A stretch of DNA of 64,000 nt from Alternaria dauci (Eukaryota > Ascomycota > Dothideomycetes > Pleosporales > Pleosporaceae). The stretch spans positions 5,766,001-5,830,000 of the forward strand of contig NC_091272.1 of NCBI RefSeq assembly GCF_042100115.1. The letters are read 5' to 3'. The notes under the pieces were generated by a model that did no database searches, had not been told where the DNA came from, and saw only the letters and a list, made by a program, of their open reading frames with translations. Each line of letters begins with the position of its first letter. Positions within the stretch are counted from its first letter, which is position 1. Both the position numbers and the translations under genes were made by a program. Below, piece after piece: positions 1-64,000 of this stretch.

Positions 1-526
1 TGATATATCTGCGTGAGGGCGTCCAAGGTTGCGGCAATGACCTTGGGTTGCTTGCTTCCTAGCACTGGCAGGAGCTCTTCGATGACTGGGTCCGGCTTGT
101 CGGTTTCAATGTACAGCATCAGCGCCTCGAGCGCCTTTTGCTTCGCCGCCGGTCGTGTGGACGGTAGGCCCTTTTCGGCGATCGTCGCAATGGTGTTACC
201 CCGTGTCCTAAACAAGAAATCAGCAATGCGCCATGTACATTTGTTTGGGACAATCACCGTGTGCAACCCTGCTGTCCTGCTATGTCAAGGAAGGCGCACA
301 GTGCGCCGAGACCTTCTTGTTGTGCTGCAACGTTGGAGTCGCCCACGACGCCCTTCCATATGCTCGCATCGTTTATGAACTGGCGCACGACGGGGTCTGA
401 TTCGCTGGCAGCAAGACTGAATTCTTTGGCGGCGGTCTCGTAACCTTCTTTCCGCACCTTCCAGTTCTTGTGGACGAAGCGGTCGGGAAGCGGGAGCGAA
501 CTGAAATCTTCTTCTTGGTCCGCCAT
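1..526 (-). CDS. Stu2/Alp14/XMAP215-family microtubule polymerase, N-terminal part (cut by window start)
   Basis: Start of a TOG-domain microtubule-associated protein that binds tubulin and speeds plus-end growth at spindle poles and kinetochores. Exon 1 runs 526 to 258 and exon 2 from 207 off the window; the 50-nt intron (donor at 257, acceptor TAG at 208-210) is phase 2 and gives the join GCTR/TRGNT. The visible 158 or so residues match TOG1: an early DRFVHKNWKVRKEGYE helix, then TIATIAEKGLPSTR and LYIETDKPDPVIEELLP, with conserved PKVIAATLDAL. The ATG at 526 is the first in frame and fits the usual start of the family (M-x-x-x-EEDFSSLPL). The rest of TOG1, TOG2 and the coiled coil lie outside the window. 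It is divergent from PAC1, about 0.7 kb away. Family call is firm; fungal naming (stu2, alp14) is by family. Confidence 0.9.
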
Positions 527-1212
527 GGCTGGTTACGGGATGTGACGAGCGTACTGCGGGGTTGTGTAGGCGCGCAGAAAGGCTGGTGAACAGTGAGTCG
601 CGAGCGGTGAAGGATATACAGGGCCCTGCAGCGAAGAGGCGCAGAGTGCCCAAACAGTGTGAAGAGACACAGTGATGCGCGCGTGCACTAGTGGGCCTGT
701 TGCGCTCTGCCTGGTGCGCGGAATAGGAGCGGCGGAGACTCACCAGATGATGTCAGCAGGCGGTGTTTTGTTTTGGTTTGCTTTTTGTGAAGCTGTCGAA
801 TCGCAGAGCCTCGGATAGCGATAACAACGCGGTGTAGCGGCGGCAGCTGGGTGATGTAAAAGCTGCAAGTATTTTGGTTTGGTTCCCAAGGGAACAACAG
901 CGTCACCGGTTCCTGCCCAACATCCCTGCAGCCACATGAATGCCAACACCAACGGCCCTCGGAGAGCAGAGCCCACACGCACCCATTATTGCTTCGACAC
1001 AATCGCTATCCGCCTGCTGCCTGCTCCCTCTCCCAGTTTGCGCTCCCCCCCAAATACCCCGCCAGCCGCCCCTGCACTCGAGACTCCGCTCACCGCAATT
1101 CCCCGCGCCCACCAAAAACCTCCTCCGCATCGGCCGCACAAGACTGCGCAGCGCCTTGCGATAGTGCGTAGTCCGGATTAGCACCAATCGCATATGAGCT
1201 AGCCGTCTCGCC
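527..1212. other. Divergent intergenic region between STU2-like gene and PAC1
   Basis: About 690 bases holding the 5' leaders and promoters of two divergent microtubule genes. It has pyrimidine-rich C/T tracts just before the PAC1 start (about 1020-1140). I see no further gene or RNA. Confidence 0.6.
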
Positions 1213-2700
1213 ATGAGCGCGATACTAACAGACCGGCAAGCGGAAGAGCTGTGAGCATGGCCGATAGCGACTATCGCACGAGTCACCACTGACAACGAGC
1301 CAGGCACAAGGCCATAGTTGCTTATCTGGGTGTCATAAACGCGCCAAAGACTGCCGAGGCGTTTCGTGAGGAAGCCAACATAGCCGACAGCTTCGACGAT
1401 GCTACGCGGAAAAAGTACGAGGGCCTACTGGAGAAGAAGTGGACGAGTGTAGTGCGGTTGCAGAAGAAGGTAGCTGTGCGCGAATAAGCACACCGAACAC
1501 GCTGCTCACACAGTACAGGTCTTGGAACTCGAGCAGCGCAACCAGAGCCTCCAGAACGAGCTCGACTCGACCACGCCAACCTCGCTCATCAGAAGGAATC
1601 AAGATCCCACTAGCTGGCTGCCGCGAGCTCCAGCACGACATACCCTCCAATCACATCGCTCGCCGATCACATGCGTCGCATTCCATCCCGTCTTCTCGTC
1701 ACTCGCGTCAGGCTCGGAAGACACCACTATCAAGATCTGGGATTGGGAATTAGGTGAGCTCGAACGAACGGTCAAGGGACATACAAAAGGCGTGCTGGAT
1801 GTCGATTTCGGTGGCCCGAGGGGCGGTACCCTGTTAGCATCATGCTCGAGCGACTTGACCATCAAGCTGTGGGACCCCTCAGACGAATACAAGAATATCA
1901 GGACACTTCCCGGACACGACCACTCCGTCTCAGCGATTCGATTCATACCCAGTGGGGCTGCGGGCTCTCCATCGTCGGGCAACCTGCTGGTCTCTGCCTC
2001 GCGAGACAAGACGTTGCGGATATGGGATGTCACAACAGGATACTGTGTCAAGACAATACGCGGACACGCCGACTGGGTACGAGACGTCGCCCCTAGCTTT
2101 GACGGACGATGGCTCCTGTCAGCAGGAAACGACCAGACTGCCAGGCTATGGGACGCTAGCTCAGGAGAGCCCAAGTGCACTTTCCTCGGGCATGAGCATG
2201 TCATCGAGTGCGTTACAATTGCGCCTCCAGTATCCTACGCCAACCTTGCAGCGCTCGCTGGACTCAAGAAACCGCCGCCCCTGAGTAGTTCCGCCGAGTA
2301 CATTGCAACTGGATCGAGAGACAAGACCATAAAGATTTGGGACGGACGAGGAACGTTGATAAAGACTCTTACTGGCCACGACAATTGGATACGATCGCTG
2401 GTCTTCCATCCGGGTGGAAAGTACCTGCTGTCAGCTAGCGACGACAAAACCATCCGATGCTGGGATCTCACACAAGAAGGCCGCTGTGTCAAGACTGTGA
2501 CTGACGCACACGGGCACTTTGTCAGCTGTATGCGGTGGGCGCCAAATGTTATCAAGGATGTGCCTGTGAATGGTGACGCTCCCAACGGCGCAGCCAATGG
2601 TACCAATAAGAAGAAAGAGGAAGAGGCTGCCAAAGCAGGCATACGATGTGTTATTGCGACAGGCTGCGTTGATTTAAACGTTCGCATCTTTGCATCGTGA
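1213..2700 (+). CDS. PAC1: Nuclear distribution protein PAC1/nudF (LIS1 homologue)
   Basis: LIS1-type regulator of cytoplasmic dynein needed for nuclear migration and spindle positioning. Three exons: 1213-1250, 1304-1469 and 1519-2700, joined in frame to give 461 aa, the usual size for fungal PAC1. Residues 1-45 form a LisH motif ([17 protein letters not shown]), followed by the conserved [18 protein letters not shown] and a short coiled coil ([17 protein letters not shown]). The rest is a seven-blade WD40 propeller with repeated GH...WD units, ending in NVRIFAS. A fungal-type loop (about residues 300-325) interrupts the fifth blade, and a Lys/Glu-rich low-complexity insert ([10 protein letters not shown]) lies in the last. 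The first exon of 38 nt is short but encodes the family-typical M-S-x-I-L-T-D-R-Q start. It is divergent from the STU2-like gene. Confidence 0.97.
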
Positions 2701-3249
2701 GGAGGAACAGCATTCGACGCTTTTGTCCTTGTTGTTCAGTACGTGTTCTGTATAGGGAAGATTGGATGTACAGGCGAGATGGCTTCTATATACGAGGCCC
2801 CATGAGTTCTAGTTTTTACGACTTCATGTAAATACCCAAGTTACGCGCCATGATAGTCTCTCACGCGTCATGATAACGGCGCAAGGAGGAGAAGGGCATG
2901 CATATCAGGTTGGCGTCAATATGGGTGGGAAGACCAATGATAGAGCAATAACAGACACGCGATGAATACGACTCGAAAGACTTGAACTGATTGACACGAT
3001 ATGACTTGAAGTTCCGAGTCACCTTGCTTGATAGTAGCCATGCGCATCTAGCGTGCTGCAAACATGTTCGAAGCTGAGGCTCGTGTCCCCATGGAGCCTT
3101 GCAGGTCCCGCTTCGCGTGACGTGGGCTTAGTCACCAACGCGCTAGCGGAGCGGAAAAATTAGCCCCAACCTTCGATAGCTTAACTTTTCTCTCAGCAGC
3201 CTGCATCTTCTCTTCCTACATCACTACTGTTTTACACTGCAGCACAACC
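2701..3249. other. Intergenic: PAC1 3' end and snoRNA host promoter
   Basis: Contains the PAC1 3' UTR, then the presumed promoter of the snoRNA host gene. A pyrimidine-rich stretch (about 3185-3235, with repeated CTTCTC/CATCACTAC) precedes the host transcript. No other gene seen. Confidence 0.5.
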
Positions 3250-3386
3250 ATGGCGTATCAACGATACAGCGAGATTCGCTATAGTGCGCAAAACATCTAC
3301 TGCTAACTCCAAGCACTAACGGCTCTGCTCCCAGCATGGGTTGACTTTGGTAAGTACAAGCGCACCGCCCTCATCTCATCCCGCAC

Positions 3387-3476
3387 CTTCATGATGATTC
3401 ACAAAGCCAAAAACAAATTAGAGTCTTTGACCTCTAGGGGAATGAAACTCAAACTTTTGCACGTCAGTCTGATCGG
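3387..3476 (+). ncRNA. Box C/D snoRNA, snR72-like (predicted 25S Am876)
   Basis: C box ATGATGA at 3391-3397 and D box CTGA at 3469-3472, inside the intron 3350-3538. The 12 nt at 3456-3467 (TTTGCACGTCAG) are complementary to the conserved 25S rRNA stretch CTGACGTGCAAA. The fifth base upstream of the D box pairs with the A of CTGA, which by my count is yeast A876, the snR72 site. Terminal stem is weak (CCG/CGG). Exact ends are estimated. Confidence 0.85.
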
Positions 3477-3654
3477 ACTGCTTCCATCACATTTGTCTTC
3501 GACTTTTGCGAATAGAGCATCGAGCTAACTAGCTCCAGAATTCTTTGACAATGCTTAGCGTATATGCGCAGCGCAATCTCTAGCTACTGCAGCATGCAGT
3601 TCCGTCATTAGGCGACATGAATGGTAAGCACATACTCGCTCTGTTCCCTACTCC

Positions 3655-3744
3655 TCCAATGATGACCTGTTGTGCTACGGCACGCTGGAAATTACCGACC
3701 AAGCCTTCGGGCAGTGCCGATAAAAAATGGCTGTTTCTGATCTT
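3655..3744 (+). ncRNA. Box C/D snoRNA, snR77-like (predicted 18S Um578)
   Basis: C box at 3659-3665 and D box at 3737-3740 in the intron 3624-3808. The internal guide at 3684-3697 (GCTGGAAATTACCG) is complementary to the 18S 530-loop stretch CGGTAATTCCAGC apart from one bulged A, with AATTACCG unbroken. With a D' box CCAA at 3699-3702, the fifth upstream base (A3694) faces U578, the site guided by yeast snR77. The bulge makes this assignment slightly less sure than its neighbours. Confidence 0.75.
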
Positions 3745-3853
3745 AACCTCACTTCTACCACTCTTTTCAACGCCGCTTGTAGCTTTGCTAACATTCTGCG
3801 TTCTACAGGCATCCAATTGGTACGGTTCCTCCTTTTCGAACTCTTCTCGAACA

Positions 3854-3940
3854 CTATATGATGATTCCGCACTGGGCACCGACAATTCTTGACGGACATG
3901 CTTATTATGGCAGGCCTCAGAAACCTCGCCGACTGATCTG
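3854..3940 (+). ncRNA. Box C/D snoRNA with a non-yeast guide (predicted 25S TGCCCAGTGC region)
   Basis: C box ATGATGA at 3858-3864 and D box CTGA at 3933-3936 in the intron 3820-3999. The best guide I can see is GCACTGGGCA at 3869-3878, before a D'-like CCGA at 3879-3882, complementary to TGCCCAGTGC in 25S rRNA. The +5 rule would then point to the third C of GCCC, around yeast position 2086, which I do not recall as methylated in yeast. The sequence before the D box did not match any rRNA stretch I could recall. Confidence 0.65.
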
Positions 3941-4063
3941 CTCCGCCATCTTTCACGTTCACACAAGCGTTGCTGAGCTTCGGCTAACAACCCAACCAGT
4001 CTGTTATTTGCAACAGTCTGCGAGATGTCACTTGGTAAGCACATTCCTCTTTCCCAACCCCTG

Positions 4064-4150
4064 CGAAATGATGAACACTTGATGACGAGTCCGACGGGTT
4101 CGCCCGGTGAAGACTTAAATCAAAAATATCCATTCATGTCAACTGATCCA
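4064..4150 (+). ncRNA. Box C/D snoRNA, snR76-like (predicted 25S Cm2197)
   Basis: C box at 4068-4074 and D box at 4143-4146 in the intron 4035-4213. The guide ATCCATTCATG at 4128-4138 is complementary to the 25S stretch CATGAATGGAT; the fifth base before the D box (G4138) pairs with the first C of that stretch, within one base of yeast C2197, the snR76 target. Confidence 0.85.
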
Positions 4151-4268
4151 ACGCTCATGCATACCACTTGCTTGCTGTTTCCTGGTTGAAGTTCTTGCTA
4201 ACTTTCTGCCTAGACTTACTGGTGTTTGTCTCCCTCCATCCGGTACGCTCCGCGCCTTTCTCCTTCTC

Positions 4269-4347
4269 CGAAATGATGATACGACACAATCAAAGACAAG
4301 CATATGTCCAAGCTTCGGCGAAGACGAGAACCGTCATGTCTGATCCA
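4269..4347 (+). ncRNA. Box C/D snoRNA, snR74/U27-like (predicted 18S Am28)
   Basis: C box at 4273-4279 and D box at 4340-4343 in the intron 4243-4406. The guide GACAAGCATATG at 4295-4306 is a perfect 12-nt complement of CATATGCTTGTC near the 18S 5' end. With D' CCAA at 4308-4311 the fifth upstream base (T4303) pairs with A28, exactly the snR74 (human U27) site. Confidence 0.88.
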
Positions 4348-4475
4348 CACACACATCACCTTGTTTCATAAAGACGGTATACAACAGCAACTGATGAGTT
4401 GCACAGGATCGTCTACTACTACTGTAAGCGTGATGACACATTTGGTAAGTCCTCCCTCATCATCTTCACCTCCCC

Positions 4476-4564
4476 TTAAAAGATGAACATTCAATTTATC
4501 ACGACGGTCTACCGAGCTACGGCAATGGTGATAACTGCCTGTGACAGGGCATGAGTCTGATCAG
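4476..4564 (+). ncRNA. Box C/D snoRNA, snR73-like (predicted 25S Cm2959)
   Basis: The C box is imperfect (AAGATGA at 4480-4486) and the D box CTGA is at 4557-4560, in the intron 4445-4623. The guide TCACGACGGTCTA at 4499-4511 is a perfect 13-nt complement of TAGACCGTCGTGA in 25S rRNA. With D' CCGA at 4512-4515 the fifth base (G4507) pairs with a C that I place at yeast 2958-2959 by counting back from the sarcin-ricin loop, the snR73 target. Confidence 0.85.
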
Positions 4565-4850
4565 TACCCTCAATCTGCACATAGTCATTACTCTCTGTGT
4601 ATCAAAGCTAACGATGTGCTCAGACTATAACCTCACTTCCATGACTTTTGCACTGGTGATGTCTTCACGCCCGATATGCGTGCACTCTTGCATAGAGATG
4701 TCATTCATTCAATATATGAGTGCCTTCTCCAATGTCAAGAGTCCCTTTGCGAAGCCAATGCCTTGTGTCCGCTATGGAGACTATTCACCAGCCGCTTGGA
4801 GCTCATCATGCCAAACGCCAAACATTGTTCGTATCCACCATACAAATAGC

Positions 4851-5177
4851 TCAATACAACCCAATTGTAATGTCTCCACGAATCCTTGCTGTCAGGTGAA
4901 TCTCTGCCTCCAAGTCCAATTTGATACCGAGGAGCAATGCAGCGTCCTTCGGCTTGCCATTTTCGTCTACTGGGCCCTTGATGATGTTTCCGGCCGGTCG
5001 GTTGAGTGTGGCTGAAGATGGTACAGGGCCGACCTTCGAAGAGACTTTACGACCACCGGAGGCTTGTCCGTCGCTTTCAGTGTCGGAGCCGTAGGCTGTT
5101 GGACGAATGGTGGAGTCGCTAATCAAGGTCAGCACACGAACACTCTTCCGTGTAGGACTTGCTTACAGAGTAGACAT
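4851..5177 (-). CDS. Small conserved-looking protein of unknown function (92 aa)
   Basis: Two exons, 5177-5167 (11 nt) and 5118-4851, joined across a 48-nt intron (GTAAGC ... TTGATTAG) to give 92 aa starting M-S-T-L-D-S-T-I-R-P. I recognise no named domain. The first half is Ser/Gly-rich and acidic; the second half (KLDLEAEIHLTARIRGDIT) has alternating charged and hydrophobic residues typical of a folded amphipathic element. The tiny first exon supplies the ATG; the continuous frame alone has none at a sensible place. The gene is convergent with the snoRNA host gene (its stop is about 200 bp from the last host exon) and divergent from the 674-aa gene at 5811. Coding status is inferred from splice signals and composition. 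Confidence 0.6.
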
Positions 5178-5810
5178 TTTGATAAGAATTGAGAACGGCG
5201 AGGAACTGATATTAGGTATTAGGCAAGTGGTTCAGACTGGGCAGGCTCCGGGCCGTTGCTGAGTGTGTTGGTGGATGGTAAGGATGAGGTGCAGGTCGAC
5301 TGTACTGGCCTTTAGCGAGTGCCATATCTCTGCCTTATATGTAGAGTCACCACCAGATACAGCGACACCACGGGTCGTTGTCCTTTACCACGAGTCGCTG
5401 TCGCGTTAGATCGTCGAAACCACTCTTGTGGCACTCCTGCGTCTCACAGTCGCTGCCATCGTTCGAGTCTCGTACCAGCCTCACTGCAGAAGGAGAATCC
5501 AGGGTCCAGGCAAGATGATCAGCGATGGTCGCTTGGACATTGTGGGGATATGCTATGCTCGTTGGCGGGGCGGTTAGGAGGATGAAACACACGGGGTGCG
5601 GTGAGGCTCAGGGCGAACGTCTCAACTTGAACATGGTTGCCCTCTGTCGCACGAGCATCAGACCATCAAAATCACACAGTCAAGCCAGTTCTTCGAAGCT
5701 ATGGTAATGCGCTTAGACCGAACAGATCGCAGCCTGTAAGCGGTGGTGACTTGGTGGATATCCATGCCGGTCTATACACCAATGCACTACCGTAATGCAC
5801 CACACTCAGG
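5178..5810. other. Divergent intergenic region
   Basis: About 630 bases shared as promoter by the small minus-strand gene and the plus-strand gene at 5811. Several short frames exist on both strands but none has splice or family support. No RNA gene seen. Confidence 0.5.
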
Positions 5811-7835
5811 ATGGTGCTCTCAATCCTTATCGCCGCCATCGTAGCCCCAGGTTTACTTGGCTCACAAGAGGCTATCCGACAATCACAATCCAAAGAGAAA
5901 AGAGAAGAGCATCGCGCCCGTCGCTGCAACCTCATCGCAACATGCGTCAAGTCATCGCATCGCAGCCGAGAGATAGACGGTCGCCAGGTCGTCTTGAGAA
6001 ACGGAAAGCTTTGGATTGACACGGGCACTGAGGATGGGAGCCCCCTAGGCCATCCGTACGCTGGGTACTACCTACCTTATCCTGATACCAACTACGAAGG
6101 CCTCGTCACAACAATCACGGATGTCGCGCCGATTATGAACTGGGTGTACGTCGATAAGCAGACTGGGGAAGTCAAGTACGGTGTCCGCGCAGATGCTCAA
6201 CCGAATCTCACTGGTCCATTCGATTGCACGCGACAAGATCGGCGACTGACATTTGATGGCTGGGAGGGATGGTGCGCAGTCGAAGAAGCTCCAGGTCTTT
6301 GGGGACTGTATTTTGACCTTGACGACGATGGCCTAAAGTCAAGAGTCGCGCCTAATACCAGGGTGTTGGAGATTGAATTGAGCAGGAAAGAAAAGAGGTT
6401 TCAGAAAGAGGCGGAAGTTCGACAGCAGGACCAGACGACGAAAAGGGCGGTTGATGCGAAAGAGGATGCGCCGGTTGATCAGCCGTTGGCTGCAGAGGCA
6501 CTTGTGTCGAAGCCGGGGGTGGTTAACGAGGGAGGAGGTAAAGGGAGTAATGAGCAAGAGGCGTATAGACCGATGAAGATACCCAAGTCTATATTTGAGG
6601 ATCCGCCTCCTGTGGTAGAGTCGTTGGTTTTCAGACCTGCTACACCGCCACCAGCGTACTCCCCTGCTGTAGGGGAGGATGCGGAATCTTTGGACTCGAC
6701 ATCAAAACCCAATACAGCATCTACTGACATATCCGGTATGGGGCAGAGCAACAGCTCACCAAACGTAGGGGGTTCTTCATCTTCCAACGTAACAGAATCT
6801 TTGCCTGCCGAAGCGCAGTCAGCAGTCGGTGGAGAGAGCGAAGACATTCTGAACCAGGCAAATGTTTTGCGAGCCCAACCGCCTCCCAATCTTATCAATG
6901 ATGGGAAAAGTACCCCAGGAAATACAGAATCCCCATCCGCTGAACAGCAATCCACATCTGAGAGCGGGAAGCGAACCACACCCAAGCTGAACAGAAGCAG
7001 CGGCTCACGAGCCCTAGCCCAGGCTCAGAAGTTCGAGGCTCTTGCAGCAGCTCAGATGCCTGGTTCCGATGCTCGAAGGCAATCAAGTGAACGTAAATCT
7101 CGGGCTAATAGTACTACTTCTTCTGTCTACTCCAACGAAGGTGAGTCACTGAACGCGCCTGGGATCAGCGTACAGCCCCAAGCCTCCCCAACACCAGCAC
7201 CTTTAGCATTGGCGATCTCAAAAGCAAATCAAGCGAAGGCATTAGCAAGGCGGCCGCAACCATCCGATCCTAGCCCCGCGTCTGAACCTTCTATTCAACG
7301 GCCTACAACACCTCCACGTCAACGAGCACCGTCCGTACGAGAAGACCCAGCGATATCTGGTGCTCAATTTAAGGCAGGCGCCAGACCAGCTATATCTCTT
7401 CCACGCCGGCCAAATCCTTCTAAGTCAAGTCCCAGCCCAAGTGCGACCTCACAAAGACCGACTTTTCGACAACCAACACAAACGTCTAGTCAAAATCGCC
7501 AGCAGAGGAAACGTTCTGCCTCTGAGCTATCGTCGTCCTCATCGAGAGTTGATGCATCTCGCTCGTCGCCCAAGTCGTCACCCATAACACCAAGTCGACA
7601 GTCTCTCGCTCGTACTATGACGAGTGGAAAAGGCAATCAGGGCATGAGTAACAGAATCGGTGGTACTCAGGGCAGGATGAATGGTGCGTCCAGACAACCT
7701 GCTGCTGCTGCTGGTCGTGGAAGGGGAAGAGAGAGGTCGGTAACTAACGGTACGAGGAAGACTACCTCTGCGTTGTTTAGGGAGATTGACGATCTGGTTA
7801 GTTTGGAGAACCAAGATGGGCAGACGAAGAGATGA
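5811..7835 (+). CDS. Uncharacterised fungal protein with a folded N-terminal domain and long disordered tail (674 aa)
   Basis: Single-exon 674-aa protein; I do not recognise a named domain. Residues 1-17 are hydrophobic (MVLSILIAAIVAPGLLG), a possible signal anchor, followed by a charged helix. Residues 55-200 look folded and conserved in type: GRQVVLRNGKLWIDTG, HPYAGYYLPYPDTNYEG, TFDGWEGWCAVEEAPGLWG, with several Trp and two Cys. From about residue 200 the chain becomes disordered: Lys/Glu-rich, then Pro/Ser/Thr/Gln-rich with basic patches, and a Gly/Arg stretch (AAAGRGRGRERS) near the C-terminus that could bind nucleic acid. The ATG at 5811 is chosen because it opens the frame just before the hydrophobic segment. 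Function unknown; a membrane- or ER-linked scaffold is only a guess. Confidence 0.8.
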   Translation: MVLSILIAAIVAPGLLGSQEAIRQSQSKEKREEHRARRCNLIATCVKSSHRSREIDGRQVVLRNGKLWIDTGTEDGSPLGHPYAGYYLPYPDTNYEGLVTTITDVAPIMNWVYVDKQTGEVKYGVRADAQPNLTGPFDCTRQDRRLTFDGWEGWCAVEEAPGLWGLYFDLDDDGLKSRVAPNTRVLEIELSRKEKRFQKEAEVRQQDQTTKRAVDAKEDAPVDQPLAAEALVSKPGVVNEGGGKGSNEQEAYRPMKIPKSIFEDPPPVVESLVFRPATPPPAYSPAVGEDAESLDSTSKPNTASTDISGMGQSNSSPNVGGSSSSNVTESLPAEAQSAVGGESEDILNQANVLRAQPPPNLINDGKSTPGNTESPSAEQQSTSESGKRTTPKLNRSSGSRALAQAQKFEALAAAQMPGSDARRQSSERKSRANSTTSSVYSNEGESLNAPGISVQPQASPTPAPLALAISKANQAKALARRPQPSDPSPASEPSIQRPTTPPRQRAPSVREDPAISGAQFKAGARPAISLPRRPNPSKSSPSPSATSQRPTFRQPTQTSSQNRQQRKRSASELSSSSSRVDASRSSPKSSPITPSRQSLARTMTSGKGNQGMSNRIGGTQGRMNGASRQPAAAAGRGRGRERSVTNGTRKTTSALFREIDDLVSLENQDGQTKR

Positions 7836-8549
7836 AATAATATTAGCCTGGCATACCAGTAGGGAATAGAAATCAATTGGGCCTAGAACATTTCTCTGAA
7901 CGAAAACGCATCCAGATACAAGCAAAGATTCGAAATTCAAGCGAGATGTTCACGATGGTGCACAAAAGGGCTAAATGTTATTCCTGTCTTCCATTCGTTC
8001 GCTTCATCCGACACTCCAGAACAACCTTCTCTTTTCCATGATATCAGTACCCACGCACGAATTCTCAAACCTGTCACTTGCGAACTTCTATGTTGCGAGT
8101 CCTCGTATGCCAAATATTCGCCAGCCAATCCGCCCGTTGCCGCCCCTGCTGACTGGCAAATGTGAAACTCGACCCACCATCGACCGACTCGCTCCTCGCA
8201 AGTGCTTCAAGTTCCTGACACGTTTTGGCAGTGCGTCGCAGCCGATACTAATCACGCGAGAACAAAGTGACATGTACCATGTATTGTTTGAAGACGATAT
8301 GGTAATGCTGCGATGATGATGGCAATGTAATTGACAGTTGAAAGCTGGGGTAGCTACCTGAGCGTGATGAGTACTGCCCACAGACAAGTGCGCTTTGCTT
8401 GAAGTCTTGAACGGATCAAGTGCTTGTTTTATCGTGGTCTGTACCCGGTTTCTTCTTATTTGTCAACAGATACATTTGGTGGATGCTTATCGACTGAAGC
8501 GTGTCCCGAATATATTTTCTCCACCATACCTAGGTACAAACAATCCACG
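7836..8549. other. Intergenic region
   Basis: 3' UTR of the preceding gene and upstream region of the gene at 8550. A frame opening at 8424 runs into that gene, but the ATG at 8550 gives the more natural start. Nothing else seen. Confidence 0.5.
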
Positions 8550-9801
8550 ATGGATGCCTCTACGGGACTCTATAAACGTCTAGGCGAGATACCGGAAGAC
8601 CCAAACGACCCGGATAGCCTGGAAGACCTCATAGTCTGCGCATTTGGTGCTTTTGAGCGATACTACGTTTGCTGGAAAACCAAGGGCGGGGAGTTTAAGC
8701 AAGGTGCGCATACGCAATCTAACATAATGACCATCTTTGTACTAACGCTCAGAAGATGGCTACGATCTTCCTCCTGCACTCAGAGACTGGCTCTACCCTA
8801 CGGACGGCACAACGCGAGATTTCGCGTCACTTCAAGTCGTTTTTGGACGAGGGGAGGAATACTTCGCGTCTGATAAGAACGGGAAATTAGAGCACAAGGA
8901 GCCAGAAGTGAAGAAACCGGTACCTACAGATGACGAAGAGAAGCTTGATAGACAGGCACTGAGGAGATCGAGGACAGTGTCATTCTTGCGGCCCTTGTCA
9001 GAGACGAGTGTACGATCTGACGGTGGGATGAGCGACACGAATAGGAGTAAGCGGTCAAGTTCGATAAGTTCGCAACGAGCGAGTCGACCACCGAGCCTGA
9101 GTTACACAAATTCACGAACGAACTCGGAAATATCGCTGCTGGGAGAGACGATTGTCGAAGGCCAGAGGAGTCAACCGACACGACCTTCATATATATCGCA
9201 GTGGACGGCTCTTGGATCTAGTGTAGGGGAGTTGAAGCAAGTGGCATCTCCATCAGCGTCGGAGCACGGGATACATGGCCTACCAGTCATCGAAGCAGAG
9301 CACGATCAGGTACCACCAAAAACAGCATCTCCAGCACCAGTCGCGAGTAGATCATCGTTACCTCCATCGCAGACTGACACATTACCGAACGTCACAGCGC
9401 GACAGCAAAACTTTCAGGCCCAAGGGATCTCCACATCAGACACTCCACCGTGCACATGTGGCTGCCACACTTCACCACTACCATTGCCACCACAACAAGC
9501 CAAATCCACCTATGTAACCACCGCAACACAAACATCACCTCTACCCTCGCCACTTTACCGAGAAACCTCGAGCCCCTCCTACTGGCCCTCACAAGCGAAC
9601 TACACTGCTATACCTCAAGATGCAGCTTACTATACTGACGAAGACTACGATACCCCACCAGTTCTCATGGGACGAATGTCGACGTACTTTAGCAAACCAG
9701 GATATCAGTTAGGAGACAGCTTGTTCAGTGGGTACCAGCCGATTAATTGGACCAGTGGATATGAAGAAGTGGATGACTCTGGCGGGGAAGATACGGGGTA
9801 A
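8550..9801 (+). CDS. Uncharacterised fungal protein, Ser-rich with Cys/His motif (400 aa)
   Basis: Two exons, 8550-8703 and 8753-9801, joined over a 49-nt intron (GTGCGC ... CGCTCAG, branch ACTAAC) to give 400 aa. The N-terminal 110 residues are ordered (YKRLGEIPEDPNDPDSLEDL, then GYDLPPALRDWLYPTDG and FGRGEEYFASDKNGK) and read like a small domain that meets WD/Trp-containing partners, but I cannot name it. The middle is Ser/Arg-rich with repeated RRSRTVS/KRSSSIS patches that look like phosphorylation sites. Near residue 285 there is a compact PPCTCGCHTSPLPLPP motif that could bind metal. The C-terminus is acidic. An in-frame ATG further upstream (8424) would add 42 residues of unlikely sequence. 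Confidence 0.75.
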
Positions 9802-12800
9802 CAGAGTGAGGGATATCTGGGTTATCCTGCTGAATGTGTCAGTGTATGATATTCTGTAGCTTTCTTGCGGTCTAGCATTGGTGTGCATTCGGTGAATACT
9901 CTCTTAGGTTAGTTTCTATCGGATGTTTCTCATCTTGTTCTTCACAAGTGGATAGAACCTGTACTGGTGAACATGTAGGCCGTTGCTGTGACACGCCATA
10001 GAAAGGAGATATTGAACGCTTCCCCCGTGTTTGCCTGGATAGGGGGTTCGACCTTTCCCTTGTATGGCGTAGTGAGCTATAACACAAGAATTAGCTGTCG
10101 AGATGGTTCCACTGTAGTTTTCGCGGGTCGACCCAGTACGACTGGACAGGCATGTTAGTCTGTGTTCTTCTAACACCAGGAAACATCATAGTAGTGAAGT
10201 GTCACATGCTTCTGCTCCACCTGCTCTGGCATCTTTTCTCCAGATGTAGAACTGTCGCGGGACATTGGCAGGTGATTCAGTCAACTTCTGATACTCACAA
10301 TCAGAAATAGCTGCACTTGCCCTATGCACGCGGACAAGTATACTACACCGCTAATGAATTAGCCAAGATGCATCGGTATTGAGCACAGGGTAAGCAAGGC
10401 GTATACCCCTTTGCAATATGCAGCTTACCCACACGACATCGACACCGCCAGTCGTATCCTCGTCTACCAAGAACCCATGCTACACGCGGTAAACGCGGCG
10501 CCAATCTTGCCGTGCTACGAATAAGCCCACCGCCAACCGTAAAGATCGACTTGGAAGCTGCACGAACGGATAATTTCCGCTGCGCAGGTGATTAGTACTT
10601 CCGCACAACGTCGAACTAGTGTTCACGGAGCTTACCACTTGGTGATCTCCTGGTCTAAAGTTGGAAATGAAATTTACCAACACCACATGGGCAGACCTGA
10701 CGACCTCGCGGTGAACTCCAGCAACGCGATGACGTCGGTCGCAACTCGCATTTACCTAGCTCACAACCCTGCGCAATGCAACCACGGGCAGCAACCACGG
10801 GCATACTCTCCTGCCAGTAGGATTTGGCACGTAGATAGGGCTACAGAAATTGATGGAAAGCCCACAAACTCCACATCACATGCGGACCCCTCCATTCGCA
10901 TCGAAACACGCAACTGAATCATACAAAAGGTTGGCGATCGCGGAATCCAAGTCGTTGTGCGACCAGATGGGGGAAAGTCGGTGGGACCTCGTTGGCTTTT
11001 CGCCTCGGTTCAACACAAGGACAACACGAGACCTGACATCATTTCGAACCGCCGTCCAGTTCAGGGCCTTCTTTTCAGGGTCCCTCCGACCCTCCGAAAG
11101 TCCCGAGATGCCACCAGCCACTGAGCACAAAGCCGACGGCCGATGCCGAACTTGACACGTTCAGGGATCGTCGATCTCGCGTCGCGCAGAGAGTCGTCCC
11201 TGACAGTTAGTTTAGTTTTGGTTTGTTCAGCCTCGACAACGACGACAACTTTGGCGATATGAATTTTTCTTCAACCATGGCGTCTGCGGGCCAGTTCGTT
11301 TCTGGATATGCCTTAACAAATAGACTAGTTATCTTGTACTAGCGTCAATACGCCTTCACCCCACAAGCCTGCGACGCCAAACCGCGGGAAAAGTATCCAT
11401 CATCCAAGCGAGAGTGCAATGCACAGCGTCTAGACAAACCATACAATCTTCACATATCGCTATGCTTTACTCCCAAGTAGGAAGTCGCTAGGCGGGCGCG
11501 CCCGCGGCTACGAATTCATGTATTGCATGCGTGAATTTCGCCATTGGAACGCTTCGTAGAGAAGCGAACGGAGGACACAAGTGGCTGGATGATGCTCGTA
11601 TCGAATCGAGGCGAGTACTTATTAGCTGAGATGCTCTCCATCTCTGTGAACAACCTCACCTTCCGTTTATTCATGTTTCGTTGGGATGACACCCAGAAAC
11701 GCCTAGCTTTATCGTGAGACGTTAAGAGGGGAAGTATGCTTCCGCATATTACGAGAACATGTGAGCACACGCAGCGCAGGCTTCTGGTTCGCCAGACCGA
11801 AAAACTGCACTTTGACGCTTTTCCACCATGGCGGTTCGTAAAAGCGTAAAAGGAGGCTGTGCACACTGGGCATGCACAAGAACAGCACTCTTCGTTTGTG
11901 CTGTGCAGCGGGCGTCGGATGGGCGAACGCATCTAGTCGTGGGGTGACATGCTTTCGTGGTCATGCCGCTCTCTCAGCATTCCTGGCGGCTTGCCCAGCC
12001 TCAGACTGCTTTGCCGCGCTCAGCGAATCGCGCTGTCCGCAACGAGCTACCTCTGCTGAGGTTACTGTGGCCAGTCTTTAGCCTTGGTAGCCTGACTTCA
12101 GGCCGCGGCACATGTCCCTTTGTGCATCGCATCGCGAACGATCACATTCAGCAATCGACTGCCGCCATGAGCGCTGTTGCGCCGTCTAGCGCACACATCG
12201 TGTACCCGTGAGACGACGTAGTGGTGTTACATCTGTGGCTGATTATCCACACACATCATCGTCCATGTTGATGCAAGGACCCCGTAGCCGGATCCGACGT
12301 GGGATCTCTCCACAGCATGCGCGTCCAAAAGGTTAATCGCGGTCTTGCGACAGATAGCCCTGCCCCCATCCTTGCCGACCGATCAACGGAAACTTGGAAG
12401 GTCAGCGAAAATCTCTGCTCGCTGGCGCTCCACGCTTTGCATGCAGGGCGTGGGCGAGGCGGGAACCCTGAAAACTCGTTGGATTGGCGGAGACGCGGAT
12501 TGGTGGAGGGATTACAGCGAACCTTATGGCCGTGCGGCACGCACGGCTGGTTCAAGGACGTCACTCAGCAATGCTCGAGGTGTCCCTTGAAGTGTCTCAA
12601 GTTGACGACGACAGGCAGTTGAGGACAATGAGGACACGGTGTTGTTTTTTGCTTGTTCTTATTTCATTGTAGGGCAGGCGTCGCAACGCCGGAGCCCCGT
12701 CTATACTTTTGCGAAATCCCCACGGGCAAATCGCCCAATCATTGAAATCACCACCCAAACCCATCCCAATGTATATACGGATGCTTACTTGCTCGACCAT

Positions 12801-13051
12801 CAAATGCAACAAACAGTGATGATGCGAGCTCTGTAGAAACGGCCTCAAACGCACATGAAGCGATTGGTTCGGGCCAGGTCAGGAAATATGCACAGGCGAC
12901 CGAAAGTCAAAAGGGTAGCCATGAAGGCTAGAAGAAAGTATGAATAGAGATCGCCTAGGCGTTGGTATCATCGCGCACCAGCAGCGTCATCAGTCATGGC
13001 GTCATCAAAAGGAACAGCAGCTGCGAAAGCTTGCTGTTCCTTCGCAGGCGT
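9802..13051. other. Gene-poor intergenic stretch, 3.2 kb
   Basis: Between the 3' ends of two converging genes (8550 gene and copper-fist gene). Only short overlapping frames on both strands without splice support or recognisable products. No tRNA A/B box pair, repeat array or transposon terminal structure found by eye. It could hold a non-coding transcript, but nothing supports one directly. Confidence 0.45.
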
Positions 13052-14587
13052 CTAAAACCAACCGTTGTTGGCATAAGATAGATCAAAATTGTTCAGCGCG
13101 TTGAAAGCACCGTTGGCCTGGTCTAAAGGCCACGGGTCCATGGGAACAACGTCCTCGAAATTGCTAGGCATCGAGATTGCGGCTGTGTCGGCAAAGTCAG
13201 GTGAGGCGGTACTCGTCATAGTTGCTGGCGCAGCAGTAATGCTCTTGGCATAGATGGGATCGAAGCCGATCATGCTGGACATGGGCGCTGCAGTAGTCAT
13301 TGGCAACCCGTTCAGGGGTTCACTCGGTACAGCAGTGCTAAACCGATACGCAGGAGTATCTTCCCAGAAAAGCGACTCGCTGGCAGCCGACTGGGGAGCC
13401 TTGAAGTCCAAGTCACCGAAGAGGGCGGGCTCTCCGATTTCCGAGTGCACAGACGAGGCTACAGTGAGGCCGGGGCCGCTCTGTTTTGATTCGCCGCTGT
13501 GTGAAATCGGTTGAGCCAACTCGTCGTTGAATTTGCTCGGATCCAGGGGAAGGTCAGTGGCAGACCAGACGTGGTCAAACCCAGCAGATGCTGCCAGCCA
13601 GTCGTTGTCCATATTCGGAAGACAGTCCTGCGATGGCGAAGTGGACAAGCTACCCAGACCGAATGTGCTGTTCACCGGCGTCACAGTATCGGCAATCCAA
13701 GGCCACTGCTGGGTTGAAAACGTGTCGCTAACGTTGCTGTTGGGAGACTCGCCCTCCTGTCCAAAGACACCAGGCTGACTGCTGAACATGTCGCTGAAAG
13801 CGAAGGTGTCGAGGCTACCACCAACGTTGGGAGTCGAGGGCTTGTTGGCACATCGCTGAGTAGAGCCAAACATGGCGTGGAAGTCGTTGTTGGATAACGA
13901 GAGCGTGTCCATGGAGCGTGTAGCGGGCGGCTCTGGCTTGCTGCGAGCACTCTTGTCTTGCGAGAGAGCAGAGAAGGCGGCATGGCCATGTAGCGTGTGC
14001 GGACGAGGAATCTTGTAGGGCAGACCGGAGACGTGGGCCGAATTGTTGTTGCGGTGACAAGGCTTGTGGTGGCCGTTTGCGAAGACGGTCAAGTGGCTTT
14101 CCGAGTGCGTCGCAGTCAACTTTGGTTTCGCGCGAGCATCGTGGAGAGTCTGCCGGGACGTGTCGATTTTGAGATCAACGTCTTCGTTCTTGGTACCGCA
14201 TAAGCACTTGGCGCCCGAGTGGCACTGGCAGCGGTTGTCGTGAGCTAGAGGAACGTCAGAATGGTCGGGGACGGCCAAGCCAGCTATGAGCTCACTCTTC
14301 GCGTCGCCTTTGTCCTTGTGCAAGTCCTTGTCCTTCTTCTCGCCGCAGTCGCACTTTGCGTGGTGGGACTTGGACTTGCGCGCACCGCGACAGTGCTCGC
14401 ATTGCTTGACAGGACGACCTTTGGGGTTGATGTGGTGCAGATCTCGATCTTGGGGACAATATTAGCACTGGAATGCGGTTCAAGTGCCGCACTGCGTGAG
14501 CGACATACCAGTGTGGTTGCAACCGCTCACTCGATGGCCCTTGATGCAGGACGAGCAAGCCCATTTCTCGCCATCGATAACAGGCAT
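13052..14587 (-). CDS. Copper-fist transcription factor (Mac1/Cuf1/GRISEA type)
   Basis: Copper-sensing DNA-binding regulator, 491 aa, acting in the nucleus on copper uptake or detoxification genes. Exons 14587-14509 and 14448-13052; the 59-nt intron splits the copper fist after residue 26. Residues 1-40 form the fist: zinc ligands C11, C14, C23 and H25, then the minor-groove KGRP motif at 36-39, followed by QCEHCRGARKSKSHHAKCDC. A second Cys cluster, CQCHSGAKCLC at about residues 100-110, matches the copper-binding C-rich motifs that switch Mac1/Cuf1-type activators off when copper is bound. The rest is acidic and Ser/Pro-rich, fitting an activation domain. Only one clear C-rich repeat is visible, so whether it acts as Mac1-like (uptake) or Ace1-like (detoxification) is not decided. 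Confidence 0.93.
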
Positions 14588-16688
14588 ACCGGGGCAGTCA
14601 CGGCCGAGTGCGGTCGTCGCAGCTGGCTAGGAGCAGCTGGGTGGGAGTGTTGCAAAGAGCCAACGGGCTACAGAGGATGAAACAAGAGGGAAACAAAGCC
14701 ACACGCGAGGCGCGAGCAAAAGGATAAAGCTACAGAGAAGAAGGATAGGGCTGAGAAGATGCTAGTTCAAACGCCAGAGGGTATCTTGGTCAATGGTATG
14801 CTGGATGGGGACCGTGAACGCCGTGGAAGAGACCGAGGACGACAGGATGGAGTGGAGAGTTTGGTGGGAGATCAAAGGGGAACCGAGCGCAAGAGGCGCT
14901 GGCCGAAAGCGTTAGACGGAGCTCCTTGGGAACGACCAGACCAGTATACTGTGTGGTGTTGTGCGGGTGAGGTAGTGATGGGAGGGAAGAGGGCGAGCGG
15001 GAGGAACAGGTTAAGAGGAAGGCACACGGCGCTGCGGTGCGTGTAATTGGCTGTGGAGCTTAGCGTCATCGGCAAGTGCGCTCAGACCTCGACGCTCGAA
15101 GCTGCAAGCGCGATCAGCCATCATGACGGCGGGCAATGCTGGTCCCATCGGGGTTAGCGCTCCAATCCCACACTTGCATGCAAGCCAGCAGCACCATCTC
15201 ACCGCATGAATCCTACCCTCCGCACGCCCGCTGCCGTCCTGGCCGTGATTGATGACCCGCAGGCTTTTTAGACGATCCACACCGCGAAGACGCGACGCCT
15301 CTCTCTCTCTCCTCTTTGCTGTGCTGGCCTCGCCAGCCCGCCTCTAATAATGCGGGACTCCACGCACGGCATGTTTCAATCGCGGCCGCGATTCGCTTGT
15401 CGAGTCAGCCTGTTTCTCCTCCACCGACCGCCGTAACTCAAAGCATCCGTCGCCCGTTGCCAAGTGGAGATCATCTGTGTTGTCTGTGTCGATAGCGTCG
15501 AGCGCATATAGAACCGGAAGCAAGCCTATCCATTATTTTCAGGTACAATGCCCGCGTGCATATCTCGTCGCAATACGCCCGGCCGTCGAGAGCGCTAAGG
15601 CCTGTGTTGAAGACCAAGCAACGTAGCTGGGGGAGAAGCGCAAAGTAAATATTAGATCAAACAGAGTGTCTAGACCTTAGGACTGCTGGGCATGGTGTTG
15701 GCATAATGTTTTTGAAACGGAACCCCATAGTCTTCTCCGTGGCGTCTTCTACTCTGTCGGTGTATCGCACTGCTCTGGGTCGTCTCACCCTCGACCCGAT
15801 GCTGCAGCCAGCCGTCGCCGAAAGTATTCATAGCACGTGTCGAAGGACTCTAGGGCCGCTGATCTACCAAACCCTCCTCGGGGAGTAATCACCGGGTCTG
15901 ACATGAGGTTATTTCGGTGTCAGCATTATACGCTGGAAAGGATACACTGGCTTTTTAGGGATGCTTTGACAAAAAGCTGTGATGCAGGAGTCCAACGCAT
16001 GGATACTGTGATTCTCTAAAAGTGTGCATTCCTCAACAGTTTGGATCAAGATACCTTCTTTGACCAATATCAACAAGTTCCCTGGGAACTTCTTGGACCG
16101 GAGTTCATCGTAGGGTGCAGGTGTTTGAAGGAGATCGGTACTGAGCATATGCACGTGTAATTCGGTGCAATGTAGATAAACGAGATGGATGCCGTGAAGC
16201 TACACTGCAAAAAGATTCCACAAATCTAATTGACTCGGCAGTGTCCTCACAAGTGCAATGGTAATAGCCGTCAGTTGCAGCAGGTGGGCACTTCTGATGA
16301 TGGCTGTGCATGGTGCTCCCACTGGCCGTCCCGGAAGCGCGTACGGTGGAAGAGATAATCCGAACAGCGACCACGTCGTCACCGGCCAGTCAGTAGCTTC
16401 CGATCAACGCAGCAAGTAGAAGACATTTCCGTGTCTCAGTAAACCTACCACCACCATAATGTTGTTGTCGCATTCACCAGAGTCCACCATGACCTGCTCT
16501 CTCCTCCCATGGTCCACGCTAGCGCAAAAATCGCAAAGCTCGCACATCCCTCCCCGTCGGCCTCTTACACAACCTCTCGCTTTCCAACATCCAGCCTCTC
16601 GCGCGATCGCGCAACAAAGCCAAACCGGCGCTCCGGATAACTGCTGATCGAATCCTCTCTTGTCTTCTTGGAGACGACGCGCTGAGAA
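14588..16688. other. Divergent intergenic region between two transcription factor genes, 2.1 kb
   Basis: Long shared upstream region of the copper-fist gene (minus) and the Rgt1-like gene (plus). It includes a short CT repeat near 15299-15314 and a GC-rich block at 15340-15450. No convincing gene; the small frames at 15706-16020 lack support. Long upstream regions are common for regulatory genes in fungi. Confidence 0.5.
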
Positions 16689-19080
16689 ATGGCTGGCTAC
16701 GCGGATCCCGACACGCAAATGGGCGGAGGACCAGGCCAGTACGCAAACCAGAATGGCACACCACCAGCGCAGCAACACCAGTTGACGGACCCTGAATTGC
16801 GCCTACAAGAGAACCTACAGCAGCTGCGTGAGGGCGGGGACATGATGCACCCAGCCGGTCCGCAGCAACCGCAGTACCAGCAGATGGCTCACATGGGACC
16901 CGCCATGGCCGCGCACCAGCATTTCGCTGGACCGACACGCCCAACACATTCTCCGCAACAAATGGCCCAACACGTCATGAGCATGGAGGGACATCACGAT
17001 CCGTACGACCCCAACGATCCGAATCGCAAACGCTCCAAGGTGTCGCGCGCCTGCGACGAATGCCGCAGGAAGAAGGTATGCGGCGTCTCTTCTCCACGTA
17101 CAAACACTGCTTACGGCATGTAGATTCGATGTGATGCAACCAGCGAGAACGGCCCGGAAGCTTGCTCTAGCTGTAAAAGAACCGGCGCGCGCTGTCAGTT
17201 CAGCCGTCAACCCATGAAGCGCGGACCTAGCAAAGGGTATGTCATCTTGTTCTCTCAACTTGATGCCCATGCTAACGCCGTTCAGTTATATCAAGGAGCT
17301 AGCCGACCGACTCAATTCGCTTGAAAGCCAGATACATCATCCTCCTGCCCAGTCGCACAACTTCGACTTTGGGACCCTGGGTGATCAGTCGTTCCCCGAC
17401 ACGCAGAGCCCACCGCAGTTTAAGCGCCAGCGCACCCACTCGATGACGGATGGATTCCACGACGCTTTCAGCCGACCTAATTGGTCTGTCCAGGACCGCG
17501 GAAACGGGACATCTGTAGACGCACACGGTCTGCCTGTGCTACCGGACCAAGAGTCATCGCTCAACGGCAATCGTCGCACCTCTTTTGGAGACATGAATCT
17601 AGGCGGCAGCTTGATCACTGGCTCTCATGAAGAAATCCTCAAAGCGTACGTATACCTGCACCTATAACTTTTGCCTGACACTAACTGTGATTCAGATATT
17701 ACAACATCATTCACCCCACACTACCTGTCTTACCACATCACGAATCGCAATTAAACCGCCTCACAAACTGTCCGCCTAAGCTACGAGAGGCCTTCTTTCT
17801 GGCGTTGGAAGGCTGCATACGATCTGTTGCCTCGAAAGCCTTGCCGCCTATCGACATCAGCCTTAATCAGTTGTTACAGCAATGTTTCACTTCTGTCGAT
17901 GCGGCCAACTACTGCCTCCACGACGCAGACAGTTCGCGACAGTTTTATAACCACTTGGTTTACTGTCAGTCGCTGATACTGCTTGCTGCAGCGTCCGACA
18001 GACCAAGCCCAGGCGTCATAGGCAGTACAACAGGACTACTGGGCCGCATCTCAGCCTGTATTGCTGACGCAGCGATCAATGACTCGAGGACATTGGCTGC
18101 GATGAAAGAGCAGGACCTTGAAGTATACCAGACAGCACGTCGCGTGTATTGGACTGCTTTGATTTTAGATCGTTTCCACGGCTCTAGTCGATCAAAGGAC
18201 ATGATGATTCGAAGATATTCTGGAACTCTTTCGCGCGATGACTACATAGCTCTGGGCGAAGTCGGCTATTACCTTGCCCGTAAGTACAAGCTTTTGCGTT
18301 TCAGAACACTGGACTAACTTATCAGGTACTGCCCTAATTGTCGGCCGAATAGCCTACGTGAACCGCGCAGGAAGTGTTCCAAATGTCGAACCATCGGCTC
18401 CCTTTGCCTTTTCAGCACTCAAACCTGGAACTGTGGAATCGGAGTATCTCAATGGGGCGCTAGACGAAGTCAAACAGTCCATTGATCTAACCACTTTGAC
18501 GCGCAACTCCCCTCCCCACTTGGCGCATCAGTATCTCAGAGTGTTCGTCGCGCGACTTTCATTGCAAAACATACCCTCTGGAGAAGTTTTTGAGGCCACC
18601 AAGGAACTGCTCAGTAACCTGACGAGCGGCGCGATAACCCCCTTGCACCACATCTTCGCCGCTCTAGTGGCTACGTCTCTTACCGAATTGGCCGACCGAG
18701 TCGAGATGCAAGCGGAGGCGAACGCGAGCATCAAAGAGATGAACGATGCGCTGTCCAACGGTCAGATTATACATCGCAGCTCCGACGGTCTGGGTTGGGA
18801 AACGGCAATCGGAGAACTGTTACAAAAGAAAAAGTCTTCCACTCCCCCTTACACCGGTCCGGAGCAAGCTAGTCCTGCCGTAGAACCCAACATGGCCGGC
18901 CTGCAACACCTCGCTGCAGCTGCGGTCGGAGAACGTGAAGGAACTGCTGACAATCGTCCTGGAAGCTCTTCGCAGCAAAAGGTCGACAATGATCTCTCAG
19001 CTGCCATGGCCGCTGCGAACGAGGCAGCCAAGGCGCAAGCCCAGGCGACCGCTGCTGCTGCTCAAGACCTATTCCACTAA
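16689..19080 (+). CDS. Zn2Cys6 transcription factor, Rgt1-like glucose-responsive type
   Basis: Fungal binuclear-cluster regulator of 732 aa. Five exons: 16689-17075, 17124-17236, 17286-17645, 17696-18279, 18326-19080, all with consensus splice sites. The Zn2Cys6 domain spans residues 122-153 with perfect spacing (C122, C125, C132, C143, C146, C153) and the first intron lies inside it. It is followed by the linker QPMKRGPSKGYIKELADRL, which closely resembles that of yeast Rgt1, the glucose-regulated repressor of hexose transporters. The N-terminal 100 residues are Gln/Pro/Met-rich. Residues 290-560 carry the alpha-helical fungal TF regulatory domain (AYYNIIHPTLPVLP, then a long helical array), and the tail is Ala/Gln-rich. 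Assignment to sugar control is by similarity only. Confidence 0.9.
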
Positions 19081-19383
19081 GCGGAACCATACTGTCCCCT
19101 TCTTGTGTAATTGATATACCCCTTTTTGTTGTAGCTGGTAGATAGTCTGACGAGGCTGGCATCACATTATAATCCTATTCATCCTCCAACCGTCACTTGA
19201 TCACTAAGAAGTCTGTTTTCTTGAATCAAGCTCGTCTTACTCAGAATGAACTCCAATGGTATTTGTGGTCACCCATATGACAATTTCAAAGGATAACTAC
19301 AAGTGCATACCTTTAAGAAAATTTATTGTATTTACTGATACCACTCCCTGCTTCCTACATCTACGTCAATTTCGACGTCGACC
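19081..19383. other. Convergent 3' intergenic region
   Basis: Short AT-rich spacer between the 3' ends of the Rgt1-like gene and the HeLo-like gene. Holds both 3' UTRs; nothing else seen. Confidence 0.5.
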
Positions 19384-22300
19384 TCAGGCATCTCTCTCCC
19401 GTTCGTCACTCTCGCATTCGTTAACCATTACAACACCAATCTCCCGCCTGCCAGCGGCATACAATGTTTCGTCCTCTTGCTTCAGTCGGTCAAGCACAAT
19501 TTTCATCTCCGGTCGTAGGATCTCATCCACAAAAGATTGGAGGCCGCCTTCGTGCGTGTCGTACCGTGCATCGAAAAGAGGTACTATCTTCTCTAGGATA
19601 GTCGTGAGATGTGCGTCTTCCTCCCGGATTCTTTGTAACTCGTCTGGGGGATGTAGAAACGACTGAGGCGAGATGTCGGGTTCAGTAGAATACCATAATC
19701 CACGGATGTTGCAGCAGGTATGGCGTATTCCCAGCCAGGAAAATACACATAGCCGGATGAACTCGGAGACGATCCATCTATTTGTCACCCCTCCCGCTGC
19801 GCTTCCAACGCACTGCACCATCTCTCGAAACTTTAGATGATGAAGATGTTGCCTTGCCAAGTCGAATGTAGTGACGCGTCCTGGTCCCATACAGGTTAAG
19901 ATGCTCACCAAATCATCATCATCATCCCAAATCCATGCGGCCTTGCAGAAGCATGTAATGCTAGTACACCCATGCGTACTACAGCCGCACTCGCAGTCGT
20001 CTGTGGATGTGTGTCGAAACTGATCTGCGATTTTCTTTAGAACATCTTTTGGTATCGCTTCGCCTCTCCCTAGGATGCAGTAGCAGTAGAGTGCTGCTTT
20101 TGTGCTGATCCAATGCGGTGCAGTAGTTCTCGACCCCGGCCAGCAATCCGTCAGGTCTGCTCCTCTGGCGAGAAACCAATCTACCATTTCGAAAAACCTA
20201 GGCAATGAAGGAGACCCGTAGATGTCGTCATAATATAGACTCATCGCCATGTGTAACGGTGTGGGGAGGTCTTTTCGGCAGCACTCGATATCCGCTTTTG
20301 TAACGTCCGTGAAACCCGCGTCGTACAGAAATTGCAGAGTCTGTAGAAGGTCAGTAGACGAATTTGGGGGTTCATAAATCGTGTCGATGCTGTAAATATT
20401 CTCGAATGTTGGCCGAAAAGAAGCTTGTAGCTCAAAGCCCTGTTCATCAAGTGCACGTAGTGCACAAGTGGCGTGGGTGTCAAGTAAACCCTTTGATTTC
20501 ATCGCGCATCCACACTCGACACCAGACAGTTCCATGATTTCTCGGAGCGAAGATCTTTGCTTGACCAGATGCGCAAGAAGGATCTTTGCTATCTTTGCGT
20601 TTGAAATGCCCAAAGCATACACCACAGCGCTCTCTAGATTCCCAATAGATGTAACACAATCCGTTGAACCATGTTCACGTTCTTCGAGCCAGAATTGGAC
20701 CATTTCCTGATTTCGAGATTCCAAGGCTTTGTGGAGAAGGTAGGATGTCCCTGGCACTCTGGAAGGTGCGTCTTGCAAACTGTCGGGATACCATATATAC
20801 CGGAAACCTGCATCGAGAAGAATCTGGCAGCCGCGCACCCAACCCATACGAGTAGCCAACTGGTAGAGTTCGGAAGCTTCTTCCTGCTTCAATACCTCTT
20901 CAGGATGGCGTCTTTGTACAAGTCTACTAAACTCCGCTTCTGACCTCAGCAATGCTGCTACCATCACATCACTAAAACCAATGAACGGATCCGGAAATTC
21001 ACTAAAATCCAGTGGGACCGAAGATGTTACCCTTTGCAGAGGTCCGCTCCTTGGTGATATCTTTAAGTCATGCTGCAAGAGGTCGGTGACAAGTGGCACT
21101 GGTAGACTATTTTCTGAGTATCGAGACCCAAAAAGATTGTCCACGCATGTTCTAATGACTTTTCATTAGCCATTATCATTTTGGTTAATGTATGTTACAT
21201 ACTCGCCATAATTATCAGTATCCGATGCATCCGCATAGGACATGTAGCGTAAGATGTGACTGGCAAACGATCGATAGCCATCCAAGTCGAACGTAGCGAA
21301 ATAGGGGTATTCACGACTAAGTCTACGAGTTTCTTGCCTAAATCTATAACAGAAACGCTTTCGACACTCAGTATATTTCTCAATGCTGAAATGGACTGGA
21401 TCAGAACTTACGTGTAGAAGCGTACTCCCATCTTCCAAGCGGTCGTGTGGTGATGCCTCACGTGTTTGGAACAATTTTGTCAACTCTACAGAGCTGTCCA
21501 TAAGTGAAAACTTATGAGGAGATTCGAATAGCCGATCGATCAGCTTGAATGCTGGGGAGTTCCAAGAGACGATTCGACGTGCCGACAAATTTGGACTGAC
21601 AGAAAACGTGCCACTTGCAATCGACAACGTCATGAACACGCGAAGCCTCAGCCCAAGGATAAAGTAGCACAGTATCATCCCAAAGCTAAAGTTCATATCG
21701 TGAGTCCCAGGTATCCAGAACGGGCAGGTGGGATCATGGAAGTGCACTTTGTTCAGCGACACAACAAATGGTGATTGCACAAATTGTCTCTCCTGACGGC
21801 GTTTCCGGCATGTACATGTGTTGAAAGGGTTGGACTTCTTCTTTAATCGGAGACGATTTGGTCGTATTTTCCGCTCGAGATTTCGAAAAGTCGCGACATC
21901 GTCTTCTAAATCAACTGCAGACACTGGCAGCAGCATGTCGGATAGATCATTACGTCTTCCTATTTGAGGTCCAATTTGAGGGTGAGAGCCGAATGATGTC
22001 TCTTGGGCAAGAGAATGATCACAGTCCTGGAAGATGGAATGCAATGGTCCTTGGTGTCTTTGGTAGACAGAGATCTCTGCGCCTGAACTCTGGTCTACGG
22101 TCCGTCCAGCCAGGGTTTGAGCGCTTCGCTGCTGGTCCAGAATCATCTGAATACCAGCACTAGTATTGAGAGAGAGTTGGTCAAGTTGTGCTTGTAGAGT
22201 TGTGAAGTATCGTTGCTGCTGATCGCTAGGAACTGTTAGCTGAGATATCATTCCGACGTATACGGGACGGGTTGTTACGTTTGCGAAGCAAGCAACGCGG

Positions 22301-22703
22301 TCTGTAGACTCTGTTGAATACTGGATAGAACATCTTTCCAGTACTTGATATCGCTCTCTTTGATGGGATATGCCAGTCGCTTGATGACGTTCCTAGAACG
22401 TGACCAGAACCTAACGGAGCTTTTGACCGGCGTGACATCTCCAAGCCTCGATCGGATTATCTCGATAGCGCGTGCGCATTCTTGAATGCTATTCTTCGTC
22501 AATGTGGTGGATGTAGTAGGGTCCAGCTTGCTAATGATCGTCTCCAGATTCTCAAGAAGGTCTACCAGTGCGTCCAGCTCGCGGGTGATTTGTTCAGCCT
22601 TCGTTCTTGCATCTTTGACACTGTTGGTGTACGCGTTCAGTTTGTCAAATAGCTGTATGGAGAGGGAAATGACACCAAAGATAGTGCCGGCCACTTCGGC
22701 CAT
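19384..22703 (-). CDS. Large protein with STAND/HeLo-like fungal N-terminal domain and helical repeat C-terminus (1071 aa)
   Basis: Three exons, 22703-22279, 22225-21203 and 21151-19384, joined in phase to 1071 aa. Residues 1-110 (MAEVAGTIFGVISLSIQLFD, then long heptad-like helices with LENLETIISKL) match the N-terminal domain of fungal NLR/STAND proteins and HeLo-like domains involved in heterokaryon incompatibility. The usual NACHT or NB-ARC P-loop is not seen. The middle has a basic CTCRKRR patch and a hydrophobic segment near residue 320. The C-terminal 590 residues are made of paired helices with ankyrin-like features (LLDAGFRY, LHKALESRN, LHMAMSLYYDD, FLARGADLTD), plus a Cys-rich loop (CECGCSTHGCTSITCFC). 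The start at 22703 is preferred over an upstream in-frame ATG because the domain begins exactly there. Probably self/non-self or stress signalling; not proven. Confidence 0.8.
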
Positions 22704-23297
22704 GACGGGTGTACGCAAAGTCGAAAGGTGGGATGAAGTGACAAGCAGGAAACTGGCAAGATGACTCTTGCTGCCTGGCGGCGCAGCACAGTTATGCGCC
22801 CTGTCGCAGATGGCCACTCATTAGGGACGACGGTGCGGGGGTCGGCTCAGCCTTGGACACTCAGCCTTGTGTGCTTTCAGCCTGACCTAGCTACGTGTAC
22901 GCTGTGGGTTCACAGTGTAAGCCGACACGGTCAGCAGTAAGGCTTTTTTCAGGCTAAATACAAATGATAACGATGGTGTGGCGCGACTGCCCAGCGGATT
23001 CCCTTCGCGTCAGTATAAGAGTGACGTCATTCTTCTACATTGATCTTAATTATATTAGAGATTTATGTTTTGATCGAACTCAAAGATGTACACCTTACTT
23101 CATTCCAATAAAAATCATGATATTCTTAGGGTCACACTACAATGATGTGGCAATATCCGACTACAGTGGATGCGATCAATGCCCAGGTAGTCTGTCCTTG
23201 GTCTAGGTAGTGATACGCCTGAAAACCCAACCCATCGGAGAGGTAAGATCCAAAGACTATAGCTTGAAAAGCAATAACGCGGCGCTCATCTCCATGT
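22704..23297. other. Intergenic region with an AT-rich segment
   Basis: Upstream region of the HeLo-like gene and 3' flank of the small gene at 23298. The block 23030-23150 is distinctly AT-rich compared with its surroundings. No gene seen. Confidence 0.45.
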
Positions 23298-23908
23298 CTA
23301 ATCTTCTCCCCAAACCATTTTCGTTGCCTTTTCCATATCAATCACACCATTCGCGTCCGTGATCTCGTCCTTTCTCAGATAGAATACCGGCCACGCGTCT
23401 CCCGGCTCTCCATGCTGTATGTGACTCTCAATCGCCTCCGCATCTTGAGACCTGATACGCCAGCTACACCAAGTATGCGCTTTCGGAGGGAGCTGTTGTT
23501 CGGGTTCCCCTTCTGGAGCCAGCTGGATGGACAAGGGCTCGTCAGAATACACACAGGTCAAGAGTGTTTTGTCCTTGGCACTACGCGCATCTGCAATGTG
23601 AATGAAGTCGGTCTCCATGAAGTTGTGTTTGAGCTGCTCGCGTAACATCCACTCTTGACACTCCTCCACGGAAGTGAACTCGCTTGAGAAATCGGAGTTT
23701 TCGAGCTTGCGTTTGAAGTCAGAGGCCTCGTCAGGGCAGGTCTTGGACTCGGCAAGATAGAAGGGATCTTTCGACTGGAAAGTGTGGTTGGTGATCTTGT
23801 GGACAAACTAGCAAGAGCATTAACATCGTGCGATGGGTCAAGTGGACATGATGTGAAACCCACAGGCTTTGCCTCGTCGGCGATACAGAACAGCATGACG
23901 CCTGTCAT
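23298..23908 (-). CDS. Uncharacterised small protein (184 aa)
   Basis: Two exons, 23908-23864 (45 nt) and 23807-23298, joined at phase 0 across a 56-nt intron (GTGGGT ... TTGCTAG, branch GTTAATG), giving 184 aa. The first exon encodes MTGVMLFCIADEAKP, a hydrophobic strand-like start; the second begins FVHKITNHTFQSKDPFY. The rest is acidic with several Trp (CQEWMLREQLKHNF, HTWCSWRIRSQ, DAWPVFYLRKDEITD), giving the look of a small globular cytosolic domain. I do not recognise the family. The second exon alone has no ATG covering its conserved-looking start, which is why the short first exon was added. It lies 590 bp downstream of the HeLo-like gene on the same strand. Confidence 0.6.
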
Positions 23909-24319
23909 GGTAAGAAACGCTTTCCTGCCTTTTCAGCAGCTGAACTTCTTCTCTGAGTGGTCAACAATAGCAAGTAAAATTGCTTTATCGTTACAAACAC
24001 GAGCAACTATGGTGTCCGTTATGTTCCGAGGGTGGATGGGCTTATATGGATGCAGATGACGGGGCGTAACAACCCTACGCAAGCGATTACAAAACGATTG
24101 GACTGAGAAGTGTTCAGGGAACCATCAAATTTGGGGCACAGCAACGATGTGAGATTTCTATGACGTATTTGCAATAGCTAGATGCCTAAAACCCACAAGT
24201 CAAAGATGCCGTTATGACAAGTAAAGGTCTACTACCAGACATCAATCCAAGGAATCTATATGGAGAGCCCTACAGAATGGCACACCACAAACTACCCTGA
24301 CCTAGCCCACCCGATGGTT
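23909..24319. other. Intergenic region
   Basis: Upstream of the 184-aa gene and 3' flank of the membrane protein gene. No supported feature. Confidence 0.4.
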
Positions 24320-24862
24320 CTAGACAGCCGATTCTGCAAGATGGGTTCCTCTATTCGCAACACCGGACAACGCCTCGTTGGCGACGAGGAAGATGGTGAA
24401 GATTACGCTGATGCCCAAGAGAAAAACCAACCCACAGAGAAGACTACCAGCCAGACAGTCGCGCGATCTCTCCTTCGACCTCAAGTTCGGAATCAAGATC
24501 CTCCTTCGAGAGATCCGAGCCGCTGATGTTCGGTGCGACCGGTAAATTTCCAATGAGCGGTGGAGCGAGGTGGTCTCTGTGTTCAATGCAGACTCGATGT
24601 CGTTGCCCGGGTATGCACGGTAGACGAAATTGCGGGACGAGTGGACGAGGCTAGGGGGAAATTCAACATATTCGACGCGTGTGGGAGGTGGGTTTGATCT
24701 GTGCTGAGGACGTGGTGCAGAAGTAGTGTAAGGAGGCAGATCGGAAGCGGAATAAGGGGGCGGGGTCGGAATGGTGCGAGGAGTCGCATTGGTAGCGGTG
24801 GGGGATGCTGGGAGATGGCTCCGTTCATTTCTGTTGTTGGTGGACATGGCTGGATTGTGCAT
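24320..24862 (-). CDS. Small single-pass membrane protein (180 aa)
   Basis: Single-exon frame of 180 aa from an ATG at 24862 (a second in-frame ATG at 24847, MSTNN, is equally good). Residues 10-65 are Pro/Ser/Thr-rich and include PPPYSASDLPPY, a possible WW-binding motif. A basic, Arg/Ser-rich stretch follows (SRRRILIPNLRSKERS), then one clear transmembrane helix of about 25 residues (LAGSLLCGLVFLLGISVIF...) near the C-terminus, leaving a short tail of about 20 residues. The layout fits a tail-anchored or single-pass protein with a cytosolic proline-rich head. No family recognised. Coding is inferred from frame length and composition, not from similarity. Confidence 0.55.
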   Translation of the reverse strand: MHNPAMSTNNRNERSHLPASPTATNATPRTIPTPPPYSASDLPPYTTSAPRPQHRSNPPPTRVEYVEFPPSLVHSSRNFVYRAYPGNDIESALNTETTSLHRSLEIYRSHRTSAARISRRRILIPNLRSKERSRDCLAGSLLCGLVFLLGISVIFTIFLVANEALSGVANRGTHLAESAV

Positions 24863-25108
24863 CTAGTGTGTTCGTGAAGACACACTTGATCTTTTCTCGT
24901 AAGATGTGAGATGGGAAAGCTACAACTGAAAAAGCGATGTTTTATACACTCGAAATTTCGTATTGTGGGTGCGACGTATGCTGGTATAGAGTACCGTGGT
25001 TGTGATGATCCACCCAGGCATCGCTTGTGGCTGGGTACGACGAAGAAGAGATCTGGTCTGACCAACTGGAGTCGATGAATATAACTGTGATAGCATTATA
25101 CTGAGAGC

Positions 25109-26083
25109 TTATGCCGAAGCACAGTGGCCGCCATCCACTCTCAGGTCTGCGCCAGTCATGAACCGGCTGCCTTCCGCCAATAAGAATACTGCTGGTGCTT
25201 TGAAGTCATCTGGTACGCCAAGTTTTCCAAGTAGTGCGCCGGCCATCCATGTCTTCTCTACATCTGGATCCGCGGCGAGGAGTTCGTCGGTCATCGCAGT
25301 TCGAATGTACTACGTATGAAATTAGTAAAGTTCCCATGTAGTGCGATGCGAAAAGCCTTACGCCTGGCGAAAGCGTGTTCACCCGAATGCCGTATTGACC
25401 CCATTCTTGCGCTAGCGAGCGACACATTTGATGAACAGCTGATTTGCTGGTATTGTAGGCTGTACAAGTAAGACCCTGGAATTATGGTTAGATCCACTAA
25501 CGTGTCCAGCCAACATAAATGTCCTTACCCTATTCGCGACCTGACCCGACATGCTAGCGATGAGCACAATTGAGCCACCAGTACCCTTGTCTTTCAATAT
25601 CCTCGCTGCCCTCTTGACCGATATGAATGCGCCTACTACGTTGACACGAAGCATACGCTCAAAGTCTGAGGCCTCATAGTCGAGCGCTGGTACCCTTTGC
25701 TGGATACCCGCGCATGCGACCATACCATTGAGTGGCGCACCTCGCTCGTCTCCCTCGCGGGATATCTCGTCCAGCACTTGGGTGACCTCCGCTTCGCTAG
25801 TGACGTCGCATCGACGGTATGTCGCTGAAGTACCCAGTTGGCTGGCAAGCTTTGTCAATTCCTGCCATTCTGTGTTGCTTGGTTCTGGGAGGATGTCCAG
25901 GCAAGCCGCATGTCCACCAGCTTCAACCACGGCGAAGGCAAGAGTTATTCCAAGCCCACGTCCACCTCCTGTGATAGCGACTGTTTTTCCTGTGAGGGAG
26001 AAGAGTGCTGGTGTTTGTGGGGTCGCTGATGTCGTAGAGGAAGTCAGTGCGCTAGCGACGCTACTGATGGCTGTTGGACTCAT
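25109..26083 (-). CDS. Short-chain dehydrogenase/reductase (NAD(P)-dependent, polyol-dehydrogenase type)
   Basis: Classical SDR of 289 aa, three exons 26083-25529, 25475-25362 and 25309-25109, all phase 0. After about 30 Ser/Thr-rich residues the Rossmann fold starts (FSLTGKTVAITGGGRGLG, the TGxxxGxG cofactor motif). An NNAG-like motif reads VACAG, the catalytic Ser lies in LIASMSGQ, and the YxxxK pair is in YNTSK. Near the C-terminus are GIRVNTLSPGYIRTAM and FMTGADLRVDGG, both typical. CLDI at the end of the second strand has an Asp, which usually favours NAD. The layout resembles fungal arabinitol/sorbose-type dehydrogenases; the true substrate is unknown. An upstream frame extension lacks an ATG, so the start at 26083 is preferred. 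The N-terminal Ser/Thr stretch might be a weak mitochondrial presequence. Confidence 0.92.
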
Positions 26084-27511
26084 TTTGCGGTGTGGGGATT
26101 TGGCTTTTTTCAAGAACTGAGAGTCGTTGTAGGAGAGGATCTGAATGCGGAGTATTGGGGGACGACAGGGCGACAGCAGCTTCTATGTATGCCAGGACCC
26201 ATGGGTTGTCCATCGACGCGCATGTTCCCCACATCTGATAGTACGACCGCATTTGTGGAACTGGCGGGTTGAGATTTCATCGTCGCGCCTTCAACAAGGC
26301 GCATACGTGGACGGATGTTGGTGTTGATAGCTCAACTGCGGGACCCGACATGCCTCAGGGTTCAGACGTTGCCTAATTTGACCGAACAAGAACCACTAAC
26401 CGCTGCCAAGAAGACCGAAGTCGTGAGCATGGTGGAGTATCGAGCTGCGCGTACAGCTGCCGAACCAGGAAAGATCATATCTGGAGCTCTGGTCGTAGAA
26501 GTCAAAACATTGTCTGCCGCCTAGAGTTGGACCTGGGCTTTTGTCTTTCCCAGTTCGACTCGTGGACAGAATGGAGACTCTGAATCTAGTGTTTCAACCA
26601 TCGGCGTTGTGCTTAGAGAACACAACTTTGTTTTTATCTTTCCAATCTCGTAAGTAGAACTGCAGCGCTCTATACCTCCCCTACTTATTCATGCTGACGT
26701 CTGGCAGGTATGTGGCAATTGACTGTACAGGAGTAGAGTGAATTGTTATTCAGTCTTCGTCCCTCGCATACTCACTCCCAAATATACCGCCTCGATAACT
26801 TTCCGGGGTCCGTTCACCACTACACTGTAGCGCATCCCACAGTGCACGCCCCCATACCTTGCACCCCAGCTTCCGAAAACACCATGTTGGGTAAGTCGTG
26901 GGGAGACCATCGATCACGGCCAGGATCCGGTGCCCCTCGGTGCCCCTCGCACCCTTGGCTTGTGGCACTCAATATGCTCTCTTAGGCAAGTTTAGAAAAG
27001 ACCGTTGATTATCGCTGCCCTTTCGTGCCCTTTTCCACACAGCCGCATGCTACCAGATGGCGGTCTGACCAATCATCGCTCAACGCAGCTGCATACGCTG
27101 TGGCCCTTGGTGCCCCCTCATGCAAGCCACAAGGAGCTCGGAGTTACTCTAAGTAGCAAGTTCCGCAGCAACCATCGATTTACGTGGAGACAGCGACGGT
27201 GCATAATCGCTGCTTCAAGACAGTCGTGCAGGGTGGGATGTGTTGTCACGCTGTACCGCTGCAGGCGGTGTGGGCGCACGAGACCCAGAGCAATGAGGCT
27301 GAGTGACGTCTTCCTTCCGCGTGCGCACGAGCTTATCGAGCCTACGACTCGTCTCTCCGGGTCCCGCCGTGTCTGCATCCCGCCTTTTACCCAACGACAC
27401 ACACCTCCTATCATGATATAGCAGCCCTAGATCTCTTTTTCTTTTCCTCTGTTCGCGGTTTCCGTTGCATCTTTTTCTTTTGCGGTTGCTTGTTTCACCT
27501 GCGCACACTTC
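26084..27511. other. Divergent intergenic region, 1.4 kb
   Basis: Between the SDR (minus) and MOT1-like gene (plus). It holds a short direct duplication of GGTGCCCCTC (26929 and 26939) and two sets of splice-like signals (a GTAAGT at 26650 and one after an ATG at 26884), which would encode only a 9-codon frame. No convincing gene. The last 120 bases before the MOT1-like start are C/T-rich. Confidence 0.4.
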
Positions 27512-28909
27512 ATGTCTTTCTTACGGAACTCGATGCGGCGCTTTCGCCGCACGCAGATACATAATGTCGAGACGATTAAATCGCAGCCGTTGGCAGAGCT
27601 TTCCGGCTCGCTGGGCGACCTTGGGACTCTGCTGCCGCTTATGACTGCGTTGGTCTTGACCAACTCGATATCATTACCCTCGACATTATTATTTACTGGA
27701 GCGGCAAATATCCTGACCGGCCTTGCATTTGGCATACCTCTGCCCGTACAGCCTATGAAGGCTATTGCCGCAGTAGCCATAGCTCGGCAGTTTACCTTGG
27801 AAGAGAACGCCGCAGCTGGTCTTGTTGTCGCGGGCTTCGTAGGCGTATTCAGCATCTTCGGCCTGGTCAACTGGGCGAACCGCGTTACCCCGATTCCAGT
27901 GGTCAAGGGAATCCAAGTAGGAGCAGGTCTATCGCTCTGTTTGAGCACCGGAACGAAGCTACTTTCCCCACTAGAGTGGACGGGTCCGTGGTGGGGCGAC
28001 AATCTGTTTGTGGCGGTTGCAGCCGTTGTCCTCTTACTATGCACGTTTCCGTATCCCAGGGTGCCATATGCTATGATCATCTTCACAGTCGGCATCCTGC
28101 TATCCCTTACGTCTCCGCAAAGCGACAACGTCCATGTGCCACGTGCCGCGATTCCCGTTCTCCATCCCTCGGGCAAGGATTTCCTGAAAGCAACGACAAC
28201 CGCGTCTCTGGGCCAACTTCCTCTTACGCTTCTCAACTCTGTCATTGCAGCATCGGCGCTCGCATCTGACCTCCTGCCATCGCCAACCTACCCAGCGGCA
28301 CCCACAGTCACGGAGCTAGGCATCTCTGTCGCTGTGATCAATCTCGTAGGCTGCTGGTTCGGAGCCATGCCCGCCTGCCACGGCTCCGGTGGATTAGCGG
28401 GCCAGTTCCGGTTCGGCGCGCGCAGCGGTTCCAGCATCATCTTCCTAGGCGTGATCAAGTTCGTGCTCGGTCTCATCGCCTTTTGGAAATCATCGGCCAT
28501 TATTGATGTGCTTCACAATATCCCCAAGTCCCTACTGGGTGTCCTTGTGCTCGCTGCTGGCGTGGAACTAGCCAAGGTCGGCGAGAGCATCAACACGGAC
28601 GCTCGCGATCTTCGCGTGCTGGACAGGGACATGACGTGGGACGGCAAGAGGGTCAAGGACCTCGATGAGCGGGACAGGAAGGACAGGTGGATGGTTATGC
28701 TGGTCACTGTGGCTGCTCTTCTTACCTTTAAGAATGACGCCGTGGGTTTCATCTCTGGACTAGTGTGGCACTGGGGCTTTGTGGCTGCGAGGAGGATTGA
28801 GGATCGGAGGACTGGACGCACCGAGGGCCATGTGTGGAGAAGTGTCGGGCATAGCCGGGATGAAGGTGCTGGATTACTCGCACATACAGAGTCTGATACT
28901 GTTGCATAG
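27512..28909 (+). CDS. Molybdate transporter, MOT1 family
   Basis: High-affinity molybdate importer of the MOT1 (Sultr5-like) family, 465 aa, single exon, feeding molybdenum cofactor synthesis for nitrate reductase and other enzymes. Family signatures are clear: ELSGSLGDLGTLLPLMTAL near residue 30, FGIPLPVQPMKAIAAVA near residue 75, and CHGSGGLAGQFRFGARSG near residue 290. About ten hydrophobic segments are visible. The protein lacks the STAS domain of sulfate transporters, as expected for MOT1. A charged cytosolic loop (DRDMTWDGKRVKDLDERDRKD) precedes the last membrane segment, and the hydrophilic C-terminus may be regulatory. The ATG at 27512 is followed by a basic stretch and fits the family start. 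It is convergent with the ABC transporter gene. Confidence 0.93.
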   Translation: MSFLRNSMRRFRRTQIHNVETIKSQPLAELSGSLGDLGTLLPLMTALVLTNSISLPSTLLFTGAANILTGLAFGIPLPVQPMKAIAAVAIARQFTLEENAAAGLVVAGFVGVFSIFGLVNWANRVTPIPVVKGIQVGAGLSLCLSTGTKLLSPLEWTGPWWGDNLFVAVAAVVLLLCTFPYPRVPYAMIIFTVGILLSLTSPQSDNVHVPRAAIPVLHPSGKDFLKATTTASLGQLPLTLLNSVIAASALASDLLPSPTYPAAPTVTELGISVAVINLVGCWFGAMPACHGSGGLAGQFRFGARSGSSIIFLGVIKFVLGLIAFWKSSAIIDVLHNIPKSLLGVLVLAAGVELAKVGESINTDARDLRVLDRDMTWDGKRVKDLDERDRKDRWMVMLVTVAALLTFKNDAVGFISGLVWHWGFVAARRIEDRRTGRTEGHVWRSVGHSRDEGAGLLAHTESDTVA

Positions 28910-29267
28910 ACGTACACTGCCAAACCATCATTGTCACTAATTGTCATGAAACAGCATAACATAATACATCCTGACAACTAGCCATACCCACAATCACGAA
29001 CACATATCATACTAAAGTCGAAGTATTTTAAAGTTCCAGTCATATTTCAGTCATTTCAACATAATGGTACGCAAGTTGGCAAGCGGACCATTGTTGGATT
29101 AGGTGTGTATATACAAAAAATGCTTGATGAGTATGTGCTCAGCGCTTGAGCGTATGAGAAACAATAGATCTAAGTCTTGAAAAGGTATAAGGCCGATATC
29201 AGCGAGTACATGTATCAAAAAAGCCAAACGAGAGTTGAAAAACGAAAAGGCGGGACAAGCGTAGTGC
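28910..29267. other. Convergent 3' intergenic region
   Basis: AT-rich spacer with the 3' ends of the MOT1-like and ABC transporter genes. No other feature. Confidence 0.5.
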
Positions 29268-32200
29268 TTATGCCTTCTCTGAGATCTCTTGGGCTGGTGG
29301 TGTGTTGGCACCGGTGATTGAAGCGTATCTTGCAGCCTCAACACCCTTGTCACCATCGGCGTTTGAGTTGCGGCTGCTACCAACGTGCGAAGGCTGGTCA
29401 AGCTTCTCCTCCTTGACAGCGCCCTTGTGTCCACCGACCTCCTTCTTGTCGGCCTTCTCCTTCTTGGGTTTGGGCATGCGGACGAGGTAGTACAAGGCGA
29501 GAGCGGCACCAACGTTGAAGATGATGTAGACCCAGAGGATACTGTGAAAGAGAGTTAGCAGGGTTTCATTCAAGCATGTAGAAGGTCGGCTTACCCAAAG
29601 TTACGCCACACGTCGGAGTAGTCGGAAGAGATACCTGAAAGGAAGACGTTGGTGTCCTCGATGGCACAGAATTCGCAGTTGCTCGTTGCTCCAGGGTTCC
29701 GCATCTTGCCGCCAGCAACCGCTGTCCAGTCTGCCATGTATTCACCGCAAGTTTGGTTCGGGCGAGGGTCGAAGTGGATCAGCTCATTCTCCGCACATTC
29801 CACTACACTGTTGGCAAGACCAACAGACAACATGCCAGACACCATGTAGGTGAAAGGCGAGACGCGGTACATGAAGATCCAGAAGCGAGGGAAGTCGGAA
29901 GGCTGGGCAAGGACACCACAGAAGATGAGGCAGAGCGAGAACATCAAGTTGGCTATGTTGCCACCAGTCTCAGCGGAGTCGATGCCAGCGATGACCATGT
30001 GCGTGAATGTCGAAGTGAAGAGCAAGAACATCCAGACGAAGAGGAAGAGCTGGAAGCCGCGGAGGGTGACGGAGTCGGTGTACTCTGCGTTCATGTACAG
30101 GCCGATGGGATAGTACCAGCAGAAGTAGATGAGCACAGCCATGAGCGAGTTCCAGGGAAGTTCGACAACAATGTTGGAGATCATGAATGCCTTCCAAGAG
30201 TAGGTCTTGGAAGGGCGCTCACGAACCTCGTACAAGGCACGCTGGGTGACAAAGTGAGGCATGATCTGCTGGACCAACTGACCGAAGATTGTAAGCAACA
30301 TAAAGATACCGAACAGTTGGTTCTGGAGACCCGTCTGAGTGTTGGGCATCTGGAAGAGCGAGAAACCGATGAAGAGAGCGGAAAGAACACAGAGGAAGGT
30401 CTTGGAGTAGATATACGAGGGTGTGCGCCAGTATTGCTGGAAGACACGGACCATGGTCTCGCGGAGTTGGACTGGGAAAGGAGCGGCGAACTCGCGGAAG
30501 GCAGCCTTGTCCTCGCGTTTCTGAGCAGACATAGTACGCTGGAGAGCTTCAGCCTGGCCACGTTCCGACTTGAGTTCAGCGAGATGGCGCTTGACCTCAC
30601 GGTACTCCTCAGAGTTGCGCCAGGTCTGGTGCCAGTCAATGTCTGTGTGCGAACCAGGAGCGGCACCAATGACCTCCAACATCCATTCGGCAGGGTTGGC
30701 GGCAGGCGGGCAAGGAGGACCACCGTTGCGGACAAAGTAGTCGACCAGAATCTTGGAGTTTTCACCAACCTCTCCGTAGTAGACGGTACGTCCACCACGG
30801 GCCAGGAACAAAAGACGATCGAAACGTTGGAACAACATGGCACTGGGCTGATGGATGGTGCAAAGAATAGCCTGGCCGTTCTTCTTCAGCTTGTCCAGGA
30901 GATCGAGGATAGCCCAAGATGTTTGAGAGTCCAGTCCAGAGGTGGGTTCGTCCAAGAAGAGAAGAAGAGCGGGCTTCGCAGCCAGTTCTACACCGATAGT
31001 AAGACGCTTGCGCTGCTCGACGTTGAGACCTTCACCAGGGACACCGACGACGGCGTCGGCGTATTCGGTCATTTCCAGAAGCTTGATAACCTCCTCGACG
31101 TACTCGACCTTCTCTTGACGAGGGACGTGCGCCGGCTGACGGAGAACGGCGGAGAAAGTAAGGGCTTCACGGACAGTCGAGGTAGAGAGATGGAGATCTT
31201 GCTGCTGAGCGTAACCTGGACATGACGTTAGCATATGGTCGCACAAAGGGGAATAGTACAGGAAGACATACCTGTCTTACGCTGGAAAGAGTCGTCACGA
31301 GGCTTGCCGTCGACCAACATTTGACCGGTGATGACACCCATAGTGGTACGTGTAGCCAAGCAGTCGAGAAGCGTCGTTTTACCAGCACCAGAGACACCCA
31401 TGAGCGCAGTTAGAGTACCGGGCTTAACCCATCCGTCGACGTGGTCAAGGATACGGCGGGGCTCCTTCTTGATGGTGATGTCGTAGCAGACGTCCTCCCA
31501 CTGGAAGATGGCAGTTTGGCGTTCGATAATGGCAATGTTGTCGGAATCATTCTGAGCAGCGACGTTGCGTCCGGGAACAGCGGCTTCGAGATCCTCTTCA
31601 GACTTGCTCTTGGGCGCAGGAAGCTTGTGGCCACGACGGAAGACAAGGACTTCACCCTTGGACTTCTTGGCGGTGATGAATTCAGTACCAACAAGGTAGA
31701 CGAGCATGAGACCAATCATGAAGGCCCACATGATACCGAAGTTGCGCCACTTGTTCTTGGCGTAGTAGTTGAAGGCCGAGTTGATGTAATCGTCGCCATT
31801 GACGTACGGCTGTCCAGGAACAGATCCGATGGTCCTGCAAGCTTGCTGAGGGCCAGAGATGTCCTCGTAGCCAGCACCGAATGGGATGTACTCGTTGCAC
31901 TCAAACTGCCTGTTGTGGAATTCGTTGACCATGAGGGCCTCGAAACCGTAACTGACAGGGTTGATGTAGCGGATCCACTTGGACCAACCCAGCATGTAGC
32001 TGGGAGGGATAGCGAAACCGGTGTACATGACAAGACCCAAGATGAGGATAGCGGCGGGTGCGAGAGCCTGGACAAGGGAACGGGACAGAGCAGCGATGGA
32101 ACGGAAGAACATGGACATGACAAGCGTCAGTGTGAAGGAGATGAGGACGAAGAAGAAGAAGTTTCCGGGTTCACGTCGGAGGTTCGTCATGAAGTAGAGG

Positions 32201-34161
32201 ACCAGGTTGAAAGTGATGGCGTTGACAATCTTGTACGGCATGTCGGTCAACATACTGGCAAAGGCCTCAGCGGATGGGTGGTACAAGGCGTAGCGCGAGT
32301 GCTTTTCGACAATGGGACGTTGGGCGTAAAGCGTCAGAATCTCGAGGGCGGAACCGAAGGCGTTCATCAGAATGGCGAAGAAGAGAAGAGCGGAGCGAGA
32401 GTAGAAACTTGAAGTGGTCGATGGGAGGTTGTAGAAGACGGACGAGATGATGAGGGCCATGATGGAGTTGGCGACGAGTTGGGTGACGGTGATACTGGGA
32501 TCTGCCTTCAAGCGAACGAAACCTCTCCACAAGCAAAGCTTGACCTGCTGCGTGTACGAGAGTGTGTAAGGCGACGCCTCGCGCTGGCCCTTGGCCTTCT
32601 GAAGTTGGCGCGACTCCTTGAAGCGCTGGGCAGACTCGCCACCAATGGGGTATTTTTGCTCATAGGCTTCAATGTCCCGCAGGAGAGCTGCTCGCTCGGG
32701 AGACTCCGCCCAGCGCTGCGCGAACTCGTCAGGAGTGCGGGGAACACGGTTTTCGAAGCCCTCGCGGACGATGCGCTCCAAGGGGCTGGTCATGGAAGTC
32801 AAGAAATCGGCATCGGTTTGACGGTCGGGGCAGTGGAAGCCCATGTTGACGAAATACGCCTTGGCCTCGGTGGTCTTTCCGAAGAAGATCTGGCGACCCT
32901 CGTAGAGAACAAGTGCCTTGTCGAAGAGGTCGTAAGCAGCCTGAGGTGCCTGGTAGATGGCGACGCAGGCAGTGCTGCCGTTGATCTCAGTCTCCATGCG
33001 GAGGGTTTTGCAGAACTCGATGGCGTTTGCAGAGTCGAGACCTCTGGTGGAGTTGTCCCACGCTTGCAGGGGCGCTCTGCTGAGGGAGGCTTCGGCGATG
33101 GTGACACGCTTTCGCTCTCCTCCGGAGACACCACGGAGGAAGTCGTTACCGACACGGGTGTTGATGGTGTGAGAAATTCCGTACAAGGCCATGATGACAT
33201 CGCGCTGGTGCTCGGCAAACTGCTGTACACTGACGCCACCAGGGATGTTCCTTGGGCGACGTGCCTGGGCAGCAAAGTAGAGCGTCTCTCCAACGGTCAT
33301 CATGGGGAAATGAACATCGACTTCGGCAGTGTAGATGGCCTCACCGCGGTAGTTCTTGTTCATGAGCTCTGGGCTGACACCTGGTCATAGTCAGTAAAGG
33401 GGTTACCGTGTAATCTAAAGTGCAAACGTACCCTGGTAGTTGATGTGCGAGTTTTCGTCAACGAAGAAGCCGTGTGTCTCTCCGGTGATGGTCTTGAGGA
33501 AAGTTGAGCAACCAGATCCAGGAGGTCCAAGAACGACCAACATCTCGCCGGCCTCGACGAGACCATCGCAGTGTTGCAGAATGTTAATCTTGCGACCCTT
33601 GTCACCCATGACTTTCTTGATGAGCCCAGGTCCGTCGAGCCACACATTACCAACGCTCTTTTGGTAATCAGTGTCAGATCCGAAACCATGGACGTTGAGG
33701 TCGCGGAAAGAAACACCAGCAGTTCGTGTGGGCGGTGCATTCTCGTCGTTCAACTGGAGGTTGAGCATAGCCTTGGTCCATGCTCGTGCATTAAAGTGCT
33801 CGCCGTTGGGATCCAGCGAAGAATTTGGTGCTGCATTGAACGGGTTCTGGTTGGCTGAAGATTGGTGGCTTTGCGAGGTGAGTCGTCGGGCAAGTGCGTG
33901 AACGGCCTCTTCTCTCCTGGTAGTCTCGGCCGCTTCGTCGGCGTCATGTGTGTTGTAAGATCCATCCGGTTTGTCGGCATACTGGTTATTACTCCTTGGT
34001 GGAGAATTCTCGACAGCCGCTATGGTTGAGGCATCTGACTCGGCAGCTTGCTCGTTGTCGTTGTAGTGTGAAGGCCGCCTGCCACCCATCTCTGGTGGTG
34101 GAACGCCGCCGGATACAGCCTCCCGATCGTAGTTGGAGGTGAAATTGCCGACTAAGGACAT
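29268..34161 (-). CDS. PDR/CDR-type ABC transporter (ABCG, full size)
   Basis: Plasma-membrane drug efflux pump of 1577 aa with the (NBD-TMD)2 order of the fungal PDR family. Exons: 34161-33432, 33380-31272, 31215-29595, 29541-29268. NBD1 has Walker [10 protein letters not shown] at about residues 212-220, signature VSGGERKR and the degenerate Walker B region [15 protein letters not shown]2 has Walker [10 protein letters not shown], the degenerate signature LNVEQRKR and Walker [18 protein letters not shown]. This asymmetry is normal for PDR pumps. Two sets of six membrane spans follow the NBDs, with large Cys-containing loops before the last span of each half ([25 protein letters not shown]). 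The N-terminal 130 residues are Asn/Ser/Asp-rich and the C-terminus is a Lys-rich tail. It is likely to export toxicants; the substrate cannot be read from sequence. Confidence 0.96.
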
Positions 34162-36270
34162 GATGGGCGAGAGATCGCCGTTTGATGGCTAGTATTAGTC
34201 CAGTGTAAGGGAAACGGAAAGAAGGACAGGTATTAAAAAAGTAGTAGAGGTTGTATCGTAGGACAACAACAACCAGACCGGGGGAATCGAGCAGGGTAAT
34301 AATAAAGGTAGGCGCAGCTAATGAGGACAGCCCAGAGGGGCCCCAGTAAAGGATTTGGCGGATTGAGGGCTTGGCTTGCGAACCGGAGACGGATGGCCTG
34401 CCTGCCCGGGGCGCTGGGCTTCGCTTGCAGCGAGAAGAGCTAGCGTATGCCTTCGGATACGGTGCGTACGACATCCAGCAGACTAACGGCCAATCAGCGC
34501 TGCGAGACTACGGTGACGTTAATTCGACTCATTACCATTTCCGCCACTGTCGTTTCGAGAACATGCACCGGACGAGTTGCGTCGCCGCGACGGACGATCG
34601 CCGTTTCCATGGGGCTCTGGTGTTGCACGCTGCCACGCCCAGGCATTGCGCTCCTGCTACCAGGGCCGTGGAATGTGCATACACGGTGCTCCATCTCTAC
34701 AGCCTGTATACAGGGCCATGATCCGAGCTCGTTCGTCCGACGAGAAGCCGGTGCTTACTCTGAGGCCTAGCCAAGCATTCCCACCTCGCCAGCTGCCAGC
34801 CCATTTACCCTCTAAGATAAGCGAATGAGAAAGCGAGTTCCCGCCAGCGCCCCAAAAGGAAACACTCGTCTACAGGCGACCGTCTCAGTAACCGTAGCAT
34901 GTATGCGCGCAGGTAGCCGAGTCACCGAGCAATACATATTTCTGACGTCTTTGACGCTGTGCACTCTTCCTATGCATGTCTGCGCATCGTCACGGGCAAC
35001 GACTGCGTCTCTCAGCCCCTGTGTAAACAAACAACAGCTCCAGACACTTGCTGCAGCCTGGGCGGGCGGAGTTCGCGAGATTCAGGGTGAAGATTTGTGG
35101 AGACTGCCCCAAAGCGTTGCGTGGCATCTGCTCGGTGTTGGATATCTGGATCTGGTTCGACCTGCCGCTCGTGGCTACACCCTTCTAGCGCCATTCCTCG
35201 GCGGCGGATGTTGCTCGTTCCGGTACCACGGAAGATGGAACGGCCATTCAGCCCTACACGGCCACGTTCACTGACCCTGTCCGTCTTCAAAAGCTTCCGG
35301 TTCCCGTCGTGTCTGTCGACTTCTTCTACACAGTCGCTGACAATCCACTCGCCGGTTTCCATGGAGCGTTCGTTTGTTGATGCTGGGGCAGGGGTTCGCG
35401 GGACGATACGGTGGCAACGGGCGGATCTTGACTCTTCCGATGACCGGTCGTGGGTGCCTGATCCACCTCGATATGCCTCAAATGCCGTCAAATGTGCGCT
35501 CTATCAATGTGCGTGCTGACTCTACACACTCTTCCCCTCGAGCGTCTCGTTTGCCGTCCAATGATCGATTCAACACTTGGCCGCTAGACGTACCCCGAGC
35601 GGTGAGAATCTTACACCCTCCTACCAGTAGCAGTTGGCGTGTCACATACGCCCTCTGGGCACCACCAGTCCAAGATGATATGAGTACGGTCAGCAATTGG
35701 CGTGTTATGCCTTTACGTCTGCACCCGAAGACCACACTGTGATATTAACCGAGATCACAGCGCTTCTCGCGCTCGAGTCCTGATGGACGTGCAGCGATAC
35801 AGATGGTGGGCGCTAGGCAGCAATCTGCGTAACATCCACCTGTTGCGCGACTCCCAAGGGCTTGGAGACGGATGAAAGAATCGGCGTCGTGGAACCCAAG
35901 CCGATGATTTTTGGCCGCACTTCGTCGCAATATCCAGAGATGGCAGGACAGATTCCGACAGAAGCAAGCTCGCGATATCTGTAGCCGAAAATGTTCGGTT
36001 GCGATTGCGTGTTCACTCTGACTGTCTGACAGATCCGTCGGGCCGACTGTCCCCATACGAACACTGACATTCTGGGTCATCCTGGGGTAGCGCTGACGAG
36101 CTTAATAGGACAGCGTTGCCTAGGTAATCATACGACTGTCAGATTCGCATCTTGCATCTTGAACCGATCACGAGACCTGTAATCGCGAATCCATAGTACA
36201 TGCGCTCCATACACAACCATGTCCCAAAACCAACATCTTCACCATCCGCACCATCTCCAACACACACAAA
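34162..36270. other. Intergenic region, 2.1 kb, with a possible gene relic
   Basis: Upstream region of the ABC transporter, then mostly unassigned sequence up to the thioesterase 3' end. Between about 35220 and 35520 two neighbouring plus-strand frames encode protein-like stretches (TDPVRLQKLPVPVVSVDFFY, then GNGRILTLPMTGRG) separated by stops and frame changes, which may be the remains of a gene. No tRNA or repeat found. Confidence 0.4.
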
Positions 36271-37284
36271 TCACAACTTCCCCTCCGCCCTCTTCTTCGC
36301 CGGCCTCAGTATACTCTGCTGACTCATACACGCCACGGCCCTCCCCTCGTTGTCCCATATCCACGCCTCGCCAAAACTCCGCCCTTGATCCGCAACCGGC
36401 GCCCTCAACTCTCTGAGCAGCCACCCATTCACATCCACCTTGTTCACAAAGATCCTCAATGAGAAATCCAGACTCGACGCTGCACTTATATCGTCAAACC
36501 AGCAATGATTGAATGATAGCGGCAAGAACGCAATAGCCGTGTCGACGAGAAAAGTCAGTGCGGTCATGTGATCGATGGGCTTGGGTAGGACTTCTTTGCT
36601 GCGGATCCAATCGGCGGTTGTACGTGACGAGGGAGGTAGGTCGTCTTGTGTATGCGGAAGCTCTTTTGCGTAGCCGTAAAGGTTCTGTGCGAAGATGCCA
36701 TCTGGGCAGAGACGTTGGTCGTAGAAGTGTTTCAGCAGATTGAATCCTACCGCGTGCGTATCCAGCATTTTCTGCGATATTTTTCCTTGCGCGACAAGGG
36801 CAGAGTACACAGTAGAAGGCGTGGGACAATCCTTCCAGCTTGGATAGCCATTCAAAGGTGCTGGCGAGTACGCTAGTAGCAACGACGTCTCCGCGACCAT
36901 GAAATCCGCAGTCGCAAGGAGACACACTCTCTTCCCTCCTCCTCCTTTCCCATCCCTTCCGGCATCAATAGTCTGACTTACTTCCACCTGCCGTGTCGCA
37001 AACGTCCTCGTCTGCCGTACTACCCGCACACTGGCCCGCAGAGGTCGGTCCGTAGATGCGGGACCCAGATAGTTTCCTTGCATAGAGTAGAGATGGTACC
37101 CGTCCGGTACCGTGAGCGATGCTGCTTTGCATGCCACGGCAATTGCGTACCCGCCGTATGCGATTTCCAGCGGATTCCCCATTTTCTGGGGCAGATTGAT
37201 CATTTCGTATTCGTCTTTGCCTACTTCTTTCAGGGCGAGTTGCTCCGTGAAGGGCTTTTGGTTGGGGATGGATTGCTCGGCCAT
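36271..37284 (-). CDS. Acyl-CoA thioesterase II (TesB family)
   Basis: Double-hotdog thioesterase that hydrolyses acyl-CoA to free fatty acid and CoA; 337 aa, single exon, the usual size. The first hotdog (about residues 12-130) has YEMINLPQKMGNPLEIAYGG and HLYSMQGNYLGPASTDRPL, the typical TesB strand-helix pattern; the second (about 220-325) has DHMTALTFLVDTAIAFLPL and ends with FGEAWIWDNEGRAVACMSQQ, the closing strand motif of the family. The catalytic Asp/Ser-Thr/Gln set is plausibly D266 region, S/T near 280 and Q near 320, but I cannot place each exactly. The C-terminus ends in G-K-L, a poor match to the peroxisomal SKL signal, so peroxisomal location is possible but not shown. A Gly-rich insert (GRDGKGGGGKR) lies in the first half. 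Confidence 0.9.
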   Translation of the reverse strand: MAEQSIPNQKPFTEQLALKEVGKDEYEMINLPQKMGNPLEIAYGGYAIAVACKAASLTVPDGYHLYSMQGNYLGPASTDRPLRASVRVVRQTRTFATRQVEVSQTIDAGRDGKGGGGKRVCLLATADFMVAETSLLLAYSPAPLNGYPSWKDCPTPSTVYSALVAQGKISQKMLDTHAVGFNLLKHFYDQRLCPDGIFAQNLYGYAKELPHTQDDLPPSSRTTADWIRSKEVLPKPIDHMTALTFLVDTAIAFLPLSFNHCWFDDISAASSLDFSLRIFVNKVDVNGWLLRELRAPVADQGRSFGEAWIWDNEGRAVACMSQQSILRPAKKRAEGKL

Positions 37285-37654
37285 GGTTGGGAGATGTAGT
37301 TGGATGAAAGGTGGTTGAAATCTAAAGCGCAGGCGAAGGCGTCAAATCTAGCTTCAGATGTTTCGAGGACAACGACGAGATGGTAAAATGTCAGAGGCAA
37401 GCTTGTGATCAAGACAGACATGTCACGGCCGTGGCAGCTGAAAAGGCGTGGGAGCTGAAGAGGCGTGCCGCTAGCGTGCAGCGCCAACGTTAACCTCGGT
37501 AGGATTCAATGAATGCTCAGACACGCGATGCTTGACCCGAACGAAGGCATCGTTGCAAGTCATCACCAAATTGAGTAATAATCAAATCAAAGACACGAGC
37601 ATAGTCTGTAGGATTGAAACAGGTCGTAAATATATGTGAACAAACTATACTACA
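37285..37654. other. Intergenic region
   Basis: Promoter side of the thioesterase gene and 3' flank of the TAPT1-like gene. No supported feature. Confidence 0.45.
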
Positions 37655-40558
37655 TCACCATATTCTCTTGGCAACCATCGCATACCGACTAACATGTCCA
37701 AAGCTCGTCCCCCTCTCCCTCTCCTCCTGCTCCTTCTTCCTACCCTTCTCGTCCCTCTCCCTCAACCGCTTCAGCGTTTCGGGATCGTCATCGTAAATCA
37801 CCTTCCTCTTCTCCTCGTCCACATCCACAACGCCCCAGCCCCCGATCCTCTTGCCCCCAGTCTCGACGTTCATCTTCTCCCGCTCCTGCATGCCGTGGTA
37901 GCGATTGCGACTGATGGACAGTAGCAGCATACCGAGAATGAGTTTGAAAGCAAGGAAGACAAAGTAGCCGACGAGGAAGACAATGAGCATGGTCGAGCCG
38001 GCGATCAGATCGTCGAGGGTGTAGGACAAGGGGTGGTACCAGGCTTGGGAGGGAAGACCAGCACCAAAAGAGGAACGACCCAGAGCGCGGCGGAAGACGT
38101 GGTCGATATGCGCGAGAGCTGCGGTCGTCGTGGGGGACGAGGCGGGGTCCGAAGAGAGCGATGTCGTTGTTGTGTGCAGAGGGGGCGGCATATGCATGGC
38201 GATGAACATGTGGTAGGTCTGGATAGCAGCACGGATGAAGAGGCAGGACAGTGGTATGACTGGCAAGCCCAGGCGTCGTGTCAAGTCTGCATCAGCAAAG
38301 GCCTGTGGGTGTTAGCTAGATAGTACAGAGAGGGTGCGGCAGCTCACGTTGGAGTAATAGTCCTTGGCTAGAACGTCAAAGAACTTGCTATACACTTCCG
38401 GCTTGTACTGATTGAACTTGGTAATGTACGCGTGTTTCAGCCAGTCGACAAACATCTCGCTGCCCAATACCAGTAGAAACGGATTGAGCACCTGGGCAAT
38501 GTACTTGGGGAAAATAGTAAAGCTCATGGGTATGATACTCGTGGCCTTGAATGGAGTCGCAGACGCATTCGTGGATCCAGTAAACATGGTCGTCCACGAC
38601 GTCTCGCTGCTTTGGATACTGAGGCCGCCAACTTCGACGACGTTGCGCATTGCAATGATGAGAAGCATGAGCCAGAGCTGGAAGCGCTCTACAATGTCTG
38701 CACAGGTGATTTGGAAAAGATTCTCTTTCTCAAACTTCTTGAACACAGTGCCCTTGATCTCCACGAACTGATTGGACATGAGCAGTGTCAGGAGTGCATT
38801 GGAGTAGGAGTTGACAGCCACGTTCAGAGTGATGACCTGGTAGAAGAGCGCTGTAGCATGGGCGACCGTGTACACGAGTGCGAGGGCAAACATGCCGAGT
38901 GGTCGGAGAACCTTGCTCCTGCCGTCGGGATTGCGGTCCAGCGTCTCGCGGGAGAAGAGACACTCGAGCACATCCTGACCAACAGCCGAAAGCAGGCGGT
39001 CACACACCTCGAGGACGTTGTAGATGACATAGAGCTTGATGGCTGACTGGCCGCGAATGCCATGGTACATGCGGCTGGCGTCGAAGCGCATCAAGACAAA
39101 GCAGCTGGCGATGACCAGGAGGCCTTTCAGAATGTCTGCTTTGTGACTTGGCTGCAGCGTTGATGGCGTAGACTTGGTGCGCCGATGACGGAACCGGGAG
39201 TTGCGAGGCCGGCGCGCTCTGAGCTCATCCAGGTCTGGGAACTTGAAGGTCGTCGACAAGTGCTGATCCTTCCTTCCTGTAGTACTGGCTGGAGGAACAG
39301 TCGAGGACGACGGTTTGCGCGACATGGACGGAGCCACCTCGTCGACGGGCGTTGGCAGAGGCGTGGGGACATCGGTCTGCTTCCTGCGCTGCCAAAAGCG
39401 AGGAAGGCCATTGTACACAAAAGCCCAGAGGTCACGGAACTCTTTGACGATGACGGAACCCCACCATTTGACCAGGATAACAATGGCAAGCAGAAAGCGG
39501 AGGGGAAGGATGGTCAGAACATGCATCCATGCATCGAGACAGGCCAGAGCGCCGAAACCCAATATGCCCTCGATCTTCAGCGGGATCCTCAGGAAGTTGA
39601 GCAGCCGCTCGTACTTGATCTCGGACGACTCGTAGGGAAAGTCTGAAGTCGCCGGGCGGTATATGTACAGTGGCGAGGGGCGGCTTGCGGAGAGCTCGAG
39701 CGAGAGAAAGGTAGGCATCGACATGGGCGGCAGCGGGAGCGCAATGGGTGTCGGCGACACGTGCTCGCGCATCTCACGCGTCTCTTTGTGTCGGTCGTGG
39801 CCCTTTGATGTGCCGTCTCTGTGGTCCAGACTCGGCGGCGGAGGCACATGTCTGCCGTGTCGGCGGTCCTCTGTCTCCTGAGTCTGCGTGTGCGTGCGTG
39901 AGCGCGACCTGGACGTTGTTCTCCGTACGAGCGAGGGCGTAGTGACGGACCGTGAGCTGAGGGCTGGCCGGCCGTTGCGCAACTCGGCTGCAGATGTCTT
40001 GATCAGGACGACCTCCTTCTCCCGCCCCCGTGATCCCTTGTCTCTTCTGGCCTCGCCATTCAGCTCCACTGGCCGCTCCAACACGACGCCCAAGAGCTTG
40101 TTCTTGCCCTGTCCGTCCGCATTTTCCAGCGGCGCGACGTCTTCTAGTTCGTCCTCGAGAATTGGAGTCGCTGCCCGCACGGGGATGCTCGCGGGTTCGC
40201 TCGTGAGCTCCTGGACCTGGCGGGGACTGAGCTTGAGAATCTTGTCGTGCTCCGACACGCTGCTTCTTCTCCGCACATCTCCCGGCCGTTTGATAGGCCG
40301 TATCTTCTCGCTTGTGTCTGAGAGGATGGCCTCTTCGTGCACACTCGGCCGCCTGCTCGGGGCATTCGAGCTAATTGCACTGCTTGTCTCGGCCCTGGAG
40401 CCATTCGTCATGTTTTGTGGTGGTTCCTCGCTCCTGGCGTCATTGTTGCGGCGGGCGCCCGGGAGTGCCAGCTCGTCCGGCTCGGGCGTCGACGTGGGCG
40501 TGGGCAGGTGGCCCGTCGTGTGCAATTCAGCGCATGTCCGTGTGTCTGCCCCGTTCAT
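37655..40558 (-). CDS. TAPT1/Emp65-family ER membrane protein (DUF747)
   Basis: Multi-pass membrane protein of 952 aa; two exons, 40558-38348 and 38302-37655, joined at phase 0 (YYSN/AFADADLTRR). The first 320 residues are disordered, Ser/Arg/Pro-rich. The conserved core begins with SEIKYERLLNFLRIPLKIEG and contains MRFDASRMYHGIRGQSAIKLYVIYNVLEVCDRLLSAVGQD, the hallmark of the TAPT1 family, then NSYSNALLTLLMSNQFVEIKG and FEKENLFQITCADIVERFQL. Six to eight membrane segments are visible. In yeast the homologue Emp65 works with Slp1 in the ER, protecting folding proteins; in animals TAPT1 is linked to secretion and cilia. The C-terminal tail is strongly charged (KRLRERDEKGRKKEQEERER). The fungal protein is longer than the animal one mainly in the disordered head. 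Confidence 0.92.
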
Positions 40559-43500
40559 GGCGTGCGGGGCTGGGGTTGCTGGTGGAGAGCATCGCGGGAT
40601 GCTCGACTTTGTGCTGGGGAGGGTAGTCGCAACGTGTTGAAAGCTTGGGCATAGGGCTTAGTGCCTGCCGAACCGAGGAACCGGATCCCAGGCCAGCAAC
40701 GTTGCGTCCTTACAGTGCAACGGCCCAGTCGAGTGAAGAGCGTCACAGGTACCGCATTGCGTTCCGCACCCAAGTAACAATGCGCAACGTCGTCGGCGAC
40801 CCTGCAGCAGCCGCTTGGCGCCGTCAATGGCCGTGCATACCTAGGTGCTCACAGACCGCAAGACGGCGGCCGAGCATTGCGGAGGGACACCTCAGTGCGA
40901 CTTGTACTTGGCCAGAGGAAAACACCACCGTTCTGGTAGGTCTCGAAAAGAGCCTCTAGAGCTGCCTCGGCTTGACCACCATCCTCAGTTTACTTGTAAA
41001 TGTCTATGTGCGACAAGGCGTTCCGAGGCTGCTCTAGTTTCAGTTGGCATCATCTTCCTACTTTCACAGCCGCACAAGACTTATTCATTCCTAGGAGAAT
41101 CGCGATTCGCACTGCTGCCTAGCACTCCAAGCTGGCTGTCGTGTTTTCTATGGCCTGCCACTCCAACTACGGATGATATCGAGTACAAATTGCCATCGTT
41201 CCATGTAGATTTCGGCAGGACCAGCATCTCCTGCACCCGTTCTTTGACATCGCGGCACACAAGTCGCGTATTCCTGCCGACAGACGGGAATAAGAACTTG
41301 GATGCTTTGAGCTCAGCTATTCTACACTGACCCAGACATGGTGCTCGTGTCGAAGGCAGCCAGCTGCACAGAGCCCCACCCAACCAGTGCATTCGATAAC
41401 CGACCATGCATCCAGGCGTCCTGCAGGCTTGTTCCAGACGACGATTGTTGCTGCCTGGATAAACAACTCCAGCATTGGGAGCCGATCGACGAGCTGAGAC
41501 TTTCTTCTGTTCCCAGCCGTACTACCACGAGCGCACTGTAGTTCCGCAAAAGCAAACCCACGCTTTCGCGACGACGCACCTGCGCCATGGCTGCTTAGCC
41601 TTGACCCTGTACACCGCTGTGCGAGAGACCACGTGGAATCTCAGTCCTGTAGAACGACAGCTGCATATACCGCAGGACGGCTGCATCTGTCTGACGCGAC
41701 AGGCTACAAATCTTACTACACCTATAAAAAGCGATGTCGACTTGACGTCTGGCGTACCCATACCGACGCTGTATTTTTGGTATGAGGATACGAGTTTCGG
41801 GTAGTACCGCATATGCGGACAGGGATATCGCTGTGTGCATTGTCTGGTGGAGCTCGAAAGGTTGAAGGTGGTAGCACCCTTCTTGGGTGCAAGGACACCT
41901 AGTACTGCCATACCAGGCTGTCTTTCTTTTGCCGCGTCTTTACATGGACCGTCCGGCACAGTACCGAAATCTGCATGGAGAGATACCGACCCGAAAATGT
42001 AGTCTTCGCTTCAATGCCGAATTTGCCGATTGTTCACCGGAGTTGAAGATACACAAGAAGCACACCCACCAGCCCTTTCACCTCTAATACAACGACAAGC
42101 ATAAACCTTCCTTGTGCAGACAATGCAGCCCGTTGTAGTACAGAACTCACCCGCTCGCCCCGAGCTCGTGTTTGCCAGGATGTCCATAGATTGCGTGCAT
42201 GAAGTGCAGGTTGTGTATCCAAGCAATATAGGAGCTGCGAGAGAATTTTCGTGAGGCTTTTCGGTCAGACTCACCCAGCGTGATCAATTTCCTATTCGGA
42301 TCCGGCGTAGAGCTCAATTCTCTTCTCCGCAACATGACGCCGGGGCTGCAGGACCACGTTTCGTGCGACGTTCTCTGGACGCTGCAGTCTCTCACGCCAG
42401 GTCCGTGCCCATGAGGTTGGTTCCGAAGGCGCTAATAGTAGGGAAAAGCACCGCTCGCACACTGAGCTGAGCTGGATGCATGGAAACAAGTGTTTCAGGG
42501 CTGGTGGGCAGTCTTGAGATGCGTGGTAGCGCCAGTAGAGTGCCGGAGCTTAAGGACATGACTACAGTACATGTGATGGCCAGTGGCTTGTTCGTGTTGG
42601 AGCCGAGTCCATAGGGATATGGTTCCAGCCAATTAGGGCCCGAGTGACTAACGACGCCATTCTGCAAGTTGATGCAATCCCATGTTAAGCGAGCATCGCA
42701 GAGGTAGCCCTTGGTGATGTCGATGTGTCTGGTAGACGATTCGACTGCGGGATCGCATATTCCCAAAGCTGGAACCCAAGAGAGCGGACAGTAGCGATCC
42801 TACCCGTCAGGCACCACTGCACTGGAGAGACACTGGCTTGTTTTCGCGGGTGCAAGACCAGCAACAGGGACCTGGGAACGGGTAGGCTCTGGTGGGAAGC
42901 CAACACACAGGGGCAGCGTAGGAGTTGCTGTGCCACATGGGCGCAGAAGGGCGCGCAAAGGGTGCCCTAGCATCGAGGACCTGACACAAGGCGTCATGCT
43001 CGAGGAGATGAGCTACAGCCGCAGACGGCGGCAGACTTGGTTAGGAGGGCACTACGAGGCTGAACAAGTCCACATGGCTGCAGGCGACACGCAGTAGTCG
43101 CGTAGAATGGTGTCCACACTGCTGCAGGTCGGCAGGAGCGGAAGTCTTCTAGAACGCGACCTCTTTAGCCTGGTGTGGGCTCAGCCGAAACTCTGTACTA
43201 CGCGCCCACTACAGAGACATGCAACGACTGCAGCGGCGCGCATCCGCGGAGGAGTCTCGCCTGTGCCTGTTGTGCTGGGCTGTTGTGCAACACTCGCGAA
43301 TGGGATTGGGTGTTGGGTGCGGGACGGTTGTAGGCAGGGATGCATGCATGGCGACTCAGAAATTCCCGAGAGAGCCACGGTGTAGTTGTGGTGGTGTCAA
43401 GGGGAACGAGAGTTGGCCAAGTAGGAGATGCAGCTGGTGATTAGTGACAGGGGGTGTATGTGGAGGACTAGTGCAGGTCCCTGGGGAAGGCACGAAAAGG

Positions 43501-44741
43501 ACGGGCCAAGGCAAGGACGTCTGGGTCAAGACGAGTGAAGGTTTGCCTAGCCAACACGGCTCCGGGAATACAATGTGGGCGCCAACCCGTCGAGCTCGGC
43601 GTGCGAGCATTGGCTCTGCAGTGTGCTCGTGGGCGCTACCAGGTGGTGGAGCGACTTGCTGTCTTTACCTCTCGTCAAAAAACCGCGAAGGATGCCAAAG
43701 CAATTCCGCTCCAGCGCGGGTGTGAGTACCGGCCGCTGGTTTGCTGCAGAGGTGGTCGCCCGTCGCACGGCTCTACGTTGTTAGTAGAAGAAAGCGGGTC
43801 TTGGGGGAGAAGAAACCAAGGGAGAAAAGGCCAATCGGCGCCGGCTCCGGGAGCGATCGCTGGTCTTATCGACGACGACGACGACGACGACAAAGGGTCT
43901 GGAAAGGTCAATATCGGCGAGACAGCTGTCGCCTACCAGCTTTGATATGTGGCGGTTGCAGGAGGAAGGAAACGACAACGACTCCCGAGCTAGGCCAGTG
44001 CTATGATTGCGCGGCGTCGGGCGTGTGGTTGAAGATGTGTTTCACGATGAGCCCGGGCGTAGCGCAGATCAGACGGGAGCAGGACGACGTCTCGCTGAAC
44101 CCCGGAAACCTTGGGACTATGACGGCTCAGATAGAGTGTCCCGTGACCGCTGGCCGTGGGTAAGCTGCACATGGCATTCCGGGTGCATGCGGCCGAGTGC
44201 GCAAATCTCACACGGCACGCCAGACATGTCTAGACAGAGACACGCAGATGCAGATGGCAGTCCTGTGCAGATGGTGCGGCCAGGCCTCGTGGGTGGGCGT
44301 TGTGCTGTGGCTGACGCATGACTAGCGGAGGCTCGACGCTTGCCTGGAAGCTGCTGTGGTCGTCGCTGAGGGCCCAGTCGACGTGCAAGGATGCGACTCA
44401 AAACGTGTAACCCATGCATTTCCTGCCCACTAGTCCCGCCGACACTAGGCCGTCTTGGGCTACGCCGGCGAAACGTGCCTCTTCAATCCTGTCGGGCCCT
44501 CCTTTCACCTCTGCTTTGCTTCCATCTCACGTCGGCTGCCACTTGCTTCTGCCTTAATAATCCCCGACTACCCGCCCCGTCCTCGCCAGCCCTCCAGACG
44601 ACGCCCGCAACCACGACGCCGTCCCCACCGCCGTTCCCACCACCAGGCCGTCCAAGCACCTACGGCCTCGTCCATCTGCCGCCTGATGCATTACTAGACA
44701 CGCATTCCCATTCCTCAGGCAATCTGCCATTGTAGCCTCCC
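40559..44741. other. Largest gene-poor stretch, 4.2 kb
   Basis: Divergent region between the TAPT1-like gene (minus) and the STK32-like kinase (plus). Many short frames occur on both strands but none has splice support or a recognisable product. A (GAC)7 run lies near 43871, and the last 350 bases are C-rich and resemble a 5' leader. The kinase may have a long leader or a non-coding transcript may lie here; the sequence alone does not decide. Confidence 0.45.
43871..43891. repeat. (GAC)7 microsatellite
   Basis: Seven perfect GAC units in non-coding sequence. Trinucleotide runs like this often vary in length between strains. Confidence 0.9.
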
Positions 44742-46682
44742 ATGGGTCAGAGCAACGGCAAGCCCGTCGTCTTCACCGACCAAGGTGCGTCCCCACGCCG
44801 TCGTCCACGGGCCTCGGAGCCGCAAAGGTGGAAGAGATGGAATAACGAACACGGTCACTAACACGCTTGCAGTAAACCTCAACCACTTCCGATTGCTGCG
44901 AGTTGTTGGCAAGGGCGCGTTCGGCAAGGTGCGCATCGTCGAGCGGAAAGACACGGGCCTCACATTTGCGCTCAAGTACATACGGAAAGATGAAGGCATG
45001 TACTCCAGGTGCGACTGCACACTAGCAGGGACCGGTGCTGACGTTGTGCGACAGTGGTACGCTCCGAGAGTGTCCGCAACATCATTCGCGAGCGGCGCAT
45101 GCTCGAGCATCTGAACCACCCCTTCCTCTGCAACCTGCGCTACAGCTTCCAGGACATCGAATATCTGTATGTCTTCCGCCCTGTTGTTCAGCTGCGTGTA
45201 AAGCTGACGAGACCAGATACATTGTGGTTGACCTAATGAACGGCGGCGATCTGCGCTTCCACATCTCGCGGAAGACGTTTACCGAAGAGGCAGTGCGCTT
45301 TTGGATCGCCCAGCTGGGCTGCGCCGTGCGCTACATCCACCAGCAAGGCATTGTGCACAGGGACATCAAGCCAGACAACGTGCTCTTGGATTCCGAGGGC
45401 CACGTCCATCTCGCAGACTTTGTATGCTCGATCCCACCCACGTGCCAGCTGTCACTAACATTCCCAGAACGTCGCCTCCGACTTCACGCCCAACAAGCCG
45501 CTGACGAGCAAGTCTGGCACGCTCGCCTACCTGGCCCCCGAAGTGTACGAAGGCAAGGGATACTCGTGCGAAGTCGACTGGTGGTCCCTGGGTGTGCTCT
45601 TCTACGAATGCATCTACAACAAGCGGCCCTTTGAGGCCAGCAGCCATGACTCGCTCGCCGCCAAGATCTCAAAGGGAGAGCCCACGTATCCCGTCACCAG
45701 CCCGCCCGTGTCCATGCCCTGCCTGCATGCCATCAGCTCGCTGCTCGAGAAGAACCGGAAGAAGCGCATAGGCGCCATTGGTTTCGAGTCGTTTACAGAC
45801 AACCCCTTCTTCCGCCCCCTCGATTTTGTCGCGCTGGAGCGGAAGGAGATCCCGCCCGTCTTTATCCCGTCGAGCGACAAGACCAACTTTGACGCGACCT
45901 ACGATCTGGAAGAGTTGTTGCTTGAGGAGGCACCGCTTGAGGCGAGAGCGCGCAGACAGAAGCCCAGAGAAGCGCTCAAGGACGATGCGACCGAGCAGGA
46001 GATACGGGCCGAGGAGCTGCACCGGATGATCGAGACGTTGTTTGAGCCCTTCAACTACACCACGGCTGCAGACCAACGGCCCCCGGCTGCTGTAGCAGTG
46101 GCAGACCCCCAAGACTCGGTCGGCGGCTCAAGAGCGAGCAATACAAGCCAACCGGACAACGCTCCCGCTTGTCCAACTGGGCAGGTAGATCCGTGGGGGC
46201 GCCCAGTCGCGCCGAACAACAGATCTCAGGATGGCGACCTCCACCCTACCCGCTCGGGTACTACCGCACGATCAACGCAGTCGCCCAACGGCAGCCCTCC
46301 GCTTGCCACCAACATCCTCAACCAAACCGCCAACACCGGCTCACCTACATCGCAGCGTGGTGAGCATGTCGACTATTTCCCCCACGACGGCTCCGAGGTT
46401 CCGACGCCCTCCTTCTCCCGCCCTATGAACAACCGCCAGCGCGGATCGCAGCGCAGCATCAGCACAACCGGCGGCGTACAGGTAGTTCTCAATGAGCATG
46501 GCTCTTGGACTGAGATGGCTAACCAGAGTTCTGCCCTTGTACAGAAAGACGGCCACACTGAGAAACCGTCCGGCATGCTCGGCTTCCTCAGTCGCAAAAA
46601 GGGCCGCGACAGGAGTCCCAAGGCAAAGGAGCGCGGCGTGCTGGGAAAAGAGGGCGCCCGAGTCATCATCAGTAACACTTGA
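44742..46682 (+). CDS. STK32/YANK-type AGC-like serine/threonine kinase
   Basis: Protein kinase of 565 aa. Exons: 44742-44784, 44873-44995, 45055-45166, 45217-45421, 45468-46682. The N-terminus MGQSNGKPVVF resembles the acylated start of animal STK32 (MGANTSRKPPVF) and may be N-myristoylated. The kinase domain shows the P-loop GKGAFGKV, the Lys in FALKYIRKDE, VVDLMNGGDLRFH, the catalytic HRDIKPDNVLL and DFNVA in place of DFG, a substitution shared with STK32. The activation segment ends in GTLAYLAPEVY. A C-terminal AGC-like extension follows (ELLLEEAPLEARARRQK), then a long Ser/Pro-rich tail ending in basic residues. The second intron needs a GC donor (GCATGT at 44996) to keep frame, giving KDEVVRSESVRNII. 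Role in fungi largely unknown. Confidence 0.92.
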
Positions 46683-47248
46683 AAACCTCGTCTTTTGCCA
46701 CTTTTCACGCCCCTTGACAACGCCGCCGCCCACGAGTTCCCTTCAGTAAATGTTTTCCCTGGTCCAGGTCCCTCTCTCCTGCGTGGCGTTTCTGGCGTTG
46801 GGCTTTTCATGCCACCCTCCCGGCTCTGCGACGCCTGAAATGTCGTCGCTTCTCCTTATACACCGCATCAAATTTGCATGTTCCACCACCCTGGGAAAGG
46901 TGTGCGAGACGGGCGTTGTTGGTTACGTCGTTTTTTATTTATTTCTACATTAAAGAGTGTTGGTATGATGAGGCAGAGAGCTTCCTCTGCTAGCAGCACG
47001 ATGTTAGAGAAACATAGAATGAGGAAAAGAAGAAGAAAGACCAGGCGGCTTCCCTGAGAGGAGCACGACGACGAGGGAGCTGCGCCATTGTACATTTGTA
47101 TGTGTGGATATAGCAATGTTTTGGACGCGGAACGCATGAGCATGCATGCCTTTGTCTGCGCGAGTTCTACGAGTATGAACTACGTGGGGAAGATGAGGAC
47201 TGACTTTATTTATGGTAATTGTTTCGAGACGTTAAATACCCATCTTTT
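46683..47248. other. Convergent 3' intergenic region
   Basis: 3' UTRs of the kinase and of the zinc-finger gene at 47249, with an AT-rich centre near 46920-46960. No other feature. Confidence 0.5.
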
Positions 47249-49530
47249 TCACTCTTGAAACTCGCGCTTTTCTACTCTACTACGGCTTCGTTCTTTCCCT
47301 TTGCCTTTGCCTTTGTTGGCCGCCCTCGCTTCGCAGCTTCTGACGTGTCTAGTGAAATTGTCTCTGCGCTTCCATTCCTTGTTCGGCGTTGGACACCCAG
47401 GAACAGTGCACCAGGAACGCTTGAGAGAGCGGAAAAACTCTGCGTGCACGGTGTGCTCGTGGCGCTCTAGATCTGCTCTTACGCCGAACGGCCGTGCGCA
47501 AATGTCGCACACGTAGCGGAGATGGTGTATGCGGTTGTAGTGTTTCCTGGAGAGAGATTGGGTTAGTATGTGTTTTGGTGATGGTAATATTTGAGATGGA
47601 CTGGAGTGGGTGTAGACAAGGTTTGTATCACACACATGGAAGCTGTCTTGCGACATGGGGGAAATACATACTTCTGGCGACCTGCAGTGCTGAACAATTG
47701 CCCGCACGTTTGACATTCAAGATTGTTTTCTGTAGCATTCCGGGAGCTGGCCGGTGATGCTGTTGCGATGGATGGGGTTGTGATGGCTGATTCTGGCGAT
47801 GTAGCATGCGTGGTGTTTGTAGCCGTTGACGCAAAACTCGACTCGGTCTTTGCAGAACCAGGCGTAGACTTGCTTGATTGTGGAGACGACGATTTGGGCA
47901 TCAGCGTGCGTTGTTTGGCACGTCGTTTTTGGCTCGAGCGGTCGTCCTGACTCTTGCTCTGGTCATTGCGCAGTTCAGCTTTTCCGCTGCCGGTTTCCAG
48001 AGGGTGGAGATCGAGGACTGCAACTCTCTTGCGGGGCGCCAGGTTAGAAGCAGGTGGTGGAGAGAAAGCACGACTTGTGCCTGCTAGTCGAGGAGTTGGC
48101 GAGGAGCTAGAGGTTGTGTCTATGTCCATCTTATCGTGCTCATCGGTGGTCTTTGAGTGGTCGGTTTGCCGTTGGATTTCTGGATCCACCTGGTTTCGTG
48201 TGTCTCTCAATGGCCATGCGGTTGCTCCCTGTTCCACGTCGATGGATGTCTTATTGCTGTTCGGCGTTGGCTCTCGAACATGCAGTTCATCGGCATTTGC
48301 GGACGTAGCTATAGAACTCATCTCCATATCCGATGTTCCTGATCTTAGAGGAAGCGGGATGAGACTGCGATCGCACTGCCTATCGGAATCCGGGGGATAC
48401 GGCGTCTGATCCGGGTCCATGTCTGGTCTTTTAGATGGACCAGCACGAGATGGATAGTAAACTGGGTTCAGGTGGAGTTCAACATCAAATGGATTGACAT
48501 AAGCTGGAATAGGCTGTTGGATGCTTAGCACTCCTAGATCGCTAGTGCTTCCAATATTGGCATGAGCAAGAAGCTTATTTGACGGTTGTACTAAAGAAAC
48601 ATCATTAGTGAAAGCTCAAGAACAACCGGGGTCAAAACTCACTTCGCCCAATAGGTGAACTCTCTTGCTCTACGCTCCTACTGTAATCGACAAACTGCTC
48701 TGGGTTGCTATATCTATCCGGTCCTGCAAAGTCGGATTTCTCCGCAGATGCGAGCTCTTGTGGCTGCCGTAACAATGCTGCATATCTTGAAAATGTAGCA
48801 GTGGCGCCGGCTTCGACTGGAACCAGATCACCATCTAGCTCTGATGTTATTCTTGGCTCGGTCCGTTCGTATCTGTGCTTCTGTTGACTACATGTCGTGT
48901 CAAGCTCCGAAGGCTTCTCCACATCACCTGCACTCCGTTTTCTTCCCGACCTCCTCTTTCTCCAGAAGAAGAAACATCCTGCCCCAATCAAGACAACAAA
49001 GCATACAATTGAGACACTGATACCAATCAAGACAGCGGGGCTGTCGGTCGCAGATGAGGCTCGTTTGTTACGCGAAGGCGCAGTATGCAACATTGTGGAG
49101 CGGACAGCGAAGGCAATGGGGGCCATCTTGACTGTAAGGGTACCTATGGTAGTAATGGAAAGTTATTTCGGGTCAGCAGAAAGCAAGAGATGCTATAATT
49201 ATGGGATTAACGGGCAACAGCGAGGCTGAGTGAGGCACACTCATGTGCTGGAGCGGAGCCAATCACACGTGCAGATGGCGTCACCTCGAGGGACTCTATC
49301 TTGTGCATCATGCGAATGCACTCTTCCCTCATAGTATCAGGAAGCAGACTCTGTATACGCTCGCTGATTGGCACAAAGCAAGAGATACCGTACATCCGCG
49401 TCGCCGCTGTGAAAAGTCGTCCTATCATATAGTTCCAGAGACACACAACTTTTCCGTACAGTCCTGCGAAGGGCAACCCACCGATGCACGTATGCTTCGA
49501 CCGGGCTATCGTAAAGTACCGAGTCACCAT
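47249..49530 (-). CDS. Predicted membrane-anchored C2H2 zinc-finger protein, copy 1 (678 aa)
   Basis: Four exons, 49530-49212, 49143-48643, 48590-47672 and 47546-47249, all phase-compatible, give 678 aa. One transmembrane helix lies at about residues 143-167 (LIGISVSIVCFVVLIGAGCF), followed by WRKRRSGRKR, so the long C-terminal part should face the cytosol. After a Ser/Thr/Pro-rich linker with basic clusters come three zinc fingers at about 566-665: CQTC...HYNRIH, CDIC...HEHTVH and a CxxxxC...HVRSC finger, then a Lys/Arg-rich tail. The exon joining membrane and finger parts has a good GTGAGT donor, CACTAAT branch and TTTAG acceptor. The first exon (residues 1-106) is the least certain: no signal peptide is visible and only 38 bases separate it from the stop of the upstream gene. 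A later start at 49126 would keep the membrane helix. Likely a tethered transcription factor. Confidence 0.7.
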
Positions 49531-49568
49531 TGGTTCGAGTGAGAGTCCTCCAAAACACCCGGTCTGCC

Positions 49569-52007
49569 TCACATTGCCACATCTCGATCATGTTCCCACG
49601 CTTGACTCGGCTGTTTCCAGTGTCTGTTGTCCCCCTCATGCTTTTTCATGCTTGCATCATGTTCTGAATTGGCTTTCGCGACAGCCCTCTTGCAACGCTC
49701 TACATGTCTCGTGAAGTTATCTTTCCGGGCATACACCTTTCCCGGGGCCATGCAGCCGACATTTGTGCACTGAAACAAGTTCTGAGAAGGGATCTGCATA
49801 TCATCTCGATGAACGCTGTTTTCATGACGTCGAAGGTCGGTGCAGAGCCCAAACTTTGCTTTACAGATTTCGCAAACGTACCGTAGATCGTGTTTACGAT
49901 TCTGGTGATTTCTGAAAGAATATATGATTAGTACAACACGCAAAGGATAAACACGGCCTATCGCCAAGGAGAACATACCTCCTGAGACCTGGGGTTCGGA
50001 AACCTAAATGGCAGACAGGGCACGAGTACAACAAACTTGTATTTGCTTCTGTCGATGTTGAGAGAGAGTTTGGAGTTTGTGCTTTCCCTGAAGCACGTGT
50101 TGACGATGAGTGTGAAAATACACGTGAAGTAAGTGGAACCAGATTGCCTTTTGCCCGTTCAGAACCGCTCGGTGACCAAATGACCAGATCATCGGAGCAT
50201 GTGTCTCTCGAAGACTGCTCTGTTGGTAGATCTGCGTCGTACTTGATACGCTTGTAGGCGCTAGGCTCGTTTGCGCGGCGACCATTGTCTTTAGATGGTA
50301 ACAATACTACCAGTGTTGTTGTAATGGACGAGACATCCTTCACTGCAAGATCTAATTCATCAGATCTCAAAGCATGTATTGCAGGCTGCGAAGACTCCGA
50401 ATCTCCAAATTGTAGCGCTGGTGAGACGCCTCCATGATCGAATGTCACCAAAGGTGCCTCCATGGTCGAAGTGCTTTCCAAGTCATTCATTTGTGACCCA
50501 TAAAGCTCAATGGGGTTTTTGAGGCTTGTAGACCCCAAGGTAGGTGCAGTAGAACATGGGTAGTTCCTTGAACCCCGTTCTGGTTCAGCTCCAGATATGC
50601 TTGATAAGTGAGGGAAAATGACTGGATTAGGCTGGTACTCCAAGTTCCAAGGGTTGATGGTAGTGGTACTCTCAGCCTTTCTCAGTGAACTTTCGCCAGG
50701 TGTACTTGCTGAATGAGTGAAACCGTGCTGGAAGCCTGTCGTCTGCTGGTTGTTGCCAAAGTCGGCACACGAAGTGCGTGGTTGGCCTCCAAGAACTGAA
50801 CGCGAGGCTATCCGATCTCCCTTGCTACTGATTCTGTATTCTTCAGGTCCATAAATGACTGTGTCAGTTTTGATACATTCGGAAGGTATTGGACTCATGG
50901 TTTCCCTAGATGTGGATGACTGAGACAATCCTATCGTAGGTCGTCTTTCATTCCTTCGTGCTGGATATACCTCGCCCCTCGCAGCAGCCTCTTGCGCCTT
51001 ACGTTGTGACTCCAGCTTTCCTGGTCTTCCACGTTTCTTTTTAATCACCGGCGTAATGGATGAAGCTATCGTGGGTGTATAGATTGGACCAGCAGACAGA
51101 AACTCGTCTGGACTCGAATGATGCTGGTAGATTGCAAATGGGCTTTTGTTGTCGTTATCCCAATAGGCACCGGGAGATCCATGCCAGCATGGTTCTTCTT
51201 CGTGGTATGAAGCACGCGGATCTAGGGCAGATTCGACATCATCGAACAGTTCTTTCTGTAGGCCCCAAGCGGAAAAACCCTTAGCATCTTGGAAGCGCCT
51301 CTTCTGGGCAGGTAAAATACACGCTGGAGTCGTTTTCGCATCTGATCTTTGTCCTGTATCGTAATCAGCTTTAGAATCATTATAGTTCCCATGGCATTAC
51401 CATCGTATGTAGGTACAGTGTTCAGAAAAGAAGTATCTTCGATCCCTTGGATTCGCTTTGTATCTGCTATTGTCTTTTCCAATTCCCCAAGAGAATCCGC
51501 ACGCTGCTGGAGCGAAGATATGCTATCCGATGGTGCCTCCCAACATGGTATCGGTTCGGAGGCGTTTTTCTTATCGTCAGGCACTATTCGTTTGTCGATC
51601 ATCCCATCTCTGAGCGTTTGTGTTCGACCAGTTCCAGGTCTCAACGCAGAAGATGTCGCGATACGTAGATCCACCTGGCTCCCTGGATGAACAATTTCAG
51701 GGTAAGCCTCTTCCCCATAGTGACCCTCTTTGGGGTAGTGAGCTTCACCTAAGAACTCTGGCGATAGAAGCTGCCACTTTTGAACCGCGTTATGATCATT
51801 CTCTATATCCTGTAACTTGACAACCTGTCTCAAGGATCTTGACTTGCCTGTATAGGAGAAGAGAGAGAGGAGGAGGATGAAAAGGAGTAGACCGGAGACG
51901 GATCCTAGGACTAGTCCCGCGATTACCCCATCATTGAGACCATTACCAGTAGTAGAGCGTGACGCCAGAGGTTCAAAAGAACCAGTGGCCGTGTATACGA
52001 CTGCCAT
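49569..52007 (-). CDS. Predicted membrane-anchored C2H2 zinc-finger protein with AT-hook, copy 2 (774 aa)
   Basis: Three exons, 52007-51401, 51353-49979 and 49911-49569, give 774 aa. A transmembrane helix at about residues 27-52 (GVIAGLVLGSVSGLLLFILL) is followed by YTGKSRSLRQ, placing the rest in the cytosol. A Ser/Asp-rich region leads to an AT-hook-like KKKRGRPGK near residue 305, a long Ser/Thr/Pro linker, and three fingers at about 646-745: CPVC...HQNRKH, CEIC...HENSVH, and a CxxxxC...HVERC finger. The second intron lies at the same codon and phase inside finger 1 as in the downstream copy, showing the two are paralogues. The first intron is 47 nt (GTAATG ... GATACAG). Upstream frames with paired Cys (52010-52480) may hold a missed external domain. 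Confidence 0.72.
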
Positions 52008-52910
52008 GATGTTGTGTTATTGGTACGTGGTTCCTTGAATTCAGCTGCCGCTCTTATAACAAGGCCGAATAGAGCTGGAGGTATATGATCGAAGGATTGA
52101 CAATCGTCACAAAGAACCGACAGGTAGAATTTGCGCGAAGAGCCAGCCACGCTTGTGATAGTGCCAGCAGTTGGATTTTATGCAACTTCGGATAAGGCTG
52201 AAAGACGCCGGAGGCATACTGATTCTGTCGAGGGTTATGATTGGATAATCCACATATCGCTGTACTTTAGCCAGCCTTGCTGCATCTGATACGAATCACA
52301 TGCCTCCCAGCCGCTCCGTCAAAGCCACCAATGTTTTTTCCCGACATCTCGTCTTCCAAGCTTCGCGATCCATATACGGCTGGGCTGCTTTGGGGAGACA
52401 TTGTACACACCCGTGCGCAACAGGCAGATGGACAAATAATAGAGACTTTGGCCGTGTCAGACCGAGACAGGGCTGGCATTTTGACCTAGAGGAAAGCTGT
52501 TGGGTTGTTCATGTTGCAGATACCTGGAGTAAGATGAGTGAGGAAGAGAGATGACGATATTCACTAGCTGCTTCCGGGTGAAGCCGATCCACTTTACCGG
52601 TGCAGGGTACAGAGCTGACACAGATATGACCTTCCAGACACTCCACTACGCAACATCCGGACAGACTCAGTAGACTTGATGACGTTTGGCCAGCTTCATA
52701 GCTGGATATGTATGCGCATTATCATAGTTTCCACGCCGCGGTCATCTATCACAATCTAAGCACCCCACAGAACGGTTTACGGCATCATCGTTGAAGCTGA
52801 AGAAACTGAACTTTGGGTATCGAATATGAACGCCGTCTTTTCGCCCAGCCTCTCTGAACACGAGTGTAAACTCCCACAACCTAGCAAGGAAATCAATCAA
52901 GCTCTTCCTC
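52008..52910. other. Intergenic region with possible unassigned upstream exons
   Basis: Upstream of the second zinc-finger gene and 3' flank of the SWIB gene. Minus-strand frames at 52267-52479 and about 52008-52170 contain Cys pairs (SIICPSACCARVC; SVLCDDCQSFDHIPP) and could be exons of an external domain, but I could not join them with acceptable splice sites. Confidence 0.4.
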
Positions 52911-54634
52911 CTAATGAGGCTTGATGTTGGACCTGGCCAGCCACAGGGCCACGCTCTCCTTGGCAACCTCGCTGCCCCATACACCGTCCGCTCCTCCCCG
53001 TCGCCATTCTTCGCCAGATATGTCTTCTCCACCACCTCGTGTGGCCTCGCCAAGCAGCACCTCCAGGTCGCGCTTCTGGCTAGACAGCCAGCGCTTGAAG
53101 AAGGTCACGGGGTCCTTGGACATGCTGGTGAAGAAGGCGTGCTTTGCCTTTGATTGGCCAATCGCCCCCATCAGCAGTACGAGCTGCTCGTCGATCTTCT
53201 GAATCTCTTGGAGGGTCTGTATGCTGTCTGGCCGGCGTAGGATATCTTGGAAGAGTGGCTGCATCGGGTCTTCGAGTGCGACCTGGACGTCGTATACGGT
53301 CGGTTCGGAAGGGGTCTTGCCCGAATCGGCAGCGGGTGAGATGTAGTCTTTGTCTACGCGAATGGTGTACTGGAGCTGAATAGGTGGGAGGGTCGTGAGA
53401 TGTTGTTTGATGAGCTGAGGCAGGTTCGGGAAGAAGAAATGGTCTTGGCCACCGAAGAGAGCCTTCAGCCTGGCGTCGCATGCAAACTTGCGCTCATCGT
53501 CTTCTTGCTGTAGGTGTTGTGACCTCGCGTATTCCCAGATGCCCATGAGCACACCAGCGCGGTCCTCCTCGTCGGTGTCGAGCAACTCGGCGAGGGGTTT
53601 GCTCAGGCGGAAGACCTCGGGGTTTTGGTAGCGCTGCAGGTTGATGGTGATGTTGATGTTCTCGTCGCCCTTGCGCTCGAATTCGAGTTCGCTGAAGTTG
53701 GCCTCCTTGGCAGTAGGATTCTCGGGTCGCTTCCACTCGATTTGCGTAAAGTTGTCGGGCTGTAAGCTCTTGGCGCGGTCGAAGTCGATGTTGATGGATG
53801 TAAAGTAGTGCGAGAACAGCTTCGGTTTCGCGGCTGGCTTTTTCTCCGCTCCGTCTTCGTCCCTGGTACTGGTTAGTGTTCGTACTGAGATGTGTATGCG
53901 ATTGGCAAGCTCTCGAACTAGCGCTACCGCGATAGAAAAGTTGAGCAGACATACATCGCATCGCCGTCCTTGTCATCGTCGTCATCCTCCTCGAGACCCT
54001 CGTCGCCCTCTTCGTCGAGCAGGCGCCCTTGGATCTTGACACGGTACGTCGCGTTGTTCTCGCTCTCAAAGTCAAACGCATCCGCGTCGATGCCGCTGCT
54101 CTGCCAGGGCTGGTTCTCGGCGGTGTTGGATATCCATATGCGCATGGTGCCGTAGCGCGATGCGCGCGAATGGTGCTTCGAGTCCATGACGTCCAGCTTC
54201 TTGCGCATCATAGTTGCGTCCAGCGTGCGCTCGACCTCGCGCAATTCCTTGTAGCGCGCGACGGCGTCGCCAATGCACACGTCCTCGACGCCCTCGGGGA
54301 TGTTCTTGTCGGTCGGGTTTTTTGCGATTCGGCGCATCTTCTCGCGGCGCTCGGCTTCGGCACGCTGCGACGCCTGCATGTTGGCCGTGTTGTACTGCGG
54401 TTGCGTAGCCGGGTGCGGCGGATGGACAATGGGGCCTGGGTTGCGGAACAAGTGAGCGAGGTCGTTCCTACTAATCATCGTCTTTTACGGAGAGTATGCG
54501 CAGGCGGTCGGTGCAGGCGGACGTGTCGTGGGCGCTGTGGTTGACAATTGGGACTTACCTGGTCGTCGGGAAGGCGTAGCTGCATTGTGCTGTTGCGGAT
54601 AATTATATCCCCGTGCCTGATAGTTCGGCTGCAT
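52911..54634 (-). CDS. SWI/SNF subunit Snf12/SMARCD-like (SWIB domain)
   Basis: Chromatin-remodelling subunit of 502 aa. Exons 54634-54559, 54435-53955 and 53862-52911. The start MQPNYQARGYNYPQQHN is Gln/Asn/Tyr-rich; after the first intron (123 nt) the chain continues RRPGPIVHPPH. Residues 60-180 have the Snf12-type region NPTDKNIPEGVEDVCIGDAVARYKEL followed by an Asp/Glu-rich loop. The SWIB domain sits near residues 275-350 (NPEVFRLSKPLAELLDTDEED, GIWEYARSQHLQQEDDERKF). The C-terminal helices (IQKIDEQLVLLMGAIGQSKAKHAFF, then FFKRWLSSQKRDLEVLLGE) match the SMARCD tail. A frame in the first intron is open for some codons, but the join using its GTAAGT donor and the CCCAG acceptor restores the family sequence. 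Could be Snf12 or the RSC paralogue Rsc6. Confidence 0.92.
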
Positions 54635-55130
54635 GTTGGAAGGTGTGCGAAAATGAACGGCAGCAAAATTCGCGATGAAAGCGCGTCAGTGGAGATGGAA
54701 GGTGGATAGGATGGTAACTTCTCTGGAGACGCGTCAAGGTTTAGGTACGTACTACATGCACGGATACTCTAGCTTCCCCTATAGCCATGCGGGGCACCAC
54801 CCCCACCCAGCCCTCGACTGCACAAGCTTTTCCATCCATTTCCAGCCTCATCAACATCAGGGCTCCTCGTGTCATGTGTGTCGATAGCTGCTGACAGGTG
54901 ATTTCTGCTGCTATGAGAGTTCAGTTCCATTCACTGCTCCAGCATCGCTCTTGGCACCTGTCGACGCTCGTGCAGTGAAGCGATCTAGCATTCCCTGGGG
55001 TTATCTAAGCGTCATTGCCGCTGTTCCTGCTTCTTCCTCTTCCTATCCTTTTTCTCCAGTCATCTTTGTCAGCTCGCAGCCCATCGACCCTAAGCATATA
55101 GCCTCCAGTGTGAATGAAGAGAGGGAGAGC
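54635..55130. other. Divergent intergenic region
   Basis: Shared upstream region of the SWIB gene (minus) and the amidohydrolase (plus). The frame of the latter is open upstream to 54951 but has no earlier in-frame ATG. Nothing else seen. Confidence 0.5.
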
Positions 55131-56551
55131 ATGCCGGACAAGATGTTACCCAAGACACTGAAGAAGATAATCAACGTCCGCTTACCGAACGAGCCGTCGT
55201 CAACACTCTGGGATATCGCGATCAAAGACGGGAAAATAGCCTCAATAGACAACCATAGCAACTGCCAGGGTGGCCACGACGAGGACACGCTGGATGGAGG
55301 CAACCGTCTCATAGCGCCGTCGCTGTGCCACGCTCACATCCACCTCGACAAATGCTTTCTCCTCCAAGACCCTAAATTCGGCGACCTGCAGATCCAGAGC
55401 GGCGACTTCAAGGAGGCTATGGAGATGACAGGCAAGGCAAAGTCGAGGTTTGAGGAAGATGACCTCCTGAGACGGGGCACGCGCCTCATTGAAGAGAGTA
55501 TTCAACATGGTGTAACTGCCATGCGAGCCTTTGTAGAAGTGGACGGTGTGGTGAAGATGAAGTGCTTGGACGCGGGTCTCAAGTTGAAAGAGATGTTCAA
55601 GGATCGGTGCGAGGTGCAGATATGCGCGTTCGCCCAGCTGCCGCTCTTGTCTGGTCAGGACGGGGGCGAGGAGGTGAGAAAGCTCATGACCGACGCGGCC
55701 TCGTTTGGGCAAGTAGATGTGCTTGGGAGCACGCCGTACGTTGAGGGCGACGAGCAAAAGTCTCTAGACAATGTTAAATGGATCACGCAGTTAGCTCTGA
55801 AGCACGGGAAGCATCTCGATCTCCATCTTGACTACTTTTTAGAAGAAGACAAAGAGCCTCTGGTCTGGAGTGCTCTAGACGTCATCAGAGAGCTAGAATG
55901 GAACCAAAAAGGGGGGAGCAGACAGATCACCTTGGGCCACTGCACAAGATTGACAAGGTTCCGGAACGACGAGTGGACGCATCTGAGACAGCAAGTAGGC
56001 AGCCTGCCCATCTCTTTTGTGGGCCTGCCGACTTCCGATCTGTTCATGATGCGGACACCAGAGAACGTGCGTGGGACATTGCCAGTTGTCGAACTCATCA
56101 AAGAGTTTGGGTTTAATGCGGCGATTGCTGTGAACAACGTTGGCAATGCGTTTACGCCGTACGGAAACTGCGATCCCCTGGTAAGAGTTCACCCTCACAT
56201 CATTCAGAGCGGTTGCTGACCTATAACTCAGGCTATCGCATCTCTCGGTGTCGGTCTGTACCAGGCTGGAACAAAGAAAGACGCCGAGATCCTATATGTA
56301 AGTAGCCGTCCGATCCGTCTCGACTATTCTCATTCATGCAGGAAACCGTGTCGGCTCGGGCAAAAGCCGCCATCGGCTGTGATTCCACGTCTCTTGCCCT
56401 AGAGCCTGGTCAGCCCGCCGACTTTGTGCTATTCGACCGAATGGACAGCGGTTGGCATTGCAGGAAAAGCGTGGTAGAGGTGGTTTACGATGCCGGCCAT
56501 TTCCGCCAAACAGTCTTCAGAGGCCGCTTGATCACCCCGGAGGACACATGA
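55131..56551 (+). CDS. Cytosine-deaminase-like amidohydrolase
   Basis: Member of the metal-dependent amidohydrolase family closest in layout to bacterial CodA, 441 aa. Exons 55131-56180, 56232-56297 and 56342-56551, all phase 0. A short N-terminal beta-sandwich half (WDIAIKDGKIASID) precedes the metal motif HAHIHLDK (H69, H71), then LDLHLDY (H232), GHCTRL (H270) and VNNVGNAFTPYG. The C-terminus completes the sandwich (LEPGQPADFVLFDRM). In CodA the residues three after H232 and at position 335 would be Glu and Asp; here they are Tyr235 and Asn335, so deaminase activity should not be assumed. The ATG at 55131 is used because the longer open frame has only non-ATG codons upstream. A second ATG follows at 55143. 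Confidence 0.85.
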
Positions 56552-57126
56552 ACTTAGCGGAGCTTCGGCGGCCATTCAACGATACCGTACGAGTCACTGC
56601 AGGTGGCGCTAGAGGTCACAATACCATGACGTAACAGAACACCCCGGTACGTGTGCAAAGCTGCTCGACACGAACATTTTGAACCGAGTCCGTATCTGTG
56701 ATTCAATGCAATCACTTGGATATGCTGGTTGGAACGAGATTGCGATGTTGTTGTTCTGTTGCCACCCTCGCGACTTCCCTCCGACGCATCACCAATTGTC
56801 CGAATGGAGCCTAGAGGACCGTGCTTGTGACACCCGTACAAACAACTCGCCAGATCCTCTGACTGCGAGTATCCACGCACTGTACAAACGCTGAGATTGC
56901 ATTACCTACCGCATCCGCGAGACCGAAAAGCGGTGGACGCGCGTTCACGTGTGTTTCATCATCATTTCACCGGAAGGCACAACTCGCTGCTCAAACAGGT
57001 TCGATAGGTTCGGCTACTTGAGGACCGAGCGCCTGTGCCACGAGGTCCACCATCGCTATCAATCCTACAACTATATCACATCGACGCCGGTGTTGTGACT
57101 GGGCTGCTACCTGTCTGAGCCAAGCC
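56552..57126. other. Intergenic region
   Basis: 3' flank of the amidohydrolase and upstream region of the zinc-finger-like gene. No supported feature. Confidence 0.45.
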
Positions 57127-59224
57127 ATGGAAGCTCTCAACTGCGACAAGGTGCTTCAAGATGCACACCAATCGCTACATCACACCGAAATGGCGCACTC
57201 CGTAGCAGCCAACGACCGACAGGAACAGGTGGAGCGACGTCAGCAGCCCATCAGGCAAGTTGTCTACACATTCTTAATCAACCTCAAAGTAAGTCGTTTT
57301 TCTTGAATTTCCTTCCGAGCTATGTGGAGGATTTGATTTTTCACCATACGAGCGATACTGACATAAGGAGCTGCGGTTCGGCGAGGGATCATCTGAGGTA
57401 ATGACTATCCTGGATATCCTCAGTAGATTCCAAGAAGGAGCGCGGTCAAAGAAGGACACACTCGTTGCGATCAGGCTCGCGCTCGGAGACCAAGCAGACC
57501 TCAAGCAAGATCTCTTGAACATTCTATTCCACAGGGAAGCAGACTGGGGCGTGGGCGACTTTGACTTTGGCTCGCACGAGCTCCCCAGCCAAGGAAGCCC
57601 CAGTCCGCAATTCCTACAGCCAGCTCATCAGCCTCAGATGCGTCTGCCTCCAATCTCTCCGTTGTGGTACGAGGCAGGTCACGCTTATCCACCTGTCCAT
57701 CCTACGGGAGCAGTAGGATCTGGTAATCACGGTGGGTTTGGAATGCCAGTATCTTCGTTGCTGCACCAGACCGCGAGCCAATTCTGCCACCCGAACGTCT
57801 TCACCTCTCCTGTTTTGACCGACTCTGCCCGTTTTGGTCCTCACGTGAGAGATAGCCATGAAGGAGACACAATCCATGCAAGCAAGCAATGTGGTGTAGA
57901 AACTGTACCGCATCCAGGTCGTTCTCAGTACGAATGGGAAGAAACAGGCCATCCCAAGGGTGAGCAGCTATTTCCTCATAAGATACCATAGGCCATCGCT
58001 GACATTCGCATAGAACCCAGATCTTCTTACATTCAGCCTTGGTCTCCCGTCGCCAGTAGTTCGATGCTTGACTACACGCACCCTTTCGCCAGCAGCTACT
58101 GCGATTTCTCAGCTCTATCTCGCGGGACTCACCAGTCTCCACACTCGTCGTCAAACGAGGGACAAACGGAGGCCACCAGCCCATCCGTGCTCGGAACTCC
58201 CATCGCTGTGCCCATTGGACAGGCCATCCATGATATGCCGCCACCGTCAAATAAGCGTCGTCGAGGAAGCTCCAGAGTTCAAGTCGACGTGAGGGAGGAT
58301 ATCAACGAAGATTTTACCCACACGGCTAATCCTACTCCAAGACCAACCACGGGCATCAACCATCCATTCTTCCTACCCAAACCGAAGAAGAAGATCACGG
58401 ACGAAAACACAACGTCAGGTCGAAGAGGCGGGCACTACATTCACAGTCTGTGTGGCAAGGGCTTTTCCAGCCGATCCAAGGTCAAGAAGCATCACTGGGG
58501 CAACAAGCTTGACGATCTCGAAACAACTACCGGCTGCTGGGCGAAGAAAAACAAGCCAAGCGTAAGTTGGAACGAGCACCCGAGCTGCAAGGATGGCATG
58601 GTGGCGCTATATCTGGGGGAAACAGCTCCCTTGGCTGAATCTATGCATACGGCGTCAGTCTATAAGGCTCCGATGGCGCCTTCGATGGTACCTGAACCGG
58701 CGGGCCTTTCCCGAGCCATTACTAGCACTTCTCATCACTACCAGGAGAACCAGCCCTCTTTCGAAGGCCTGAGCTCTTATCATTCTCACCAGCTTCCCGT
58801 TCGAACGAGTTTGGACAAACTGCTCACTGCTGTCAACATCGCCTCCGAGATTGATGCGCCACGACCGCAAGGACGTATCGACTCGGTTGTCTCTCATCTC
58901 GACGCTCAAGCAGCAGCAACTGAACGCAACAAGCAGTATGTCACCGAATGGCAAAGCGCTTCTGATGGCTATGGTGTGGAGCCCTTTGTTTACGACCAGA
59001 AACACCCATACACTGACTATGAGCTCGGCCTCCAAGGTATTCATGTACCAGTCAACGTGGCTCTGCCAGGTCTGAATGGCTTGCTCTCGCATACTCCCTC
59101 CATGGATTCTCTTGCTCATCCACGCTGGCACAACGACCGCAATTTGGTTTACGCTGCCGATCCGGGCCACGCGACCCTCAGATCGTCTTTCTCGCCTGAT
59201 TCAGACGAAGGCCATCAGTCTTAG
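57127..59224 (+). CDS. Putative fungal zinc-finger-like regulator (654 aa)
   Basis: Three exons, 57127-57288, 57368-57959 and 58014-59224, give 654 aa. The N-terminal 90 residues are helical (QVVYTFLINLKELRFGEGSS, then TILDILSRFQEGARSKKDT) and could mediate protein contacts. The middle is Pro/Ser/His-rich. At about residues 365-420 there is a Cys/His module: HSLCGKGFSSRSKVKKHHWG, then TTTGCWAKKNKPSVSWNEHPSC. It resembles a degenerate C2H2 finger (first Cys of the first pair missing) followed by extra Cys/His, seen in fungal proteins I cannot name. A basic patch (NKRRRGSS) that could be a nuclear signal lies before it. The C-terminal 200 residues are low-complexity with few distinct features. 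Regulator status is inference. Confidence 0.7.
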
Positions 59225-59956
59225 GAAAGTCGACCTAGGCCTCTTCTGAAGTGTGGGTGCAGATGAGTATGTAATAGATGCGACGATTCTACGGATGCAA
59301 TATAAGCAGGTTCGAATGTAGAACTACGTATGCGAAGTAGTACATGACAATGCTTGACGGAAGGGAGCTCGGGCCATCTATCTTACTAGGTAACAACTGT
59401 GAAGAGGACAGACATGGCGTGGCCTAATTCGAAGCCTGACAACTGTATTGTATCTGAAGCTTAGATCAGGACAATGGACGCAGGTTGCTACAACGAACAA
59501 CGATGGCGGCATCATTGCTGTATCCGGTATACCATCCCGAGCGTGCATATACGACCTGTGGCGTGGTCAAGCTTCCGCCTCAACGGGTAAGCTCATTCGC
59601 AAGGGTGAGCCGCTCTCCACATCAACAACCAAGCTACATCCATGACCTTTGCCTGCCAGACCGCCGCGCTTGGTTTTTTCCGCGATTTTCCGCGAATGGT
59701 GACTTCTGCCGGTGCCTTTTGCTCCACTGATCCCAGTTGCGTGAGATTGTTTAGTCGTAATTTTAGAGCTATGACGACCGGGGCGTTGAGCCTGCAAGGG
59801 AGCCGGATGCCTCGCGGCACGACACATGGATGGGAGCAGATGCAATTGAGAGCGACAATGCTGTACGACGGCTGATCGTTGCGCTTCGTGGCACAAAAGG
59901 GATTGGTGTGCAGCTTCTGCAAGCTTGTGCGGGCCGGTTTCGTCATAGCCGTGTCG

Positions 59957-60048
59957 CTGGGGAATTGACAAATTGACACGCGTGGAGGCCTTTTGCGGGG
60001 AAGCGCACGTTCACTACCCCCAAGCGGCGACCCGCCCTTTTACCCCAG
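59957..60048. promoter_or_regulatory. Cluster of three CreA-like (SYGGRG) sites
   Basis: CTGGGG at 59957-59962, GCGGGG at 59995-60000 (plus) and CCCCAG at 60043-60048 (CTGGGG on minus), all within 92 bases and 200-300 bases before the secreted aldose epimerase. Clustered SYGGRG sites are the usual form of functional carbon-repression elements in ascomycetes, but the motif is short and could occur by chance. Confidence 0.35.
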
Positions 60049-60159
60049 TGCGACCCCGTTAGCACCATAAACCCGGAGGCTGGAGAAGTGAGTATGCGGG
60101 ATAGCATCCTAGTCACAGGATCGTGGAACGGTAATTGCGCCGATGGTCTTTTTCTGTAG

Positions 60160-60167
60160 TATTTAAT
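60160..60167 (+). promoter_or_regulatory. TATA-like element of the aldose epimerase gene
   Basis: TATTTAAT about 90 bases before the start codon at 60255, at a plausible distance for a fungal core promoter; followed by a C/T-rich leader. Confidence 0.35.
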
Positions 60168-60254
60168 CACTCGCCGCCCTTTGACCCCATACCCTTCTCC
60201 ACACCACATCACATCACCTCCACTTCTCAACTCAATCGAGCTTGGCAAGTCACG

Positions 60255-61519
60255 ATGCGGTTCTCAACTGTGCTCCCTCTCTTTGCTGCGGCTGCCCTTG
60301 CGCAGAACAGCTCCTCTCTTGGACCTGACAAGGACGGCAAGTACACAATCTCGTCCAAGGGAATCCGCGGGCACTTTATCCCATACGGCGCGTCCATTTC
60401 GAATCTGTTCGTTACGGGCAAGGACGGTGTGGAACGCGATGTCGTTCTCGGCTTCGACAACGCGACTGCTTACGAGGGCGAGGTCCATCCCCATCTTGGT
60501 GGTGTACCCGGACGTTACGCCAATCGCATTCGGAACTCTACCTTTTCCATTGACGGCGAGACCTTCAACATCGAGCCCAATGAGAACAACAACAACAACA
60601 CTCTTCACGGCGGGCCAGACGGATGGGACTACCGCAACTTCACCGTTGTGTCGCAGACGGAAGAGTCCATCACCTTCTCTATTGTCGATCCAGACGGCAA
60701 AGAAGGCTTTCCTGGTGAGGTCGTGAGCTACGTTACCTACACCATGACCCCGTACACCTGGAACATCAAGATCGTGGCGCTTGCTACCACCAAGAAGACG
60801 CCCATCATGCTGACTTCTCACGTAAGTAGACTAATCTTTTGACCAATCAAGGCGAGGCTAACTTGAGTAGACCTACTGGAACTTGGATGGATTCGGCAAC
60901 CCTGATGATGAGACTGCGCTGAACCACACTTTCCACATCCCCTACTCTGGCCAGCGTATGGACGTGGACGCAATTCTCATTCCTACCGGCACCATCCTTC
61001 CCAACGAGCAATACTCGGTCAACGATTTCTGGTCAGCTCCCAAGCAGATCGGTGCCAACCATACTGCGCCCGAGCTGCTCGGCAACTGCGGCACCAACTG
61101 CACCGGCTACGACAACTGCTACCTCGTTAACCGAAACCAGGCTGAATCTCTGGACTGGCGCAACTCCGGCCCTGTCGCTACTTTGTCTAGCGAGTGGTCT
61201 GGTATCAAGCTCGACATCTACTCCGACCAGGAGGCTTTCCAGATGTACAGCTGCCCCGGCCAAGATGGTATGTCAGATCCTTTAGAATGCTTATACAACT
61301 ACTAACAGAGCTGCAGGCACTCTGCCAATCAAATCCACCCAGGGTGGTGAGGGAGGCAGTGGATTCGTCCAAAAGTACGGCTGCATTGTCATGGAGGTCC
61401 AGGACTACATTGACGCGATCAACCACCCCGAATGGAGGCGGGAAAAGAGGCAGATCTTTGGCCCCGCTAGCCCGGCTTATACGCTCGAGGCCGAGTATGT
61501 CTTTTCTACGACAGAGTAG
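60255..61519 (+). CDS. Secreted aldose 1-epimerase (galactose mutarotase family)
   Basis: Interconverts alpha and beta anomers of sugars such as galactose; 388 aa. Exons 60255-60821, 60871-61267 and 61317-61519. Residues 1-16 are a signal peptide (MRFSTVLPLFAAAALA), predicting secretion. The fold follows: HFIPYGASISNLFVTGKDG, VLGFDNATAYEGE, HLGGVPGRYANRI with the substrate-binding Arg, NNTLHGGPDGWD with the first catalytic-site His, TSHTYWNLDG with the acid His, and DYIDAINHPEW with the catalytic Glu. Four or more N-glycosylation sequons support an external location. A Cys-rich insert (CGTNCTGYDNCY) replaces the usual short loop, as in other secreted fungal members. CreA-like sites upstream suggest glucose repression. 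Confidence 0.94.
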
Positions 61520-61889
61520 TTCTTTCTCCTTGGAACGAAACAGCGGGATATGACCGGAGCTTTGGACAAGACGATATGATACCACGTTTGCTAGTATAAT
61601 TAGACACCTTTTGAGCAAGGCATAATAGTAATTGGGTCCTTTTCCTGCTTCGCGTTGAATCTCTCTCACTCTCTCTGCCCTGCTAAGCTCATTCCCCAGT
61701 GACCACATATTTGAGATTATTGCTTAAGCTTTTGTTATCTTCACAATGTTTCTTTCTCTTACTGTTTCCCTTACACAGTACTCTAGAATATTGAAATATC
61801 GAAGTCGCTCCCAAGGGGATGCCCTACCGAGATACCTGAAGGACTCGAGGTAGGAGCTGCGCAAGATTCTTCTTGCTTTCACTTTCACC
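61520..61889. other. Intergenic region
   Basis: 3' UTR of the epimerase gene with a short CT repeat, and leader of the next gene. No other feature. Confidence 0.5.
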
Positions 61890-64000
61890 ATGGCCGACCG
61901 ACCCAAAAACGACGCCAAGAGAAGGGAAGCGAGCCCGCACCCAGTCAGTGATGCTAACCTCCAGACTCCAATTCATGTCCCCGACCTTCGAACGCCTAGC
62001 TCCACGTCGTCGTCAATATTCTCGCTGAGCAACTTCACACTCCGATCGAAAGAAGCCGACAGAAAAGCCGCCAGCGATATAACACTGCCATCACCTGCTA
62101 TGGACCCCGTACGGTACACAAGATCTGATTTCGAGCCCTGGACACCTTCTCCAAGCTATCAGAAAAAACTCCCAAATGTTCACATCAAACGCCAGCCCGA
62201 AACGTCTGAGAAGAGCAGGTCGACTCGCGGCATCGGTATCGCTCGCGCTATTGAGGTGAGAAAGAGGTTACAGCGCGTCATGGGGGTAACAGAGCCAGTC
62301 CCTTTCGTTACCCCGCCCGCTATGCCGGAAGATCTAGAGCAAGAGTTCGTTTCCGGGATGAAAGAGTACGGCCTGGACAACAGGATGCATAATATGAAGT
62401 TGGATGTGCTTAGCCAGGCCGCGAGCATGCAAGAACGTCTGCCAGAGATCAAGGAAGAGCACGAGAGCCCAGTCAGGGATACATGGACCTTTACTCAGTC
62501 TGGTCAAGAGGTAACACCGTGTAACCCGCTTGTGGAGCTGTCTGCTTTAGACAGCCCGTCCAGCAAAGACTCCAAGAAGCCGATTGGCGACGGTACTGAT
62601 GACCCGCAGCCACCTGCTCTTGGTCAATCTTCTAGGATGTCAGGTACCGAGTTTGAAGCACCCATGAGCGAGCCCATGCCGGGTTTCTACAAGGTTGGCT
62701 CTTCGCCACTTCGCATGACGTCCCCAAGTCCTGCAGTCAACCCAATCTCATCAGACGGATTTCGACCTGTGCACGCGTCGTATGACACACCTTCGTTTGC
62801 CGCCTTCAGGAAGCAAATGGAAGCATTTGAAGAACAGCATATGCCGGCATACTCTAATGCAGTTCCTAACATGGGTAGCGAGGACATCCAGACAAGCCAT
62901 TTAAGACATGCACACAACTACATCACTAGATCAGACAGTGTCTCCAGTTTTAGGAGCGTGTCTCGTATCAAGCCTCTTTTTCCATCTCCTCGCGTCGGCA
63001 CCCAGTCTTGGGATGAGAGCAAGGGTGTTTCACAGCAACATGTATCAGAAGTCCAACCTAATACAGCACCTATGTCTTCACAAGACAACACTTTCTTCGA
63101 GAACTTGTTCTGCCAGCCACCTGCGTCTAGCGTACCTCGCATCGCCGTCCAAGCCCCGTCACCAACAAAACTTCCATCGTCCAAGAAGCGCTTCACACCT
63201 CAAGTAACAGACGAATTGCTCGGATCAGCCGCCAAAGACACCCGCCCGGACAACAAGAAAGCTACTGGTCTACCAACCCTTCCCGCGTCGTCTTCAGCCT
63301 CATGGGAAGTTGAGTTCCCAGGCTACACACCCGCCCTGCTCACTATCCTCCTCACCTGGTCACACGCAATGCAGTCCTTTTACCGACGCCTTCTAGACTC
63401 TAGGACCTTCCCCATACATGCCGCCTTTCCACACAGCATTACCCCACCAGTCTACAACCGTGTCATCTCCGTCGGTTTTTATGACACTAGCGTTGTTCCA
63501 CACGAGGAGATTCGGTTCCTGGGCCCAGGCGATAAGGCTGAGATTGGTTATGCGGAGGTCGATGTATTCCGTAGCAGAGAGGAGGTGGCGGCTTTCGAAG
63601 CACAGGAGCAAGAACACTTTTCAAAGGCCCGGGCTATGAAACGGAAGTTGGGACTTGGGTCCAGATTCGGAGAGCAAAAAGGAAAGATGAGTGTGTACCA
63701 GGACCAGATGCATCTGGCAAATAGCGGAGAAGGGCGATGGGCATATGTTCTTATCAGGGGACATGCGACTTCGGACGAGGAAGTTGCGCCGCACGTCATG
63801 CTCGCATGGCACCTTTCCGCTGTTACCGACACTTCAACTTGTCTCTATACCGTCTTTCCCGATAACCATGAGCCTGTGCTCAGAAAGCCACCTGCGACGT
63901 CTGCACCGCCCAAGCAGCCGCTAAGGCGCTTGGCCTCTCTGCAGAACCTCGTCAGCCCGAGCCGTGGCCAGAGGCATCTTCATCGTGAGATTCGCTCTGC
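61890..64000 (+). CDS. Uncharacterised fungal protein, cut by window end (more than 703 aa)
   Basis: Frame open without a stop from the ATG at 61890 to the end of the window (703 full codons plus two bases). The N-terminal 470 residues are mostly disordered: Ser/Pro-rich with short ordered islands (GIGIARAIEVRKRLQRVMG, AMPEDLEQEFVSGMKEYGLD). From about residue 470 a more regular domain starts (SWEVEFPGYTPALLTILLTW, then RVISVGFYDTSVVPHEEIRF and KAEIGYAEVDVFRSREEVAAF), with a charged helix and RWAYVLIRGHATSDEEVAPH. I recognise no named family. The sequence resembles fungal proteins with a C-terminal alpha/beta domain of unknown role. No intron is needed within the visible part. Confidence 0.8.
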   Translation, partial: MADRPKNDAKRREASPHPVSDANLQTPIHVPDLRTPSSTSSSIFSLSNFTLRSKEADRKAASDITLPSPAMDPVRYTRSDFEPWTPSPSYQKKLPNVHIKRQPETSEKSRSTRGIGIARAIEVRKRLQRVMGVTEPVPFVTPPAMPEDLEQEFVSGMKEYGLDNRMHNMKLDVLSQAASMQERLPEIKEEHESPVRDTWTFTQSGQEVTPCNPLVELSALDSPSSKDSKKPIGDGTDDPQPPALGQSSRMSGTEFEAPMSEPMPGFYKVGSSPLRMTSPSPAVNPISSDGFRPVHASYDTPSFAAFRKQMEAFEEQHMPAYSNAVPNMGSEDIQTSHLRHAHNYITRSDSVSSFRSVSRIKPLFPSPRVGTQSWDESKGVSQQHVSEVQPNTAPMSSQDNTFFENLFCQPPASSVPRIAVQAPSPTKLPSSKKRFTPQVTDELLGSAAKDTRPDNKKATGLPTLPASSSASWEVEFPGYTPALLTILLTWSHAMQSFYRRLLDSRTFPIHAAFPHSITPPVYNRVISVGFYDTSVVPHEEIRFLGPGDKAEIGYAEVDVFRSREEVAAFEAQEQEHFSKARAMKRKLGLGSRFGEQKGKMSVYQDQMHLANSGEGRWAYVLIRGHATSDEEVAPHVMLAWHLSAVTDTSTCLYTVFPDNHEPVLRKPPATSAPPKQPLRRLASLQNLVSPSRGQRHLHREIRS

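What the first reader, a model, noticed from the sequence alone, without database searches (positions are those of the whole stretch)
47249..52007. Tandem paralogues predicted to tether C2H2 zinc fingers to a membrane
Two adjacent minus-strand genes both join one transmembrane helix, followed by a positively charged stop-transfer segment, to a long Ser/Thr/Pro linker and three C-terminal zinc fingers. The finger-1 intron sits at the same codon and phase in both, so they arose by duplication, yet the membrane halves have diverged strongly. The design is that of a membrane-tethered transcription factor that could be released by cleavage, like SREBP or animal Notch-type systems. I know of no described fungal family with this layout. 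Divergent sensors with a conserved DNA-binding part would fit a pair responding to different signals.
Basis: partly seen in the sequence, partly recalled or inferred. Interest (0 to 1): 0.8.

Follow-up and report, generated by a model that had tools for sequence, protein, structure and literature searches.

The report
Membrane-anchored fungal zinc-finger gene family
Two neighbouring fungal genes, and a third elsewhere in the same genome, each encode a predicted DNA-binding zinc-finger protein tied to a membrane by one helix near its start, a layout that may belong to a gene regulator held at a membrane until it is needed.

Summary
Gene A (52007-49569) and gene B (49126-47249) each splice into one open frame: short N-terminal tail, one strong transmembrane (TM) helix, basic segment, long linker, three C-terminal zinc fingers; both introns agree in phase. 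It is more than a pair. A third paralogue, C, on another contig has the same layout and intron phases, and C-type proteins occur in Alternaria, Bipolaris, Exserohilum and, with the TM cut by annotation, Decorospora. Of 26 database relatives, 15 have a TM and 4 carry TM plus all three fingers, so 'four separate genes' is very unlikely. A, B and C share an undescribed 15-residue motif ending NPV-I/Y-F/Y-P.

The mechanism is not shown. Best reading: membrane-tethered transcription factors, tail outside and fingers inside, freed by ubiquitin/Cdc48-type extraction or intramembrane cleavage. SREBP and Notch are poor models: site-2 protease was not found, and the layout differs. 'Divergent sensors' is weak because the outside tails are only about 27-46 residues. 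Main rival: a permanent inner-nuclear-membrane anchor like Bqt4. Eight literature searches found no such family. New variant of a known kind.

The parts
51401..52007 (-). Gene A exon 1: N-tail, TM helix, basic segment, juxtamembrane stretch with RIQGIEDTSFL motif
   Evidence: open frame, phase-1 donor at 51400
51858..51926 (-). Gene A TM helix, residues 28-50
   Evidence: Kyte-Doolittle 2.63 over residues 28-46
51354..51400 (-). Gene A intron 1 (47 nt, phase 1)
   Evidence: GT...AG; removal restores the frame
49979..51353 (-). Gene A exon 2: linker, NPVIFP motif, first half of finger 1
   Evidence: open frame
50611..50655 (-). Gene A family motif NPWNLEYQPNPVIFP, residues 436-450
   Evidence: related motif in B and C
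49912..49978 (-). Gene A finger-1 intron (phase 2)
49569..49911 (-). Gene A exon 3: rest of finger 1, fingers 2 and 3, tail
   Evidence: zf-C2H2 in Pfam scan
49692..50022 (-). Gene A finger trio (spans the intron)
   Evidence: residues 647-734
48643..49126 (-). Gene B exon 1: N-tail, TM helix, strongly basic segment
48968..49036 (-). Gene B TM helix, residues 31-53
   Evidence: Kyte-Doolittle 2.79 over residues 31-49; 7 K/R and 0 D/E in the next 15
48591..48642 (-). Gene B intron 1 (52 nt, phase 1)
47672..48590 (-). Gene B exon 2: family motif, Ser/Thr/Pro linker, first half of finger 1
48451..48495 (-). Gene B family motif NPFDVELHLNPVYYP, residues 194-208
47547..47671 (-). Gene B finger-1 intron (phase 2)
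47249..47546 (-). Gene B exon 3: rest of finger 1, fingers 2 and 3, tail
47333..47715 (-). Gene B finger trio (spans the intron)
   Evidence: residues 454-539

Best explanation
A and B, with paralogue C, are membrane-tethered C2H2 transcription factors. Shown by sequence: one polypeptide with a short N-tail, one TM helix, a basic flank, a kept juxtamembrane segment, the NPVIFP-like motif, a long linker and three fingers. Inferred from the positive-inside rule (recalled): tail outside or in the lumen, fingers on the cytosol/nucleus side. Inferred: the protein sits dormant in a membrane, probably of the ER or nuclear envelope, and on a signal the finger part is freed and binds DNA. The most likely route is ubiquitin-dependent extraction or clipping through a Rsp5-type ligase and Cdc48/proteasome (the C lineage keeps a PPPY Rsp5-type docking motif about 30 residues past the TM), with rhomboid cleavage as the second route.
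For: Four database proteins carry TM plus full trio (P0001, P0015, P0018, P0025) and eight more run from TM to the first half of finger 1, out of 26. In C against Bipolaris P0018, TM 14 of 23, stop-transfer 11 of 15, LGID segment 17 of 21, family motif 18 of 20 and fingers 64 of 87 are identical, linker only 31 of 93. PPxY in 9 of 10 C-type rows and 2 of 6 B-type rows. The genome holds three WW domains next to HECT pieces at C3:1093191-1095071, four rhomboid matches and one SPP-type match. Known precedents in fungi: Mga2/Spt23 through Rsp5 and Cdc48 (passages of PMC8393694), SREBP through RbdB, SppA and Dsc (passages of PMC4863583).
Against: No localisation, cleavage, transcript or DNA-binding data. 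The window's own A and B have neither PPxY nor LPxY, nor do P0005, P0011 and P0025 near the TM; one protein has a 3-10% chance of a PPxY when shuffled. Mga2/Spt23 are anchored at the other end (recalled). Eleven of 26 relatives show no TM; most of these read as exon fragments, but P0004 (A. panax), P0024 (Lophiotrema) and P0026 may be true TM-less forms. Four annotated C orthologues (P0016, P0017, P0019, P0023) stop at the finger-1 intron and P0020 leaves the finger frame, which could be an isoform without fingers rather than an annotation error.
Confidence: 0.5

Rival explanations
1. Permanent anchor. The proteins stay in the inner nuclear membrane and bind DNA there without release, tying loci to the nuclear edge, as Bqt4 does with a KilA-N domain and a TM helix.
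For: Predicted finger side is the cytosol/nucleoplasm; no release step is needed. Bqt4, MtgA and FspTF give a fungal precedent for a DNA-binding-type domain plus one TM helix in the inner nuclear membrane (passages of PMC10375492).
Against: Long disordered linker, kept juxtamembrane segment and PPPY in the C lineage suggest regulation; no nuclear-envelope targeting was tested.
Confidence: 0.25
2. Two forms from one gene. A promoter or start inside or after intron 1 gives a soluble factor, and the full transcript gives a membrane form, so the membrane form is a decoy or store and no protease is needed.
For: Intron 1 lies between the membrane exon and the rest in A, B and C, all phase 1. The NCBI model P0004 and the metagenome ORF P0007 start at an ATG that looks to lie in intron 1, and P0003, P0011-P0014 seem to read through intron 1 in frame (by eye on proteins; their DNA was not seen). 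Paralogues D, E, F have motif and fingers without a found TM.
Against: In the window intron 1 of A (47 nt) and B (52 nt) is not a multiple of three, so retention breaks the frame; P0004 may be a faulty gene model.
Confidence: 0.15
3. Membrane proteins whose fingers do not bind DNA (for instance protein- or RNA-binding fingers of a plasma-membrane or mitochondrial protein; the B tail looks basic and lacks acids, a little like a mitochondrial presequence).
For: C2H2 fingers can bind other partners; the B-lineage tail is well conserved (26 of 30 against P0001).
Against: Three canonical linked fingers, best PDB matches are DNA-binding trains (ZNF568, CTCF); basic clusters such as KKKRGRPGK in A.
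Confidence: 0.07
4. Gene-model artefact: separate membrane genes and finger genes placed next to each other by chance.
For: Some database models lack one half.
Against: Same join in three paralogues and in named relatives; one predicted protein holds both halves in P0001, P0015, P0018 and P0025.
Confidence: 0.03

Closest known systems
Mga2 / Spt23 (yeast OLE pathway)
   Same: Fungal membrane-held transcription factors freed with Rsp5 and Cdc48; PPxY docking possible in the C lineage
   Different: No IPT/TIG or ankyrin match here; anchor near the N-terminus, not the C-terminus (position in Mga2/Spt23 recalled)
SREBP (Sre1/SrbA)
   Same: Membrane-held fungal factor; rhomboid and SPP present in this genome
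   Different: bHLH factor with a TM hairpin (recalled); here C2H2 fingers and one TM; no bHLH match
Bqt4 / MtgA / FspTF (KilA-N)
   Same: DNA-binding-type domain and one TM helix in one fungal protein
   Different: KilA-N fold and C-terminal TM; no KilA-N match here
Notch
   Same: N-out, C-in topology with a nuclear C-terminal part as a formal analogy
   Different: Large ectodomain, RBPJ co-factor logic and presenilin (recalled); here tails of about 27-46 residues and own fingers

Membership tests
C2H2 zinc-finger proteins | zf-C2H2 repeats above Pfam's cut-off | tested here: met
   A 28.9 and B 25.7 bits against a cut-off of 25.2; P0015 37.1, P0018 41.2
C2H2 zinc-finger proteins | sequence-specific DNA binding | not testable with these tools
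   only sequence resemblance to DNA-binding finger trains
Membrane-tethered transcription factors | TM helix and DNA-binding domain in one polypeptide | tested here: met
   A, B, C; P0001, P0015, P0018, P0025
Membrane-tethered transcription factors | regulated release to the nucleus | not testable with these tools
   needs tagging and blots
SREBP | bHLH domain | tested here: not met
   no such match for A and B or seven relatives
SREBP | two TM helices as a hairpin | tested here: not met
   second-best hydrophobic segment 1.45 in A, 0.95 in B
Mga2/Spt23 | IPT/TIG and ankyrin repeats, C-terminal TM | tested here: not met
   no Pfam match; TM at residues 28-50 and 31-53
Mga2/Spt23 | Rsp5 docking motif | tested here: inconclusive
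   PPxY in 9 of 10 C-type and 2 of 6 B-type rows, 0 of 3 A-type rows; none in the window's A and B
Bqt4/KilA-N | KilA-N domain | tested here: not met
   no match
Notch | large repeat ectodomain | tested here: not met
   tail of about 27-30 residues in A and B

The most novel reading that the evidence does not exclude
A previously undescribed family of fungal transcription factors anchored at the N-terminus, tail out and C2H2 fingers in, defined by TM + LGID segment + NPVIFP motif + finger trio, in which release by a Rsp5/Cdc48 or rhomboid route turns on genes. It would reverse the usual polarity of fungal tethered factors (anchor at the C-terminal side), and TM-less relatives D, E, F would be its always-free counterparts.
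Probability: 0.35. Interest if true: 0.75.

Novelty: new variant of a known kind. Interest (0 to 1): 0.55.

Why it matters
Few fungal transcription factors are known to be held in membranes (SREBP, Mga2/Spt23; general knowledge). A conserved family with a different DNA-binding domain and the opposite anchor end would give a new, simple signalling layout that can be tested directly with tags at both ends, and would warn annotators who drop the TM exon or stop at the finger-1 intron.

Tried and rejected
Rejected: four separate genes (one predicted protein holds both halves in four relatives). Rejected: secreted protein with a cleaved signal peptide (hydrophobic core starts at residue 28 or later and is followed by basic residues; rule recalled). 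Rejected as support: my first reading, in a notebook entry, that P0011-P0014 are intron-free proofs of the join; they more likely read through an in-frame intron 1, so they show an open frame, not a transcript. The 385-aa model of C was corrected to 383 aa by moving the intron-1 acceptor 6 nt, because the relatives read QSEGS there; searches used the 385-aa model. Not found: an N-terminal exon for D, E or F (zero candidates under simple rules). Little gained: NCBIfam and the AlphaFold model of P0018 beyond one long helix and three finger folds (mean pLDDT 55.4). The finger tree groups A with P0025 and the B rows at 86/90 and D, E, F at 98/98, but it warns of long branches, so it is weak. Presenilin absence is not claimed (no control rang). 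Orthologue synteny of the pair could not be looked at: metagenome scans were capped at 0, genome contigs holds prokaryotes only, and G000 has no relatives here.

Full report
Setting. The window is G000:C1:5766001-5830000 of a 34.9-Mb fungal assembly in 10 contigs. The nearest named relatives of the genes are Alternaria proteins, so an Alternaria species is likely (inference). A and B lie on the minus strand beside a SWIB-domain gene (52911-53972) and a protein-kinase gene (45459-46682).

Gene models. Removing 51354-51400 and 49912-49978 from A, and 48591-48642 and 47547-47671 from B, gives 774 and 566 residues without stops. Intron 1 is phase 1 and the finger-1 intron phase 2 in both. All four introns begin GT and end AG.

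Anatomy. A: TM 28-50, motif RIQGIEDTSFL near 185, motif NPWNLEYQPNPVIFP at 436, fingers 647-734. B: TM 31-53, motif NPFDVELHLNPVYYP at 194, fingers 454-539. Each has one clear TM; the next hydrophobic peak is far lower. Pfam finds only zinc-finger families above cut-off.

A third member. Searching the own genome with the B fingers gave 13 places at E up to 1 (one of them, and part of another, is B itself). The best outside the pair, C4:2310757, belongs to gene C (locus L022, exons 1718-2159, 2214-2691, 2757-2988 after correction; 383 aa), with TM at 47-65, basic flank, ITADQILGIDKRSYLQRIVPQ, SPWDAEHTPNPVIFP and three fingers, and the same two intron phases. So the layout predates the tandem pair. 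Three more own-genome genes, D (L023), E (L026) and F (L033), share the motif (SPYTFEHEVNPVIHRP, SPFAFEKDLNPVIHAP, SPYEVEYDINPIIHAP) and fingers, but I found no TM and no start codon for them.

Relatives. Three protein searches gave 13, 1 and 12 proteins. The first two scored only the candidates that shared most words (7995 and 7993), so they are not complete. Of these 26, 15 have a TM by hydropathy of 2 or more; 4 have TM and full trio: P0001 (A. alternata, 509 aa, 67% over 98% of B), P0015 (A. atra, 383 aa, 78% over 100% of C), P0018 (Bipolaris maydis, 384 aa, 59% over 92% of C) and P0025 (unnamed, 660 aa). Eight run from the TM to the first half of finger 1 and end at or near the finger-1 intron (P0005, P0011-P0014, P0016, P0017, P0019); three have a TM but no finger (P0020-P0022); eleven show no TM, among them P0023, whose model begins inside the TM, P0004 from A. 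panax, and P0024 from Lophiotrema, which has the motif and trio with a best hydropathy of only 0.94. P0001 lacks the family motif in its annotated splice form. These are predicted proteins; I saw no transcript data.

Conservation. C against Bipolaris P0018: tail 11 of 42 aligned residues, TM 14 of 23, stop-transfer 11 of 15, juxtamembrane 24 of 41, LGID segment 17 of 21, family motif 18 of 20, linker 31 of 93, fingers 64 of 87. TM and cytosolic elements are thus kept better than linker and tail. In B against P0001 the tail is 26 of 30 and the fingers 86 of 89. A against P0014: tail 14 of 27, TM 10 of 23. A against P0025: TM 3 of 23, fingers 53 of 91. Pairwise global alignment is unreliable in the long linkers; for example it does not line up the shared motif of A and B (2 of 21).

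Mechanism. Positive-inside reading puts the fingers on the cytosol/nucleus side. Site-2 protease was not found while 14 of 14 controls rang; four rhomboid matches and one SPP-type match are present, which agrees with what PMC4863583 says of Aspergillus (passages). The presenilin result is empty of meaning. C-type proteins keep PPPY just past the basic flank in 9 of 10 rows (C and P0015-P0022; P0021 and P0022 are near-duplicates of P0015 and P0019), B-type PPxY in 2 of 6, and the window's A and B have none; LPxY occurs in P0001, P0014 and, far from the TM, P0025. WW domains and HECT pieces lie together at C3:1093191-1095071. This makes Rsp5-type handling the first guess for C and a weaker guess for A and B. 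The AlphaFold model of P0018 shows one helix at 39-74 and three finger folds; the rest is low confidence.

Known families. No published family with this layout was found in eight library searches; two more looked for the SREBP and Mga2 machinery. The library holds open-licence papers only. SREBP, Mga2/Spt23 and Bqt4 fail on their defining domains. The proteins may work like a tethered factor without being members of those families.

Verdict. Interest 0.55.

Noticed in passing
L023 (about 3330-2680, minus), L026 (about 3780-4430, plus), L033 (about 4326-3430, minus): Three further own-genome genes (D, E, F) share the family motif and three fingers, but no in-frame ATG was found between a TATA-like upstream site (seen by eye) and the conserved motif; their N-termini are unsolved.
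   Followed up: partly
G000:C1:388224-394655: E and F lie about 6 kb apart on opposite strands, a second pair of this finger family on the same contig.
   Followed up: no
C-type relatives P0016, P0017, P0019, P0023: Annotated models end with a lysine at the finger-1 intron, so fingers 2-3 are missing in the database; either an annotation error or a finger-less isoform.
   Followed up: partly
P0003, P0011-P0014: Intron 1 seems to be an in-frame, stop-free stretch in these relatives (by eye), so its retention would not break the protein.
   Followed up: no
window:50990-51043 (minus): Gene A carries KKKRGRPGKLESQ in its linker, an AT-hook-like or nuclear-import-like basic motif (motif recalled), kept as KMKRGRPTKAESQ in P0014.
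   Followed up: no
window:47750-47900 (minus): The stretch before finger 1 in gene B (SSPQSSKSTPGSAKTESSFASTATN...SAITTPS) is well kept among B relatives and rich in Ser/Thr-Pro, a possible phosphorylation region.
   Followed up: no
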